This document shows positions 1 through 64,000 of a DNA stretch of 64,000 nt, piece by piece. The position numbers and the translations under genes were made by a program. The notes under the pieces were generated by a model, which saw only the letters and a program-made list of their open reading frames with translations, made no database searches and had not been told where the DNA came from. Source of the stretch: Promethearchaeota archaeon (GTDB taxonomy: Archaea; Asgardarchaeota; Lokiarchaeia; Sigyniarchaeales; SOKP01). The stretch spans positions 1 through 64,000 of the forward strand of contig JALGVJ010000024.1 of assembly GCA_029838195.1 (NCBI GenBank), written 5' to 3'. Within the stretch, counting starts at the first letter, position 1. The number at the start of each line of letters is the position of its first letter.

Positions 1-1
1 A

Positions 2-130
2 TATTTATCGGAGATAGAACTTGCCCTCGTGAGATATAAAGGCTCACGCAAGGTGATTAAAAAAATTGTAGAGATATCTCCGGAAGCAAGGGAATTATCC
101 GAATTTTTAAAGCTTACGGATTTTATATAA
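2..130 (+). CDS. C-terminal end of a CDS entering from the left (…YLSEIELALVRYKGSRKVIKKIVEISPEARELSEFLKLTDFI*)
   Basis: Open frame from window edge to TAA at 128-130. Confidence 0.4.
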   Translation, partial: YLSEIELALVRYKGSRKVIKKIVEISPEARELSEFLKLTDFI

Positions 131-325
131 ATATTCTCCATTTTTTTTAGCGTGCTCCCTAACTTTTTTTAAAGATATTTAGAGTATGCCATTTTTTTTA
201 TTTTTAGAGGAAAAAAAATTTGAATGATAGATATCTTATAAAGTCAAGAAATTAAATAAAATAATGCCCTCAAAAAGGTTCCGATGATAAAGGCTATAAA
301 ACTTTCAACTTTTTAAGAAAAAGAG

Positions 326-434
326 GGCCCGGTACGGGAATTGAACCCGTCTCTAGGGATTTCTGCTCTGTTCAATTGCTCATTCTAAAAAATGATTCAC
401 AGTCCCCAATACTAACCACTATACTAACCGGGCC
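326..434 (-). tRNA. tRNA-His (GTG) with a 36-nt intron at 361-396 (after position 37)
   Basis: Acceptor GCCCGGT/ACCGGGC, encoded G-1 and C73 discriminator (His identity), T arm ACGGG-TTCAATT-CCCGT, anticodon stem GGGGA/TCCCT, loop CTGTGA|A. BHB: central CUGU:GCAG, bulges GA|A and AA|A. Confidence 0.95.
361..396 (-). other. BHB-type tRNA intron (36 nt)
   Basis: Removal restores a 7-nt anticodon loop and 5-bp stem; 4-bp central helix with 3-nt bulges. Confidence 0.9.
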
Positions 435-781
435 ATGGTTTTACGAAAAATATCTAAAAATATCATGCAACTTAAAATTTAATAAAGGATCATTTTCATG
501 ATCTTCATGAAAACTAATTTTAGATGGTAAAAAAGTTTTATTCATGATTTATTATTAGAAAAACATTATAAAGCAAATGCGTGTTATTCGTAAAAAAAGA
601 AGAGATTCTATCATTTACCTAAAAGTGAAGGCCCATTCTTAGATTTTTTCTTTTTTTTTAATCTCCTTTTCATTTCATGATCTCTCTCAATTTTTAGAAT
701 AATGGATAGAATGCCTGAAAATTATCTTGAAAATGCTTAATATAATTAGGGTAGTCATTTAATGAGCAACAAGTCCTTTAA

Positions 782-967
782 TTAACACATTTTCTTGGCG
801 CATTCTTCACAAATCATGTGCTCAAAACTCACATATCCGCATTTAGGACCCATCCAGCATTCCAACTGACCCGTTTCTTCGTTCATGATCATGTCTTGAC
901 CGCAATGTTGAGGGAGTGTTTTTATTTCGGCCCCACAATTTGCACATTTTAATCCTTTCAAGCTCAA
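782..967 (-). CDS. Small Cys-rich zinc-ribbon-like protein
   Basis: CANCG…CGQD…CGYV…CEECAKKMC cysteine pairs. Confidence 0.5.
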   Translation of the reverse strand: MSLKGLKCANCGAEIKTLPQHCGQDMIMNEETGQLECWMGPKCGYVSFEHMICEECAKKMC

Positions 968-1385
968 ACCTCCAAATTATAATTAAAAATCTTAATGAAT
1001 TAATTCAATTGATAGAAGGTAAATGAGTAATTTATGGATGTGTCTCATGAATTATATGAAAAAAGTTTGATTTTCCATCGTGAATTAAGCAAAATTGGAG
1101 AATTGTATAAAAATAATAAGCCCATTCCTCTTTTAACTTTAAAACATGGTGATAATTCTATTTATGGAATTTTGCAATTAGTGATACTTTAAATAAAATT
1201 AAAATTTTTCAATTAAGGGGCACTAGATTAGAGAGGAATTGAGAGATTCAAGAGTTCCGGGGCAAAAAAATTTCATGAAATCTAAGAATTAATAATAATA
1301 CTCCATCAAAATCGATGCTCTTCACTATTTAAATAACTAAAATGACGAAATAAAAAATCAAAATTAGGTAAAAAAATGGAGAAAA

Positions 1386-3191
1386 TTAGGGGGGTTTTCC
1401 CTCGGCATTCCATCCTCTAAATTCATAATATCGCGTTAGCATTTCTTTTAATGGAGGAATATTTTTTTTCGTTCCCCCTTTTTCGATGGGCGTGAAAAAT
1501 CGCTTTCCCAAAGTATCGTCTTCCTTGGTGATTCCACATGCCAAATTAAATTTTCTTTTCAAATTGAATATTTTTTCTCCGCATTTCATCCAAGAATCAA
1601 TCGTGTAAGTGGTTCCGGTTATCGCATTTAAACATTCAATCCATGGCGTTATCTGATCCGTGTAATGAAATCCAAAAATACAGCCTCCACATGCAGTAAA
1701 AGCTTCGCTAGCGTCTTGGATCTTTTTCACGGCTATAATGGGTGCCTCATTCTTGCTAAAAGGGTCAATTTTCTCGGACAGACCTATATCCTTTTTAAGA
1801 TTCATCATGAAAGATAAATGGAGGGGTTCAAAGCAGTGATAAGCTCCACGTGAGCTGGTGGCATAATCCAAGGCAGTCATGTTATTTGCCCGTGGTTCAT
1901 GGGCGGGCACTTCTAAGCCTTTCACATGAGTTTGTAAATCCTCGGGAAGGTTTTTAAGTTCACAAAATCGTTTAACCCCTTCGGCTAAATCATTTCCGAT
2001 CCCCTCTCGGAAAGCTATCATTTGGATGAGGCGCTCAATAGGTTTAACATTGCCCCAAATTATAAATGAACCTTCTTTTTCGGGATCTGGTTGGAATCCT
2101 AAGGATTTTAAATCTACATCGAGCAAACCACGTTCCGCTGCTTCTAGAAAACATCCAAGGGTTGCTCCTAATGTAATGCAATCGATTCCATGATCATTAA
2201 TGATGACATTCCATTTGATTAGCGTTTCTAAATCATCAATATAAAGATTTGCACCGAGCATGGCTAAAAATTCATATTCTGGCCAATCCACCCATTCTCC
2301 TTGGTATTCAATTTTACCACGACAAGCAACCAGGCAGTTAAAACAACCGTGGTGCTTGGGTTGTCCCCGCGCTTTAACTGCATAGGCTCCAATTTTCTTG
2401 GTGCCTTTCCACCTGCTTTCCGTATAATTTTTAATCGGAACATCGCCCGCACTAACATAATTATCCATGTGTACTAAAGTTCCTAACTCTTTCATGACTT
2501 GAGCATGAGGAGTATTTTGAACCATTTGACGGATAGTTTTAATTGCTTTGGATAATAATTCGGGATCTTGAACGATTGGTTTTTTCGATCCTCGAATTGC
2601 AATAGCTTTTAACTTTTTGCTTCCCATGATAGCCCCCATTCCGGTACGACCGGCAGCGTGTCCCGTTTCATTCATGATAGATGCATATCTGACTAAATTT
2701 TCACCCCCAATTCCGATAGAAGCAATTTTATACTTGTTATCTCCCAATTCCTTTTTAATTCTTTCTTCCGTTTCTCTAACCCCCTTCCCCCATAAATGCT
2801 GGGCATCATGGAGCTTACTATTATTCTCAGTAAGGGAAAGATATACCGGCCTATCGCTTTTTCCTTGGAGGATCACGTGATCATATCCGGCAAATTTCAA
2901 TTCTGCGCCGAAAAACCCTCCTGCTGATGATTCGCCTAAAATGTTAGTCAAGGGGGATTTTGCCATGACAAAATGTCGCCCACAAAATGGAACTGGTGTT
3001 CCGCAAAAAGGTCCGACGGAAAATATTAATAGATTTTTTCCATCCCAAGGATCAATGTCAGCAGGGACTTCTCGGGTAAAAATTGCTGCTGCTACACCCG
3101 CTCCACCGATAAATTCCGCCTCATCTTCTTTTCTTGTATCTTCTGTTTTAATTTCCCCTGAATCTAAATTTACTCTAAGGATTTTTCCCAT
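1386..3191 (-). CDS. Tungsten-dependent aldehyde:ferredoxin oxidoreductase (AOR) family
   Basis: 601 aa; MGKILRVNLDSGEI start, GAGVAA, GRTGMGAIMGSKKLKAIAIRG, HHGCFNCLVACRG cluster motif. Confidence 0.93.
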   Translation of the reverse strand: MGKILRVNLDSGEIKTEDTRKEDEAEFIGGAGVAAAIFTREVPADIDPWDGKNLLIFSVGPFCGTPVPFCGRHFVMAKSPLTNILGESSAGGFFGAELKFAGYDHVILQGKSDRPVYLSLTENNSKLHDAQHLWGKGVRETEERIKKELGDNKYKIASIGIGGENLVRYASIMNETGHAAGRTGMGAIMGSKKLKAIAIRGSKKPIVQDPELLSKAIKTIRQMVQNTPHAQVMKELGTLVHMDNYVSAGDVPIKNYTESRWKGTKKIGAYAVKARGQPKHHGCFNCLVACRGKIEYQGEWVDWPEYEFLAMLGANLYIDDLETLIKWNVIINDHGIDCITLGATLGCFLEAAERGLLDVDLKSLGFQPDPEKEGSFIIWGNVKPIERLIQMIAFREGIGNDLAEGVKRFCELKNLPEDLQTHVKGLEVPAHEPRANNMTALDYATSSRGAYHCFEPLHLSFMMNLKKDIGLSEKIDPFSKNEAPIIAVKKIQDASEAFTACGGCIFGFHYTDQITPWIECLNAITGTTYTIDSWMKCGEKIFNLKRKFNLACGITKEDDTLGKRFFTPIEKGGTKKNIPPLKEMLTRYYEFRGWNAEGKPP

Positions 3192-3732
3192 GAGGTTTTA
3201 CACCTTTTTTTAAAATATTTTTTAATATATATCTTTCCCTTCATAGTAATTAAATCTTTGTGTATTTTAAAAAAGGAACACTTCAATCTACAAAAAAAAT
3301 TATTAAATTCATATCATGAGACGAGGCTATTTTTTCCGTAATGTTTTATAAACATCGATTTAATCCTCCCCATCATTAATACTTGTATGAAATAGCAAGC
3401 GAGAATGAGGAATGGTAATGAAAAAATGACTAAAAGTGAATGATCTATTAAAAAATAAATAGATGATTGTTCTTTAATTATAGAAACTCTAATTAAATCC
3501 TAACATTTTCTGTCTAAAATATTGATAAAATTATAATTTTAGAGATTTAATTTAGCTAAATGATCTTGAATAATCCCTATATTAAAATCGTATTAGAAAA
3601 AAGAAATTCATCGGGGGAGGTTTTTTATTTAAAATGTGAAATGGGCATGTTGCTTTTAATTAATATCTCCTCTTATTTCGAAAAGGACTGATATAAATAA
3701 TATCTCTTTCGAAGATTTTGTTGTCGTGTTGA

Positions 3733-4626
3733 TTAGAAATCATTAAACTCAAAATCAGAAAAAATTTCCTTGATCTGGCTTTTCTCTTCTGCTGTGAGAG
3801 ATTCCGAGCGAGTATAAGCCGGAATTACACCGATTTTGCTTGGTTTGGAAAGCCAGAGAGGATTATATGGTAATAATCCCACCTTTTTTACATTTTCAGC
3901 CTTGAGAAAGGTGACTAAATTATTTAGATTTTCTCTTGTAGTCGTGATTCCCGGAATTAAAGGAATGCGCGGGAGTATTTCTATTTTATTTAATTTATTC
4001 AAATATGTAAAATTGTTAAAAATTAATTCATTTGAAACGCCACAATATTTCTCATGAAGGTTTGAATCTTTAATTTTCAAATCAAAATAAATCAAATCTA
4101 AAAATGGCAAGATTTTTTTCTTAAAGGCATCAAGGTTAAAGTATCCGCACGTTTCCAAGCACGTGTGAATGTCATGGGCTTTTAATTTTATCAATAATCC
4201 GTGTAAATACTCCATATGTAGGGTCGGCTCTCCTCCTGAAAACGTGACGCCTCCTCCCGTGTTATCGAAAAATATTTTATCTTTCAAGATGATTTCAAGT
4301 AAATCTTCATGCGTACATGCCTTTCCTACAAATTCGTAGGCTTGATTGGGGCAAATTTTAATACAATTTCCGCAAAAATTACATAGCGCCCTTTTTATTC
4401 GAAATTCATTCTCAAGACTTAAGGCTCCTTGATCGCATGCCTCAATACATCTCTTACAAAATGAGCAATAATCCCTCTCAAATTTTATCTCTTGCTTGGG
4501 AGATTTGGTTTCTGGATTTTGGCACCACACGCAATCCAAGGGACAACCCTTAAAAAAAATTAGCGTGCGTATTCCGGGGCCATCATCTAAAGCGTTTCTC
4601 TTTATATCAGCGATTAACGTTTCCAT
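3733..4626 (-). CDS. Glycyl radical enzyme activating enzyme (radical SAM, PflA-type, two ferredoxin-like clusters)
   Basis: DGPGIRTLIFFKGCPLDCVWCQNPE; CSFCKRCIEAC and CNFCGNCIKICP; TFSGGEPTLH. Confidence 0.95.
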   Translation of the reverse strand: METLIADIKRNALDDGPGIRTLIFFKGCPLDCVWCQNPETKSPKQEIKFERDYCSFCKRCIEACDQGALSLENEFRIKRALCNFCGNCIKICPNQAYEFVGKACTHEDLLEIILKDKIFFDNTGGGVTFSGGEPTLHMEYLHGLLIKLKAHDIHTCLETCGYFNLDAFKKKILPFLDLIYFDLKIKDSNLHEKYCGVSNELIFNNFTYLNKLNKIEILPRIPLIPGITTTRENLNNLVTFLKAENVKKVGLLPYNPLWLSKPSKIGVIPAYTRSESLTAEEKSQIKEIFSDFEFNDF

Positions 4627-4778
4627 TATGAATAGAAAATAATATATGAGTTTTAAATTATCTCATGGCATCGTAGCCACGCATGAAGGAAAAAGGATAA
4701 ATGAGAATTAAAAAAAATTTTTTTAACCTTTAAAAAGATTCCTTTTAACCACGTGCTTAAGATCTAGATGAGATCTAA

Positions 4779-7745
4779 TCATCTACAATGAAATTCCGTT
4801 CGTGCGATAATTTCCAGTTGCATGTTCTTATTAATTTTTGTGAAGTAAGCATTATATCCCGAGACTCTCACCAGGAGCCATTGATAATTTTCGGTGTGTA
4901 CCATCGCATCTTTTAAAGTATCGGAGGTTACGATGTTAAATTGCCATTGCATGCCTCCTAAATCAAAATAGCTTTGTACGTATCCCGAAAAAAGATCCAA
5001 TGTTTTTTCATGCAAATCTCCCGGATGAGGCACGAGTTTCACGTTAAAAGAAGCATTATTTGGCATTTTCAAGTGATCTAAACTTGCAATTGTATGGATG
5101 TTCTGTAATAACAGGTCAGATCGACCTGGTGCGGGGGTTAATCCAGGAGTCAAGGGAGCTCCTTTCTTTCTGCCAGAAGGAAGCGCACCTGATAGGAGAC
5201 CCCATCCCACGTGATAACTAATGGACCAATAGCCAACAAGATAATCTCCTCCTCGGTAATTTTTCATGGATTTATATTCTTTATAACAAAAATCGATTAA
5301 ATCATCTGCTATATCGCGTGTTCCGGGCTCATCGGATCCAAATTTCGGTATTTTATTTATCTTATTTAATAATTCAGCGGAGCCATTTTCAAAATTATCT
5401 TTTAGCGCGTACAGAAGCGTGGTATAATCCAATTCTTTTTTATCATATATTAAGTCTTTTATTACTAATAGGCTATCTACTATGTCCGTGAGGGCCACGA
5501 GAGCAACTCCTGAAGTATTGTAAATTGCCCCACCCTTGATGAGATCTTTTCCTTTTTCGAGAGGACCTTCAAAAAAAGCAGATAATAGGGGTGTAGGATG
5601 GATATATTCATGACTTTTACCCAAGTAATTATTGATTTCCATGGATTTTCTGATCAAATAGCTAAGCTGTGTCTTGCATGCCTTGTAGAAATCCTCAAAG
5701 GTGGGAAAGGTTTCTAATGAGGGGATGCCCGTTTGTGGGCCTACTTGCTCTCTTATTAAAGGATGGATTCCATTATTTAATGCCATCTCTAAGGGTGCTA
5801 CTAAATTTAATAACATGCAATTTGTATGGCCATAATGCTTTCCTTGAATCGTTGGTTCCACGCAACCCGTTGCCGCCCAGTCCCTTGCATCCTCTAAAGC
5901 AAAACCTTCATTCACGAGAGCTTCGATCATGGCTTTATCATTATGAATGGAAGGAGAGGATATCATGTTGATGTTTACTTCCACCAACCGTTTCAAGTAT
6001 TCCTTGGAATTGATGCCCGAATAATATCGAGCGTTCATGTTCGGATCTTGAAAACATAACATTTCATTCGCCTTGAGAATGATAAAAGTCATATCGCAAA
6101 CCGCATTATTTCCCTCCCTATCCACGCCCCCTACCGTCACGGTATCATCGGAAGAGGAACCGCCAAATAATTTATTCCCAATGGATGGAACAAGCGGATC
6201 ATGGTCATTAAATCGGAGAAAAAGCGAGCCCACTAATTCTATTGCTTTTTTAATGTACTCTTCTCTTTCTTCTTCCGTTTTTAGCTTCTCCATGTCCTTC
6301 AAGAAATACGGTTGTAGCATTATATCTAATCTTCCAATCGACATTGCAGAATTAGCGTTTTCTGCATGAATGGCAACAAAAGAAGTCCAAATGGATTGGA
6401 TGGCTTCGTGGAGGGTTTCTGCGGGATGTGCTGGTACCGTAGCACAAATTCTCGAAAGTTCCTTTAATTCTTCAATCCGTTTTGCCTGTTCGGGAATACT
6501 TGGATCTAAAGTTCCTATTAGGTTTTGAGCTTCTTCACTTAAATGGTTTGAATACGTGATGATTCCGTCAATGGCGATCTGCATGGCTTCATAAAAGTTC
6601 CTTTTTTCTTGAGAATCGGCTTTACCTTCCATCTCCTTAGCTTTCTGTTTAACGCTTATTAACCCCTCTTTTAAAATACGTGGAAAGCCAGGAACCGTGT
6701 GAGAAATGGCATTGTTTTTCATCATAAAATAGAACACCCAGCGCTCTTCGAGCCATTGACTGATGGGATTATTAAATTTTTTTCTACAATATTCCCGCAC
6801 ATTTCGTTCCATCCAATAGGGAAATACCTCTTGGCTCAAGATATCCGCGTCTTGGGGGGCAATATCATTCGGATTGAGTTCTCGCTCTCCGATTACCCTC
6901 AATTCTGGCCATACTGCAGTACCAATTAATTCGGGATAAATGGGAACGCCCACTTCTTTCGAGGTGGTGGAGCCGGCAAGGAGATGCTTGTCGTGAATGA
7001 TGGGTTTTTTATGAGTTAAGATGTAATTCACGGCTCCTGCCTGCCTTAATTCGGGGTCGATGGGGGTTCCATTTGCATCCATTTCAAACCCGTTTTTTTT
7101 GTGATATTCCGTGACTAATTTCGCCCGTTCCACGCAGATGGCGGGTTTCATGGCCCGTCGGCGGCTTTTTAAATATTTTAAACGGGGGAAATCATTAATC
7201 GTATAAAGCGCTAAATAGGGGTCTTTTAAAAACTTGACATTATCAATCTTTTTGTTCAATGCCACGTTTTTTAACTTCCTTTTCTCCTCTCCTTTCTCGA
7301 TTTCCTCGATGGAATGAATTAATTGATTCTCCGGTCCTTTATATCCTTTAATTTTTGCTCCCGTGGCAACAGACGTTAGATATGAAAATCGAGTCAAGTA
7401 TGTCATGTTGCCGATGAACGACATTGAATTATCCAACAAGTATTCCAGCGTTTCATCAGCGCTCTTATTCCATGTCGTTGCCAGCGTTTCTTTATCCTTA
7501 TAGACAATGGTTATATTAGGATTATCGATCTTCCCCTCTCCCGCGGTAATGGTGCCGTCTTGAAAAACCAAATAAAAATTAAAATCGCCACCGCGCGTGC
7601 AAAATTGATATCTTGCATTATAACCTTGTCCAGTTTTATCATCATATATTTCTTTGCGCAATCTCTTTCTCGAAAATACCACGTTTAAAAGGGAAAGTGA
7701 TTCTTTAAATTTTTCTAATGATTCTTCAATTTCTTGCTCGTTCAC
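4779..7745 (-). CDS. Glycyl radical enzyme (PFL/diol-dehydratase superfamily) with N-terminal SCP2-like domain
   Basis: 988 aa; active-site Cys in TGCVEP, C-terminal glycyl-radical motif VRVSGYNAYF; N-terminal ~130 aa resembles an SCP2 sterol-transfer-like fold. Confidence 0.9.
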   Translation of the reverse strand: MNEQEIEESLEKFKESLSLLNVVFSRKRLRKEIYDDKTGQGYNARYQFCTRGGDFNFYLVFQDGTITAGEGKIDNPNITIVYKDKETLATTWNKSADETLEYLLDNSMSFIGNMTYLTRFSYLTSVATGAKIKGYKGPENQLIHSIEEIEKGEEKRKLKNVALNKKIDNVKFLKDPYLALYTINDFPRLKYLKSRRRAMKPAICVERAKLVTEYHKKNGFEMDANGTPIDPELRQAGAVNYILTHKKPIIHDKHLLAGSTTSKEVGVPIYPELIGTAVWPELRVIGERELNPNDIAPQDADILSQEVFPYWMERNVREYCRKKFNNPISQWLEERWVFYFMMKNNAISHTVPGFPRILKEGLISVKQKAKEMEGKADSQEKRNFYEAMQIAIDGIITYSNHLSEEAQNLIGTLDPSIPEQAKRIEELKELSRICATVPAHPAETLHEAIQSIWTSFVAIHAENANSAMSIGRLDIMLQPYFLKDMEKLKTEEEREEYIKKAIELVGSLFLRFNDHDPLVPSIGNKLFGGSSSDDTVTVGGVDREGNNAVCDMTFIILKANEMLCFQDPNMNARYYSGINSKEYLKRLVEVNINMISSPSIHNDKAMIEALVNEGFALEDARDWAATGCVEPTIQGKHYGHTNCMLLNLVAPLEMALNNGIHPLIREQVGPQTGIPSLETFPTFEDFYKACKTQLSYLIRKSMEINNYLGKSHEYIHPTPLLSAFFEGPLEKGKDLIKGGAIYNTSGVALVALTDIVDSLLVIKDLIYDKKELDYTTLLYALKDNFENGSAELLNKINKIPKFGSDEPGTRDIADDLIDFCYKEYKSMKNYRGGDYLVGYWSISYHVGWGLLSGALPSGRKKGAPLTPGLTPAPGRSDLLLQNIHTIASLDHLKMPNNASFNVKLVPHPGDLHEKTLDLFSGYVQSYFDLGGMQWQFNIVTSDTLKDAMVHTENYQWLLVRVSGYNAYFTKINKNMQLEIIARTEFHCR

Positions 7746-8225
7746 GTGTCATTCTTCTCTATGTTTATAAAATTTATATTCTACTCCAATTTATTATTCC
7801 ATTTTAAAGTTTTTAGGGAATTAATTTTGGATAATAAAAAAATACTCAATATTTTAATTGTTCTTTTTCCCTCCTTTTAAATTTTATTGATAAAAAAATA
7901 GGGTGTAAAATCTAATGTTATCTTATTAAAATTAGAAGATCCCTTACTATTAATAATTACAATTAAAACCATTGCTAAAAAAGTGGAAACTTTAACTGAA
8001 AAAAATAAATAGTCAGAATCAATTTGATGAACAAGTTATCTCTTGAAGAATCACTTCATATTTTTTTCCTTAATCCTCTCCTTCCATTCTTCCTCCAAGA
8101 AGAAAGAAAGATTTTTATTCTCAAAAACCAAAATTTAATAATATAACAATGTTTATTTTAAAAAAAAAATTTACACACAAAATTTAACCTCAAATTTAAT
8201 TTAAAAGTGAAAACGTGAAAAAATC

Positions 8226-10088
8226 ATGCCAAGTTTGGAAGATTTCTTAGTGGATGAAAATAAAGTGTGGTTCACGGGAGGATACTGGCCCGAAGGCGTT
8301 CCTTATCAACTAAAAGATGTCGAGGGTATTGAAATCACTCCCATGTGGGAGGGGTTCATTAAATCCGCTAATGATAATGATGCCTGGGATGTAGATATTT
8401 GCTACTTTGTCGTGGGATCCTATATCGAGCGAGTAAAATTACGTGATTTGTTCGAGATGGCTAAAAAATTTGGAACCTTCCTCTACGATACATTAGGAAT
8501 CCGAAAGGGCGATTGCGTAGCTATTGACTTGCCTAATTCGATCAATTTCGTCGTCGCTTACATGGGATGCATGTATATTGGAGCTGTCGCTCAAGGGATT
8601 AATCCAACCTATCGTCCCATGGAACTCCTTCACTCGCTTCAAATGACCGATGCTAAGGTTTTCGTAATGATGGATGCTCTTTACATCGCCGGTCCGAATT
8701 CCGTGTTACCTAAAACTAAGGTGAAATACGTAATTTCTACCAATCTCTTGGATTTTGTAACCGCCGATGAACAAACTTTTGCGGCCCTCAGAAAAAACGT
8801 GCCCGATTTCCAAGGAAGCGTTCCGGATGAAACCGAACATTTCAAGGTATACAGGATGAAAAAAGTTATCGAGGAAACCGAACCTAAAGAAATCAAGGTG
8901 GAAATCGACCCTTGGACAGATCCGGCGGTGTATCTCATGACGGGAGGCACAACTGGGCTTCCAAAGGTTGCCATGCTCAGCCACGCAAATTTAGTTTCTA
9001 ATCTTTACCAAATAAAGCCATGGGTAAATTTAAAACCAAGAATGATAACGATCGGTTCTATTCCTTTCTTTCACTCTTTTGGAATGACATGCGTGATGAA
9101 CGGAGCTTTAACTCTTGGAATGACCATGTTATTATTCCCTAAACCACCTCCAGATGAACAATTATGCGAAACCATCAATAAAATTGATGCTCCAGAAGGA
9201 ATCATGTATACAGGCGTCGAAATGTTGTTTAAACGGTTAACAGATTTTGCAGAAAGCATGGGAGGAGAAGAAGAATTCAAGAAAAAATATGACTTTTGGA
9301 AAAAGCTTAAATACGCAACTCAAGGTGCTGGCCCCTTACATGACTACGTGCGCATCCCATTTGAGAAAATCTTTTGTCCAATTCGCGTTGGCTATGGATT
9401 GACTGAAACTACACCTGTAGTGAGTATAAATCCTTTCTGGGGCCCTACAAAAGTTGGAAAATTAGGATTACCACTTCCTGGTACTGATTGGGCTATATTC
9501 CCGTCCGATGATTTTGAAGCTGGTCCTATATGTGATGGAACTCCCGAAAGAAATAATTTCGGAATTGAACATACGGGAGAAATTTGCGTAGCAGGTCCAC
9601 AAGTAATGTTGGGCTACCTAGGTAAGCAGAAAGAGCAAGAAGATAATATAAAATACTGGAATGGGAAACGCTGGTTATTAACCGGTGATATTGGCTTCAT
9701 GGATGAACATGGTTTTATAGAGATAAGAGATCGTAAGAAGTCTTTAATAAAAGTGTCAGGACACAGTGTATTTCCGAAGGAAGTTGAGGAGCTCATGGGG
9801 CATCATGAAATGGTGGATGAGGTTGCGGTCGCAGGTTTGCCCGATGAGATGACAGGCGAAGCCGTGAAAGCCTGGGTCACACTCAAGAAAGGGTATAAAG
9901 CAGGTAAAGACATAACCGCAGAGCAATTAAAAGAGTGGTGTTTGAATAATATGGCCAAATGGAAGACTCCTAAATACATAGAATTCGTGCGCAAGCTACC
10001 CGTTAGCATGACGGGTAAAGTTCAGCGAAGGGAGTTGCAAGAGAAGGATTTAGAGAAATTAAAGAAAGGGAAGCAGATTAAGGGGTAA
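8226..10088 (+). CDS. AMP-forming acyl-CoA synthetase (long-chain fatty-acid-CoA-ligase-like)
   Basis: YLMTGGTTGLPKVAMLSHANL, GYGLTETTPVV, WLLTGDIGFMDEHGFIEIRDRKKSLIKVSG, VSMTGKVQRRE. Confidence 0.93.
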   Translation: MPSLEDFLVDENKVWFTGGYWPEGVPYQLKDVEGIEITPMWEGFIKSANDNDAWDVDICYFVVGSYIERVKLRDLFEMAKKFGTFLYDTLGIRKGDCVAIDLPNSINFVVAYMGCMYIGAVAQGINPTYRPMELLHSLQMTDAKVFVMMDALYIAGPNSVLPKTKVKYVISTNLLDFVTADEQTFAALRKNVPDFQGSVPDETEHFKVYRMKKVIEETEPKEIKVEIDPWTDPAVYLMTGGTTGLPKVAMLSHANLVSNLYQIKPWVNLKPRMITIGSIPFFHSFGMTCVMNGALTLGMTMLLFPKPPPDEQLCETINKIDAPEGIMYTGVEMLFKRLTDFAESMGGEEEFKKKYDFWKKLKYATQGAGPLHDYVRIPFEKIFCPIRVGYGLTETTPVVSINPFWGPTKVGKLGLPLPGTDWAIFPSDDFEAGPICDGTPERNNFGIEHTGEICVAGPQVMLGYLGKQKEQEDNIKYWNGKRWLLTGDIGFMDEHGFIEIRDRKKSLIKVSGHSVFPKEVEELMGHHEMVDEVAVAGLPDEMTGEAVKAWVTLKKGYKAGKDITAEQLKEWCLNNMAKWKTPKYIEFVRKLPVSMTGKVQRRELQEKDLEKLKKGKQIKG

Positions 10089-10400
10089 TTTAATTAATTT
10101 TTTATTTTTTTCATTTTATTTTCTTGTCTTGATTGAAGGATTTAGCTAACGGGCATGCCCTTGTTTAAATTATACATTTTTTTAACTATCATGTTGATAA
10201 TCCATGATAATTTAAAGCATGAGGAAAGTTTAATATTTCATAAATTTTTGAGAGGAACATATAATGACATGCAAATGAAGAGCCTGAAAATCTTACAATC
10301 TATAAAGATATAGTTTTATATTTTTAAATTTTTCATTTAGAGTAAGAACATGGTAAACAAGTTTTTTTCTTTTCAATGGAAAAATTGAGGAAAGATATCG

Positions 10401-10604
10401 ATGACGAATGAAGAAAGGGAAGAAATAATAAATTACTTGCTGGAAGCAACAGCGTTGGACAAAGAGATATTATTTAAAAAAATTGAGGAGAAGAGGGAAC
10501 AATATAAAGAGTTTGTATCTGAGAAAGGAATATTATTTTTATTGGCTCGCGACTTAGGAATCACATTGCCTCCAAATAGGAAAGGAAAAAAAAATCAAAA
10601 TTGA
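10401..10604 (+). CDS. Small protein resembling the helical N-terminal domain of archaeal RPA/SSB-like proteins, with no OB fold
   Basis: EEIINYLLEATALDKEILFKKIEEKREQYKEFVSEKGILFLLARDLGI then stop. Confidence 0.4.
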   Translation: MTNEEREEIINYLLEATALDKEILFKKIEEKREQYKEFVSEKGILFLLARDLGITLPPNRKGKKNQN

Positions 10605-10910
10605 GCTTTTAAAGGTTCAGTAAAAGAAGAGCAAAAACTATAATTTTTTTTAATTTTTATTTGGATTTTCCTATTATTTTATCTATAAAGAAATGAACTC
10701 GAGAGCCAAAATTGAAGGAGTAAATAAATTTTGGAGGGTTCTAGCAAGTTCATTTTAAAAGATAATCGGCTAAAAAATCATGACACGAATCGTTGAATTT
10801 TTTCTTTAATAGGTAGATCCAATGGCATTTCTTTAAAATAAAAAAAAAAGACACTTTTACCTTTATTTTCACTTCTCATTCGTGGATGAGTTATCAATTA
10901 TAACGGACGG

Positions 10911-12320
10911 TTATGATTGCCTTGTTTTTTTGAGATATTCCAAGTATTCTTTTTCTTTTTGCTCGTGAAGGCGGCTGATTTTTAATTTTTGTTCAATCCA
11001 TTCGGGACCATCCAGAGGGAAGAATTTCATCACGAGGGCTCCGAACAAGGCGAAGAGTGCGGGAATGATGGTGAAGCCGATCATGATGCCGAATAATGCG
11101 GAATCTGATTGCGTGATGGAGCCTTCTTTAAACCCAAAAGAGGAAATTATTGTTAAAAACATCCAATTGGCGATAGATATGGCAGGTTTGGTTAATAAGG
11201 CTTCTACTCCGGAATAGGTAGTTTCTCTGCGCTTTCCCGTGCGAGTTTCATCATAATCAATGGTGTCGGCAAATAGAATTTGACTTGTTAGCATGACAGC
11301 TGAAAGTCCAATGCCAATGAGGAAAAATCCGATTATCGCGGTAAAGAAGTTCCATCCGATGAAATAAAGCAAGATCAAACTCACCGCACTGAAGACGAGA
11401 CCAAAAATGCTTATTTTTTTTGGTCCTTTTTTAGCAACTAACTTGCTAAAAATATAAGTGAAGATGAATATCGTGATGAAGATGAGTAAAAGAGGGAGAA
11501 CAGTCAGAAATCCGCTTAATCGAAGCACGTACTCCACGTAGTAGAAGATAGCAGAAGTTAAAATCGTAGAAGTAATTAATAGTACAAACACGCTAACTTC
11601 AAGAATTAAAAAGGGTTTGTTTTTTAAGGTTTCTTTAATTGCTTCAAAAAATCCGAGTGCCTCTTCCATTTGAGTGAATTCATTTTCCTTTAAGAAGAAA
11701 CTGGAAACAAATAATACAAGTGAACAGCTCACGCCAATTACGATCATGGCAATATAAAAGTTAGGATTTACTTCCGTGGAGTTATCTCCCGTGAGAAAAA
11801 GGATGGGAAAGATGAATTGCACGATATAACCGATAGCTCCTATAAACGTGGAATACACCATCAAGCTTGCTCTTTCTCGTGCAGTTAAAGCCATTTCTGC
11901 TGGTAAGGAATAGGTAATTAAGCCAATAATGGTAAAGATCGTGTCAAATAGAAAGAGCATGAGGAGAAAATAAGCGAATAGAGCGGTTTCATTAGAAATG
12001 TCAACCAACGGAAACCAACAAAGAATGAATAAAAACCCATAAACCGGGGCCCCAAAGCGGATATACGGAACCCTGCGGCCCATTTGGGTTTTAGTTTTAT
12101 CCTCAAGGATTCCAAAGAGGGGATCGTTGATTGCGTTCCATACGGCGAAAATTAGCCAAGCAATTCCGATCAACTCCGCCGATAACCCCAATTTTACATT
12201 ATAAAAAAAAGTGATGGCAGATAATCCTATTCCCGATAAGATATTACTTGCAGTATTTGCACTTCCATATGCAATTTTAGTTCTTCGTGGTAAGAATTCC
12301 ACAATTTCCTCTTTTTTCAT
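10911..12320 (-). CDS. MFS / GPH-type sugar:cation symporter (MelB-like)
   Basis: 469 aa, 12 TM-like; AWNAINDPLFGILEDKTKTQMGRRVPYIRFG. Confidence 0.85.
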   Translation of the reverse strand: MKKEEIVEFLPRRTKIAYGSANTASNILSGIGLSAITFFYNVKLGLSAELIGIAWLIFAVWNAINDPLFGILEDKTKTQMGRRVPYIRFGAPVYGFLFILCWFPLVDISNETALFAYFLLMLFLFDTIFTIIGLITYSLPAEMALTARERASLMVYSTFIGAIGYIVQFIFPILFLTGDNSTEVNPNFYIAMIVIGVSCSLVLFVSSFFLKENEFTQMEEALGFFEAIKETLKNKPFLILEVSVFVLLITSTILTSAIFYYVEYVLRLSGFLTVLPLLLIFITIFIFTYIFSKLVAKKGPKKISIFGLVFSAVSLILLYFIGWNFFTAIIGFFLIGIGLSAVMLTSQILFADTIDYDETRTGKRRETTYSGVEALLTKPAISIANWMFLTIISSFGFKEGSITQSDSALFGIMIGFTIIPALFALFGALVMKFFPLDGPEWIEQKLKISRLHEQKEKEYLEYLKKTRQS

Positions 12321-12540
12321 TAGTGTTATCCCTCTAAATTAATTTAATCAAGGTTCTCATAATTCTTAAATAACTTTTTATAACAATTAAATATTTCAAA
12401 TTTTATTTTTCTTCATTAAAATGAATTCTGGCGGGGAAGCGACATGATCGACCCTAAAAATGAGGTGGTTTATTACTCATCAATGAATTTAGATTTTAAT
12501 GGGATAAGTTCCATATTTTTTAGTGGTTTGGATCATGGCT

Positions 12541-13536
12541 TTAACGTTTTCTAATTTTGGCTTGTTTGGTGGCATTAATCGTGTCTTCTATCGTTCCAAA
12601 GGTCAAGATATCACTGGCAGCAATATTTCCAATTAAAGTAATTTTATCCCCGAAATGTTTTTTAAGCGGTTTTAATTTAATGCCAGCTTCGGGTTCTAAG
12701 GGTTCTATAGCGTCTACTCTTGCATCTACGAGAAAAGGAAGCGTTTCTCTAACATCTCCATCGGAATGGACGAGGAAATGAGCATCATGGGCATGAGCAT
12801 TTTTAGCTAATTCTTTATACACGGGTTTAACTATTTCATTCCAATGTTTTGGATTGTAGATTAATTTATTTTTAAAAGCCCAATCATCGCAAATAAAGAC
12901 CATATCGATCCCGTGTTCGAAGAGACAATTATGAAATTCCCTCGTAATTTTACCTAATATTCTCGCAAGTTCTTTGACTAAATTTAAATGTTTTCGTACC
13001 ATATAAGCAAACCGATTCATTCCTATCATTGCCCAAATGGGATAAGCTATTCCTCCTCCAGTAGGTATGGTTAATAACCCTTTTGAAATATATTGTTCCC
13101 AAATCTTTTTAAAACGCTTGAATTTTGAATCATTAGCGGGCGTCCATGTTTTAATGTAAGAGATCCATTCTTTTAGTAATTCTGGCGTTTTTACTACTCC
13201 ATCATGATACCAAAAACCATTTATATTATAAGTACCCCACTCATCCACGAATTTTTCATCTATTCCATATTTTTCCTTTATTTCGTTTGGAATATTGGGT
13301 TTTTCCTTACCCTTCATTTCGATTAACGAATTATGATACCAGATGGCATCAAAACCCACGTGAATTGCCGCTTCAAGCATTTGTTTTTTGACAGAAAATG
13401 TTTTCGGCCGTGAAGAGGAAGGGATGGACTCAATTACCTTTTTAGTAAAATCATGGACAAATACTTGGGCAAGAGTAGGAACGCGATCTGGCTCTTCATG
13501 ATGTAATGTTTTCTTCATGCGTTCATGAACGTTCAT
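12541..13536 (-). CDS. Uroporphyrinogen-decarboxylase-like / MtaA-type methyltransferase family, C-terminus disrupted
   Basis: MNVHERMKKTLHHEEPDRVP…HSDGDVRETLPFLVDARVDAIEPLEPEAGIKLKPLKKHFGDKITLIGNI. Confidence 0.8.
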   Translation of the reverse strand: MNVHERMKKTLHHEEPDRVPTLAQVFVHDFTKKVIESIPSSSRPKTFSVKKQMLEAAIHVGFDAIWYHNSLIEMKGKEKPNIPNEIKEKYGIDEKFVDEWGTYNINGFWYHDGVVKTPELLKEWISYIKTWTPANDSKFKRFKKIWEQYISKGLLTIPTGGGIAYPIWAMIGMNRFAYMVRKHLNLVKELARILGKITREFHNCLFEHGIDMVFICDDWAFKNKLIYNPKHWNEIVKPVYKELAKNAHAHDAHFLVHSDGDVRETLPFLVDARVDAIEPLEPEAGIKLKPLKKHFGDKITLIGNIAASDILTFGTIEDTINATKQAKIRKR

Positions 13537-13749
13537 GAGAAGAAAATTATTTTTTCAAGGATTAATTTATTTTTAATTAATTTTTTAAAACCATGGCGGT
13601 ATTAAATGGTTTCTAAAAAAAGTGAATTATTTTAAAATCTTTTAGTTTGACATTAAATTAAAAAAGGCAAAAAACTGTAATGATTAAGGCATATTTTCAA
13701 GTAGTATTTATTATATTCATTCATGATGTGATGGTGATGATACCATCTC

Positions 13750-14313
13750 TTAAATGGTCCTAATAATGTAGTCTAAGAACTGAGAAATCGCATGGTCTAA
13801 ATCTTTAGAATTGTCAACGATGAAATCCGCTTCGGGATATTTCTGATATTTTTTAGCCCGTTCAATTCTTTTTTTTAGACTTTTTCCTTTTTCTCTTCCC
13901 CTTTCCATGATTCTTTTAATGGTTAGTTCAATTGGAACTTCAATGAATATGACTTTCACGTTTTTATAAAGTTTTCTTGCTTCTGGAATTATCATCCTGC
14001 TAACATTGACAATGACCGAGTGTCCTTTTTTCAGCCAATCATCTATTTCTGCGGGCACTCCATAATCCAAATCGTATACATGCCATTTAAGCGCGAATTT
14101 TGCTTGTTTATCCATTTCTTGGAATTGTTCAGGTGTAATCGAATAATTGTCCTCGAATTCAGAAGGGTTTCTCGTAATGAATCGTTTTGCCACGTGAATG
14201 GGTGTTAGATGGGGAGGATATTTTTTAATAGCTCCTGAAATGATGCTGTCCTTGCCGCTTCCAGAATTTCCTACAACTAAAAAAAGAATACCCGGAAAAT
14301 CTTTAAATTTAAT
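13750..14313 (-). CDS. phnN: PhnN-like ribose 1,5-bisphosphokinase (P-loop lies upstream of the ORF-track start)
   Basis: Open frame upstream of 14193 encodes ILFLVVGNSGSGKDSII (GKD P-loop) continuing into FITRNPSEFEDN…LKWHVYDLDYGVPAEIDDWLKKGHSVIVNVSR, typical of PhnN; start codon not canonical in this frame. Confidence 0.75.
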   Translation of the reverse strand: MKFKDFPGILFLVVGNSGSGKDSIISGAIKKYPPHLTPIHVAKRFITRNPSEFEDNYSITPEQFQEMDKQAKFALKWHVYDLDYGVPAEIDDWLKKGHSVIVNVSRMIIPEARKLYKNVKVIFIEVPIELTIKRIMERGREKGKSLKKRIERAKKYQKYPEADFIVDNSKDLDHAISQFLDYIIRTI

Positions 14314-14539
14314 TCACCGTTTTTACCAAGTACATGTTATATAATTTACTCAAAATTAAATTAATAATTATTCTTTTTTACTTTTAAATAGAGAATGAGC
14401 AATGAATTTTCAGAGAAAAGAATTTTTTTTTTCAAATTAAGAGTAAAAAAATAAAAACCCGAATTGATTTTAACATAATGATTCATTACTAATATCATCT
14501 TCAAATATATAACGAAACGATAAAAATTTTTTTTTAATA

Positions 14540-14941
14540 ATGGAACAACCGGAAGAAACAGATGTTCCCGAATCGTATCAGAAATATCTCGATGGAATTT
14601 ATTTAATCTCACGAAAAAATAAAGGAGGATGGGTTTCTAATAAGGAGATTGCAAATTACTTAAAAGTAGAACCCGCTAGTGTTTCCGGAATGTTAGAAAA
14701 ATTAAAAAAGCAAGGTTTTATTAATTGGGAGCCAAGAAAATCCATTCGGCTTACTAAGAAAGGTAAACAAGTGGCACGGCAATTGAGTGAAGTTCATAAA
14801 TTACTATCCATTTTCTTTAAAAATGTCTTAAAAGTTCAAGATGAAAAATTAATAGAAAAACTTTCTTGCGATATAGAACATCATATTACTGCTGATGTTG
14901 CCATTTCGTTGCGCGATTTTTTAGATAATTATTTACAATAG
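14540..14941 (+). CDS. DtxR/MntR-family metal-dependent transcriptional regulator
   Basis: VSNKEIANYLKVEPASVSGMLEKLKKQGFI wHTH followed by dimerization-like helices with EHH. Confidence 0.8.
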   Translation: MEQPEETDVPESYQKYLDGIYLISRKNKGGWVSNKEIANYLKVEPASVSGMLEKLKKQGFINWEPRKSIRLTKKGKQVARQLSEVHKLLSIFFKNVLKVQDEKLIEKLSCDIEHHITADVAISLRDFLDNYLQ

Positions 14942-14999
14942 ATTTAATTAAAATATTGAATTTTAATCAATAATTAAAAATTCACGAGGTAACTCCAAA

Positions 15000-15761
15000 A
15001 TGTCTACCATGATAGAAGAAAAAATAAAATATATTAAAGGGCGGTTTCAAGATTTTTCTAATTACATTGAGCTTCCTTCATTCCGTTCTTTCTTGCTTTT
15101 TACTCTTACGAGTAAGGTACCTTCGAACATTTTAGCACAATTGGGGATGGGAGGAAATAGAGAATTAATTATTTTGCCTTACGATCCCTTATTAAAAATC
15201 TATTACCAAAAAATTAACTTGTTTTCCATTGGAACTTTAATTATTTATGTTCAATCCGACCCCATCTCAGAGGAATTTGTTCTAAAGAGAGACAATCCCA
15301 TAATTAAAGAATATTTAAATCCTAATGAAGAAGCTCTTGCTTTTCACGGAAAAGAGAAATTCCTCCTCCCAAAAATTAGTGATGGAAGGCTTCATGACTT
15401 TTTAGATAAGGAGGAAAAAATCGCTTTGAATGTTGATGATTTATTCCATTCTGCAGAATCTTTTATTGCCACCTCGGAACCAAATATTTTATTTGTTTTA
15501 GATGGAAGGGAGGAAAATGAACCGGATATTTTATTCTCCTTTAACATGATGCCCCAGATGCCCATGAAACTCGATCAAAAAATATTGATGATCGACGTTT
15601 ACATCGATAATGAGCATAAAACCAGAGGCATGACTTATCTTAAGAGAGAAGAGGATTTTACTCTCACGTATCTCAAAGGGATAAAAGAAGTAAGCCATGC
15701 GGATTTATACAAATCATCATTTTCCTTGATCCTCCATATAAAATCGTTTACAAAACCTTGA
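15000..15761 (+). CDS. Hypothetical protein, 253 aa
   Basis: ORF only. Confidence 0.55.
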   Translation: MSTMIEEKIKYIKGRFQDFSNYIELPSFRSFLLFTLTSKVPSNILAQLGMGGNRELIILPYDPLLKIYYQKINLFSIGTLIIYVQSDPISEEFVLKRDNPIIKEYLNPNEEALAFHGKEKFLLPKISDGRLHDFLDKEEKIALNVDDLFHSAESFIATSEPNILFVLDGREENEPDILFSFNMMPQMPMKLDQKILMIDVYIDNEHKTRGMTYLKREEDFTLTYLKGIKEVSHADLYKSSFSLILHIKSFTKP

Positions 15762-15976
15762 CTTTTAAAACATGGTTTAATTAACTCCTTTCTCTCTCTT
15801 TTTGTATTTCCCTTTTTACATCCACGAATAAAAGGGAATGCCTAAAGATTAAAAGGAACCTCCTTTTAAATCGTTAAGAGATTAATAAAATTAAAGGATT
15901 AATATTAGGGATTTAAAAGCAATCCGACAAATTTTGTTTATTATAGAAGAATACACGTGATTTTAAATTAAATGAA

Positions 15977-16189
15977 TTGATAATAATGAAAATCATAACG
16001 ATTAATTTACCCGAAAAATACTTAGATGCTATTCAAATATTAAACGATTTGGGGTTGTATACCTCTCGTTCTGAAGCCATTCGTTCAGCACTAGAGAATT
16101 TCCTGGCTAAAGAGATAAAAATGGATTCAGATTTACATGTAGAGCAATTTCGATCCTTAATGACAAATAAAATAAAAAAAAAAAATTAG
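15977..16189 (+). CDS. Ribbon-helix-helix (CopG/NikR-N-like) protein
   Basis: MKIITINLPEKYLDAIQILNDLGLYTSRSEAIRSALENFL. Confidence 0.75.
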   Translation: MIIMKIITINLPEKYLDAIQILNDLGLYTSRSEAIRSALENFLAKEIKMDSDLHVEQFRSLMTNKIKKKN

Positions 16190-16269
16190 ATTCTATTTTT
16201 TTTAAAATTTTCTTTTTTTTCTTTCTTGATTTACTCATGCTCGAATAAAATCTAATATCATTAGATAAA

Positions 16270-16460
16270 AAAACTGCATTAAGTCAAAGTTTTGGTTGAA
16301 AGAACCGTGCTATTTCATTAATTAAATCCTCTGCTTGCTCAGAACCACCAATATTCTCGACAAAACCATGATCCGTATTTTTGTGTTATAAAGAAATAGC
16401 TTTATTTCCTCCTCCTTCCAATCACTTAGCATGATTCTACCACGCCAATGTGGAACATCT
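16270..16460 (-). pseudogene. Remnant of an alpha/beta-hydrolase-like C-terminus
   Basis: Minus-strand reading gives TDHGFVENIGGSEQAEDLINEIARFFQPKL* with frame breaks upstream. Confidence 0.3.
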
Positions 16461-16645
16461 TATTCTCGCAGTCAGTGTTAATTTAATATTACATTTTGAA
16501 AAAAAAAAGTAGGATTAATTAATTAACCAATCCTTATACAATTTAATATTACCCACAATACTATGTTCCGCTATAGTAGATTAAATATCTAATAATGGTT
16601 TTAAATATATTAATCTAAACAACAAGCTTTTATATAGAAAGAACC

Positions 16646-17344
16646 ATGAAAATTAAAACAGATCTTTGCGTTGGTTGTGGAAATTGCGTCATCATATGTC
16701 CAACTCAAGCGATAAGCCTTATTGACAAGAAAGCCCACATTAATGACGAGCTTTGTGTAGAATGCGCCGTTTGTCAACGAAATAGCTTATGTCCGGTAAA
16801 TGCCATAAAACCAACTAGGTTAAAATGGCCCAGAGTAATCAGAAGTCCCTTTAGTAATGTTATAGCACCCCATAAAGTCACGGGCATTCCCGGGAGGGGA
16901 ACGGAAGAAATGAAAACAAATGACCTCACAAACCGTTATGGCAAGGGGGAGGTGGGTGTTTCTATCGAAATCGGGCGTCCTGGAGTCGGAACGCACCTTT
17001 ATAACATTGAGTTATTCACTGAGCGATTATCGAAAATTGGCGTGAGTTATGAAAAAGAGAGTCCTGTAACTGCTCTACTAGAAGAAGATCAAATTCACAT
17101 CAAGGACGATATAAAAAACGAGAAAGTGTTATCTGCAATAATAGAGTTTAAGGTATCCCTGGAAAAACTACCTCATGTCCTTGATGTCATTAAAGAGGTC
17201 GATCCTATCATTGATACCGTCTTTTCGGTGGGGCTTGTTTCGAGGTTTGAAAATGAAGAGATTCCCATCAAGGAACTCGTCGAGAGGCACGGATTTCAAC
17301 TAAGGCCAAATGCAAAAATTAACATGGGGTTAGGTATATTATGA
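16646..17344 (+). CDS. 2x[4Fe-4S] ferredoxin domain fused to an uncharacterised C-terminal domain
   Basis: CVGCGNCVIICP…CVECAVCQRNSLCP. Confidence 0.75.
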   Translation: MKIKTDLCVGCGNCVIICPTQAISLIDKKAHINDELCVECAVCQRNSLCPVNAIKPTRLKWPRVIRSPFSNVIAPHKVTGIPGRGTEEMKTNDLTNRYGKGEVGVSIEIGRPGVGTHLYNIELFTERLSKIGVSYEKESPVTALLEEDQIHIKDDIKNEKVLSAIIEFKVSLEKLPHVLDVIKEVDPIIDTVFSVGLVSRFENEEIPIKELVERHGFQLRPNAKINMGLGIL

Positions 17345-17363
17345 ATGAGGTGGAAAAAAAAAC

Positions 17364-17954
17364 ATGACCCATACTTTACATAGAAGAGGAACCGTGGAAA
17401 ATTTAAAAAGAGATTATGTCATTCTTGCTATGTTGGCGAGAGGAATCAATGACCGTGATCCCGAGGCAAAACAAAATTTATATGAAATTGGAAAGATTTT
17501 CAAGCAACATGGACCTGAAAATATCATCACGGAAAATGTGTGGAAAATCTCTACGGTAATTACTGCTTCTTTTAAGGATATAGAAACCGTGAAAAGGATT
17601 TTGAAAATTCTAAAGGAGAAAAAATTCGGGATTTCCATCGTGGTCTCCGGTTTAATTTCTGAAATAAAACGAGTTGCTTCGGAGCTAGGACTTTCCCCGC
17701 ATACGGGACATTTCTCTTTAGGAGTCTTTGGTAAAAAAGATTTATTACCCGAGGAAAAGGTTTTAGAGATAACTACCATGTGCGGACATCATTGTGTATC
17801 ACCCCAATCCGTAAAATATCATGCTAATTTAATAAAAAATAACAAGATTTCTCTCGAAAAAGCAGTTGAAAAATTGGCAAAACCGTGTGTCTGCGGAATA
17901 ACGAATAAAAGCAGGATACGAGAAATCTTGGAGCGAATCCTTCAAGAAAATTAA
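17364..17954 (+). CDS. Uncharacterised Cys-containing protein partnered with the upstream ferredoxin protein
   Basis: TTMCGHHCVSP…KPCVCGITNKSR; 19-nt gap to previous ORF. Confidence 0.6.
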   Translation: MTHTLHRRGTVENLKRDYVILAMLARGINDRDPEAKQNLYEIGKIFKQHGPENIITENVWKISTVITASFKDIETVKRILKILKEKKFGISIVVSGLISEIKRVASELGLSPHTGHFSLGVFGKKDLLPEEKVLEITTMCGHHCVSPQSVKYHANLIKNNKISLEKAVEKLAKPCVCGITNKSRIREILERILQEN

Positions 17955-17978
17955 AATTAAAAGGAGGTCAGATTTACC

Positions 17979-19019
17979 ATTAAGGTCGCAAAATATTACA
18001 GCAATAAAGATATCAGAATAGATGAAATTGAAAAGCCTAAAATAAGGTCCGATGAATTTCTCGTGAAAGTTAAGGCCTCTGGAATCTGTGGCTCGGATAT
18101 TTTAGAATATTATCGCTTTGCAAAAATGAAAAAATTGAACGTGGATCATCTCATCCTCGGCCATGAGATCGCCGGAGATGTAGTCGAAGTTGGACAGGAA
18201 ATTAAAAACGTGAAAATCGGAGATAGAGTATTCGTATCTCATCACGTTCCTTGCGATGAATGTCATTATTGCCATTTAGGGCATCACACCGCTTGTCACT
18301 TGCTCCATTCGACCAATTTTGATCCGGGAGGTTTTGCGGAATTCGTGAGAGTGCCTCACGTAAACATCGAGAAGAAGGGCGTTTACGTTTTGGATGATAC
18401 TGTACGTTATGAGCAAGCAGTATTTATTGAACCCTTAGGATGCGTCTGTCGTGCTCAAAGCCTTGCTAAAATTACTAAAGGACAAACACTTCTAATTTTA
18501 GGGAGCGGAGTTTCGGGATTGCTGCACTTGAAATTAGCCAAGGCCAAAGGCTTGGAGACAATCATCACGACGGATATTAGTGAATATCGATTAAAACAAG
18601 CAAGAAGATTAGGAGCAACTCTTGCACTTAAGGCAACTGAAGACATCAAGATGAAGATTAAGAAAATAAATGATGATCGGATGCCGGATTGCATTATTGT
18701 ATGCACCGGCGCACTTCCCGCTGCAAAGCAGGCATTAGATTGTGCCGGTCCTGGCTCCACTATTATATTTTTTGCAGTTCCCCCACCCGGCGTCAATCTC
18801 GAAATCCCTATAAATGATTATTGGCGTAATGAGATTACAATCATGACCTCATACGGTGCAGCTCCCGCTAATTTAGACGAATCATATGAATGGATCAAAT
18901 CAAAAAGAATTGAAGTGGAAGATCTTATTTCCCATCGATTTCCTCTTGAAAGAGCTCAAGAAGCTTTTAAAGTGGTGTGTGAAGCAGATCGATCCATGAA
19001 AGTGATTTTAGAACCTTAA
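17979..19019 (+). CDS. Zn-dependent MDR alcohol/threonine-type dehydrogenase, apparently starting at ATT
   Basis: In-frame IKVAKYYSNKDIRIDEIEKPKIRSDEFLVKVKASGICGSD; GHEIAGDVVEVG; CDECHYCHLGHHTAC; the ORF track begins internally at GTG 18063. Confidence 0.85.
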   Translation: MKVAKYYSNKDIRIDEIEKPKIRSDEFLVKVKASGICGSDILEYYRFAKMKKLNVDHLILGHEIAGDVVEVGQEIKNVKIGDRVFVSHHVPCDECHYCHLGHHTACHLLHSTNFDPGGFAEFVRVPHVNIEKKGVYVLDDTVRYEQAVFIEPLGCVCRAQSLAKITKGQTLLILGSGVSGLLHLKLAKAKGLETIITTDISEYRLKQARRLGATLALKATEDIKMKIKKINDDRMPDCIIVCTGALPAAKQALDCAGPGSTIIFFAVPPPGVNLEIPINDYWRNEITIMTSYGAAPANLDESYEWIKSKRIEVEDLISHRFPLERAQEAFKVVCEADRSMKVILEP

Positions 19020-19054
19020 AGTTAAAGAACGGTAAAAATCTTATACCGCTAAAA

Positions 19055-19097
19055 CAAAATCAAGGTTATAGTAATCAAAATCAAGGTTATAGTAATC
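19055..19097 (+). repeat. Two tandem copies of a 21-bp unit (AAAATCAAGGTTATAGTAATC)
   Basis: Exact repetition read in sequence. Confidence 0.85.
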
Positions 19098-19523
19098 ATT
19101 TAAGGATCATTAAAATTAAAAAAATGATTTGATACCTTTTTTTTCAATTAAATAAAACCCAATCATCCATTCAATAAATTTAATTCATGAAAATATCATC
19201 ATGAGGATCATTTCTCATTAAGATTATTAATCCAATGCTTTTTGCATTTTTCTTATTAATTAATTTTCCATTTGAATAAGAACGAGTTAATAGAAAGATT
19301 GTTTTAAGTTTTTCTTCTTATAAACGGGAATTTAACTACTTATCGTGAAAATATTTAACATGCGTAGTGAAAAAGCTAAATATTTTATTATATATGGAGA
19401 CTAGAACAATTAAATACCTCTTCATCCTAAGATTTTTAATTTTTTTTTAAAAGTATGAAAAATTAGTATAAGTTTAAGAGTTTGGTTTAAGCATGGATTT
19501 TTAGTATATTAACGGCGGAATCG

Positions 19524-20486
19524 CTATTTTTGTCGGTCTCGTCTCCATTCTAAATGCTTTTTTATCATCCATTCTTCCCATAGGGTATAAATTTCCAATA
19601 AAAAATCTTTCATTTTTCTTTTAGGGAAAAAGATATCCTGTTTTAATAATTCTCCTATAAGTTCTTCCCCTGTATTTATCTTTGGATTTATGTTTTTAAG
19701 GGCATGCTCGATTTTTGCATGATTTTCTCCGATTTTTTTTCTCATGTATTTAAATGGCGTGAGATCTGGATGGTTGACAATATAAGAGTGGCTTGACGTC
19801 AAATATCTTGCATTTTGTAGAAAAATTTTCTCGCATCTGTCTATGTCTAAAAGATATTGAGAAATAGAGCATTCTTTAAAACCGTACCACGGACCAAATC
19901 CTTCTTTTCCGGGATTCTTCATGTCAAATCCAAGGCAGCTCACGTGAAGTATCTTCTCTTCGGGTAAAAAAAATCCAACGTGAGATTTTGAATGCCCTTT
20001 TAATGGAATGGTTTCTATTTTATAACCATCAAAATCTAACACATCTCCCGGTTCAAACGTGTTAACTTTTTTACATTTTTCGTAGCCGTTGATTTTTCCA
20101 AACTGCCTGATTACGGAAAAATCTAACTTGTCATTAAATCCAAAACTCTCATAAAAATGTTTCAAATCTGTTAGACAAGAATTTTCTGGATGCGGAGCCC
20201 AAATTTTAGTACCTAATTCTTCCCACGCATGAACATGGGCAATATGGTCCATGTGTCCGTGGCTGCACACGTAATTTTTAATTGACTCCACTTGCTTTAC
20301 CAAGGCTCTAACATGGATGGGTTCAATATTCGCGTCTAATATAATGGCATTTCTATTATTTTCTTTATTCGGCAAAATAAGCAAGCCATCACAGCAAGAA
20401 AAATAGAAAGGAGGCCTCTTCTGATGAATGAGTAATATTCCTTGCGAAACGGGTGTTATTTGAAGACCCTCCACGTGAATTTTCAT
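19524..20486 (-). CDS. MBL-fold metallohydrolase
   Basis: SHGHMDHIAHVHAWEELG, LKGHSKSHVGFFLPEEKILHVSCLGFD. Confidence 0.85.
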   Translation of the reverse strand: MKIHVEGLQITPVSQGILLIHQKRPPFYFSCCDGLLILPNKENNRNAIILDANIEPIHVRALVKQVESIKNYVCSHGHMDHIAHVHAWEELGTKIWAPHPENSCLTDLKHFYESFGFNDKLDFSVIRQFGKINGYEKCKKVNTFEPGDVLDFDGYKIETIPLKGHSKSHVGFFLPEEKILHVSCLGFDMKNPGKEGFGPWYGFKECSISQYLLDIDRCEKIFLQNARYLTSSHSYIVNHPDLTPFKYMRKKIGENHAKIEHALKNINPKINTGEELIGELLKQDIFFPKRKMKDFLLEIYTLWEEWMIKKHLEWRRDRQK

Positions 20487-20601
20487 GTTATTAGAGAATT
20501 TATTATCATATTCTTGCGTAAAATAACATGAACTAGTAAATGAAATTTTAGATCATTTAAATGAAAGAATACAATTTATATAATGTCCAAAAAAAAATAT
20601 G

Positions 20602-20942
20602 AGGTAGCAAATTAATCTTACCTCCGACTAAATTGCGCCCCCGCCTTTTTTTGCTTTTTGTCGAACATGCTTATTCACATACACGTCAAATTCCCTGTAT
20701 TGCTTGCTTCTTGCCCGACCAATAGCGCTTATTTCCCGCATGGCAGCGCTTAATTGGTTTCTTAGCTGTCTTATTACTTCTTCAGGATATTGGAAGATTA
20801 TATCCGATGCCGGCTCGTCCCGTTCACAATTTTTCGATTCATTAATATATTTATAATGGATCGTCATGTTTTTTCAACTTTTTGGTGGTTTTGTCGCCAA
20901 TCTTAAAGCTGGAGCGTGGTAACTGAGATTAATTTGCTACCT
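20602..20942. mobile_element. ~341-bp putative non-autonomous element bounded by 17-bp inverted repeats
   Basis: AGGTAGCAAATTAATCT at 20602-20618 and its exact reverse complement at 20926-20942. Confidence 0.55.
20628..20867 (-). CDS. Small basic hypothetical protein carried between the inverted repeats
   Basis: 79-aa ORF. Confidence 0.45.
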   Translation of the reverse strand: MTIHYKYINESKNCERDEPASDIIFQYPEEVIRQLRNQLSAAMREISAIGRARSKQYREFDVYVNKHVRQKAKKGGGAI

Positions 20943-21289
20943 TATAAAAAAAAAAGAAAAAATAATGAACACATCATTCCTTATCTTGAGCTTGTAAATA
21001 CGTTTTAAATTCGTCATATAATTCATGCATTTTTATTTTCTATTTTAAGTTTATTATACTTGAAAATAAGATCTCTCATTTTAATATTCTATTTATAAAT
21101 TACAAATTCTATTTTTCGCCAGCCATAGCATCATTCATGAGTTCTTTCAAATAAATTGATCTAGAAATGACTCTTGGCTAATCATTAAAATAAAAAAAAA
21201 ATTCTTCTTGCTTTTTAAACCGTTTCTAGTATTTTAAAAATAAGATAAGAAAATAAAAAAAATAAAAACTATTGAAAAAAAATTAATTT

Positions 21290-22102
21290 TTATAGCCCTT
21301 TCGGACCTTGCTCGTAAATCTCATATGCTTCATCAACAGAGGCATTTTCGTGAACAATCGCTCGGACGGCTTGAATCATGCCTATCGGACTATCTGATTG
21401 AAAAATATTTCTTCCCATATCTACGCCTACAGCTCCCTTATCAACAGCATTTTTGGACATTTGTAAGGCGTCCCGCTCCGGAATCTTCTTACCTCCTGCA
21501 ATGACAATCGGCACCGGACAAATGCTCGTTACATCTTCAAAATTATCGCAATAATAGGTTTTTACAAAGGTTGCGCCCATTTCGGCAGCTAATCTGCTTG
21601 CCATGCCCAAATAGCGCGCATCTCTTACCATATCTCGTCCTACAGCTGTAACTGCAAGTACTGGAATGCCATATTCTTGCCCCCAATTGACCAATTTCGA
21701 AAGATTCATGATGGTCTGCTTTTCATACTCTCCTCCTACGAATATTGAACACGTAATCGCCGAAACGTTCAAACGAATTGCATCCTCGATCGTTACATTA
21801 ATTTCTTCATTAGATAGTTCCTTTAACATGCTCGCACCAGCTGAAACTCTTAAAACGATGGGAATGTCCGAGTCAGGGCTCACGCAACTACGGAGCATCC
21901 CTCTCGTGAGCATGAGAGCATCAGCATACTGAAATAAAGGTTCTAAATCTCCAAAGCATTTGAGTGTACCTGGAATGTTGCCAAAATATTCATGAACATG
22001 CATGAATCATGCACGTTTTCCATGATCTACGGCAAGCATCACGCAACGTCCCGTTTTAGGCTTTATAATTCTTGAAAGACGGTTTTGCATTCCCCAATCC
22101 AT
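21290..22102 (-). CDS. Class I aldolase / LsrF-FbaB-like thiolase-aldolase, coding region interrupted by a 30-nt BHB intron (21989-22018)
   Basis: Upstream frame [28 protein letters not shown] joins [30 protein letters not shown] after intron removal; matches LsrF-type layout. Confidence 0.88.
21989..22018 (-). other. Putative BHB intron in a protein-coding gene (30 nt)
   Basis: mRNA GAU-CAUG-GA|A-AACGUGCAUG-AUU-CAUGCAUGUU-CAUG-AA|U-AUUU: 10-bp inner helix, CAUG:CAUG central helix, 3-nt bulges, 4-bp outer helix; contains in-frame UGA. Confidence 0.85.
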
Positions 22103-22333
22103 TATATATCAACTTCCATGATGGTAATTTAATTTCTTATTTTTTTTTAATTATTTACTTATTTCTTATCATGCGTTCTTAATTTTAGTAATTTTACTTC
22201 ATTTTAAAATCTTAAGAGAAAAAAAATTAACAAAGGCATTAAACACACGTGCCTCAAATGATTTTAAAGGCATTGTCCTGAAAAGTTCTACTCTCAATAA
22301 AGAAAGAATGAGAAGAAAAAAAATCGAGGTGAG

Positions 22334-23317
22334 TTAGAGTAATCCCAAGAATTCATGTACTCTGTTTTTGATCTTTTTTACTAAGGAGCTAGAAATTCTG
22401 TTTTGGATGTATTCTTTTATTAAATCGAAATGATATTTATTGATTTTAGAAATGTGAAGGGCTTTAGTCATTTGTTCAATAAGGTCGTTCATGTAAATCT
22501 CTTCCACGTCTTCTAGCACCTTTTTCACGTATTCTACTTCTTTTATGAATTTTTTAATTCCTTGCTGGAGAACAATTATTTGCTCATCTTCATTCATGAT
22601 ATTCAATGCTTTTTTAACGAGTTCTTCTTCAAATTTTAGAGAAGAATAATTCCAAGGAGTCTGTAAGATAATGTTATGAAGGTCAATGAGTAAAGCGTTT
22701 TTCTCTTTTAGTTTAATCTTATCATACTGAATATCTTTTAATGCTTGTGAGATCAGCTCTTCTTCAAATTTAACTGAAGAATAGTTCCATGATGTTGCTA
22801 AGATGTTGGGTTTGAAGTCAATCGGTGCACTTTTTTCTTTTGATTCGATCTTAGCATGTTGAATATCTTTTAAAACGGTTAACGGAGCAGTATCTTGAAT
22901 TGATGCGGGCAGAAATTGTTCGAAAAAGGCATTTAATTTATTGGCATCCTCGTCTGATATGTTATCTCTCATGATATAACTTGGATAATTAAAGAGTTTG
23001 GCATGAATTAAACTTAAAAAACCATAGGTGCCAAATTCATCGAGTAATGAACGGATGGTAAATTTTTTTTCAGCTCTTTCCTCTTTAACTTGAGGCGTGG
23101 GCCCCATGAAAATATCAATTTTTTCATATCCTCGTATGATACCTTTAGCATCGACGAAGACAATGAATTGATGCTCGCGACAAACGGCTCCAGCGGGAAT
23201 TTGGATTTTAATAGTTCCAAATTTCTTTTGTGAGAAAATGCGGTGAGGAACTTTAATGCTCTTAACCATTTGGCATATAGGACACGTTATCTCTAGTTCT
23301 TTAAAATCCTCTGGCAT
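22334..23317 (-). CDS. Hypothetical protein with N-terminal Zn-ribbon (CPIC…) and internal ~45-aa repeat
   Basis: CPICQMVKSIKVP; two copies of DIQ(H/Y)xKI…WNYSSxKFEEEL. Confidence 0.6.
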   Translation of the reverse strand: MPEDFKELEITCPICQMVKSIKVPHRIFSQKKFGTIKIQIPAGAVCREHQFIVFVDAKGIIRGYEKIDIFMGPTPQVKEERAEKKFTIRSLLDEFGTYGFLSLIHAKLFNYPSYIMRDNISDEDANKLNAFFEQFLPASIQDTAPLTVLKDIQHAKIESKEKSAPIDFKPNILATSWNYSSVKFEEELISQALKDIQYDKIKLKEKNALLIDLHNIILQTPWNYSSLKFEEELVKKALNIMNEDEQIIVLQQGIKKFIKEVEYVKKVLEDVEEIYMNDLIEQMTKALHISKINKYHFDLIKEYIQNRISSSLVKKIKNRVHEFLGLL

Positions 23318-23466
23318 GAAATCCCCAATTCCTATACTTTTTAAAAAATCGTGCTTTAATCAAATATATATATCTAAATTCTTAATGGTGCTACATAATT
23401 TAAAGTTATTTATTCAATAAATATTATACAAATTCCTACTATATAACTTTGATCCCTTTTTACCTC

Positions 23467-24486
23467 TCATCCTTGATGGGAGAAGAGGGATTCTATCCAT
23501 GGAATGATTTCTTTTAAAGCCTCATCGATGTATTCTTGAAAGATTAAATGTGAGGCGCCCTTTATCACGACCAATTGTCCTGGAGCGTTACTTAAACGCT
23601 CTTGTATTTCTTTCATGTAGTCCAATGAGAATAAGAAATCATGTTCGCCATTAATGATCAGGATAGGGGTAGTAATCTCTTCTATGGGTTTTGCTAGAGG
23701 CTCTTTTAACTGGGCTCTAAGAGCCGTTAATGTGTATTTCTTGGTGAGGAGTGGATCGTTCAAGAGAAATTCAATTCGCTCCGTGAATTTTGAATGTGCC
23801 AATTTTGAAAAATCTAAATAAAGGAAAACGCTAAACCTCCACGTGGGAAAGAGTCGAGCCATGAAAGGAATCAAATGAACTAAGATTCTTAATAAACCCT
23901 TAGGTTTTATGATTTTCTTGTAAGCTTTTTCGTTAAAAATGGCTGCATTATGGCATATTGCTCCTGTAATTCTAATATCATGGGCGGTAGCATAGAGCGT
24001 GGCGATTCCTCCTAAGCTTGACCCCATTAAAACGATCTTGTTTCCATGATTTTCAATTACATGATTAATAACCGCTTGAATCGTCTCCGAGAATTTTTTC
24101 ATGGTAAAATGGCCCCGCTTGCCTCCACTAAGCCCGTGCCCAATTAAATCAGGAGAAATAACGCAGTACCCTTCCTCATGCAAACGATAACAAAACTCCG
24201 CATAAAATTTGCTATATACGGCGGTGCCATGAATAAAAATAACGGTTCCTTTTACGTTCTGCGTAGGTTCATAAACATCGAGATGGATGGGCGTGCCATC
24301 GTCTAATTCAATGTATTTTTCTTGGATTACTTTTTTAATTTCATGGGGATTTTCAGAAAGAACATAATGAAACCAATAATCCGTATCCTTCACTTTTATT
24401 AACTCCTCATTTAAAGTATCAATTTTTAATAAGTCATGACAATTCTTTAATTTTAAGTCGTCCAATAGAATGGAATGTTGCCTCAT
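23467..24486 (-). CDS. Alpha/beta hydrolase (monoacylglycerol-lipase-like)
   Basis: VIFIHGTAVYSKFY, LMGSSLGGIATLYA, PILIINGEHDFLF, ASHLIFQE. Confidence 0.85.
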   Translation of the reverse strand: MRQHSILLDDLKLKNCHDLLKIDTLNEELIKVKDTDYWFHYVLSENPHEIKKVIQEKYIELDDGTPIHLDVYEPTQNVKGTVIFIHGTAVYSKFYAEFCYRLHEEGYCVISPDLIGHGLSGGKRGHFTMKKFSETIQAVINHVIENHGNKIVLMGSSLGGIATLYATAHDIRITGAICHNAAIFNEKAYKKIIKPKGLLRILVHLIPFMARLFPTWRFSVFLYLDFSKLAHSKFTERIEFLLNDPLLTKKYTLTALRAQLKEPLAKPIEEITTPILIINGEHDFLFSLDYMKEIQERLSNAPGQLVVIKGASHLIFQEYIDEALKEIIPWIESLFSHQG

Positions 24487-26219
24487 TATTTAATACTTGA
24501 TTTTTCTTTTCTCGCCTTTGGAAACATGCGATTAAAGATGAGATACATGAATCCCAATTCTACCATTCCCAGTCCTAAGAGGCATGAAATGAAAAGGAGG
24601 ATCCCTTGGGTGTAATATAAAAATGCTGGAAGTAATGCGGAGAGAGAAATGAAAAGATACGTGAAAAATATTAACCCAATCCATTTTAATATCTTATGAT
24701 TGGGATGGACTTCTTCCACTACGTATTTATATTTTAATTTGCCAAAAAACTGTACTTTTAACATGAAGGAAAGCAAGATACTTGCCCAAATCAGAGGTAA
24801 ACTTGCCGGAATAAAAATGAGTAAGTTGAACAATTTAGCATTAAACAGAAAGAGTACCATTTGTAATGAAAATGAAAGGGTCAATATCATCAACATGAGA
24901 TATAATTTTGCTTTAGCTTGGTCCCGTGGATAGATGGGCAAAGCGGCTAAGAGCGTGGTTCCAGATTCTTCCATTCCTAATAAACCCGAAATGAGCATGA
25001 GAGAAATAAAAGGACTCATGAATAACAAGATCCCAAAAATGGAAATTACTCCGATCTCGCCCATCTCGTTTTGGACATTCATTAATAGCGGAACACTGAA
25101 AAAAAAAGGAAAAATCAAGGGCATGATTAAAAACATTAAAGTTTGCAAGTCTCTGGTGGCTGTTAAAAGATCTTTTTTGAGAAATGCCTTTATAGGCGTG
25201 CTTAATTCAATTTCAATCACGATGTTGCCCTTGCTTTCCTCAATGCGTTGGCTACGGGAAGCTCTGATTTCATGAGAAGTAATTGTTTTTAATGAATTTA
25301 ATGCCCTTTTATAGATTTTAATAGTGATTATCGTGAAGAAAAAGAGGCCCACAAGAGAGGAGATCCACAGCTCAATGGGCTCCTCAACGGCATAACTCAT
25401 CAGTGTAATAAAATAACCCGAAGAAAATGGAAAGGGAATTAAACTCATTAGTATATTAAACCAAGTAGACGAGAGAAGAACAAAATCCGCGTGAACAAGA
25501 ACCTCAATGGACATGAAAAAACTCTGTAAGACAAACGCAGTACCAAAAGAAATGAAAATATACCCTAACATGGAAAAAATCCTCAAGAACGCGGCCTTTT
25601 TAGAATTAATATCGCCCAAGGTCATGATTTTATTTAATTTTTCTCCCACTATCACCAGCAAACTAAAGGAGAACATGACATTCAAAATTGAAATTAATAA
25701 ACTTGAAATAAATATTATTAGATTTAAGGTTCTTAATCCCATTATGATGGGAAATACGATGATTACAGCAATCAAAGGAAGGTCGAAGCTTCTAAAAAGG
25801 GTCATGAACCCAATTTTTCTCAGTTGGTCTTTTGAAATGGGCAATGTCTCCAACCATCTAAAAGTTTCTCCGGACATCATTGCACTCACGTTAAATAGCC
25901 CTAAAAGAAAAATATATAAAAATTGGATGATAAAGGTCATGCTAAAAATAAGATTTCCAATAAATAAAATGGACATTCTTGATAGTCCCCCTTCTTTCAT
26001 CGCTTCAAACAAGTATTGATAGGAAAAGAACGGCATTAAGGGAAGAATCACTAACACCCCCGTAAGAATTAATTTTATGATAAGCAATTGATATTTGAGG
26101 GATTTTTTATGCTTATCGAATTTTTCTAAAACTCGAGCTTGATTAGCTCCCGCTGTCATGAGCTGAGAATCCAGTACGATCTCAAGAGTCGTGTATTTCG
26201 CAATGGAATACGCTTTCAT
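24486..26219 (-). CDS. ABC transporter permease (ABC-exporter type)
   Basis: 577-aa polytopic protein in tandem with an ABC ATPase. Confidence 0.75.
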   Translation of the reverse strand: MKAYSIAKYTTLEIVLDSQLMTAGANQARVLEKFDKHKKSLKYQLLIIKLILTGVLVILPLMPFFSYQYLFEAMKEGGLSRMSILFIGNLIFSMTFIIQFLYIFLLGLFNVSAMMSGETFRWLETLPISKDQLRKIGFMTLFRSFDLPLIAVIIVFPIIMGLRTLNLIIFISSLLISILNVMFSFSLLVIVGEKLNKIMTLGDINSKKAAFLRIFSMLGYIFISFGTAFVLQSFFMSIEVLVHADFVLLSSTWFNILMSLIPFPFSSGYFITLMSYAVEEPIELWISSLVGLFFFTIITIKIYKRALNSLKTITSHEIRASRSQRIEESKGNIVIEIELSTPIKAFLKKDLLTATRDLQTLMFLIMPLIFPFFFSVPLLMNVQNEMGEIGVISIFGILLFMSPFISLMLISGLLGMEESGTTLLAALPIYPRDQAKAKLYLMLMILTLSFSLQMVLFLFNAKLFNLLIFIPASLPLIWASILLSFMLKVQFFGKLKYKYVVEEVHPNHKILKWIGLIFFTYLFISLSALLPAFLYYTQGILLFISCLLGLGMVELGFMYLIFNRMFPKARKEKSSIK

Positions 26220-26242
26220 TAGAAGACCATTCTAAACCATGA

Positions 26243-27043
26243 TTAATTTACTTTATTTTTTTTAAAGGACACCCGCAGCCGTTCTACGATTTGATCTACG
26301 GAAGTGTCTTGTTCTGTAAGCCTTAAAAACACGTCTTCCAAGCTTGCTCCAATTTTATTCGCTTTTTTGCGTAATTCTTCCATGGTACCAATTCCTACCA
26401 TTTTTCCTTTATTAATGATCCCGATTCTATCGCATAAATCTTCAGCGATTTCCATGATGTGCGTGGAAAATAAGACAGACCCTCCATTTTGAACATGTAA
26501 TTCTAATATTTCTTTTACCACCTTGACGGATTTTGCATCCAAACCAGACAAGGGCTCATCCAAGATAAGGAGATCGGGTTCATGAAGAATTGCAGCGATG
26601 ATCTGGATTTTCTGTTTATTTCCATGCGATAACGTGCCAATTAATTGATTATAATATTCTATCGCTTCTAAACTTTCTAAATATTCTCTTGCTTTTTTTG
26701 AAGTATAATCTTGATCTAACCCGCGTATTGAAGCTATAAAGTTAAATGCATCCTTTGGAGTGAGAGATTTAAATATGAGAGCCTCTTCGGCTACATATCC
26801 TATTTTCTGTTTTATTAATACGTCATCTCGTTCTGGATTCCATCCAAATACCTCCATTTCACCACCATCAGGCTCTAACAGACCTAAAAGTAGTTTAATA
26901 GTGGTTGTCTTACCCGCTCCATTAGGCCCTAATAATCCAAAAATTTCTCCGGGAAAAACTTCAAATGATATTCCATCTACAGCATTAATTTCATTAAAAT
27001 ATTTCTTTAAGTTACTAACGCGAATTATCGGTTGAGATTCCAT
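26243..27043 (-). CDS. ABC transporter ATP-binding protein
   Basis: GLLGPNGAGKTTTIKLL, LSHGNKQKIQIIAAILHEPDLLILDEPLSGLD. Confidence 0.95.
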   Translation of the reverse strand: MESQPIIRVSNLKKYFNEINAVDGISFEVFPGEIFGLLGPNGAGKTTTIKLLLGLLEPDGGEMEVFGWNPERDDVLIKQKIGYVAEEALIFKSLTPKDAFNFIASIRGLDQDYTSKKAREYLESLEAIEYYNQLIGTLSHGNKQKIQIIAAILHEPDLLILDEPLSGLDAKSVKVVKEILELHVQNGGSVLFSTHIMEIAEDLCDRIGIINKGKMVGIGTMEELRKKANKIGASLEDVFLRLTEQDTSVDQIVERLRVSFKKNKVN

Positions 27044-27103
27044 GATATTGGTTCAAAAATTAAATTTTTTAAAAAGTTATTAACGCTTGAATTTTTCATG
27101 TAA

Positions 27104-28096
27104 TTAAAATTGTAGGAACTTATATTTTTTCTCATTTTTGTTATGTTCTTTTTCCTTTTTTTGGGACATGATAACTATAATGGAAAAAATAACAATAATC
27201 GTCCCGATTAAATGATAGATCGTGAATTCTTCCTTTAAAAGAAGGGTAGCATAGAGCGCTGTTGTGATAGGAGTTGGAGAAACAAGCATGCTTGCTTTTG
27301 ATATGTCTAAGTAAGATAATGTTTTATACCAAGCCCATAATCCGCTACAATATACAAGTCCCATGGCCCACATGTAAAATAAATTTAGGGGATCTAAAAA
27401 GAGACTGATATTTTCTATAGGAAAGAAGATAAAATAACTTGAGATTAGAGCGATTCCTCCAATTATATTTCTCAAAAATACTATTTGTGTTGGTGTAGAT
27501 TCGTTCTTTAAGAAGAGTGGCTTAGTATATGTGTGAGCCAACATCCAAAAGCAAGTAAGCACGAGTAATATAATTACCCCTTGGTTAATCTCTAATAAAT
27601 TGAATGAGGCTTGAGTGACAGCAAAGATTAATCCAAAAAAAAGAAGAAAACAGAAAATAATTTGAATTTTCGTGAGCCTTTCTTTCAAGATGAGCGCTCC
27701 AAAAATTAATGAAAAGATAATGGTCGATTTTTGAGCAATAGCACCAGGAATGGCTCCAGCAAGTTGGTATCCAAGGAAAAAAAGAATATGTCCAAATCCG
27801 AAGGTTAATCCTATAAACAATAATAGTTTTTTATTCCTTTTCCATCCATTTAATTTTGCCATTGCAAGTTCTTTATTTCCTCCTTCTTCAGCATTATTCA
27901 AGACCATTCTTAATTTTTTCCTTTCTTTCAAAAATAATGGGAAAAATATAATTGCTTCTACCAGGCAAGTAGTCGCAGCAAATAAATAAGAATCAATAAT
28001 TAAAGGCCTGGAATTTGCAACTATGGGTTGGAATCCAATTAAAAATGTAGCTAATACTCCGAAACTTACTCCTTTTTTCTCATTTGTTAATTTCAA
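27104..28096 (-). CDS. EamA/DMT-family transporter
   Basis: ~10 TM-like segments with two EamA-like halves. Confidence 0.75.
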   Translation of the reverse strand: MKLTNEKKGVSFGVLATFLIGFQPIVANSRPLIIDSYLFAATTCLVEAIIFFPLFLKERKKLRMVLNNAEEGGNKELAMAKLNGWKRNKKLLLFIGLTFGFGHILFFLGYQLAGAIPGAIAQKSTIIFSLIFGALILKERLTKIQIIFCFLLFFGLIFAVTQASFNLLEINQGVIILLVLTCFWMLAHTYTKPLFLKNESTPTQIVFLRNIIGGIALISSYFIFFPIENISLFLDPLNLFYMWAMGLVYCSGLWAWYKTLSYLDISKASMLVSPTPITTALYATLLLKEEFTIYHLIGTIIVIFSIIVIMSQKKEKEHNKNEKKYKFLQF

Positions 28097-28357
28097 AACA
28101 TGATTACGAAATGTATTGATTAATAAAAAATTTTAGAAAATTTTGAGGAACTAGTGCGGTGTTTAGGGAGGTGAGAAGGATAAAACCTTGATGCGCTTTT
28201 TTTAAAGAAAAATTGAGGAGTATTATAAATAATAATATATGCTATTGAATTTAATCATGGTTATTTTTTTAATTTGGTAAAAAATCAGATATTTTACGAC
28301 TCTAATAACCAGTATTTAATTAAAATTTTTATGAAAAAAGTATTTCCCTACATCTCT

Positions 28358-29209
28358 TTATTTCGATAATTTTGCGTAGCCCGGTTTTATTAAGAAACCA
28401 AGAAATACCATGAAATACACGAACATGTCGATGAGTTCTGCAAAAATTAAGGAAGACACTAAGGAGGCATCATTTACAAACTCATTTCTTAGCTGAGAGG
28501 TATAAAAGCTCAGGATGATTGCCAATAGAAAGCCAAGACCGATGATTAACCCGTGAGCCTGAGAGAGGCGTTTATATTTATACATGATAAAAAACATTAC
28601 AACAATTCCGAGGAGTGTAGTAGTCAATATGATTGAATAAAGTAAAATTACCAACTCAATCGTAGGAAGAATGAGGATGATAAACGTAGTGCCCGTAAAG
28701 AAACCAGTAAATATGAAAAATCTAACCCTCTTTGCCACGTATTCAGGCAGTTCTCTAATAAACGTGGTGAAAATGGAAAAGAGGACAAAAATTCCTAAAT
28801 AAAAGAGAGGAAGAGTGTTAAAAATGATCAGTAAATATCTCGTCTTTAGATAAAATAAGATGATTTGATATTCCAAGGTAATTTGAGAATAATAAAGATA
28901 CCCGAATAAGTCTTGAATTTTTCCATATATCAAAATGTTAAAAAACATCCCGAATAAGAAATAAGCGTCCGACAAGAAAAGAGCTTCCTGTTGAAACCAT
29001 TTATGATATAAAATCACACTCATCAAGATAAACAAGCCAATTCTGATGAGTTCAATGAAAATTATTTCCCATAAGATGTGTAGTGGAGAAGAAATATTTA
29101 CAAGCACCTGAAACATTATTGTCCAATAAATTATCACTAAAACAATGCCACTAATGTTGCCCGATATAATCCCAAGTAAATATTTTCTTTTTTGATCTAA
29201 TTCTAACAT
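28358..29209 (-). CDS. Polytopic membrane protein, unknown
   Basis: Hydrophobic ORF. Confidence 0.55.
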   Translation of the reverse strand: MLELDQKRKYLLGIISGNISGIVLVIIYWTIMFQVLVNISSPLHILWEIIFIELIRIGLFILMSVILYHKWFQQEALFLSDAYFLFGMFFNILIYGKIQDLFGYLYYSQITLEYQIILFYLKTRYLLIIFNTLPLFYLGIFVLFSIFTTFIRELPEYVAKRVRFFIFTGFFTGTTFIILILPTIELVILLYSIILTTTLLGIVVMFFIMYKYKRLSQAHGLIIGLGFLLAIILSFYTSQLRNEFVNDASLVSSLIFAELIDMFVYFMVFLGFLIKPGYAKLSK

Positions 29210-29429
29210 TTTAGAGTTTATTCATGTTTCTGTACGAATTGATAAAAACATCGAGAAAAATCTTACAATCGTAAAAAAATAATTTCTAATAGATTATTAA
29301 AAAATTATTAATGCCAAGTTTTACCTTAAAGATTTGAAAAAAATGCTAGATTAAAATAACGTGTCAATTGAAAGGGTTAAAAATTAATAAGAAAAAAAAT
29401 AAAAAATTGTTGAATTTAACTGTGCTTTT

Positions 29430-31256
29430 TTATCCCTTAGAATACGTTCCAAAAAGGGGATAATCTTTTAAAAATGTACCCGTAAAAATCGGTCCCTCCT
29501 TACACACGCATGCGTCATTATTTGGTCCAATACAGCATGAACCGCAAGTTCCCACGCCGCATTTCATTTTCCGTTCTAAAGAAGCTTGTAATTCAATCCC
29601 TTTTTCTGTAGCAATCTCTAGTACTTTTTTCATCATCACTTCAGGGCCGCATGTTATTATTAAATCTATGGGATGCTGGTTTAAAATGTCATCTAAAGCA
29701 TCCGTTACGAGACATTTTTTTCCAACAGAGCCATCATCCGTCGTACATAAAGTATTTGGAATATGTTCTATTAATCTATCGGCAAAAATCAAGGAAGCCT
29801 CGTCTTTTGCTCCGATAGCCACGTATACGTTCTTCTTATTTTGTTTCAAGGGTTCGATTAAAGATGTAAGTGCCGCAATTCCCATGCCCCCTCCTACAAT
29901 GAGGATATTTGTCGCATCTTCGTAATTCCAGGCATTTCCAAAAGGACCACGAATTCCAATTTTATCCCCCTTTTTTAATTCAAAAAGTCTTGAGGTACCC
30001 TCTCCGATTTTTTGCACGGTAATTTCTATTAGGCTGCCATTCACTGCCGATACAGACATTGGGAGGAAATCCACGTCCGGAATCCAAAGAATGACAAATT
30101 GGCCCGGTTTATACGCACTTGCAATTCTGGGGTTTCGAATCACGAACGATTTAATCTCAGCAGAATGCTCAATAATATCTTCTATTATTGAAAGATCCGT
30201 TTTGTTACGGGTGAGTTCAAGGACTAATTCTTCCTCATCCTTTTCTAAAGGAGCAATTTCTATAATTCCTTTATCAACAGCCGCCTCCATTAATTTTTTT
30301 CCTTTTTCCGTTCTAATAATAACGGTTCGCCAGCCTTCCTTACTATTACTCCCCACCTCGCCTATGGATAAATCAGCAAAAGATGCTGTATAATCCGAAC
30401 ACGAAAAGCAAGCCGTTCGAATCGCCTTATCATATAATTCTTTTAGGGAGATATTTTTTTTCTCCGAATCGTGATGAATGATCATTTTAAAGCGGTCGTT
30501 ATCTTTCTCAATTTTTTTAATATTCTCTGAAATAACACCATTCTCCTTGAATAGCTCCATTAAGCCTTGATTATGAAAAGTTCCAAAACAAAACGTTCCT
30601 ATCGCCAGTGTTACTAAATCATACGCCTCAAAATCAAATCTCGGATGATTTTGTAGTTTTCTAAGGGCTTGAACTTGACAAGGCGTTCCCACTACACCTA
30701 TATCCACGAATCCCTTGTTAATCGCTTCTCCGACCAAGGAAAGCGTCGGACTCTGACTTGGTTTATATCCAATCCCCTTAGTTAACTCTTCCTTCGATTT
30801 TGCAAGAAAAGGTTGCGGCCTAAATTTATCATCCTTTGAAGTAATGATTGCTGCATCAATCATTCCTACATCCATCGCAACCCACGATAATGCGGTTATG
30901 ACTCCTGCTTCTATGGGTAATTCTTTACGAGCAGCCTCCGACACGCGTGCTGATACGATCTCAATATAATGCCCTAAAATTTTATCCTGCTGCTTACCGA
31001 ATACCCATTTATCCAGCAATTGCAAGGGAATTTGATTCGTCTCCGTTTTAGGACAAATATTATAGCATAACCCGTATCCATCCCTACAAGTATTAGCATC
31101 CTTACAAGAACCGTCCTCAAATGGACGTTCTTTATCAATATCAAACCGAATATTGGCACAAAACGCTCCGCAAGCCCCACAATACACGCATTTACCCGTT
31201 TCTATTATTTCCTCGTTTAATTCCTTCCACCCCTTCTGAATCTTTTGAATATACAT
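29430..31256 (-). CDS. FrhB-like domain fused to a PyrK/DHOD-type FAD-[2Fe-2S] reductase
   Basis: N-term CVYCGACGAFC…GVVGTPCQVQALRKLQ (FrhB); C-term NPRIASAYKPGQFVILWI…GGGMGIAALTSL…CGVGTCGSCCIG. Confidence 0.88.
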   Translation of the reverse strand: MYIQKIQKGWKELNEEIIETGKCVYCGACGAFCANIRFDIDKERPFEDGSCKDANTCRDGYGLCYNICPKTETNQIPLQLLDKWVFGKQQDKILGHYIEIVSARVSEAARKELPIEAGVITALSWVAMDVGMIDAAIITSKDDKFRPQPFLAKSKEELTKGIGYKPSQSPTLSLVGEAINKGFVDIGVVGTPCQVQALRKLQNHPRFDFEAYDLVTLAIGTFCFGTFHNQGLMELFKENGVISENIKKIEKDNDRFKMIIHHDSEKKNISLKELYDKAIRTACFSCSDYTASFADLSIGEVGSNSKEGWRTVIIRTEKGKKLMEAAVDKGIIEIAPLEKDEEELVLELTRNKTDLSIIEDIIEHSAEIKSFVIRNPRIASAYKPGQFVILWIPDVDFLPMSVSAVNGSLIEITVQKIGEGTSRLFELKKGDKIGIRGPFGNAWNYEDATNILIVGGGMGIAALTSLIEPLKQNKKNVYVAIGAKDEASLIFADRLIEHIPNTLCTTDDGSVGKKCLVTDALDDILNQHPIDLIITCGPEVMMKKVLEIATEKGIELQASLERKMKCGVGTCGSCCIGPNNDACVCKEGPIFTGTFLKDYPLFGTYSKG

Positions 31257-31882
31257 CTACTTTTCTCCCTCCTTTAATTTATTAAGAAATTCTTGAGCCT
31301 CTTTTTTTCCCAATTCAAATGCTTCTAAATTCTTTTCCAAAGCTGATTTGGGAACAAATTCTTTAATTGTCTCTATAGCGGCCTCCTCAGAAAAAAGCCC
31401 GGAGAGAACGGTAAACGCTCCAAACAAGATGGTGTTGCCATATACCCGATCCCCGAACTTTTCTAACGCCATTTTCTGAACCGGAATCGCCAACGATTTT
31501 ACTCGTGCCGCTGTCTTGAACTTGCTTATCGTGGAAGGATCCCATAATAAAAATCCCGTATCTTTTCCCTTCTTTAACTGATTTTTTTTGACATCTTTCG
31601 CCGCCTCCTCAGATAAAATGATCAAAAAATCATAGGGCTCCAAGGCTTTTGGATAATCTATGAGTTTTGTTTCCCTATCTCTATCCACCACGACCTCAGC
31701 CCAACATTTTCCTCCCCGTGCAGATGCTGAATAAGCTTCTGTTTGCGTGGCAGCCAAGCCCTCGTGGATAGCACTTGCCATGGTGATCATCTTCGAGAGG
31801 GTGATAACGCCATAGTCTTTAAGAGGATATCTCTTTAAATTTGACCACCAAACCCGGAAATCCTAATCTCATATCTGTCCAT
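31257..31882 (-). CDS. korC: 2-oxoacid:ferredoxin oxidoreductase gamma subunit (KorC-type), interrupted by a 29-nt BHB intron (31812-31840)
   Basis: Upstream MDRYEIRISGFGGQ joins GVITLSKMITMASAIHEGLAATQTEAYSASARGGKCWAEVV; ATG at 31882 follows the korB stop at 31888. Confidence 0.9.
31812..31840 (-). other. Putative BHB intron in a protein-coding gene (29 nt)
   Basis: mRNA GGUC-AA|A-UUUAAAGAG-AUAUC-CUCUUAAA-GACU-AU|G: 8-bp inner helix with one bulged A, GGUC:GACU central helix, 3-nt bulges; unspliced reading hits UAA two codons after the junction. Confidence 0.85.
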
Positions 31883-31887
31883 GGTAT

Positions 31888-32799
31888 TTACCTCATCGCT
31901 ATTTCTTGAATTTTTCTATATTCTTCAGAATATTCAGGTTTATCTGGTTCGTAGCGAAATTCTCCAATGACATACTTGTTAAACAACTCTTTTTCGGTCA
32001 TGAACTTGGCTTGATTAATCCGAACCGAATTTCGCTTGATCCAGTCCATCATGATGCCTGCTCGATCCATCTTCACGCCTTTTTCTCCTACATCCTCCGC
32101 TCCTAAACTGCTCAAGTTTTTTCTGCCAAAATACGTAACGCATGGCGTGATTATTTCGATGACTGACGTGCCTTTATGTCGCAAGGCCTTTTTAAAATAT
32201 TTCATGAAAGTACGGGGATGAGCCACGGTTGTTCGGGCCACGTACGTTGCTCCTGCGGCCAATGCCAATTGCACGCCATCGCTTCTATTTTCAAACATCT
32301 TGTAAGGCGTGGTGGTGCTATTAGCACCATAAAGGGTTGTAGGAGCTCCCTGCCCGCCCGTCATGGCATAAATGCTGTTGTTAAAGATGAATAAAATCGC
32401 ATCCAAATTTCGACGGCATAAGTGAATGAAATGATTTCCTCCAATTCCCAAGCAATCTCCATCACCGGAAAATATGATCGGCTTCAATTTCGGGTTTGCC
32501 ATCTTAATACCCGTGGCAATCGCCGGCGCTCTACCATGTAATGTTAAGATTTTTTGAGCGGCATGATGCACGATTAACATTATTTGTGAATAACAGCCAA
32601 TTCCTACAACTAATGGATATAATCTGGGATCTAATTTCTCATCCTCAAACACGCGGGTATAAATTTGCCCAATTATGCCATAACCGCATCCTGCACAAAA
32701 TCTAGTGGTAAAATTCCCAAAAAGCTTGCCCCCATAAGATGAAGTTAAATAGGGATGTTCAGGCTTCTCGTTTGGAAGCATCTGGCCAATCTCACTCAT
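31888..32799 (-). CDS. korB: 2-oxoacid:ferredoxin oxidoreductase beta subunit (TPP)
   Basis: FCAGCGYGIIGQ, FSGDGDCLGIGGNHFIHLCRRN, IFNNSIYAMTGGQ. Confidence 0.93.
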   Translation of the reverse strand: MSEIGQMLPNEKPEHPYLTSSYGGKLFGNFTTRFCAGCGYGIIGQIYTRVFEDEKLDPRLYPLVVGIGCYSQIMLIVHHAAQKILTLHGRAPAIATGIKMANPKLKPIIFSGDGDCLGIGGNHFIHLCRRNLDAILFIFNNSIYAMTGGQGAPTTLYGANSTTTPYKMFENRSDGVQLALAAGATYVARTTVAHPRTFMKYFKKALRHKGTSVIEIITPCVTYFGRKNLSSLGAEDVGEKGVKMDRAGIMMDWIKRNSVRINQAKFMTEKELFNKYVIGEFRYEPDKPEYSEEYRKIQEIAMR

Positions 32800-32800
32800 T

Positions 32801-33976
32801 TTATTTTGCCACCTCTCTTATTGCATTTAATATATCATCTGGATGATGAAATTCGCATACTTTTGGTATTCTAATGATGGGAGTATCGGGATTAGTCACA
32901 CGCTCTACTTGTTCGGCAATGAATCCGGTATAATTCAATTCCGGAACGATTATCGCTTTGGCATCTTTTATAATCTCTCTAACTTTTTTGAGAGGAAAGG
33001 GCCACACAGTTATTAATCGTAGGATTCCCACTTTAATTCCTTCCTCTCTTGCGATATCCACGGCCCGATAGCTGGAGCGAACGGGAAGGCCATACGCAAC
33101 GATAATGATTTCAGCATCTTCCAGCTTGTAAGTATCCATTAAAGTAATATCGTCAATATTGCTATTGATTTTTTCCAATAGCATCTCTACAAATTGACCG
33201 GGCTTTGGAGTGGGCAATCCATCTGGCCCATGAGGTTGATGAATTAATAGGGAACTTCCGAATTTCGTGCCCATTTGAGAAGGAGGGGGAATGACATACT
33301 TTCCGGATTTAGGGTCCAGATATGAAAAGATTCGACCTCCGACTTCTTCTGGTACTTTTCTCTCCACCACGTGCTCTAAAATCTCTTTTTTGGAAGGTAT
33401 TTTCACTACTTCGTGCAAATGTCCTAAATACGCATCAGATACAATAAATACAGGACATCTATACAACTCGGCATAATTAAAAGCAGTAATGGTCAAATCA
33501 AACAATTCCTGGCAACTCATGGGAGCAATGGCAATAACCTGAAATTCTCCATTACCGGCAAAGCGCATGAGCCCAAGATCATTATGATGAGGCTCCGTCA
33601 CGAAGCCCGTACCGGGTCCATTTCGCTGCACGTCACAAAACACGAACGGGACTTCTAAATTTGCCGCCATGGATATCGTTTCGGTCATTAAACTCAAACC
33701 TGGCCCAGATGTCGCCGTCATGGCTTTTGCTCCCACTAATGACGCACCAATCACGGCATTAATGGATGCCAATTCATCTTCCATTTGCATGCAACATCCT
33801 CCTACTTGCGGTAATCGCATGGCTAAATGCTCTATTACTTCAGTACTCGGAGTAATCGGATATCCGCCAAAAAATTTCAATCCTGCGGAAATGGCTCCTT
33901 CTGCCATGGCAACATTCCCCATCATGAGATATTTTCCTTCCGGTAAAAACCTTTTTCCATTATCTTCTTCACTCAT
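32801..33976 (-). CDS. korA: 2-oxoacid:ferredoxin oxidoreductase alpha subunit
   Basis: MAEGAISAGLKFFGGYPITPSTEVIEHLA…TATSGPGLSLMTE. Confidence 0.93.
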   Translation of the reverse strand: MSEEDNGKRFLPEGKYLMMGNVAMAEGAISAGLKFFGGYPITPSTEVIEHLAMRLPQVGGCCMQMEDELASINAVIGASLVGAKAMTATSGPGLSLMTETISMAANLEVPFVFCDVQRNGPGTGFVTEPHHNDLGLMRFAGNGEFQVIAIAPMSCQELFDLTITAFNYAELYRCPVFIVSDAYLGHLHEVVKIPSKKEILEHVVERKVPEEVGGRIFSYLDPKSGKYVIPPPSQMGTKFGSSLLIHQPHGPDGLPTPKPGQFVEMLLEKINSNIDDITLMDTYKLEDAEIIIVAYGLPVRSSYRAVDIAREEGIKVGILRLITVWPFPLKKVREIIKDAKAIIVPELNYTGFIAEQVERVTNPDTPIIRIPKVCEFHHPDDILNAIREVAK

Positions 33977-33986
33977 GTTATCCCTC

Positions 33987-34268
33987 CTAAGTTTTGGCTT
34001 TTTTAGCTTCTACCGATGATAATTGGCTTTCATCTAAAATATAAATTGCCCAATCAGGACATCCAAATTCACATCGACGGCATGCTGTACAATATTTTTC
34101 TTTTCCCTCTTTCACTTTCGGAATAAACGATACTCTCATGTTAAGCTCATCGCTCATTTCCAAGATTCCCGTGGGACAGAGCGTCACGCACGATTCGCAA
34201 CCTCCGCAGCGGTTCTTATTCAAGAAGAGGACAAAATGTTTTTCTTTATTTTCGATTAATTTTGGCAC
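33987..34268 (-). CDS. korD: 2-oxoacid:ferredoxin oxidoreductase delta subunit, 2x[4Fe-4S]
   Basis: RCGGCESCVTLCP…YCTACRRCEFGCPDWAI. Confidence 0.9.
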   Translation of the reverse strand: MPKLIENKEKHFVLFLNKNRCGGCESCVTLCPTGILEMSDELNMRVSFIPKVKEGKEKYCTACRRCEFGCPDWAIYILDESQLSSVEAKKAKT

Positions 34269-34701
34269 GGTTTAATCAACTCGTTTTAATTAAATTTTAT
34301 TCATTTAGCTAAATGAATGATAAGATAAAAATACCATTTTGAATGAATAAAAGATACACTACTTAAACTAAATTTTTTCCTAAAAAATTTAACGTAAAAA
34401 TATGAAATAGACTTATTATTTTAGTAAGAATGGATTTATTTTCAAGCTTCCATTATCTTGAGAAAACACGCTTTCTGGATGAGATTTGTCATGATTTTAT
34501 CATTTAAGTTTCATGAAATTTTTTTTCTTACAATTATTTGTTTAGTATTTTAGCTCTACTCTATAATTTGGGTTTAGAACCGAGAGATAATTTTCATGTA
34601 AATTTCATAGAACTATTAAAATTGTTCATGAATTCAAAGAAAATTCAATTAAAAATAGAAAAAATTCACGTAAATTTTCGGCAGCTGGTAAAAATTAGAT
34701 A

Positions 34702-35898
34702 TCATGTTAATTCTTGGTATTCTTCTATTATTTTATCTGCAACGTCCATGGTGCTTCCATGTTTTCCTTCTTTCCCAAAGTTAGGAGGCAAGGCATCTTT
34801 TGGTAGATATCTCCAATTTTTCTCGGGCTTTAATCCTCCCGCCAGTGTGTTTCTCAACGCTTCTAATAAGTTTTTGGATTCTTTTTCAAATCCCAAATAA
34901 TCCAGCATCATAGTGGCAGAAATTACGGTAGCAGCGGGATTTGCGATGTTTTGACCGGCAATATCGGGGGCTGAACCATGCGTGGGTTCAAAATAGGGAG
35001 TTCTGGGGCCATATACTCCCGAACCCGCAACACCTAATCCGCCTACAATCTGAGCGGCTTCATCTGATAAAATATCCCCGTACATGTTGGGCAATACGAT
35101 GGTATCATGATAATCAGGAAAGCGGATTAATCGTGCTGCGAAATCATCGACGATATACGTTTCCACCTTGAGAGAGGGATAGTCCTCTTTTGCAATTTTT
35201 TTAATTCTATTGATGAACATGCCGTCTTGAGAACGCAAGACATTGGGCTTGCAAACGATTTCAAGCAACCCTTTCCCTATCCCTTCTTCCAATCGTTTTA
35301 AGCAAAGCTCACATGCGACCCTTCCGATTCGATCGGTCGCACGAGGCGAGACTACACGTAAGGCGTAAATAGCATTTTCCGTCCACCTTTCGGCATCGGG
35401 CTTATATATTAATCCTTTTTTAATTAATTTTTTTAATTTTCCTTCTTTTCCGGTAGCCGCATACATACCCTCCGTACATTCTCGCACGAATACATAATTA
35501 ATATTTTCTACGTACTCTTGTTTAAGAACGGTATGCATTCCCTTAAAATACATGATGGGTCGAATATTTGCGAAATTTCCAAGCCCCCATCGCAAATAGG
35601 CGATCACTTGGATCGCACTTTCATGAGTTGCTCCGAAAAGCACGGCATCGCACTGATCAATAGCTTTTTTAGTTTCATCCGGAAAGGCATTCCCATGAGT
35701 TTTTAAGGCACTTTCTCCGCACGGCATGGTTCTTATTTCTATTCCTTTAATTTTCATGTATTCTAAGATTTTCACCGTAGCATTAACCACTTCCGGCCCT
35801 ATTCCGTCTCCTCCTAATGCCACCACTTTTTTTATTGATTTATTTAGATTTGGACATTTTAAGACATTATTTGACCGGTTATTCATATTTATTATCAT
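34702..35898 (-). CDS. Isocitrate/isopropylmalate dehydrogenase family
   Basis: ALGGDGIGPEVV, NMYGDILSDEAAQIVGGLGVAGSG, FEPTHGSAPDIAGQNIANP. Confidence 0.92.
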   Translation of the reverse strand: MIINMNNRSNNVLKCPNLNKSIKKVVALGGDGIGPEVVNATVKILEYMKIKGIEIRTMPCGESALKTHGNAFPDETKKAIDQCDAVLFGATHESAIQVIAYLRWGLGNFANIRPIMYFKGMHTVLKQEYVENINYVFVRECTEGMYAATGKEGKLKKLIKKGLIYKPDAERWTENAIYALRVVSPRATDRIGRVACELCLKRLEEGIGKGLLEIVCKPNVLRSQDGMFINRIKKIAKEDYPSLKVETYIVDDFAARLIRFPDYHDTIVLPNMYGDILSDEAAQIVGGLGVAGSGVYGPRTPYFEPTHGSAPDIAGQNIANPAATVISATMMLDYLGFEKESKNLLEALRNTLAGGLKPEKNWRYLPKDALPPNFGKEGKHGSTMDVADKIIEEYQELT

Positions 35899-36254
35899 TA
35901 AATAAAAATTTCAACCTCATTATTTATATAATTAAAGGATTTAATTATGACCCTTTTTCCTTGGGAAAAATAAAATTTTAAGCACGCCTTGAAAAACTAA
36001 TAATTTTGAGGTGTAAAATGTCTTGAATCCTTTGTAGGAAGAAAAAATGATTAGGTTTATTTTTCCCAAAAATTTTCCCCTAAACAATAGGTTATTAAAT
36101 CCTGTTAAATTCACGGTGTTAAAAATACCGAGTTATTTTCATTTTAAAATCAAATGGAGAAAAATTCATTATTTCTTATGCCATAGAATTTATTTTTTAT
36201 TGGACCATGATTATTAGTAATAATTAGATCATTGAAAAAGAAATAAAAAAATAA

Positions 36255-37001
36255 ATGAAAAAGATGACAAAACTTCTTTATTTAGGATGTTTATCCCGAA
36301 ATCGATTTAAAAACACGTGTGAGAATGCTATAAAATTGGTTCAAGCCATTGATCCGGAATATGCGGTGTTAGAGGATGCCCCTTGTTGCGGGTCCTTGAC
36401 GTTTCACGTTTCCAATGACCAGGAACTCAAAAAACACGTGGAATTTGTTAATCAATGGTTCAAGGATAATAACGTGGAAAAATTAGTTACAATTTGCGCA
36501 GGCTGTTATAGATATTTAACCGGTTATTATCCCGAACTTTTAAAAGATGATTTTAAGGTAGAAGTCAAGCATTTATTACAATTCATGGCTGAGGATGTAA
36601 ATTTAAAGAAATTAAATTTGAAAAATGAGAAGAAAAAATTAGTGGTGAATTATCATGATGCGTGCCATTTAAAAAACGCAGACCCTCCCATTCTTGAAGA
36701 GCCGAGAAAGATTTTAAATTCAATTGAAAATGTAGAGGTGTTCGAAATGGAAAATAATCGATTAAATAGCATCTGTTGCGGGGCAGGGGGCGGAGTGTAT
36801 TCAATCTTTAAAGAAAATAGTGATTATAATGCCAAAACCATCTTCGATCAAATGAGAAAAGGAAAAGCCTTGTTAACGGCGTGTCCTTTTTGCTATAATG
36901 CATTAACCCGCATTCGTGAAGAGAATAATATTAAAAAACCGGTAATTAAATTTGAAGATTTTATTGTAAAATTAATGGAAGGAGAGGATCCTTTAAAATG
37001 A
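36255..37001 (+). CDS. CCG-domain Fe-S protein (LutA/HdrB/GlpC-like)
   Basis: APCCGS…CAGC…YHDACHL…ICCGAGGG…CPFC. Confidence 0.88.
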   Translation: MKKMTKLLYLGCLSRNRFKNTCENAIKLVQAIDPEYAVLEDAPCCGSLTFHVSNDQELKKHVEFVNQWFKDNNVEKLVTICAGCYRYLTGYYPELLKDDFKVEVKHLLQFMAEDVNLKKLNLKNEKKKLVVNYHDACHLKNADPPILEEPRKILNSIENVEVFEMENNRLNSICCGAGGGVYSIFKENSDYNAKTIFDQMRKGKALLTACPFCYNALTRIREENNIKKPVIKFEDFIVKLMEGEDPLK

Positions 37002-38302
37002 GCGGGAAAGGAAAGGAAATCTATGAGGAAATAAAGGCAAAAATTGACTTGCTAAAAGATGAGAATTCTGTTTATAGTAAGTTTGGAGAAATTTGGAAAC
37101 TTGCAGGCTTGGGGAAATATAGATCATTTGATTTAAGATATCTCTATGAGGATACAAGTAGAGAATTTGTCAATAAATATAAATCCCAATTAATTGCCAT
37201 GCGAAATGATTTTTTAGAAAATATTGAAGGATATGTGAAAAAATGCATTAACGTCATGGAAAAAACCAATAAATTTAAGGTGTATTATGCTAAGACAAAT
37301 GAAGAAGCTCAAGAAATTTTCATGAAGGAATTGGGGGAAAATAAAGTTATATATAAATCAAAATCTTTAGAAGCTAAAGACATTGGAATCATTGATGTAT
37401 TAAAAAAGAACAATATTGAGATTAAAGAAACGGATTTAGGAGATGTTCTCTGCCAATTATTTGATTATAAGTATCCGAGTTTTACTCTAGCTCCGGGAAT
37501 ACAATTTACGGAAGAAGAAATTGTAGCAAAAATTAAAGAAAAATACGGTGTAGAGCTTAAACCAGAAGCCGAAGAAATAGTGAATTTTTACAGGAAAACC
37601 TATAGACCAGAATTGCTAAATGATGTCAAAATTTCTTTAACCTCAGCAAACGCAATTTCAGCACATGATGGTTCTATTGTTTTAATAGAGAATGAAGGCA
37701 ACATAAGCCTTCTCACGAGAGCTACAGAAAAGCATATCGTAGTAGCCGGAATCCAAAAAATAGTACCGGATATTCTTGATGCTGTACTCGTCGCTAAAAT
37801 TCAAGAAAGGATAACGAATGTAGATGGTGCATATATAAGTTTAATTTCCGCACCATCAAACACTTCAGATATAAAAGGAAAACGCGTTATGGGCATGTAT
37901 GGAGCGAAAGAAGTTGTTGTAATCCTTGTAGATGATTGGAGAATAGCTGCTGTGAAAGAAAATAAGTTTTATAAGGATATTCTCAAGTGTGTCTCTTGTA
38001 AATCGTGTGATTTCGTCTGCACAGCTTCAAGAGCGTTTGGGAATATCTACGCTTCAAAATATGGCATTGGAGCAATAAACATCATAAGAGATTACATTCA
38101 TAATGGCATTGAAGCGGCGGTCAAAGATGGGTTATTTTTATGCACGGGATGCGAGAATTGTAAGAACTGGTGTCCTGTTGAGATAAATCTGGGCGAAATG
38201 ATGAGAGAGTTAAAAAGAGAAGCGACAAGAAGAGGCCTCTGTCCTCCCCCTCTTGAAGCTTATAAAGAAAAAATATTTAAGGAAAAAGATCCTTTTAAAT
38301 GA
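36998..38302 (+). CDS. LutB-like LUD-domain 4Fe-4S protein
   Basis: Overlaps previous ORF by 4 nt; CVSCKSCDFVCTASRAFG…CTGCENCKNWCPVEI. Confidence 0.85.
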   Translation: MSGKGKEIYEEIKAKIDLLKDENSVYSKFGEIWKLAGLGKYRSFDLRYLYEDTSREFVNKYKSQLIAMRNDFLENIEGYVKKCINVMEKTNKFKVYYAKTNEEAQEIFMKELGENKVIYKSKSLEAKDIGIIDVLKKNNIEIKETDLGDVLCQLFDYKYPSFTLAPGIQFTEEEIVAKIKEKYGVELKPEAEEIVNFYRKTYRPELLNDVKISLTSANAISAHDGSIVLIENEGNISLLTRATEKHIVVAGIQKIVPDILDAVLVAKIQERITNVDGAYISLISAPSNTSDIKGKRVMGMYGAKEVVVILVDDWRIAAVKENKFYKDILKCVSCKSCDFVCTASRAFGNIYASKYGIGAINIIRDYIHNGIEAAVKDGLFLCTGCENCKNWCPVEINLGEMMRELKREATRRGLCPPPLEAYKEKIFKEKDPFK

Positions 38303-38444
38303 TTCAAATTTTCCTTTTTTTTGTCCTTCTTTTTTTTTTAAATTCATGAAATCAGCGATTAGTGTTTCCTGATCTGTCCTCAAGAGTAATGGGATGGAAT
38401 TAAATCTTTAAAAAGTAAATAATTATAATGTTTGAGAAAGAACC

Positions 38445-39662
38445 ATGAAAACCGTTAAAGTCGCAATAGTCGGAGCGGGTTTTGCAGCGAATCTCCATTT
38501 AAAAACATTTAAACGCCTTCATGGGGTTGCTGTTGAGGTAATCGGTATTACCTCAAAATATGAAGAAAGTGCCAAACAATTTTGTTTCACCTATGGTTTA
38601 GACCCGGCTATTATTCATGAAAACGCTGAAACCTTAATTCGGAAAGCAGATGCGGATGTTATTGATTTAGTCGTTCCTACATGGCTCCATGTACCACTTG
38701 CCATCTTAGCAGCAGAAAATGGAAAACATGTTATATGTGAAAAACCTCTCACCGGCTATTTTGGAGATCCTGGCGTTCCTATTGAGCAGCGAGAAAACGT
38801 GGGACTCATTGACAAAAAAATAATGTTAAAGAAAGTTCTCGTGGATTGCAAAAAGATTCATGATGTTTTTAAGCGTTCTTCTACTCGCTTTTGTTATGCG
38901 GAAAATTGGGTGTATGCACCTCCCATTACAAAAGCAAAACGTCTTTTACAAAGCTCGCGGGGGAAAATTCTTGAAATTAGAGGGGGAGAAAGTCATTCGG
39001 GCTCTCATTCTAAATACGCTTCCGAATGGAAATATACCGGGGGCGGTTCTCTCGTGCGCATGGGTGCTCATCCCTATGGTGCCGCAATTCATTTAAAAAT
39101 TTGGGAAGGAATGATGAGGAACGGCACGCCCATCTATCCACGTTCAATTACCGCTATCACTGCTAAATATCGAGAATTTCTTGATGAGCTCCCTTCCGAA
39201 CAGGATTATATTCGCTCGCGACCTAAAGATGTGGAAGATTGGTCATGCGGAATTTTGACTTTTGAAGATAATACTAATAGCGTCATTTTTGGTTCTGATG
39301 TGACCTTAGGTGGCATCGAAAATTGGATGAATATTCATGCGAGCAATGTCCGAATTGAATGTAAAATCTCTAATAATAATTCTGTGATGGCTTATGCACC
39401 CACGGAAGCGCAATTTAAGAATGAGTATACCATTGAGAAAATCGAAACCAAGGCAGGATGGAGTCACGCTCAACCGGATGAAGAATGGATGACGGGATAT
39501 CCCTTTGAAATGCAAGATTTCATGGAATGCCTGTTAAACGACAGAGAACCTCAATCCAACTTGGAATTAGCCATTTGGACGACAAAGGCTATGTATTCGG
39601 CATATCTTTCGGCTGAAACGGGGCAGAGAATCGAAATTCCTAAAGGATTTTCATTAGATTAA
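38445..39662 (+). CDS. Gfo/Idh/MocA-family oxidoreductase
   Basis: VAIVGAGFAANLHLKTF, VICEKPLTG. Confidence 0.9.
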   Translation: MKTVKVAIVGAGFAANLHLKTFKRLHGVAVEVIGITSKYEESAKQFCFTYGLDPAIIHENAETLIRKADADVIDLVVPTWLHVPLAILAAENGKHVICEKPLTGYFGDPGVPIEQRENVGLIDKKIMLKKVLVDCKKIHDVFKRSSTRFCYAENWVYAPPITKAKRLLQSSRGKILEIRGGESHSGSHSKYASEWKYTGGGSLVRMGAHPYGAAIHLKIWEGMMRNGTPIYPRSITAITAKYREFLDELPSEQDYIRSRPKDVEDWSCGILTFEDNTNSVIFGSDVTLGGIENWMNIHASNVRIECKISNNNSVMAYAPTEAQFKNEYTIEKIETKAGWSHAQPDEEWMTGYPFEMQDFMECLLNDREPQSNLELAIWTTKAMYSAYLSAETGQRIEIPKGFSLD

Positions 39663-39687
39663 TCGATATTCATTATCATGTTAGAAA

Positions 39688-41346
39688 ATGAAGAAACGAC
39701 ATTATATCATTCAAGAACTTCTAGAACAAATACCTTGGGACGATTTCCTTAATGAAATGGAGGATCATGGCTTTATCAAAAGCTCTCATGAGGATTTTAC
39801 TCATGAAGTTCCAAAGTGGGCCAATAGAAGCCTCCTTCAATCAGGAAAATTAATGTTTATTGATAACATGATTCAAGGCGGAGCCATACGGGATGCCTCT
39901 TACCTTCATCTCTTACCGCACATTGTTTTTCAGCCCAAAACAGAAACTCAATTACACGAGATTGTCATGACTTCCCAAAAATATAAAATCCCCATGACTT
40001 TTGCTTCGGGCAAAACCGGACTTTCTGGAGCTTTCGCTAACTACGCAATAATTGTAGATTTATCAAGCCTTCATTCCCTTTCTGCCCCTTTCCGGATTAA
40101 TTTTGAAGAAGCGAGATTACTCACCGAGCAAGGCGTGCTCGTATCAGATTTAATCAAATGGGTGTCATGGGCAAGTAAAGGCGAGTATATTTTTCCCGTT
40201 CAACCCTCGAGTGCTTTAAAACTTCCAGTTCGCGTTGGGGGAATAATAGCAACGGATGCAAGTGGCTTAACCTCCGGAAAATTAGGATCCACTAAAGATT
40301 GGGTTGAATACATGCGTATCATGAAACCAAATGGAGAAATTGTTCAAGTCACTAAATCGGATTCGATTTTTCATGAAATAATAGGGGGAGAAGGTCAACA
40401 TGGAATCGTTTTAACGGCTTCTTTCAAATTATGTAAAGCGCCTAAGAACGCTACTAATGTAGTTTTATATGGTTCTAATATTGAAAAAGCATTTGAGGGC
40501 CTCCATGAAGTTCAAAAACTTAAAGTTTTTCCTTTAATTAGCGAATTCATCGTCTCTCCGTTTAATTTAACAGAAAAATTTAAAGTTTACTTTCAAAATC
40601 CTGATAAAAATGAGCATGAAAGGGTTGAATGGATGGTTCTTTTAAAAGGAACTTCGAATCTCATGGATCAATTTATCGAAATCATGAAAAACCATATTAA
40701 TTTAAAATTATCCCAATTAAATGACTTGGAATTTAGTAATCTCTTAAAAGAGAGAGCTTCCATTTCTCTTAACTCATATACGGAAGATCCTAAAGCTAAA
40801 ATCTTAAAAATCCCTGGTTTCGAGGATATCTTGCTTGCTCCCAAGGATGTTCCACGGGTGGTTAATTTTTTAAACACAAAATTCAAGCAAAAGGGATTCG
40901 AACGAGTCATTTTAGGATATGGGCATTTAAATTTCCAAAGAGGGCAAGGCGCCCTCCTTCATTTCCGATTACCGGTACCCATTCACTACTTTCTTGAAAA
41001 TAAAGAATCCTATTTTCGATTCCTCGCAGAAGTTTTCCATGATATCATTATCTCATTAAAAGAAAAATATCATGTGAAAGTGAAGGCAGAACATGGAACG
41101 GGACCATTTAAAATATGGGTAGATCTCGGTTATCGGGAAACTTTAAGAAAAAAAATAGAAGAGGGAAATGCGTTTCACAATCCTCATTTAAAAATTTTCG
41201 ATAAACTCACAGAATATAAAATTCTGAACAAAATAAGCGGGATAAGTGAAAATCTTAATTATGAAAAAAAATTGAAGAAACATTACGAAAAAGAAATCTT
41301 TATTGATTGCATGAGTTTATATTTCTCAAATGGCTTGAGTTGTTGA
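39688..41346 (+). CDS. FAD-linked oxidase (GlcD/D-lactate-dehydrogenase-like)
   Basis: PMTFASGKTGLSGAFANYAIIVDLSSL, VGGIIATDASGLTSGKLGSTKDWV. Confidence 0.88.
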   Translation: MKKRHYIIQELLEQIPWDDFLNEMEDHGFIKSSHEDFTHEVPKWANRSLLQSGKLMFIDNMIQGGAIRDASYLHLLPHIVFQPKTETQLHEIVMTSQKYKIPMTFASGKTGLSGAFANYAIIVDLSSLHSLSAPFRINFEEARLLTEQGVLVSDLIKWVSWASKGEYIFPVQPSSALKLPVRVGGIIATDASGLTSGKLGSTKDWVEYMRIMKPNGEIVQVTKSDSIFHEIIGGEGQHGIVLTASFKLCKAPKNATNVVLYGSNIEKAFEGLHEVQKLKVFPLISEFIVSPFNLTEKFKVYFQNPDKNEHERVEWMVLLKGTSNLMDQFIEIMKNHINLKLSQLNDLEFSNLLKERASISLNSYTEDPKAKILKIPGFEDILLAPKDVPRVVNFLNTKFKQKGFERVILGYGHLNFQRGQGALLHFRLPVPIHYFLENKESYFRFLAEVFHDIIISLKEKYHVKVKAEHGTGPFKIWVDLGYRETLRKKIEEGNAFHNPHLKIFDKLTEYKILNKISGISENLNYEKKLKKHYEKEIFIDCMSLYFSNGLSC

Positions 41347-41376
41347 CATGATGCTTCTTTTTTATGTTAAATTAAA

Positions 41377-42873
41377 TCAAGGAACGTGAGGCCACGATTT
41401 TTTCTTCAGGTGACCATCGGGCTTGTATTTTTCTTTAATCGCACGGTCATGTGTCCTTAATTCTTCTCTTTTCACGTGATATTTCATGTTCTTTAATTCT
41501 CTATATGATGGGATGGATTCAGAAAAATTATTAAGCCATTTTTTCTCATAGAATAGCATGTTCCACATCAAAGCTTCAATCTTATCCTCATCTTCAATGA
41601 ATTGACACATGGGATCTGCTAATAATGCCTTTAATAACAAGTCTGGATTTCCGGATCGAGCCGCATCGACTACTAATTGCTGATTTTTAGCATGAATTTT
41701 TAAAAGCTCCTTGAGAGAATTTGGAAAGGAGGTAATTTTAGGTGCTCTTATTTCATTATTAATAAACCAAGCCGGTACTTCCACTACACAGTTTTCCGGA
41801 AGAAAGGAGATGATATTTTTATTAATAATATTACTGACATGGTGCCTTGGTAAATTTTGTTCCTTGCTCTCAATCATCCTTAAAGCCTTTTCCCCCCCTG
41901 TCCAAGGGCGAATCAAGAATTTATATAACCATCTGTTTACATTTCTATTAGCCATTTTGTATATCGAATAAACCAAATGGCGATAAAAATTGAGTCGTTG
42001 GACATCTCTTAATCGTGTGATACCAAAAGGACGTTGTTTATAATTGAAATAATTATAATAATGAGGCATGAATTCGGCAACATGACGATCTTCCACGTAA
42101 TTTAACAACCCATGTTGGTGTAATAAATAGAAATTAAAACGCCTTCCAAATTTACCAGATCTATACGCTTCAAACGCTTTTTCTTGTATTTTTGGATAAA
42201 TATTTTCATTCTCGAGCGTGAATTCTGTAATCCAAGCAAAATGGTTCAAGCCTCCATGAATGATTTTAATATTATCTTTTGGTTTTATATTAATCCCGCA
42301 CCACGTTAAAAATCGGATAAATTCTTTCGAACCGATATAAAAAAATTCATGACAGAGGCCAATCGCTTGGATTTGGGGAGCAATTTGATGAGAACTTAGT
42401 ATTATGGTTCCTTGAGGATTTGTATAGTTAAATACAATACCTTGAGGGCATAATTCTTTTATATCCTTAATGATATCATTAAAAATTGGTATTGTTCGGA
42501 TACCCCGAAAAATTCCACCAGGCCCCACTGTATCTCCCGTATTTTGAGGTATTCCAAATTTTAAGGGAACATGTATATCATACCATTCTGATTCTTGCAT
42601 TCCTACCGAGATAGAAATTATAATATAATCGGCACTGGGTAATGCTTTCCTTCTATTAGTAGTATGATGGATTCTAATGTCTTTACCATGTATCAGTACA
42701 CCATATTTGAAAATATTTGAAACTAATTTTAAAGATTGTAGATCAATATCCACTAACCAGAGTTCCATGGGATGGAGAATTTCTGCTTCGAGAATGTTCA
42801 TGAAAAGTGGAATGGAAAATCGGAATGATCCCGCACCAATATAAACTAACTTGCTACGTTTTTTTCCTTTCAA
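41377..42873 (-). CDS. Glycoside hydrolase family 4-like (NAD-dependent)
   Basis: KLVYIGAGSFRFSIPLFMNIL, NYTNPQGTIILS, GLCHEFF, GLNHFAWITEF. Confidence 0.88.
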   Translation of the reverse strand: MKGKKRSKLVYIGAGSFRFSIPLFMNILEAEILHPMELWLVDIDLQSLKLVSNIFKYGVLIHGKDIRIHHTTNRRKALPSADYIIISISVGMQESEWYDIHVPLKFGIPQNTGDTVGPGGIFRGIRTIPIFNDIIKDIKELCPQGIVFNYTNPQGTIILSSHQIAPQIQAIGLCHEFFYIGSKEFIRFLTWCGINIKPKDNIKIIHGGLNHFAWITEFTLENENIYPKIQEKAFEAYRSGKFGRRFNFYLLHQHGLLNYVEDRHVAEFMPHYYNYFNYKQRPFGITRLRDVQRLNFYRHLVYSIYKMANRNVNRWLYKFLIRPWTGGEKALRMIESKEQNLPRHHVSNIINKNIISFLPENCVVEVPAWFINNEIRAPKITSFPNSLKELLKIHAKNQQLVVDAARSGNPDLLLKALLADPMCQFIEDEDKIEALMWNMLFYEKKWLNNFSESIPSYRELKNMKYHVKREELRTHDRAIKEKYKPDGHLKKKSWPHVP

Positions 42874-43225
42874 GAGATAAAAATGGTTCTTAAATTATTT
42901 AAATGAATAAAATTCTTTGTTAAAAAATTATATTTATTGAAAAACTTATAAAATATGAATTTAGTGTTTTATAGATTAATAGCTTGAAATCCTAACTTTA
43001 AATCTGTAGATCATGTTAGGGAGGAAAATTATTTGAGTTTTACTCTTTTATTTTTAATTTTAGAATATTCTTCTTATCTCAAAAATTCATGAAATAAAAG
43101 GAAGAAAAATCCTCATTCTAAAGAAAAGGATGATTGGAAGAAATTTTGGATTTTTATAAAAATTCCCAATATTATTTTCTAATAATTTGGAAAAAATTTG
43201 CCGTCTTAACATAAAAAAAAAAAAA

Positions 43226-44053
43226 TTAAATAGGCAAACCTAACCAGTTGAATACTCCAATCATTTTCAGGCCCATGTAAATCATTACAATTATGAAGAG
43301 ATATTTTAACGCCTTCGCAGGAAGTTTATGTGCGAATTTAGCTCCAACAATAGCCATTGGAACACTAGTGCCTGCAAGAAGTGCCCATTGTAATAAATTC
43401 ACATATCCCAATGAGAAAGGGGGTAGGTTTGTAGCAAATAGTCCTAAAATGATATATGAAAGAGCACCAACTGCAGCGGTAAAAATCATTACTCCGGTGG
43501 AGGTTCCTACGGCATCATGCATTTTAAATTTAAGTGCCAATACCATTATAGGAATGATAATTACACCCCCTCCAATTCCAATAAGCCCTGAACAGAACCC
43601 AACTGAAATTCCCCACAATGCATAGGCTACAGTGTTTTCAGATATTTGCTCATCAATTTTAATTGGTTTAGCTGTTAGCATTCTTAATGACCCTGCAAGA
43701 ATCACCGCACCAAAAATTATCGTTAGAATTGCACCTGGGGTGTTTGCAGCAATTAAAGCTCCAAAGAAAACTCCTAGAGCTCCAAAACCACCTAATAAAT
43801 AAGCTTTTTTCCATAAAACAGCCCCTTTTTTAGAATGCTGATAAGATCCGGAAGTAGCAGTAGGAACTACAACAAGTAAATTGGTACCGAAAGCTACACG
43901 GATTGCTATTGTTGGATCAACACCAAGGCTTAAGAGCAACCAATACTGAACTGGAACCATGATGAAACACCCTCCAACACCAATTGCACCGGATATAAAA
44001 CCTACTCCTATACCCGTTATTAAAAGAATTATAATATAAAGTGTAAAGTTCAT
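43226..44053 (-). CDS. TauE/SafE-family permease
   Basis: GVGFISGAIGVGGCFIMVP…GFCSGLIGIGGGVIIIPIM. Confidence 0.88.
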   Translation of the reverse strand: MNFTLYIIILLITGIGVGFISGAIGVGGCFIMVPVQYWLLLSLGVDPTIAIRVAFGTNLLVVVPTATSGSYQHSKKGAVLWKKAYLLGGFGALGVFFGALIAANTPGAILTIIFGAVILAGSLRMLTAKPIKIDEQISENTVAYALWGISVGFCSGLIGIGGGVIIIPIMVLALKFKMHDAVGTSTGVMIFTAAVGALSYIILGLFATNLPPFSLGYVNLLQWALLAGTSVPMAIVGAKFAHKLPAKALKYLFIIVMIYMGLKMIGVFNWLGLPI

Positions 44054-44159
44054 TTTTTTTTTTACTTTTTTTATTAAAATTGATGTTATGAAATTAAATA
44101 TGTAATAAAATATAAACCTTAGCTTACATAATGTAACTAAATAATATTTAAAAATATAT

Positions 44160-44615
44160 ATGATAAAAAAAATTAAGAAATCTCTGAAATTTGATGAGAT
44201 TAATTTCTATATTTTAAAAGTTTTAAGCGGAAATGGAAGAACAAGTTATTCTAAAATCGCTAGGGATTTAGGTTTAACCCATGTATCAATTAAGAATCGA
44301 TTCGAGGTCATGGAATCAAAAGAAATAATCAAACCTATAATTAAATTATTCAAATTTGGAGCCATTCCTAAAAAAAGGATGCTTGAAGCATTGAAACTTA
44401 CTAAACGAGCACCATATAGTCCAAATACTCACAATAAATTAATCTCATTAGCTAGAACCTCGAATAAAAAACTAAAACATCAATTGGGGAATAGAAAATC
44501 ACAGCAAATTAAGTTTAATAACGGTGTTAAGAAAACTATTAAATACCTGAGAAAACCAGATAATATTACATTATCCTTATTTACAAGCAAAATTTATAGA
44601 GAAAGATCGTCTTAA
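44160..44615 (+). CDS. Lrp/AsnC-type wHTH with an unrelated C-terminal region
   Basis: HTH (GRTSYSKIARDLGLTHVSIKNRFE) nearly identical to the 56938-57549 protein; downstream sequence diverges completely. Confidence 0.6.
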   Translation: MIKKIKKSLKFDEINFYILKVLSGNGRTSYSKIARDLGLTHVSIKNRFEVMESKEIIKPIIKLFKFGAIPKKRMLEALKLTKRAPYSPNTHNKLISLARTSNKKLKHQLGNRKSQQIKFNNGVKKTIKYLRKPDNITLSLFTSKIYRERSS

Positions 44616-44709
44616 AAAATTAATTATTTCAACTAATTATAAAAAATTCTATAAGTTATGTCATTTTTAATTACTTGATCTCATAAAAAGAAAAAGGTGT
44701 GGTTTTATC

Positions 44710-46905
44710 TTGATTAATACTGATATCAAGAAAAATATTGAAGAGTATAAGCATGAGATTCAAAAGATAAAACAAAAAATAGAAGAATTGGAACAATTTG
44801 AGAATAAGGATAATAGTTTATTTGAGAGACTGGAATATTTATATCATCAAGTAATCTTTAACATTGAAAAACTACTTACAGAATATTCCAATTTTAGTCT
44901 TTTAGAATTTGATGAAAAAATTATAGAAGAAAAAATAAATTTTCAACACGAACTAGCGCTATATTTTGAGAAATATTTGAATATCACAGAAAAGTTGAAA
45001 TATCATGGAGAAATCCACTACTCTAATTATTTAAAATTAAATAACTTATTATATGAAGATTATGAAAATATAAGAAATCAGATAATTCATGATAACCCAA
45101 CCATCAGATACGATTTTGATACTTTTGAAAAAGAGATTAAACCAAACTTCTACAAAAAATTTATTGATAATTTAGACAAGGCAATCAATAGTTTAGAACA
45201 AATGATTTCGGATCCTAAAAAGAAAGCCTCAGATAAAAATTATTTTTATAGAGAAAATTATGAAGTTTTGGGCGATTTATATTTGCATAAAGCATTACTA
45301 ATTAAAGATATTGAAGCTGATGAAACCAATTACTTAAGTGAAGTCAAAAAAGCATTAGATCGATATAATCAAGCTATTAACTTTGAAAGGCTATTGAAAA
45401 AATTGAATAAGAAATATTTATCATACAAAAAGCAAGATTACATGCGAATATTCAATAATTTTCTTTATATCGATAAATTGGGAAATCTAAAAAAGATCAC
45501 GAATTTAGTAGATAAAAAAAATCATGTGGAAAAAAAGTTCAAAATTTGGGAAAAATTAACCTATAAAAGATTTGATACTAAACCGCTTAAAGGAATGAAA
45601 GATTTTTATCCTCAAGACTTAAGATTAGTAAAGTATATCTTATCTATTGTTGATGAGGTTGCTGAATTATATGGATATGAAGAATTTGAATCGCCTTTAT
45701 TAGAACCTCTTGAAATTTTTGCCGCGAAATCTTCACGTGAACTTGTTAATGAGCAATCATTTTACATTGAAAAATTTGAAGATCAAAAAATAATTCTTAT
45801 TCCAGAATTAACTCCTTCTCTTGCCCGAATGGTTGCGGCTAAATTTCAAGAATTAAAGAAACCTATTAAATGGTTTTCTGTTCCCACGTGTTTCAGATGG
45901 GAACAGCCTCAACGTGGAAGATTAAGAAGCTTTAAACAAGTTAATTTCGATATCCTCGGAGAGGACAGCCTTTACGCAGAGTTGGAAATATTTAACATAA
46001 TTATTAACATTTTGACAGGATTAAATGCCACATCTGCGCAATTTCAGATATATTACAATAGCAGGCGATTCATAGATGCACTTTGCGACCTTGTTATTGG
46101 TATTCCTAAAGAGAAAATGCCATTAGTTTATAAAATACTCGATAAATCCGATAAAATGGAAGAGCAAGAATTTGAAAAATACGTGATAGACACGTTTGAG
46201 GAGGAGAGAATCATCCAAGGAATTTTAAAATTAAAAAATAGCAATAAAATAGAAGATTTATTAAAGAAATTTGATGAGATCCCTCTTGAATTTTATGAAT
46301 CAAAAGGATATGAGGAATTAAAAAAATTGGAAAATTTAATAGAAATATCAGGCATCTCGGAATATTGCTCGTTCTCCTCCAACATCGTGAGGGGATTAGA
46401 TTATTATACGGGAGTCGTGTTTGAAGTGTTCGATACGGGGGAGAAAAATCGAAGAGCGATTTTTGGAGGAGGGCGATACGATGATTTACTCTCTCTTTTT
46501 TCGGATGAGCCCTTATCTGGCATTGGATTCGGGATGGGCGTGCTCATAGTACAATTATTTCTTGAAACTTATGGATTACTTCCCCCCGATATAAAGGAAA
46601 AAGATTATTCGGATACCATCTATATTACTTGCGTGGACGAAAGCGTGGCGGACTATGCCTTGCAAATCGCACGACTAATACGCAAGGAAAACATTCCCTG
46701 TATTATTGATTATCGATTTGGAGGATTAAAAAATCAGTTGAAAAAAGCAAGTGATCTTGGGGTTTTGATCACTTTGATCATTGGACCAAAAGAGAAAGAA
46801 CAAAATAAAGTGAGCGTCCGAAACATGACCACCGAGAAGCAAACCACTATTGTTCTTAAAGACCTCATCTCGGAGATTTTTAGCATTCTTGAGGAGCAAG
46901 AATGA
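44710..46905 (+). CDS. hisS: Histidyl-tRNA synthetase with ~290-aa N-terminal helical extension (TTG start)
   Basis: KPLKGMKDFYPQDLRLV…WFSVPTCFRWEQPQRGRLRSFKQVNFDILG…SSNIVRGLDYYTGVVFEVF…GGGRYDDLL. Confidence 0.92.
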   Translation: MINTDIKKNIEEYKHEIQKIKQKIEELEQFENKDNSLFERLEYLYHQVIFNIEKLLTEYSNFSLLEFDEKIIEEKINFQHELALYFEKYLNITEKLKYHGEIHYSNYLKLNNLLYEDYENIRNQIIHDNPTIRYDFDTFEKEIKPNFYKKFIDNLDKAINSLEQMISDPKKKASDKNYFYRENYEVLGDLYLHKALLIKDIEADETNYLSEVKKALDRYNQAINFERLLKKLNKKYLSYKKQDYMRIFNNFLYIDKLGNLKKITNLVDKKNHVEKKFKIWEKLTYKRFDTKPLKGMKDFYPQDLRLVKYILSIVDEVAELYGYEEFESPLLEPLEIFAAKSSRELVNEQSFYIEKFEDQKIILIPELTPSLARMVAAKFQELKKPIKWFSVPTCFRWEQPQRGRLRSFKQVNFDILGEDSLYAELEIFNIIINILTGLNATSAQFQIYYNSRRFIDALCDLVIGIPKEKMPLVYKILDKSDKMEEQEFEKYVIDTFEEERIIQGILKLKNSNKIEDLLKKFDEIPLEFYESKGYEELKKLENLIEISGISEYCSFSSNIVRGLDYYTGVVFEVFDTGEKNRRAIFGGGRYDDLLSLFSDEPLSGIGFGMGVLIVQLFLETYGLLPPDIKEKDYSDTIYITCVDESVADYALQIARLIRKENIPCIIDYRFGGLKNQLKKASDLGVLITLIIGPKEKEQNKVSVRNMTTEKQTTIVLKDLISEIFSILEEQE

Positions 46906-47074
46906 TTTAAAAGTCAGAGGATGGTAAATTTCGATCTATTTATCTTTTCGCTAAATTTTGAAATCCTTTTAGGAAAAAATTTAATAATAAAAGGCCTCAC
47001 GAAATCGCATTAATTAGTACAACTTGGAGGGCCCTCTAAATCAAACAAAAAATAAAACCTTAAAAAATAATACC

Positions 47075-47395
47075 TCATGATTTTCGACTGAAATTAATAA
47101 ATTTAAAGGGATTGCATTTTGTATCTTGGACGAGCAGAATAGCGCATACCAACTCATCTTCTAACCAGTTATTTAAGGCAAAATAATCTTTTTTAGAGAA
47201 CAATTCCTTGTTTTTTTTAATTTCATTCATGAATCTTTTTATCGTAGTGATAACTTGGGGGTATTTTGCAGGATTGGATACTTGAGAGAAAAATTCTCTT
47301 ATTTCCTCCCTTGGAAATATCTGTGACAATAATTTTGCGTGATATTCTCTTTCTAATTTTCGGGACTCCTTTTTATTCATTAATTTTCGCCTCAT
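47075..47395 (-). CDS. Hypothetical protein
   Basis: ORF overlapping the upstream gene by 4 nt. Confidence 0.5.
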   Translation of the reverse strand: MRRKLMNKKESRKLEREYHAKLLSQIFPREEIREFFSQVSNPAKYPQVITTIKRFMNEIKKNKELFSKKDYFALNNWLEDELVCAILLVQDTKCNPFKFINFSRKS

Positions 47396-48114
47396 ACCCC
47401 CGTACGGGCTTTATATTCTTCCTTTAATTGCTGAATAAAATTTCTCAAGTCCTCATTTAATTTATCGCTATAATTTTGTTCGATGCTCTCTAAAAAAGAT
47501 AAAATGTGAATGATTCCTGAAATTTCTTTATCACACGTATGGCCAAATCGAGGAGCGCGACATTCATGACAGACCGTTAACACAAAATCTCTCATGTTTT
47601 GGATGGTTAATTCTTTATTTTCCATGAATTTCGCTCCTGCTCCTGAAGATCCACAAGGAGAAGATCGAAGCACGGAAACTTTTTTTATCGTTCTATCAGA
47701 CCCCATCTCAACTTGAAAATGTGGTCTGCCGAAAAATTTAGCAAATTGGTCTACTTCAGGAATCTTTGTATTTGGTTCCAAAGAGCACATTGTTCGGGGG
47801 CTTATTACTTTTGGATTGATCTGCTTGGCTTGAAGATAGAGTCCCCATCCGGGTGTAATGCCTAATATTAATGGTTTTTGAATCTCCGCTATTATTAATA
47901 TGATATCAGGATGACGCACGTAAGATACGTAAAGGTCCCAATCGGGAATATCTAACTCAATATCTTCGTCTAATATAGCTGAAGTTGGAATGTCCGGAAT
48001 CAAAATCCATTCTGTCTCAAAAAATCGCTTGAAATTCTTACATGCCCTTTCTCCATATTTTCCATCTGTTATTAATCCTATTTTCATTTTTCCATGCAAC
48101 TTTCGTTTTTTCAA
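47392..48114 (-). CDS. DUF166-like archaeal protein
   Basis: MKIGLITDGKYGERACKNF…CSLEPNT…VLRSSPCGSSGAGAK…HECRAPRFGHTC. Confidence 0.75.
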   Translation of the reverse strand: MKKRKLHGKMKIGLITDGKYGERACKNFKRFFETEWILIPDIPTSAILDEDIELDIPDWDLYVSYVRHPDIILIIAEIQKPLILGITPGWGLYLQAKQINPKVISPRTMCSLEPNTKIPEVDQFAKFFGRPHFQVEMGSDRTIKKVSVLRSSPCGSSGAGAKFMENKELTIQNMRDFVLTVCHECRAPRFGHTCDKEISGIIHILSFLESIEQNYSDKLNEDLRNFIQQLKEEYKARTGV

Positions 48115-48192
48115 ACGATGTGATTAAATATTTGAATAAATTAAATGGAAAAAAACATGCATTATTAATTTTTCAAGGTTTACCCCCAATAT

Positions 48193-48645
48193 TCACGCTA
48201 ACTTTTTTCTTTTCATGAGGTGTATTTTTACACTAATGAAGAATTCATCTACTTTTCTAGCAATTTCTTCAGCGATTATCTCCGCTAATTTCATCCCCTC
48301 TTCTCCTAAATCTTCCCTTGATTTAGGCTTTAATTCGGGATGGGCTTTCAAAATTTCATCTACTCTAATTGTCGCAGCTGCTGGTCCGCTGTATCTTTCT
48401 ACGGCAATTTTGGAACATTCCTCTTCACATCCATCTACGGTAATGGTAGGATGTTCTTTAGCAAAGTTCCTTTCTTCCTGTCCTCCATGACGTTCTAGAC
48501 CTCCCGCTGCGAATAATGGTTGACAGAGAACGATGGTGCTATTCGGTCTAAGCTTCTCTACAACAATTCTGGCGGCGGCTCTACTTAGGGTTCCACCAAT
48601 CAATTTCTCCCCGCTACATGCAATGATTCCCACTTTTTTCTTCAT
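48193..48645 (-). CDS. DGC-domain (putative zinc-binding, four-Cys) protein
   Basis: GIIACSGEKLIGGTLSRAAARIV…TVDGCEEECSK. Confidence 0.78.
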   Translation of the reverse strand: MKKKVGIIACSGEKLIGGTLSRAAARIVVEKLRPNSTIVLCQPLFAAGGLERHGGQEERNFAKEHPTITVDGCEEECSKIAVERYSGPAAATIRVDEILKAHPELKPKSREDLGEEGMKLAEIIAEEIARKVDEFFISVKIHLMKRKKLA

Positions 48646-48649
48646 TTAT

Positions 48650-49078
48650 TTATTCCCCTATTTTATCATCTTCTATTAATTCTTCCACTTTTTTTGAAAC
48701 TTGTTCTGCTAATTTACGAGACAAGGCTTTCGTATTTTCGCCGATAGGAATTATTGAGGGCTCTGGTTTTAAATCTCGGTTATCCTTCACGATGTTGGTC
48801 GTCATGAATTGAGCATCAACTTTTCCCACTTGTTCCATGAGATTATTATAAGAACATTTCAATGGGCATCCATCAATAGCTATTACGTTGTTTTCCTTCA
48901 ATTTTTCTATCACTTCTTTTTTCCCCTTTACTATGAGCGGTAAGCACTCCAATTCTGTTTTTCCTCTTGCTAATTCATTCACTACTATATAGGTCGTTTC
49001 ACGGCCTATACTTCCGAAAACCTTTCCAATTCCGCTACATGGAATGATATATACTTTCTTTTCAGCCATTTTTATCAC
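48650..49078 (-). CDS. DGC-domain protein
   Basis: VYIIPCSGIGKVFGSIGRETTYIV…AIDGCPLKCS. Confidence 0.78.
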   Translation of the reverse strand: MIKMAEKKVYIIPCSGIGKVFGSIGRETTYIVVNELARGKTELECLPLIVKGKKEVIEKLKENNVIAIDGCPLKCSYNNLMEQVGKVDAQFMTTNIVKDNRDLKPEPSIIPIGENTKALSRKLAEQVSKKVEELIEDDKIGE

Positions 49079-49958
49079 TTTTCATTTTATCTAAATGTTC
49101 TTTTTCTTTCATTGCTCTACTTTTCATGTAATTAAAATATTCAGGCCCATCCATCAAGAGTTCACGATCCTCTTCAAAATGATCCAATTCAATTTCAACA
49201 AACCATCCTTTTCTGTAAGGATCTTGATTAATGTATTCTGGATGTTGCTCTAACTCTTTATTTACAGCAATTACTTTCCCGGACCCGGGAGAAATCAATT
49301 GAAGTACCGTTTTCGTTGATTCAAAAGAGCCCACATCATCAAATTGTTCCACGTGCCTTCCTATTTCGGGTAAATCCACGAACAAAATATCATCGGCAGC
49401 ATTTTGAAGATAATCTGTAATGCCCATTAACCCAGTTTTTTCGGCCGGCTTTATCCAACAATCATTTTGATTAAAAAAATATCCCTCTTTTGGAACGGAA
49501 AAATTATATTTATCAATGGTAATGATAAAATATTCTTGTTCAGTAAATATACGCTCTTCTGTTATTGCTTCGGATGATTTTTCTCTAAGATCTTCAAGGA
49601 TCTCCTCCGTTATGAGCTCGACAAGTTGATTACCATCCTCATCTAATTTTAAATTCTTAGGAGGTTTAATTTTAAATTTCTTAGCAATCTCAGGTATCAT
49701 TATCTGTTTAAAAGGTTTTAATTTCCGCTGCTCTATTAGTTTGACGGGACATCTTGTCATGCAGCCATTAATTACGATAATTTTTGATGCGTGCAATAAC
49801 TCTTCATAAGTTTTATCTCCGGAATTCAATAACACAGGGCAAATTAATTCAATATCAGCAACTTTTTCCATGATTTTCAATGCCACTTCTCGGGTAATCA
49901 CGCCTAAAGACTTGTCTAACCCGTTGCATGGAAGAATGCAAAACTTCTTTTCACCCAT
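49062..49958 (-). CDS. DGC domain fused to a GcvH-like lipoyl-carrier domain
   Basis: N-term FCILPCNGLDKSLGVITREVAL…VINGCMTRCP; C-term GITDYLQNAADDILFVDLPEIGRHVEQFDDVGSFESTKTVLQLISPGSGKVIAVN with conserved Lys. Confidence 0.85.
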   Translation of the reverse strand: MGEKKFCILPCNGLDKSLGVITREVALKIMEKVADIELICPVLLNSGDKTYEELLHASKIIVINGCMTRCPVKLIEQRKLKPFKQIMIPEIAKKFKIKPPKNLKLDEDGNQLVELITEEILEDLREKSSEAITEERIFTEQEYFIITIDKYNFSVPKEGYFFNQNDCWIKPAEKTGLMGITDYLQNAADDILFVDLPEIGRHVEQFDDVGSFESTKTVLQLISPGSGKVIAVNKELEQHPEYINQDPYRKGWFVEIELDHFEEDRELLMDGPEYFNYMKSRAMKEKEHLDKMKSDKNG

Positions 49959-49973
49959 TTTCTTATCATCTCT

Positions 49974-50270
49974 TCATTTTTCTCTTAATTCTTTTATTAA
50001 TTTCGTGATTTCCCGTTTGTCCGGAAAGCTTAATGCATCAAGAGAACAAGCTTTCGTGCAAGCTCGGCAAAATACTACACAATTATAAGGATTTTTAATA
50101 ATTAACTTTCGTTTTTCATCGTCCGTTTCTTCATAAACGTCATGAGGGCAAAATTTAGCACATTCCAAGCAAAAATTACATTTTTCATAATCAATAGTAG
50201 GCCACCACGGGATTTTATTCCGAGGTACGCCCATGAATGTCTCTTTTTCCGCATCATAATTATTGCTCAT
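49974..50270 (-). CDS. 4Fe-4S ferredoxin-type protein
   Basis: CNFCLECAKFCP…CVVFCRACTKAC. Confidence 0.85.
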   Translation of the reverse strand: MSNNYDAEKETFMGVPRNKIPWWPTIDYEKCNFCLECAKFCPHDVYEETDDEKRKLIIKNPYNCVVFCRACTKACSLDALSFPDKREITKLIKELREK

Positions 50271-50652
50271 TTTTATCCTTCTCCTCTTCTAATTTTTCTA
50301 ACGTTTTTTTAACGAGGTTTACAGCTTCCTCGGTAGTCATTTCTCTAATATCCAAGGGAATGAGATCCTTTTTGATATCCAAACCCGCTTTTTGAAATGC
50401 ATCACGAAACATCTTATACTGCATGTTGGGCGAGCATCCTCCGATTAAATATTTACGTCCAGGACGTAAGAAATCATCTAGAAAACGATCACCATCTTCC
50501 TCGCATAATTGGGGATGGATGAAACCATATTCCACGGGCAATTCAATTCGAACACGATTAATAAAATCCCAAATATCCATTTTAGCAAATCCCGGACATT
50601 TCCCCGTACATACACACATTATGAATCCAATTTTTTTCTCATCTTCACTCAA
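50260..50652 (-). CDS. Standalone HdrA-N-terminal-like Cys protein
   Basis: IGFIMCVCTGKCP…HPQLCEEDG…YLIGGCSPNMQYKMFRDAFQKAGL. Confidence 0.6.
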   Translation of the reverse strand: MSEDEKKIGFIMCVCTGKCPGFAKMDIWDFINRVRIELPVEYGFIHPQLCEEDGDRFLDDFLRPGRKYLIGGCSPNMQYKMFRDAFQKAGLDIKKDLIPLDIREMTTEEAVNLVKKTLEKLEEEKDKNEQ

Positions 50653-50731
50653 CTATATCACTTGCTTTCTTAGTTTCGGAAAAATAAAATGAACCATCTT
50701 ATGTAGAAAAAATAAGATATAATATAAACCT

Positions 50732-50755
50732 ATGCATTAATGTACATTGATGCAT
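50732..50755. promoter_or_regulatory. Near-perfect 24-bp palindrome in a divergent promoter (putative ArsR operator)
   Basis: ATGCATTAATGTACATTGATGCAT, 22/24 self-complementary. Confidence 0.6.
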
Positions 50756-50846
50756 CAAGCATGTTAATTATTTAAAATAAGGTCTATATTTATATTTTAG
50801 TTCAAATTTTATTATCATGAATACATTCACGAACATGCATTGAATT

Positions 50847-51173
50847 ATGATCATGAATCTTGAGAAATTACAGTTGGAAAAACTAAAAGCATTGGCAGAT
50901 GAAACAAGACTGGAAATATTGGGGCTCCTCCGTCATGGAGGTGAATTATGTGCTTGTGATCTTGAAAAAATGTTGGATAAATCTCAATCAACTATTTCAA
51001 GACATCTTAAAAAGCTGGAACTCGCAGGTATAATCGAAAGCAGAAAGGAAGGCGTGAAAGTAATGTATAAAATAAGGGATTTACATGTATACAAGCTCTT
51101 CGCTGTATTAGATCAAATCATTAAGCGAGAAAAAAAATATAAAAAAATTTTACAGATTCAAGAAAATATTTAA
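50847..51173 (+). CDS. ArsR-family repressor
   Basis: ALADETRLEILGLLRHGGELCACDLEKMLDKSQSTISRHLKKL. Confidence 0.93.
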   Translation: MIMNLEKLQLEKLKALADETRLEILGLLRHGGELCACDLEKMLDKSQSTISRHLKKLELAGIIESRKEGVKVMYKIRDLHVYKLFAVLDQIIKREKKYKKILQIQENI

Positions 51174-51186
51174 AATGTGAATAAAA

Positions 51187-51477
51187 ATGTCTAAATCCGA
51201 ACAGAAGGTGGCAGATAATAAGGTTAAGGTAGATATTTACGTGCCGTTAAATGTTTGTGCATGTCAGTGGGAGAAATTCATGAACCTCGTATTTCAAGTA
51301 TTAATGGAATATAATAAATACATAAAATTCGAAACGAAAAATCTTGACTCCGAGGAAGCTCGCAAATTAAATCTTCGTGGGAACAGCGTGGTCATCGATG
51401 GAAAAGAAATAGTTTCGAGCTCCTTTGCCCTAAAGAGGAAATTGCCTGAAATTTTAAAACAAAAAGGATTGATCTAA
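51187..51477 (+). CDS. Thioredoxin-fold-like small protein with CACQW motif
   Basis: VDIYVPLNVCACQWEKFMNLVFQVLMEY…LRGNSVVIDGKEI. Confidence 0.55.
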   Translation: MSKSEQKVADNKVKVDIYVPLNVCACQWEKFMNLVFQVLMEYNKYIKFETKNLDSEEARKLNLRGNSVVIDGKEIVSSSFALKRKLPEILKQKGLI

Positions 51478-51478
51478 C

Positions 51479-51958
51479 ATGGACAATTTAAAAGAAAAAT
51501 TAAATAATATTATCTTAATTCCATGTTCTGGTTCCGAATATCATGGAGAGCTGGCACGCCAAGTAGCCATTCAATTAGCAGAAAATAGTATAATTTCACC
51601 CATTTCATCGATGACGTGCTCAACAATTTTCCTCAAAAACGTGCTATTAGGCAAGGAGGCACTAGTTGAGATTTCAAAAAATCACTTAAAAAATTCGTAT
51701 GTAATCATCATTAATGGCTGTAATACAAAATGTGCGAGTAAAATTTATGAACACCTTGGAATTATCCCAGATTTAACTATTTCTGTACAATATCTCATTC
51801 CAAAACAGCGTATTGATCTTACCGATCTAAATACCTTTAAGTTAATGAATAAAATAAGTAATGTCAAGCAAGAAGATATCGAAAAAGTCAAACAACACGT
51901 TCTAAATAAATTGAAAGAAGCTGGACTTAATCTTGAAGAGTTAGAAATAGTCGAATAA
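51479..51958 (+). CDS. DGC-domain protein
   Basis: IILIPCSGSEYHGELARQVAIQLAE…IINGCNTKCASKI. Confidence 0.75.
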   Translation: MDNLKEKLNNIILIPCSGSEYHGELARQVAIQLAENSIISPISSMTCSTIFLKNVLLGKEALVEISKNHLKNSYVIIINGCNTKCASKIYEHLGIIPDLTISVQYLIPKQRIDLTDLNTFKLMNKISNVKQEDIEKVKQHVLNKLKEAGLNLEELEIVE

Positions 51959-52150
51959 AAATTAATAATTTTTAATAGATATCTCCCTTTTTCCTTTTCT
52001 TTTTTATTAGATCAATCGTTCTGACCCTCTTGAAACATGCAATTCTTTTATAAAATATGTTAATAATTATCGGTTAAAATATTTTGATATTTAAAATTCA
52101 ATGCTGAGCACTCTTAAATTAGAAGCAAAAAAAAATAATGGAAAAAAAAA

Positions 52151-53182
52151 TTATAGTTCTCCTAAATATAATCCATAAAAAATACCGGATAATACAGAAA
52201 AGAGAAAAAATATTGCCGTATATAAAGCAACACCTTTCCACCTGAAGAATTTACTGTTCGGAAACATTGAAACCACATCATAGGGCTGCCCCATCATGAA
52301 AGAAAGCGCCGTAGATCTTGACATCCCTTTATTTAATAATTCCTTGGTTAAAATGATTTCTACTAGTGTCGGAGTATAAAGAGGTCCGCCAACTGTTGCT
52401 CCTATGAGTATTCCAATATATCCCGTTAAATATATAGAAATAAGTTCATCTGGAAGATAAGCTGCGAGGAAACTAACGATGGCCAAACCTATTAATAAAT
52501 AAGGAAGAATTATTTTTACCATCTGCCAAGTATATTGATACCAATAGTAGACTTTCTCGTGAATGTCTTGTTCTTGAGTTAATTGTTCTGCTTTACCGAT
52601 CCTAACGTTTTCATATTGTTTCTCAATTTCCCTTGCTACTTTAGTTTTAGAAAATAACATTCCACAGATAATTGCAGCTATTGCTGAAAATACAAACCGT
52701 AAAAGCACGAGATCCCAACCAATATAATCACCGGTAATCCATAATGTAAGAAAATTTGCCGCAGGAGCCATTAATAAAAACGTCATTGCCACTCCAATCC
52801 CTGCTCCTGCCATTAACAAACCGGCATAAACAGGAATCACCGAACAACTACAAGTTATGAAAACGGGCGCTAATAAAATAGCAAAAATATAATTTCTATT
52901 TCTTCCACCGCCAAGATATTTAATGATTGTCTCTTGAGAAATGAACACTTGAATAACACCCGACATTAAAAAAGCAAATGTTAAACTAACACCAGCATGC
53001 AAAAAATAATCATAGATATACATTATAGGCACTAGATACCATTGAAATTGAGAATAGTCAACTCCTTTTTCCGGTACAGTCGAAATGACAAGCTGAATCT
53101 TTCCCCATACCAACCACCCTAATATGACTACAAAAAAAGTAATTCCAGCTATCGTACGAATTTTTATTTTTAATTCTGTCAA
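52151..53182 (-). CDS. Permease of the YraQ/ArsP (DUF318) family
   Basis: APVFITCSCSVIPVYAGLLMAGAGIGVAMTFLLMAPAAN, GATVGGPLYTPTLVEIIL. Confidence 0.82.
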   Translation of the reverse strand: MTELKIKIRTIAGITFFVVILGWLVWGKIQLVISTVPEKGVDYSQFQWYLVPIMYIYDYFLHAGVSLTFAFLMSGVIQVFISQETIIKYLGGGRNRNYIFAILLAPVFITCSCSVIPVYAGLLMAGAGIGVAMTFLLMAPAANFLTLWITGDYIGWDLVLLRFVFSAIAAIICGMLFSKTKVAREIEKQYENVRIGKAEQLTQEQDIHEKVYYWYQYTWQMVKIILPYLLIGLAIVSFLAAYLPDELISIYLTGYIGILIGATVGGPLYTPTLVEIILTKELLNKGMSRSTALSFMMGQPYDVVSMFPNSKFFRWKGVALYTAIFFLFSVLSGIFYGLYLGEL

Positions 53183-53197
53183 TTTGGCCTCCTCCTG

Positions 53198-53509
53198 TTA
53201 TTTGGCCATTTCCATGACTTTTTTCAAGCCATCCTCTAATTTTTTTTTCGTGGGTACGTGTCCTTGCGAAATTACTATATCATTTGCGATTACCGCGGGA
53301 CCCTGTAAAATTCCATATTTTTCCACGACTTCTTTTGATTTAATATCTAAATGTGAGTATTCAATGTCTCCCAGTGTTTTTCCCATTTTTTCAATGGTCG
53401 CTTCAAGGTTTTTTCTGGTTTTCTTGCATTTAGTACATGGATTAGGTGGTCCTAAAGTATAAATTTTTAATTTTTTAGTAATATTTATTCCCCCCATTTC
53501 TATTTTCAT
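53198..53509 (-). CDS. Thioredoxin-like small redox protein (CTKCKK)
   Basis: PPNPCTKCKKTRKNLEATIEKMG…ILQGPAVIANDIVISQGHVPT. Confidence 0.75.
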   Translation of the reverse strand: MKIEMGGINITKKLKIYTLGPPNPCTKCKKTRKNLEATIEKMGKTLGDIEYSHLDIKSKEVVEKYGILQGPAVIANDIVISQGHVPTKKKLEDGLKKVMEMAK

Positions 53510-53639
53510 TATTGTTTTATTTAAAATTCGAAATATATTTTAAAAAGGGTGATTAATAATTGTAAAAATCCACCTTTATTAATTTTTATGAAAAAGGCTT
53601 CTTAAACTGATCTGATCTTCAAAGTGCCTTTCCACATGA

Positions 53640-53930
53640 AAAAAAATAAAGTTTCCACTCACTCACCTTTAACCCCATTTCAATTCTCACGTTTTTTAAA
53701 CCGCGAACCTTGATCCCCCAAATTATAATTTCCTTGAAAATTTCCGAAAAAGGCTTCAATTTTAGAACGTATGCGCAATTTTTTCTTCACATCATGCTTT
53801 TTTTTGAACGCTTTCCAGTCTCCTCTTTAAATTTATTACGAAATGTAACTTTTTTAGAAATAAATCTTTTCCGTTGAAACTTCTTTTGCTTGATTTTAAG
53901 TTTTCTAACGGTAATATACATGGAAATTCA
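53640..53930 (-). pseudogene. DDE transposase C-terminal remnant
   Basis: Minus strand encodes …DWKAFKKKHDVKKKLRIRSKIEAFFGNFQGNYNLGDQGSRFKKREN* without an intact ORF. Confidence 0.5.
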
Positions 53931-53935
53931 TTATT

Positions 53936-54544
53936 TTATTCAAATTTAAGTGGGCCATTATAATACTTGCTTGCCGGGCATCCTAAGCATTCTTTTTGGA
54001 TAAAAGCTTTACAAAATTTACAACACGTTTCACAAGGTGTTCGTTCATTTTTTTGATTTATCAACAAGGAAAATTTTAAGGGAAGATAAAGATCTTCTTC
54101 GAGTTCTCCTAAAATTAATATGTTTGATTTTCGCACTCCTTTTTGGTTATAAAGCATGCAAGAATGAAGGATCGTTTCTAAACTTTTTAAATCTTCGGCA
54201 TAAAATAATAAAAAATAATTATATTGCCCTATGATGTTAAAAAAATAGATTGTTCTTGGGCATTTTAAATAGATTGGCTTTAGTTTTTCTATACCTTCTT
54301 GATCTAATTCTAATAATAATATTCCTAATTTAAAATTTAATTTTGAAAAATTTAGCAATATTTGGGGTTTTATGAGACTATTTTTCAATAATTTTTCAAA
54401 GCGATTTTTAATGGCTACATGAGACATTCCTAATTCTTTACCGATTTTAGAATAATTTATTTTATTTTCTTTTTGAATAAAATTTAAAATTTTTAGATCT
54501 AACTTATCTAGGCGCGAATTTTCTCTCATGCGTTGTTTCCTCAT
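53936..54544 (-). CDS. Lrp/AsnC-type regulator with Cys-rich C-terminus
   Basis: INYSKIGKELGMSHVAIKNRFEKLL; CETCCKFCKAFIQKECLGCPASKYYNGP. Confidence 0.8.
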   Translation of the reverse strand: MRKQRMRENSRLDKLDLKILNFIQKENKINYSKIGKELGMSHVAIKNRFEKLLKNSLIKPQILLNFSKLNFKLGILLLELDQEGIEKLKPIYLKCPRTIYFFNIIGQYNYFLLFYAEDLKSLETILHSCMLYNQKGVRKSNILILGELEEDLYLPLKFSLLINQKNERTPCETCCKFCKAFIQKECLGCPASKYYNGPLKFE

Positions 54545-54727
54545 CTTTTAAACATTCTAATTTATTTTAAATTCTTTTAGTTAAAGTAACAAATTGTAAC
54601 ACTAAAATAAAACTTAATGAGTTTGTTTTAAATCTTTAATATCTTTCTTTAGAACCTTTTCGTTAAAAATATTTTGATTTAAGGAGACATCAACATTCTT
54701 GTTGTTCATTTCCGAAAGATGCAAGCG

Positions 54728-55065
54728 TTAATTCTCTTTATCTTTATTGGCATCATTTATTAGAGATTTAAGAATTTCATTGAGAAATTCATGAGCCAAA
54801 TCTATATTAGGAGTATTTGTTACACCAATCTTTTTAGTAGGAAATAAAGTAACATTTCGATTGAACATCCTTAAAGTAATTTTATTTTCATCTTGCAAAT
54901 AATTTACTTTCCCTGATGGAGTTTGCACGAATATTAAAGGTAATACATCATCAAGTTTATTGTATGCTTGCGCAACTTACCTAATATATCTTGGGGTTGT
55001 TAAAAATCGTAATAACTCTTTGATTTCAAAATTAGTAATTAAATCTGAACGAATTACTATTTTAA
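54728..55065 (-). pseudogene. Pseudogene paralogous to the CDS at 63733-end, with an in-frame TAA
   Basis: …SDLITNFEIKELLRFLTTPRYIR*VAQAYNKLDDVLPLIFVQTPSGKVNYLQ… versus intact LVRNFEIKEILPCLTTPGYIRFVAQADNRLDDVIPIIFIQTPPGKANYIQ. Confidence 0.75.
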
Positions 55066-55200
55066 TAAAATATCTTTAATTTCAACCTCTAAAAATCTAT
55101 GAACCTTAGAAAACGTAATCATTATCATTCTTTTGGTGATAGATTGTTGGACTGATTATAAAAATATTAACGAAATTAGTTTATTACTCGTTCTTATAAA

Positions 55201-56106
55201 TTAATTTTTCTTCCTAATACCGATTTCTTCTTGTTTGTTTTGGTTTTCCTTGAATTTTATGCTAGATTCATTAGAATTTCTTACCAAAATCCTATGAAAT
55301 CCCACGGCAGTTATTGATTGGAATGTAAATCCTATCGCAATCGATAAAGCTACTATGGGTCCAAATGATATCATTGCTATTCCTAACGCAATAGGTAAAT
55401 TTTTCATTCCTGAAGAATAAGCTAAAGCAATATTCCTTTTCCTATCAAAAATCTTAATACTTATTAGATACGCTACAGCAAATAAAATCGGGAATAGTGC
55501 TACAATTGGGAAAATTATAACAGCTAATAAATTCATGTTTTTTAATAAAACCAACATTGCATTATTAACTGATATAAACATCAAAAATACAGCGCATATT
55601 CCTGAACTTGCTGGGCTTATGGGTTGCCATTTTTTAACGTTTTTATTTTTCTGTTCCAAAATTTCCCTACAAAAAATACCAACAAGAAGAGGAATTAAAA
55701 TTGTATAAATTAATTGTAAAAACATGTCAAGGATATTAATTTGTACATGATTTCCGGCTAATAATATCATCAATAAAGGAATAAGAAGGGGTGCTAGTAT
55801 CATTGTTCCAATATTTATTGCTGCAGCAAGAGGAATATGGCCATTTAAAAGCCCTGTCCATACTAGCGCCATTCCCGCACACGGAACAACCCCTATTAAG
55901 ATAATCCCAACAGCAATATCTGATTCTGGAATGGATAAGGATAAAAAATAGCATATCAAGGGTGCTAAAATTAAATTTAATATTATCCCTATACCAAAAC
56001 CTTTTCTTTCTTTAAATGCAACCATAAAACTCTTGAAAGTCATAGTAAACCCCATAAAAGCAATCATTATTATCATAAAAATGGTTGTATAGGGTTTCAA
56101 TAACAT
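55201..56106 (-). CDS. BASS/ACR3-like transporter
   Basis: ~10 TM; VGVV-type PCAGMALVWTGLLNGHIPLAAA. Confidence 0.78.
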   Translation of the reverse strand: MLLKPYTTIFMIIMIAFMGFTMTFKSFMVAFKERKGFGIGIILNLILAPLICYFLSLSIPESDIAVGIILIGVVPCAGMALVWTGLLNGHIPLAAAINIGTMILAPLLIPLLMILLAGNHVQINILDMFLQLIYTILIPLLVGIFCREILEQKNKNVKKWQPISPASSGICAVFLMFISVNNAMLVLLKNMNLLAVIIFPIVALFPILFAVAYLISIKIFDRKRNIALAYSSGMKNLPIALGIAMISFGPIVALSIAIGFTFQSITAVGFHRILVRNSNESSIKFKENQNKQEEIGIRKKN

Positions 56107-56369
56107 TCCGATGATTGATGTAAAAATACCAACAATTATCGCGATTGCTAATGAACTTTAAAATATTTGGAAGCTTCTATTATTATACAAATTATCTTTA
56201 TATTTCTCTTTAAATTCTTGGACTCAAATTAGTCCACGATCATATTTCAAACGAATCGTCTTTCTTGATTAAATTATTAGGATCAAGAACTCGCCGGATT
56301 AAATTTTTTATTATGTGTTTCATCATTTCAACAAGTTATTTTTATTAATTCTTTCATTGATCTTGCACC

Positions 56370-56912
56370 TTAATCAAGTTTTTTGATTAATTTATGAAGT
56401 TCAAGAATACGCAATGCTAATCTTTCTGTTGCTTCAATTGCTTCAAAATCTGTTTTAATCTCGTTTACTTTAAAAGCTATTCCATTTACTCCTCTATTTG
56501 CCGGAATAATTTCGTGCTTAAGGAAAAATGCATGGATTGCCGTTATAGCATTCTCAGCGCCATATTTCCGCCCTACTACTATTGCTCCTCCAATTTTATT
56601 TTTTAATTTTCCTTTAATGGACCATGTCCTATCTATAAATGCTTTTAATTGAGCGGTTATGTTATTAAAAAAAACAGGGCTTCCCAAAACCATACCTTCA
56701 CATTCCAAAAGTAATGGTATAAGGATTTCTGTCATATCATCATTTATAGTGCATTTAGCTGTTTTAAGGCATGTCCAACAAGCATTACAAGGATGAATAT
56801 TATAATCGATTATTTTTATGAAACGTCCTCCCGTAATGGATAAAGCTAAGCCTAACAAATAATCCGTGTTGCTTCTTTTTCTTGGACTTCCTGAAATGTA
56901 AAGAATGTTCAT
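56370..56912 (-). CDS. NADPH-dependent FMN reductase / flavodoxin-like (iron-sulfur flavoprotein family)
   Basis: ILYISGSPRKRSNTDYLLGLAL, CNACWTCLKTAKC, GSPVFFNNITAQLKAFIDRTW. Confidence 0.85.
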   Translation of the reverse strand: MNILYISGSPRKRSNTDYLLGLALSITGGRFIKIIDYNIHPCNACWTCLKTAKCTINDDMTEILIPLLLECEGMVLGSPVFFNNITAQLKAFIDRTWSIKGKLKNKIGGAIVVGRKYGAENAITAIHAFFLKHEIIPANRGVNGIAFKVNEIKTDFEAIEATERLALRILELHKLIKKLD

Positions 56913-56937
56913 GTTAATTTTTTTTTAAATTTCATAA

Positions 56938-57549
56938 TTATTCTTGAGCTTTAAAGGGCCCTATGTAATGTTTCGAGGCAGGGCAACCTATACACTGTTT
57001 GATTTTAAATTTTTCGCAATCTTTACAGCAAATTCCGCAAGGAGCGTTCTCAGAATTTATATAAAATGTATTATGTTTTAGTGGAAAGAAGAGAGGTTTA
57101 TTTACATTTCCAATGAGTAGTAAATTTGATTTTCTGATTCCCTTTAGATTATAGAGCATGCAAGAATTTAAAATTGTTTCGAATGTATGTTGATCTTCAC
57201 CATAGAATAAAACAGCAAGATTATATTTTCCCATAATATTAAAGGAATAAAGAACTCTCGGGCATTTATCATAAATAGATAATATTTTATCTATCTCCTG
57301 ATATTCCAATTCTAACAATAATAGTCCTAATTTCATGTTAAATTTACTGAAATTAAATTCTGCCCGTACTTTAATTATATTCTTATTTATTAAATTCTCA
57401 ATCCTTTTTTTTATTGAAACATGTGTTAGCCCTAAATGTCGAGCGATTTTTGAATAGCTTGTTCTTCCATCTTTAGTCAATGTATCTAAGATATAGAAAT
57501 TAATCCTATCATTTTTTAAATCTTTAAATTTTCTCTCTTTTTCTTTCAT
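56938..57549 (-). CDS. Lrp/AsnC-type regulator with Cys-rich C-terminus (paralog of 53936-54544)
   Basis: GRTSYSKIARHLGLTHVSIKKRIENL; CGICCKDCEKFKIKQCIGCPASKHYIGP. Confidence 0.8.
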   Translation of the reverse strand: MKEKERKFKDLKNDRINFYILDTLTKDGRTSYSKIARHLGLTHVSIKKRIENLINKNIIKVRAEFNFSKFNMKLGLLLLELEYQEIDKILSIYDKCPRVLYSFNIMGKYNLAVLFYGEDQHTFETILNSCMLYNLKGIRKSNLLLIGNVNKPLFFPLKHNTFYINSENAPCGICCKDCEKFKIKQCIGCPASKHYIGPFKAQE

Positions 57550-58332
57550 TCAGTTACATGATATTAATATTATTATTAAAATTTTAGCAATTTGTGATTA
57601 AAAAATCTACAATCTGTAACCAAACCATCAAAACCATCAAATCCCTAAATACTCAGCCTAAATACCACAAATTAGACGAACTTTATTACAATATGTGGAT
57701 AAATCAATGAAAAAAATAATTAAAAGGAAATAATGAAAAATATGTTCCTGTCTGCTATGATAAACATAATTTAGAACATGGTTATAATTCGGATATTGAT
57801 GATAAAATGATCCTCTTTAAAGAGAGGTAAGACAAATGTACTAAAAATCATGTGCGGTCGTGTTTAACTTAAGAGCCCGTATTTCCCTATATAATATGTT
57901 AGTATTTATAAATTCACTAAAGAAATTACCATGCATGTGGAAAAGATCTTAAAAAAATATAATATTCCTTGTGTTTCCCCCGCATGTTCTTTTTTTTGTT
58001 CTTGATAATAGATATAGATCTGATTTAAAACGAGAAAAAATAACGGAAAAAAAATATTTCTTGAATAATTTTTTAATGGTGAGAAAGTAGATCCTTTTAT
58101 CACTTCGTAAGGAGCAGTATTTACATTTTAGAAAGCGCTTGAAGGAAAAAGTTCCTAAAGAAAAGAAGTGATAGTTTTCTTTGAATAAACTTTATTAAAA
58201 GCAAGGGATGAAAGTATTGTTTCAATGAAATATGATATTCAATTTTACGTTGAAATTTTAATCATTCTTCTTACTATTTTTAAAAAGGTAAATCATCATG
58301 AAAAACAAGCATGTTTTTTATTCAGCCTATTT

Positions 58333-58731
58333 TCATATCAAAGAGAGTTGTTCATTGATAAAATTAAGAAGTTCTTTAAAATTTTCCCTAATTAGTTCAT
58401 AATGCGTGAAATATCCTCGCTTTATACCCCGGATTAATCCTGATTTTTCAAGAAGTTTTAGATGATGGGAAATGGATGATTGAGATTTATCTAATATTGC
58501 TTCCAATTCACAGACGCAAAAATCCTTTTGATTTAATATCTTTATTATTTTCAATCGGGTATCATTCCCTAAAATATTAAAAAATTCAGCTAATTCTTTT
58601 AGGATTTTATTTTTATCCAGCTCTTTTCCCTTTTGATGTAATTGTTCAAAATAATCCATTAAATCCTCATTCTTTAAATCCACGCACATTTTAAGACTAT
58701 CAATTATTTCCAATTTCCTTTCTTGTTTCAT
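58333..58731 (-). CDS. ArsR-family repressor
   Basis: ILGNDTRLKIIKILNQKDFCVCELEAILDKSQSSISHHLKLLEKSGL. Confidence 0.93.
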   Translation of the reverse strand: MKQERKLEIIDSLKMCVDLKNEDLMDYFEQLHQKGKELDKNKILKELAEFFNILGNDTRLKIIKILNQKDFCVCELEAILDKSQSSISHHLKLLEKSGLIRGIKRGYFTHYELIRENFKELLNFINEQLSLI

Positions 58732-58792
58732 TTCTAAATTTATTAAGTCTTTTTCTTATTCATATATTATTGTTATAAGAATAAAAAATTAT

Positions 58793-58852
58793 CTGAATCG
58801 AAGAATACGAATTCGGACCGAGGAATGTGGATCTGAATCGAAGAGTATAAAT
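58793..58852 (+). repeat. Three tandem ~20-bp imperfect repeats in the ArsR/ACR3 divergent promoter
   Basis: CTGAATCGAAGAATACGAAT / TCGGACCGAGGAATGTGGAT / CTGAATCGAAGAGTATAAAT. Confidence 0.75.
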
Positions 58853-58903
58853 CTGATCTAATATTCCAATCAAATAAAACCATTAAAAAAATTTGATTTA
58901 AAA

Positions 58904-60013
58904 ATGAAAGAACAAGAAATTGAAGTGAGAAAAGTGCAAGAGTCCAAGAAACATGAGGATGGAGAGGGGTTAGGGATCTTTGAAAAATTTTTGCCTGCTT
59001 GGATTGCCATTTGTATTTTTATCGGCATCTTGATGTCTCAATTCATCCCTGGTTTAAGTGAAGCGATCGATTCTTGGCAAGTGAGAGGAATTTCCATTCC
59101 CATTGGCATCTGCCTGTTCTTGATGATGTATCCCGCCATGCTAAACTTACAAGCTTCTGAATTGAAAAAATTAAGAAAAGATCCAAAACCAATCATTCTA
59201 ACCCTCTTTTCTAATTGGATAGTTGCTCCTCTTGTTGGGGTTTGGATGGCCATTACTTTCGTTGGCAATAATCCTCAACTCGTCTTAGCAGTAATCCTTT
59301 TGAATGCTAGTCCATGTACTGCAATGGTTTTGGTCTGGGGCTGGTTAGCAAAAGGACATCAGGAACAGAACGTCATTACCACGAGTTTGAACACGGTATC
59401 AATCATTTTCTTTTACATTCCGGTGGTTTATCTTTTAGTAAGCATTGCAAACATAACCTTAGAGAAAAAAATACCTCTCGATATCTTGACGCTTTTAATT
59501 TCTTTAGTCGTGTTTATTGGGTTGCCTCTTTTTTTAGGAGTCGTGAGTAAAAAAACGCTCATTAATTCGAAAGGAGAGGATTGGTTTAACAATAAATATC
59601 GTCCAACGGTCTCTAAAATTGCTATTATCGCTCTCTTAATGACCTTGATCATATTATTTTCTTTAAACGGAGAAGTTCTCATTGCTCATCCTGATTTGTT
59701 GGTGCAAGTATCCATACCTCTCTTAATTGGATTCGCAATCGTCGTTGGATATAATATTTTAATAACAAAATTAGCAAAATTGGATTACAAGCACGCCATA
59801 ATCACGATTATAATCGGGTCATCAAGTCATTTTGAAATAGCTATTGCTGTAGCGGTTGCAATGCACGGAATTGGTTCTGTGGCGGCATTGGGAACAACTA
59901 TGGGGCTCTTCTGGGAAGTACCCATAATGCTTTCCTTGGTATATCTCGGTAGATTCTTAGGTAAAAAAGGGTTTTGGAAAGGATACGTGGATACGATTTC
60001 AAAATATAAATAA
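58904..60013 (+). CDS. acr3: Arsenite efflux permease ACR3 family
   Basis: LFLMMYPAMLNLQASELKKL, LLNASPCTAMVLVWGWLAKGHQEQNVITTSLNTVSI, SSSHFEIAIAVAVAMHG. Confidence 0.93.
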   Translation: MKEQEIEVRKVQESKKHEDGEGLGIFEKFLPAWIAICIFIGILMSQFIPGLSEAIDSWQVRGISIPIGICLFLMMYPAMLNLQASELKKLRKDPKPIILTLFSNWIVAPLVGVWMAITFVGNNPQLVLAVILLNASPCTAMVLVWGWLAKGHQEQNVITTSLNTVSIIFFYIPVVYLLVSIANITLEKKIPLDILTLLISLVVFIGLPLFLGVVSKKTLINSKGEDWFNNKYRPTVSKIAIIALLMTLIILFSLNGEVLIAHPDLLVQVSIPLLIGFAIVVGYNILITKLAKLDYKHAIITIIIGSSSHFEIAIAVAVAMHGIGSVAALGTTMGLFWEVPIMLSLVYLGRFLGKKGFWKGYVDTISKYK

Positions 60014-60130
60014 ATCGATTTTTTAATTTTTTTTTAAGGATTATTTTTTTCTTAGAATGAAGGGTGAAAATAAACACTACTAATAAATAATAATAAATAG
60101 AAAATTATAGGGAAAAATCATGAAAAAAAA

Positions 60131-60466
60131 TTAAATTAACTATTTTTACACCTGATCCAGAAAAAAATACTTTCTAAAGGCAAAGAGAATGTCGTGGAAA
60201 TAGATGCTGAAGGTTCTATTATAGATGTTTTAATTAAAATCGATAAAAATATGATGGAGAATCATGAAAAATCAATTTTTTCTCTATATAAAGGCTTAAT
60301 ACATTGTTATTTACAGCTGATTTGGGATGTTGAAGAAAATAAAATATATGAGGATTATGGCGTTGATGCGTACGGGTCTAATAAAAAATTCATTCCACTA
60401 AGAGAAGATGTGAATTATCCTCTTTCTCATCATTCTGAAATAACCATTACCGTACATGCGGATTGA
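60131..60466 (+). pseudogene. Hypothetical protein with upstream frame breaks at poly-A runs (ORF track starts at 60194)
   Basis: Conceptual MKKIKLTIFTPDPEK(I)LSKGKENVVEIDAEGSIIDVLIKIDKNM… requires two -1 corrections in A8 and A7 runs. Confidence 0.4.
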
Positions 60467-60725
60467 TGAGCAGACAACATGAAAAAATGATTGGATTTTG
60501 GAACCTTTAAGCGATTCCTTAGAACCAAATTCGGAAAAGCTGACGAGAGATTTAAACCTTGTTTTGAATTGAAACGAACATAATTGAAATAATGGGACGA
60601 GCTCTTTCAATAAACCTTAGTGAAAGAAGGACAATGGGATTGCATTCCTTGAAAATTTATTCAAAGAATCCTTAAAAAGTATTAGTATCTTTAGCAAATT
60701 AGCATCATTACTAACAAAATTGATT

Positions 60726-61115
60726 TTAATTAAGGAATTTCTCTTTTAGCAGATTCAATCGCTTTTCTAATTCTTCTTTATTTAAGACATAAAATGCAAA
60801 CTTTCCTTTTTTCCAAGCTCGAATTAAATTAGCTTTTTCTAAGATTCTCAAATGATGAGAGATAGTTGGCTGGGCTTTATTTAATATTACTGCAAGTTCA
60901 CATACACAATATTCATCATCTATTAAAAGTTCTAAAAGATGAACCCGTGTTTTATTTCCTAACACATTACAAAAGGTCCATAATGGATTATTTTCCTCTA
61001 AATTTGATAATAATTTTCGTTTATTTTTTAATTCTTTATATCGGGTCCTCCCATCATTAATATTTCTACAAGCACTTAAAGAAATAATTAAATCGTCAAA
61101 TTTTTTATTTTTCAT
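60726..61115 (-). CDS. ArsR-family repressor
   Basis: VLGNKTRVHLLELLIDDEYCVCELAVILNKAQPTISHHLRILEKANL. Confidence 0.93.
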   Translation of the reverse strand: MKNKKFDDLIISLSACRNINDGRTRYKELKNKRKLLSNLEENNPLWTFCNVLGNKTRVHLLELLIDDEYCVCELAVILNKAQPTISHHLRILEKANLIRAWKKGKFAFYVLNKEELEKRLNLLKEKFLN

Positions 61116-61314
61116 TTTTAAATACCATTCTGTTTATGTTAATATATTTTTAAAAGTTGTTAATAAATAAAAATTTTTGTTGCAATCGATAATTTTTTTT
61201 TCAAATCCAAATATTTTTATTTGACTAAAAATTCTTCATGATTATAAAAATTACTTTTAACTTTTAATATATTTTTAAGAGATTTAAAAATTATAAATTT
61301 AAAAGGCAAAAAAG

Positions 61315-61725
61315 ATGGAAAATGGAAACCATACAAAAAACGTTCCTGAAAATGCACTTTTTTGTTGTTTTGGTTGCATGTCAAGTGTTGGCACTCTTAC
61401 AGGAGTGGCCATGCTTGAGGCTTATAAGAGGTTGGATCACGATAAAAATGGTCTTTTTTGTACTTCTGCTATTGCTATAGGTGTGCCAAAGCATAAAGCT
61501 ACGACGGAGAAAGCTAAGAATATTATTGTTATCGATGGATGTTATAATCGATGTGCCAAGCGAATTCTCGAAAACAATGGTTTTAAAGTAGATCGGTATC
61601 TAAATTTATTCAAAAACTTAAAAATTGAAAAGAGAGGCCCATTTAAACCATTTGAATACACTCAAGAAGAGTTTGAGAGTGCAGTTAATGCAATAATTAA
61701 AATATGTATTGAAGAGGTGAATTAA
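61315..61725 (+). CDS. DGC-domain protein
   Basis: FCCFGCMSSVGTLTGVAMLEA…VIDGCYNRCAKRIL. Confidence 0.72.
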   Translation: MENGNHTKNVPENALFCCFGCMSSVGTLTGVAMLEAYKRLDHDKNGLFCTSAIAIGVPKHKATTEKAKNIIVIDGCYNRCAKRILENNGFKVDRYLNLFKNLKIEKRGPFKPFEYTQEEFESAVNAIIKICIEEVN

Positions 61726-61728
61726 ATA

Positions 61729-62973
61729 ATGTTAATGGACTTGCTTTTGGTTCTTTTTATTTTAGGAATTGTTGTTTTAACTTTAGGTGTTCTTTTAGAG
61801 AAGACTATTAAAATGCCTTGGATGTTTAGTTTGGTTATTTTTGGAATGATTATATCCCCTTTTAATTTCTTTCCTGAAACTGTAAATTCACCAGAATTTA
61901 AGTTCATTTCTCAATTAGGAATGTTAGGATTTCTTTTCCTTATAGGATTAAATTTAAACCTTGAAAAGATAAAAAAACTTGGAGGATATATTCTTTTTAC
62001 CACAATTTCTTTAGCTTTAACCGAAGTGACTATCATTGCTATGATAATATATTTCTTTTTCCCGGCTGATGTGAGTTATTCATTACCAATTGCCATATTA
62101 GTAGGCTATGGATTTGGGACAATTGGAGAAGTGGTATTGCTTGCAATTTTGATGGAATTTAAAATCGAACATACCAAATTTGGGCAAATTACTCTTGGTA
62201 CGGGAGTATTCGATGACATCATAGAAATTTTTCTTCTGGCAAGTTTAGCGGTCTTACCTGAATTAAGCGCAAATTCGGAGGTAAGTAACATCAGTAATTT
62301 CCTTTTTGTATTAATTAATCTAGGGAGTTTGATTTTACTTCTTTTTATCAATATAAAAATAGGAAAACGCTTAAAGTCATATCTCAAAGAAAAAAGTAAT
62401 AAATTGCCATCTTATATCATGCCATTTATGATCTTGTCTGTCCTATTTTTATATTGTGTTTTTGGTGGAATTACTTCTGAGAATTTAGGATTCGTCGGGG
62501 CAGTATTTGGTGGAATTGCAATAAAAGCAATGCTACCAGAAAGGATGTTAGAGAAACATCATAATTTGATTAGATATGGGTTCATGTTCATAATTTCTCC
62601 TGCTTTCTTTTTCAGTATGGGATATCATATCTCTTTGTTTGCTATATTAGTTGCTCCTTTGCTTATCATTGGAATAGTGGCAATTTCTTTAAGTGTACGT
62701 GTTTCAGGCTCAACTCTCATATATAGAAAGATTTTAGGTACAAAAGAGGCTGCCCTTTTAGGTGTAGGGCTATGTGCAAAATTTAGCACGAGTATTATTA
62801 TTTTGACAATTCTCTATAATTCAGGACTCTTATCAGAATTCATGTTTTCCGTGCTCATGGGCGCTTTTTTAATAATGAAACCCATTATCGTAATAATCTA
62901 CTCTAAGGGTGTTTCGAAATATCTGGCTCCTAAAGTAAAAAATGAATTAATAAAAAATGGAGGTGTTGTTTAA
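61729..62973 (+). CDS. CPA2-type cation:proton antiporter (KefB/NapA-like)
   Basis: ~12 TM; GMLGFLFLIGLNLNLEKIKKLG, GTGVFDDIIEIFLLA. Confidence 0.85.
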   Translation: MLMDLLLVLFILGIVVLTLGVLLEKTIKMPWMFSLVIFGMIISPFNFFPETVNSPEFKFISQLGMLGFLFLIGLNLNLEKIKKLGGYILFTTISLALTEVTIIAMIIYFFFPADVSYSLPIAILVGYGFGTIGEVVLLAILMEFKIEHTKFGQITLGTGVFDDIIEIFLLASLAVLPELSANSEVSNISNFLFVLINLGSLILLLFINIKIGKRLKSYLKEKSNKLPSYIMPFMILSVLFLYCVFGGITSENLGFVGAVFGGIAIKAMLPERMLEKHHNLIRYGFMFIISPAFFFSMGYHISLFAILVAPLLIIGIVAISLSVRVSGSTLIYRKILGTKEAALLGVGLCAKFSTSIIILTILYNSGLLSEFMFSVLMGAFLIMKPIIVIIYSKGVSKYLAPKVKNELIKNGGVV

Positions 62974-62976
62974 CAC

Positions 62977-63612
62977 GTGGATCATGAGTATGAAAAAATT
63001 AATGAAAAAAAATATGAGGAGATTCACAAAAGAAGAAATGACTCGTTTGTAAAAGTTGCGGAATTTGGTGAAGCTATTTTAAATAGTGTTCAATTCAAAA
63101 ATTTAGAATTATCTGATGAAATTCCCCAAGATCTTGAAGCTAAGAAACTACTCATTTTATATGAAAAAAGATTATCTTTTTTAAAAATATCTTTCAATCC
63201 TAAATTAATGGAAGAGTTAAGTATTTTACAAGATAAAACCTTAAAAAATAAATGGAATCAAGCTTTAATGAAATTACAGCAAGAATTCATAGAATTATTA
63301 AGAATGTCGAATTATATTATAAGTGGAATCATGGGAAGGGATTCATTCGTAAATGATTCTGACGATTTAGTGACGATATCTGAGAATCCATTTTCAGAAA
63401 ATGATCCCCATCATCATCTATTTAAGAGCAAAACTAAAAGCAAAGATGAAGAATTAGCATGGTCAATATTAATGTCGAAAGAGTTCCGTGAGGGAAATAC
63501 TCAGCTAAAAAAGAATTTAATTTTAAAATGCAACCAAAAAATTAATTTTGTTTTAAAAATAAATCATGCGGCGCTATGCTCACCTCCTATAAGGTGTTTT
63601 TGTGGAAGATAA
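62977..63612 (+). CDS. Hypothetical protein
   Basis: ORF 211 aa, starts 4 nt after the antiporter stop. Confidence 0.5.
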   Translation: MDHEYEKINEKKYEEIHKRRNDSFVKVAEFGEAILNSVQFKNLELSDEIPQDLEAKKLLILYEKRLSFLKISFNPKLMEELSILQDKTLKNKWNQALMKLQQEFIELLRMSNYIISGIMGRDSFVNDSDDLVTISENPFSENDPHHHLFKSKTKSKDEELAWSILMSKEFREGNTQLKKNLILKCNQKINFVLKINHAALCSPPIRCFCGR

Positions 63613-63732
63613 TGAATTTTTTCCTAAAAAAATGCAAGAAATTTAATTAAAAATAAATTCAAACGATAAAATTATTTATGTTTCTAAGTACATTAAAAAT
63701 TTTTAATAAAACTAAAAAAGTGAGAAGAAATA

Positions 63733-64000
63733 ATGGAAGAGAAAATATTAGTAAGAAATTTTGAAATCAAAGAGATTTTACCTTGTCTAACAACGCCAGG
63801 ATATATTAGATTTGTTGCGCAAGCAGATAATAGACTTGATGATGTAATACCTATAATTTTCATACAAACACCACCAGGGAAAGCTAATTACATCCAAAAG
63901 GATAATACTTTAACTTTGCGCATGTTTAATCGAAATGTAACGCTTTTTGCTTCCGGAAAAATTGGAGTAACTAATACCCCCGATGTAAATGCGGCTAAAG
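63733..64000 (+). CDS. N-terminal part of an uncharacterised small protein (intact paralog of the 54728 pseudogene), runs off window
   Basis: MEEKILVRNFEIKEILPCLTTPGYIRFVAQADNRLDDVIPIIFIQTPPGKANYIQKDNTLTLRMFNRNVTLFASGKIGVTNTPDVNAAK. Confidence 0.65.
   Translation, partial: MEEKILVRNFEIKEILPCLTTPGYIRFVAQADNRLDDVIPIIFIQTPPGKANYIQKDNTLTLRMFNRNVTLFASGKIGVTNTPDVNAAK

Follow-up and report, generated by a model that had tools for sequence, protein, structure and literature searches.

The tRNA-His(GTG) gene and two protein-coding genes of the window, i.e. the whole 64,000-nt stretch of DNA analysed here, carry inserts which are very probably archaeal bulge-helix-bulge (BHB) introns excised by the machinery that splices tRNAs. 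In the proposed scenario, the exon-intron junctions would form a 4-bp helix with a 3-nt bulge on either side; both bulges would be cut after their second base by a heteromeric EndA, and RtcB would ligate the exons, by which the His-tRNA would be restored and the two mRNAs would regain open reading frames across conserved motifs. Introns of this kind would be gained and lost in few protein genes of the lineage and would not constitute a genome-wide feature. The evidence comprises the structure of the genes, their intact orthologs, the geometry and covariation of the motifs, a signature of purifying selection in the exons and the encoded enzymes, and points to a tRNA-style mRNA splicing in this group which is apparently real though rare. 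Of the original prediction, the observation is confirmed in part and the interpretation supported in part.

The intron of the tRNA-His gene

The tRNA-His(GTG) gene extends from position 325 to 434 on the minus strand and matches the Rfam tRNA family RF00005 with 47.8 bits (E 4e-7), the alignment showing an insert around the anticodon. ARAGORN with intron options (-ifro) reports a 36-nt intron and calls His(GTG) or, in another register, Tyr(GTA). Read from the letters, the precursor is GGGGA-CUGUGA|[36 nt]|A-UCCCU, and removal of positions 361-396 leaves the stem GGGGA/UCCCU closing the 7-nt loop CUGUGAA with GUG at positions 34-36, which therefore is the anticodon. The choice between His and Tyr is decided in favour of His by the genome-encoded G434 (G-1), which stands opposite to C325 (C73) and forms with it the identity pair of tRNA-His. 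The gene combines the tRNA fold, the GTG anticodon and the G-1:C73 pair of an archaeal tRNA-His with a 37/38 intron, and the intron, predicted with this length and place after position 37, is genuine.

Its central helix is CUGU/GCAG and its bulges are GA|A and AA|A. On the exon side, the 5-bp anticodon stem serves as flanking helix; the relaxed intron side consists of a 6-bp hairpin, from which ca. 13 unpaired nucleotides lead to the 3′ strand of the central helix, and only 2 bp are flush. Taken alone, the intron is of an ordinary type common in archaea: it has the position, the 3-nt bulges, the 4-bp central helix and the cut after the second bulge base of archaeal 37/38 BHB tRNA introns, and differs from them in nothing essential, its intron side being relaxed. 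Introns were found in about 13 of the 24 tRNA genes detected in this genome (anticodon calls are approximate), which is in line with other Asgard classes; tRNA introns are a known trait of Asgard archaea, and genomes from two other classes carry them in 92-95% of the tRNA genes (PMC11291895).

A search of this draft genome with the mature tRNA-His gave three matches, two among the matches listed being the halves of this gene, consistent with its predicted status as sole GTG His isoacceptor. The tRNA-His gene is contiguous in the relatives G040, G063 and G052 and broken elsewhere in others (G015:C23:125993-126096, G007:C4:3218-3321, G039:C1:537451-537550 and G045:C21:9594-9677), the break following query base ca. 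47 or ca. 33 and the inserts measuring ca. 26-28 nt. The tRNA-His intron of the window is therefore recent or labile, and the differing break positions suggest a rapid intron turnover within one tRNA.

The two interrupted protein-coding genes

Two mRNA introns had likewise been predicted, without coordinates, and were located on the minus strand at 21989-22018 and 31812-31840. A scan for the motif combined with frame restoration found the former directly and the latter with a looser outer helix; homology alone, with the motif ignored, gave the identical two breakpoints.

The first intron resides in an LsrF-like (DhnA-type class I) aldolase/thiolase gene (21290-22102; exons 22102-22019 and 21988-21290) assigned by NF006081 and orthologs. 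It is 30 nt long, lies at the junction VDHG|YFG and contains an in-frame TGA, which is reached inside the intron if the message is not spliced. The relatives' aldolases are continuous across VDHG-YFG where the window has 30 additional bases, a comparison by homology in which the motif was not used. The spliced product scores 402 bits against the NCBIfam model NF006081 (cut-off 297), and uninterrupted orthologs in relatives are up to 91% identical. The motif is composed of the central helix CATG/CATG, the bulges GA|A and AA|T and a 10-bp intron helix, and upon shuffling of the intron letters at the site fixed by homology it passes the same test in 0.06% of trials. Compared with the G015 ortholog, 26, 10 and 144 changes are found at codon positions 1, 2 and 3, respectively; the gene is therefore under purifying selection, as expected of a working gene.

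The second intron interrupts the gene of a 2-oxoacid:ferredoxin oxidoreductase gamma subunit (31257-31882; exons 31882-31841 and 31811-31257), assigned by PF01558, NF006323 and orthologs. It is 29 nt long and shifts the frame at the junction FGGQ|GVI, so that a TAA is reached without splicing; the relatives' genes are continuous across FGGQ-GVI where the window has 29 additional bases, again by homology without use of the motif. The spliced product scores 93.9 bits against the Pfam POR family PF01558 and 121 bits against NF006323, the latter under the cut-off of that model, and uninterrupted orthologs in relatives reach 79% identity. Here, the central helix is GGTC/GACT with one G-U pair, the bulges are AA|A and AT|G and the intron helix is flush with 5 bp; shuffled letters at the homology-fixed site pass the same test in 0.11% of trials. 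Judged by gene structure, both inserts are genuine pre-mRNA introns of the BHB type, as their removal restores a conserved protein and intron-free orthologs exist, which supports the prediction for either gene.

Alternatively, both genes might be decaying pseudogenes or assembly errors in which the 29-30-nt inserts stay. The assembly is indeed a Lokiarchaeia draft of 4.5 Mb with an estimated contamination of 7.87%, and the aldolase gene of G008 (L066, G008:C144) contains two in-frame TAA codons at conserved residues near FVGGEYEKQ with no insertion, which shows that damaged genes or errors in the sequence are indeed encountered; these stops were rejected as an intron and ascribed either to point mutation of the copy or to an erroneous sequence. 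We nevertheless regard this alternative as very unlikely for the window genes. The inserts are precise with intact protein on either side, the interrupted aldolase is under strong purifying selection, other assemblies carry same-site inserts of differing sequence, and helices covary (see below). An assembly error is unlikely because the same intron sites occur in independent assemblies. Moreover, besides the interrupted copies, no close ortholog and no intact second copy of the aldolase or gamma gene was found among the matches listed for this genome, the others being ca. 31% identical.

Common and opposing features of the BHB motifs

With the two mRNA inserts taken as introns, the three window introns (tRNA-His, aldolase and gamma) can be compared. 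They have the central helix, the bulges and an RA|A 5′ bulge in common and measure 29-36 nt, as predicted. The architecture claimed to be shared by all three holds with respect to the central helix, the bulges and the cut position, but not for the flanking helices, which are reversed: in the tRNA-His motif the exon-side helix is strong and the intron side relaxed, whereas the mRNA introns of the window have a flush and strong intron-side helix (5-10 bp) and a weak exon-side helix (2-4 bp). The canonical hBHBh′ form with both flanking helices is not found in either kind, tRNA-His being devoid of a flush intron-side helix and the mRNA introns having a weak exon-side one, and both represent relaxed forms. 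By geometry only, the 4-bp central helix between 3-nt bulges is present in tRNA-His and in the 17 mRNA introns described below, with one or two G-U pairs in the central helix of some introns. Among the relatives' mRNA introns, 5′ bulges other than RA|A also occur, namely AG|A, AG|T, AC|A, TC|A and AA|T. The BHB structure on its own is not specific enough for intron detection.

mRNA introns in related Lokiarchaeia

The relatives compared include Candidatus Lokiarchaeota. The majority of the aldolase and gamma orthologs are uninterrupted; in some Lokiarchaeia, introns sit either at the sites known from the window or elsewhere in these genes. Altogether, the 17 mRNA introns read are distributed over 7 sites and 4 genes; each measures 29-36 nt and combines a 4-bp central helix with 3-nt bulges. 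The aldolase intron at VDHG|YFG recurs in G011 and G003; further aldolase introns are located at VD|MGRN (G011, G003, G065, G052, G033, G004 and G002) and at AGG|KK (G003). Gamma introns were found at FGGQ|GVI and SAAR|GG in G004 and G024. Two additional carrier genes encode, as we presume from reading the sequences, an AMP/thymidine phosphorylase and an aldehyde:ferredoxin oxidoreductase. The phosphorylase intron at DKHST|GGVPG is supported by a complete reading in G011, and the genes of G003, G008, G017, G028, G031 and G033 have in-frame stops and extra length near this site or are split at about residue 175. The oxidoreductase intron is located at FGLCGL|CKLPWND in G003.

Same-site inserts in other assemblies differ in sequence, and helices covary between species. 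For the aldolase site VD|MGRN, with sequences of seven genomes, 95.9% of the cells are paired and 5 pairs are changed on both sides; none of 500 shuffles scored as high, and sliding the partner by 1-3 columns reduced pairing to 24-44%. The covariation at VDHG|YFG is not significant, because three sequences are too few. In eight introns tested against letter shuffles, the motif at the fixed site was reproduced in 0.02-0.18% of trials each.

Splicing machinery

The presence of a splicing machinery, as demanded by the original prediction, is borne out, as a full set of EndA and RtcB is encoded. The EndA alpha subunit (L001) has its best match in Aeropyrum pernix EndA (3p1z, E 6e-36) and retains Tyr143, His151 and Lys182; its K60-P61-R62 segment aligns to K44-P45-R46 of the A. 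pernix enzyme, loop residues which are important for cleavage and specificity (PMC6379350, PMC12397907). The second subunit (L002) has lost the catalytic His. With the catalytic Tyr/His/Lys, the loop Lys60 and a second, non-catalytic subunit, sequence features expected of a broad-specificity (alpha-beta)2 EndA are present. As in the crenarchaeal (alpha-beta)2 enzymes, the two subunits are separate and the catalytic one keeps the loop Lys-Pro-Arg (PMC12397907); unlike there, the second subunit is nearer to the alpha type (5x89, 1a79) with the catalytic His lost. Relaxed motifs are reported to be cut efficiently by (alpha-beta)2 and epsilon2 EndAs (PMC6379350). The type of EndA had been named as a check on the prediction and speaks in its favour: by its sequence, the enzyme apparently belongs to those EndAs for which cleavage of relaxed motifs is established, and it is presumably of broad specificity, on which cutting would rely because the exon-side helices are weak. 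Two EndA genes are present in most of 66 genomes. A partial third EndA gene of ca. 106 aa, near the non-catalytic subunit in sequence, was also noticed (L003, G000:C53:22042-22209). RtcB is complete, matching PF01139 with 553 bits over positions 1-426 of 426. From the known biochemistry we infer that the mRNAs would be cut, ligated and translated in the spliced form.

Instead of being spliced out, the inserts might be skipped by the ribosome, either through translational bypass or through frameshifting at a hairpin. Known translational bypass elements are short hairpins, and every mRNA insert resembles them in this respect. However, the hairpins fit the endonuclease motif with its 3-nt bulges and 4-bp helix at all 7 sites, tRNA introns fall into the same class of geometry, the genome encodes both EndA and RtcB, and judged from the junctions no take-off or landing codon is common to the sites. 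Bypass is thus hardly credible, and splicing by EndA and RtcB is the preferred explanation.

Relation to known archaeal introns

As of 2009, confirmed archaeal pre-mRNA splicing was restricted to cbf5, with predictions elsewhere (PMC2738675). In the searchable literature, outside of which most subscription papers and preprints lie, we found neither an archaeal gene confirmed after cbf5 nor a report of Asgard mRNA introns. The kind of intron is already known; the carrier genes and the lineage appear to be new. Unlike the crenarchaeal cbf5 intron, those described here reside in genes for an aldolase, an oxidoreductase gamma subunit, a phosphorylase and an aldehyde:ferredoxin oxidoreductase, belong to a different phylum and occupy several sites per gene, and cbf5 itself is uninterrupted in the Lokiarchaeia genomes searched.

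We consider it rather probable that BHB introns of ca. 30 nt are actively gained and lost in enzyme genes throughout the Lokiarchaeia, are excised by means of RtcB and an (alpha-beta)2 EndA carrying the broad-specificity loop, and favour codons of conserved motifs (FGGQ|GVI, VDHG|YFG, DKHST|GGVPG and FGLCGL|CKLPWND) as in crenarchaeal cbf5. If true, pre-mRNA splicing in several genes would thereby be reported from Asgard archaea for the first time. A Lokiarchaeon is an Asgard archaeon and as such related to the ancestor of eukaryotes; BHB introns in several metabolic genes would mean spliceosome-independent, tRNA-pathway introns of protein genes in those archaea which are most closely related to eukaryotes. 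Such introns would also explain “broken” Asgard genes which gene callers split or discard, and their presence or absence between close relatives would open intron gain and loss to direct test.

Frequency of mRNA introns in the genome

The original prediction further held that mRNA splicing may be widespread in this genome and proposed a scan for frame-restoring BHB motifs against controls. Over 0.56 Mb, such a motif-plus-frame scan gave no excess over controls with the removed length shifted by 1-2 nt, likewise when codon bias was added, which is here too weak for telling coding frames apart; a scan of this type therefore cannot settle the intron frequency. The homology scan covered 0.94 Mb, about a fifth of the genome, against ca. 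2 Mb of relatives and tested 253 genes, two of which are interrupted. Both are inside the window, where 36 genes were tested, and none of the 217 tested genes outside is interrupted, which corresponds to a rate of about 1% or less of the conserved genes and does not support a widespread occurrence. In G011, two of 83 tested genes are interrupted, with three introns. Frame breaks caused by antisense ORFs and upstream stop codons were rejected as introns.

It might still be argued that scores to hundreds of genes carry BHB mRNA introns which the sample missed, given two introns among only 36 tested genes of the window and signs of introns in three genes of G003 and two of G011. We consider this unlikely in view of the uninterrupted genes outside the window, the choice of the window because of its introns, and the absence of introns from cbf5 and the ATP synthase alpha/beta family domains in these Lokiarchaeia genomes. 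From the genes compared, the mRNA introns are apparently sparse in this genome, yet recurrent in few genes across the Lokiarchaeia family.

Two minor observations concern unusual reading frames. The window ORF 44710-46905 (731 aa) has an N-terminal part apparently fused to a histidyl-tRNA synthetase-like part, and its G015 counterpart (L130 near 13404) shows a break of ca. 44 nt at the boundary, which may be an intron, a gene boundary or a fusion. The ORFs of the A-type ATPase catalytic subunit in G011, G013, G015, G023, G073 and G083 comprise ca. 1124-1175 aa compared to ca. 610 expected, with the domain match beginning at position 27, as expected of an intein near the P-loop.

Follow-up and report, generated by a model that had tools for sequence, protein, structure and literature searches.

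The window, a 64-kb stretch of DNA, corresponds to contig C90 in a metagenome-assembled genome of 4.5 Mb (G000), the closest named kin of which within its family are Lokiarchaeia. It carries a kor operon on its minus strand. The gene order is korD-korA-korB-korC (34268 to 31257), with a korD-like ferredoxin gene (33987..34268; 93 aa), korA (32801..33976; 391 aa), and an intact korB (31888..32799; 303 aa) upstream of korC, and a 608-aa FrhB-like/flavin reductase protein encoded after it. korC begins at ATG 31882, and its first 14 codons (exon 1, 31841..31882, minus strand; ATGGACAGATATGAGATTAGGATTTCCGGGTTTGGTGGTCAA, encoding MDRYEIRISGFGGQ) lead into a 29-nt phase 0 insert (31812..31840, minus strand; ATTTAAAGAGATATCCTCTTAAAGACTAT) with an in-frame TAA at 31837..31835, such that the unspliced frame reads ATT TAA after exon 1. 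The remainder (exon 2, 31257..31811, minus strand) runs from GVITLSKMITMASAIHEG to the stop codon and encodes the gamma subunit of a 2-oxoacid:ferredoxin oxidoreductase, with a match to PF01558 and with NF006323 as the best NCBIfam match. Start codon and insert lie where a preliminary description of this DNA had placed them, on a strand that it left unstated.

Removal of the 29 nt joins the exons as GGU-CAA-GGC-GUU, encoding GGQGV, and exactly regains GGQGVITLSK in KorC (joined product, MDRYEIRISGFGGQGVITLSK...; expected junction-spanning peptide, ISGFGGQGVITLSK). That excision repairs both the frame and the GGQGV start, as had been claimed, is borne out by the Pfam POR score: the joined protein reaches 93.9 bits (from residue 12), compared to 77.4 bits for the 177-aa open reading frame (ORF) that opens at ATG 31790 without a GxGGQG start, and it is this missing N terminus that joining the exons adds. 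We also looked for a second intact korC, which had been named as a finding that would speak against splicing. Exon 2 has one match at E <= 1e-20 in the genome, and none of the further PF01558/POR-domain proteins encoded there reach that level.

The insert and its borders fit an archaeal bulge-helix-bulge (BHB) motif in the register GGUC-AA|A-[inner stem]-GACU-AU|G, just as the preliminary description had drawn it. All on the minus strand, a 4-bp central helix with one G-U pair joins exon GGUC (31843..31846) to intron GACU (31814..31817; 4/4 pairs); 3-nt bulges lie on both sides, AA|A (31840..31842; predicted 5' cut, 31841|31840) and AU|G (31811..31813; predicted 3' cut, 31812|31811); and an inner stem of 8 bp, in which a single A is bulged, pairs UUUAAAGAG (31831..31839) with CUCUUAAA (31818..31825). 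Calling the BHB positions canonical, as was done at the outset, is slightly generous given an outer helix that is weak, at 2 bp, which makes this a relaxed motif. A group I or group II intron core finds no room here, 29 nt being far too short, and the sole Rfam match in the window is a tRNA.

How much weight can the fold bear? Central and inner helices of this quality were reached in about 1 of 2,000 letter shuffles of the korC intron (p = 0.0005). The folding energies of 59- and 81-nt korC RNAs are no better than those of dinucleotide shuffles (z = -0.62 and +0.77), and in the minimum-energy fold of the isolated RNA the central helix runs on through the 3' bulge (GUGGUC:GACUAU), thereby closing it. 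With a 2-bp outer helix, an ordinary fold, and a closed 3' bulge, the korC intron would need an EndA that accepts relaxed motifs. A homology-free scan of the window for BHB-plus-frame candidates likewise gave no excess over register-shifted controls; as such matches occur at chance rate, BHB shape by itself proves nothing, and homology-based scanning took the place of this approach. Structure alone therefore cannot carry the intron claim, while comparative evidence does.

Gene-wise alignment of 105 korC loci, most of them intact, shows inserts in a minority and at three sites, with lengths of 29 or 30 nt at codon 14, 30 nt at codon 46, and 31 nt at codon 42. The insert-bearing loci are L009, L019, L027, L065, L067, L070, L072, L075, L128/129, and L131/132, with L137, L138, and L139 as three added cases; about 90 further relatives carry no insert. 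All of the inserts disrupt the frame or hold a stop, and each is excised exactly if the bulges are cut between their second and third nucleotides. The comparison with relatives proposed in the preliminary description yields removable BHB inserts of 29 to 31 nt at all three sites. The 29-nt type recurs at the window's codon in L019, L072, L128/L129, L138, and L139, and two korC introns apiece are found in L019, L027, L065, L072, and L128. The intron splits a Gly codon (G|GC) in L027, L065, and L075, while site 2 splits an Arg codon (AG|A); translation tricks cannot restore a residue encoded in this way, which needs joined RNA. The korB genes of two metagenome contigs (L125 and L126) also hold a 30-nt BHB intron, with CACG:CGTG in one pairing and CGCG:.GCG in the other. 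Shorter "introns" of 15 to 18 nt in the gene-wise output were rejected, being mostly ordinary in-frame insertions or assembly gaps. Separately, the sequence upstream of korC in the intron-rich loci L019, L027, and L128 is unrelated to the usual korB neighbor, which means that either korC was relocated or its operon underwent rearrangement.

The central and inner helices of the korC introns covary, in part with synonymous exon changes. At site 1, 4 of 12 pairs are changed on both sides and 80.6% of cells are paired, versus 40 to 50% with slid partners, and at site 2 the corresponding values are 3 of 19 pairs and 93.9% versus 20 to 48%, each site being represented by six distinct sequences, among which kinship alone can beat shuffles without structure. 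The paired variants at site 1 illustrate the pattern, GGU-CAA occurring with GACU and GGA-CAA with GUUU: because the central helix takes in exon wobble positions, exon and intron change together. Pairing varies in extent, with just two to three central pairs in the site 1 homologues L072 and L128, and with a 4-nt 3' bulge in the fold of site 2. That other species have an insert at this very codon, different in sequence but covarying, lends support to the BHB intron first proposed from the window alone, and the comparative evidence argues strongly for an intron that can be spliced.

To look beyond the kor genes, an unbiased all-versus-all scan was run on 2.26 Mb from three Lokiarchaeal genomes (1.26 Mb from the window's own genome, 0.80 Mb from G015, and 0.20 Mb from G013). 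Among 41 frame-disrupting inserts, the top four BHB scores belong to korC, CooS, a winged-helix gene, and an AAA ATPase gene, and these four also have the strongest two-flank homology, bar one 20-nt exception. The latter (G015:C7:714-1012; L267) is frame disrupting, has strong homology on both sides, and is not BHB-like. The homologous stretches compared amount to ~0.95 Mb, which corresponds to about one intron for every 240 kb of the coding sequence covered. In 695 kb of related loci, the inserts that break the frame and have strong flanks all proved to be BHB introns already found.

The CooS gene (Pfam Prismane/CODH) holds a 32-nt canonical BHB intron with a perfect 6-bp outer helix at codon 566 (G015:C6:396802-396833, in L299; joined product, VAAAPEY|MEQK), and a table entry, the sole source for this case, has CooS split at the identical residue in G023, from another genus. 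In the window's own genome, a second mRNA BHB intron, 30 nt long (G000:C72:148432-148461, in L231) and with the outer helix GGTGG:CCACC, interrupts the gene of a MoxR-type AAA ATPase within its Walker A motif (GGHGGGK|TT). The outer helix is thus in the 5- to 6-bp class in CooS, the AAA ATPase, and korC site 2. The third gene, encoding a winged-helix protein, has a 30-nt BHB intron in G013 (L198:11657-11686, contig C101); it is located just upstream of rtcB both there and in the window's genome, where the copy is intact. Tables for 82 genomes, in which candidates appear as entries only (an insert of ~30 nt with one stop, or a gene split at an identical residue), suggest more introns of this class: for the winged-helix gene, a +30-nt insert containing a stop is listed in G008, G021, and G056 and a split in G011, and the AAA gene has +33 nt with a stop in G037 and G038. 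The korC case, seen alone in the preliminary description, belongs to a class of introns.

Lokiarchaeal introns are found in phases 0, 1, and 2, with phase 1 or 2 at korC site 1 (30-nt type), korC sites 2 and 3, korB, and the winged-helix gene. This bears on translational bypassing, in which ribosomes would hop over the 29-nt hairpin, as occurs in phage T4 gene 60 and at the byp elements of yeast mitochondria. A short hairpin insert with an early stop codon, the removal of which restores the protein, would be in keeping with such hopping. Bypassing, however, works in phase 0 only, and the residues of codons split by phase 1 and 2 introns, such as AG|A, can come only from joined RNA; it further needs matching take-off and landing codons, which here are CAA and TAT in korC and TAT and CCA in CooS; and it leaves aside a central helix formed between exon and intron in precisely the register that EndA uses. 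We consider it highly improbable.

Very little also speaks for a broken or two-piece gene, in which exon 1 would be a defunct stub of 14 codons and KorC would be made in shortened form from ATG 31790. While the 177-aa ORF retains a match to most of POR, the frame of exon 1 is preserved, and relative to close intronless relatives its 8 to 12 codon changes entail just 1 to 3 amino acid changes. GGQGV is 96 to 100% conserved across ~100 korC loci, the exon-intron pairing is maintained, and the introns at CooS codon 566 and in the AAA Walker A motif would be left unexplained. A pseudogene reading of korC was rejected along with the other alternatives. All of the sequences are metagenome assembled or metagenomic, which would invite an artefact of sequencing, assembly, or binning, yet identical sites and architecture, with diverged and covarying sequences, come from independent projects (SDNM01, SDNY01, and several JGI metagenomes), so that error, judged unlikely from the start, can be given almost no credence. 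Hairpin-like mini mobile DNA elements left in the RNA, with hosts tolerating truncated enzymes, would account for patchy presence among sister alleles and for altered exon flanks, which resemble mobility, but are scarcely believable given that the inserts of different genes lack an obvious common sequence, that the pairing always takes in exon, and that the hosts are conserved enzymes struck at conserved motifs, korC among them without a second copy at E <= 1e-20.

The enzymes for BHB splicing are encoded in the genome. An EndA alpha subunit of 203 aa has Aeropyrum pernix EndA as its closest match (3p1z; E = 6e-36), and its INKPR aligns with VEKPR of A. pernix, that is, with K44-P45-R46 of the crenarchaea-specific loop that has been tied to a broad EndA substrate range (PMC12397907). 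An EndA beta-like subunit without the catalytic His is present as well, as is the exon ligase RtcB. Judged by these sequences, the host EndA set, with separate alpha and beta subunits, appears to be of the broad-specificity (alpha-beta)2 kind and would suit relaxed motifs. There is also a third, partial EndA-like match (G000:C53:22042-22209; 109-aa frame). Fourteen distinct intron-bearing tRNAs were called in the genome, and the central 4-bp helix is fully paired in 11 of them. One of these features lies in the window itself, a tRNA-Tyr(GTA) gene (325..433, minus strand) in which a 36-nt intron, with a CTGT:GCAG central helix and a 6-bp outer helix, occupies the canonical position, and which ARAGORN overlooked in its default mode without the intron option.

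We conclude that the korC pre-mRNA very probably holds a 29-nt archaeal BHB intron that is spliced by the tRNA-splicing enzymes. EndA alpha/beta would cleave the RNA in both 3-nt bulges, each time behind the second nucleotide (31841|31840 and 31812|31811), and RtcB would then join the exons, giving GGU-CAA-GGC-GUU and, upon translation of the spliced message, GGQGV. The korC intron would be one of a set of 29- to 32-nt BHB introns scattered through Lokiarchaeal protein genes, with korC (three sites), korB, CooS, the MoxR-type AAA ATPase, and the winged-helix protein as putative members. Such short introns seem to come and go quickly, apparently at times replacing the flanking exon.

The distribution of the korC introns is patchy. 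Mapped onto the korC tree, the introns require seven changes between presence and absence, and supported branches force at least four of these. The codon 42 intron of L131 is absent from its 92.6% identical sister L076, with identity falling to 72% beside the site. Away from site 1, L027 and L019 share 99% identity, which falls to 71% within eight codons of the site (p = 2.7e-11), while L027 agrees in intron type and in its flanks with L065 and L075, two distant alleles to which it is 92% identical near the site and 68 to 74% identical far from it. As L019 and L027 differ upstream of korC as well, a single 5' recombination could possibly explain the contrast between them. In the intronless pair L010 and L066, identity is 70 to 75% over ~80 nt exactly at site 1, with surroundings of 85 to 100%; this dip may be the scar of intron loss by local replacement, and in other intronless control pairs dips are weaker or absent. 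Patchy introns with seemingly coconverted exon flanks suggest recent gain, loss, and exchange by recombination, the inferences of exchange being drawn from few allele pairs, and the comparative evidence on how the introns spread is of moderate strength. A bolder reading, to which we lend slightly less than even credence, is that Lokiarchaeia harbor minimal BHB introns in protein genes as an actively spreading class. These would pass between lineages on short recombination tracts that bring the exon flanks with them and recode them, and they would be tolerated thanks to their removal by a broad-specificity EndA, so that the archaeal lineage that is sister to eukaryotes would have an intron dynamic dependent on splicing.

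Lokiarchaeia are related to the archaeal ancestor of eukaryotes, and introns in archaeal protein genes have so far been seen as a curiosity of crenarchaeal cbf5. If mRNA BHB introns are recurrent in Lokiarchaeia, gene finders will miss or truncate conserved enzymes there, as with the split CooS and the split Walker A motif of the AAA ATPase, and central metabolism would depend on tRNA-splicing enzymes. There would then be routine protein-based splicing of mRNA in the archaeal lineage near eukaryotes, unrelated to the spliceosome and with quick gain and loss of introns. The literature searched, with subscription papers and preprints outside its coverage, held no report of mRNA introns in Asgard archaea.

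Several known systems invite comparison. Among Asgard archaea, Atabeyarchaeia and Freyarchaeia have abundant tRNA introns, and that report, where it treats introns, mentions tRNA genes alone (PMC11291895). Archaeal tRNA introns, these included, share the BHB motif and presumably the enzymes with the inserts studied here, and the tRNAs of the window's genome have them too; the Lokiarchaeal inserts, in contrast, sit in mRNAs, where codons take part in the pairing with the intron. In Haloferax, the HVO_1309 mRNA is cut by EndA, being described as a processing substrate identified via EndA knockdown in a 2020 study that counts "one mRNA" besides its own (PMC7714728). The Lokiarchaeal inserts are likewise predicted to make an mRNA an EndA substrate but, unlike HVO_1309, break the reading frame and must go for protein to be made. 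The rRNA introns of Thermoproteales (PMC4496867) are similarly patchy among relatives; those introns reside in rRNA, however, and the Lokiarchaeal inserts, at 29 to 32 nt, are far too short for a homing endonuclease. The established archaeal mRNA introns are those in the cbf5 pre-mRNA of Crenarchaeota (Desulfurococcales and Sulfolobales) (PMC2738675), a family to which the korC intron, by its host gene, does not belong. Both have a BHB in a protein gene with the cut, predicted in our case, between the second and third bulge residues, and both combine relaxed motifs with a hetero-oligomeric EndA, lineage-specific loss, and common descent at one site. Whereas the cbf5 introns occupy one gene in hyperthermophilic Crenarchaeota, the introns described here are found in a Lokiarchaeal (Asgard) host, in several unrelated genes and at several sites per gene, and they are much patchier, with signs of exchange together with their exon flanks.
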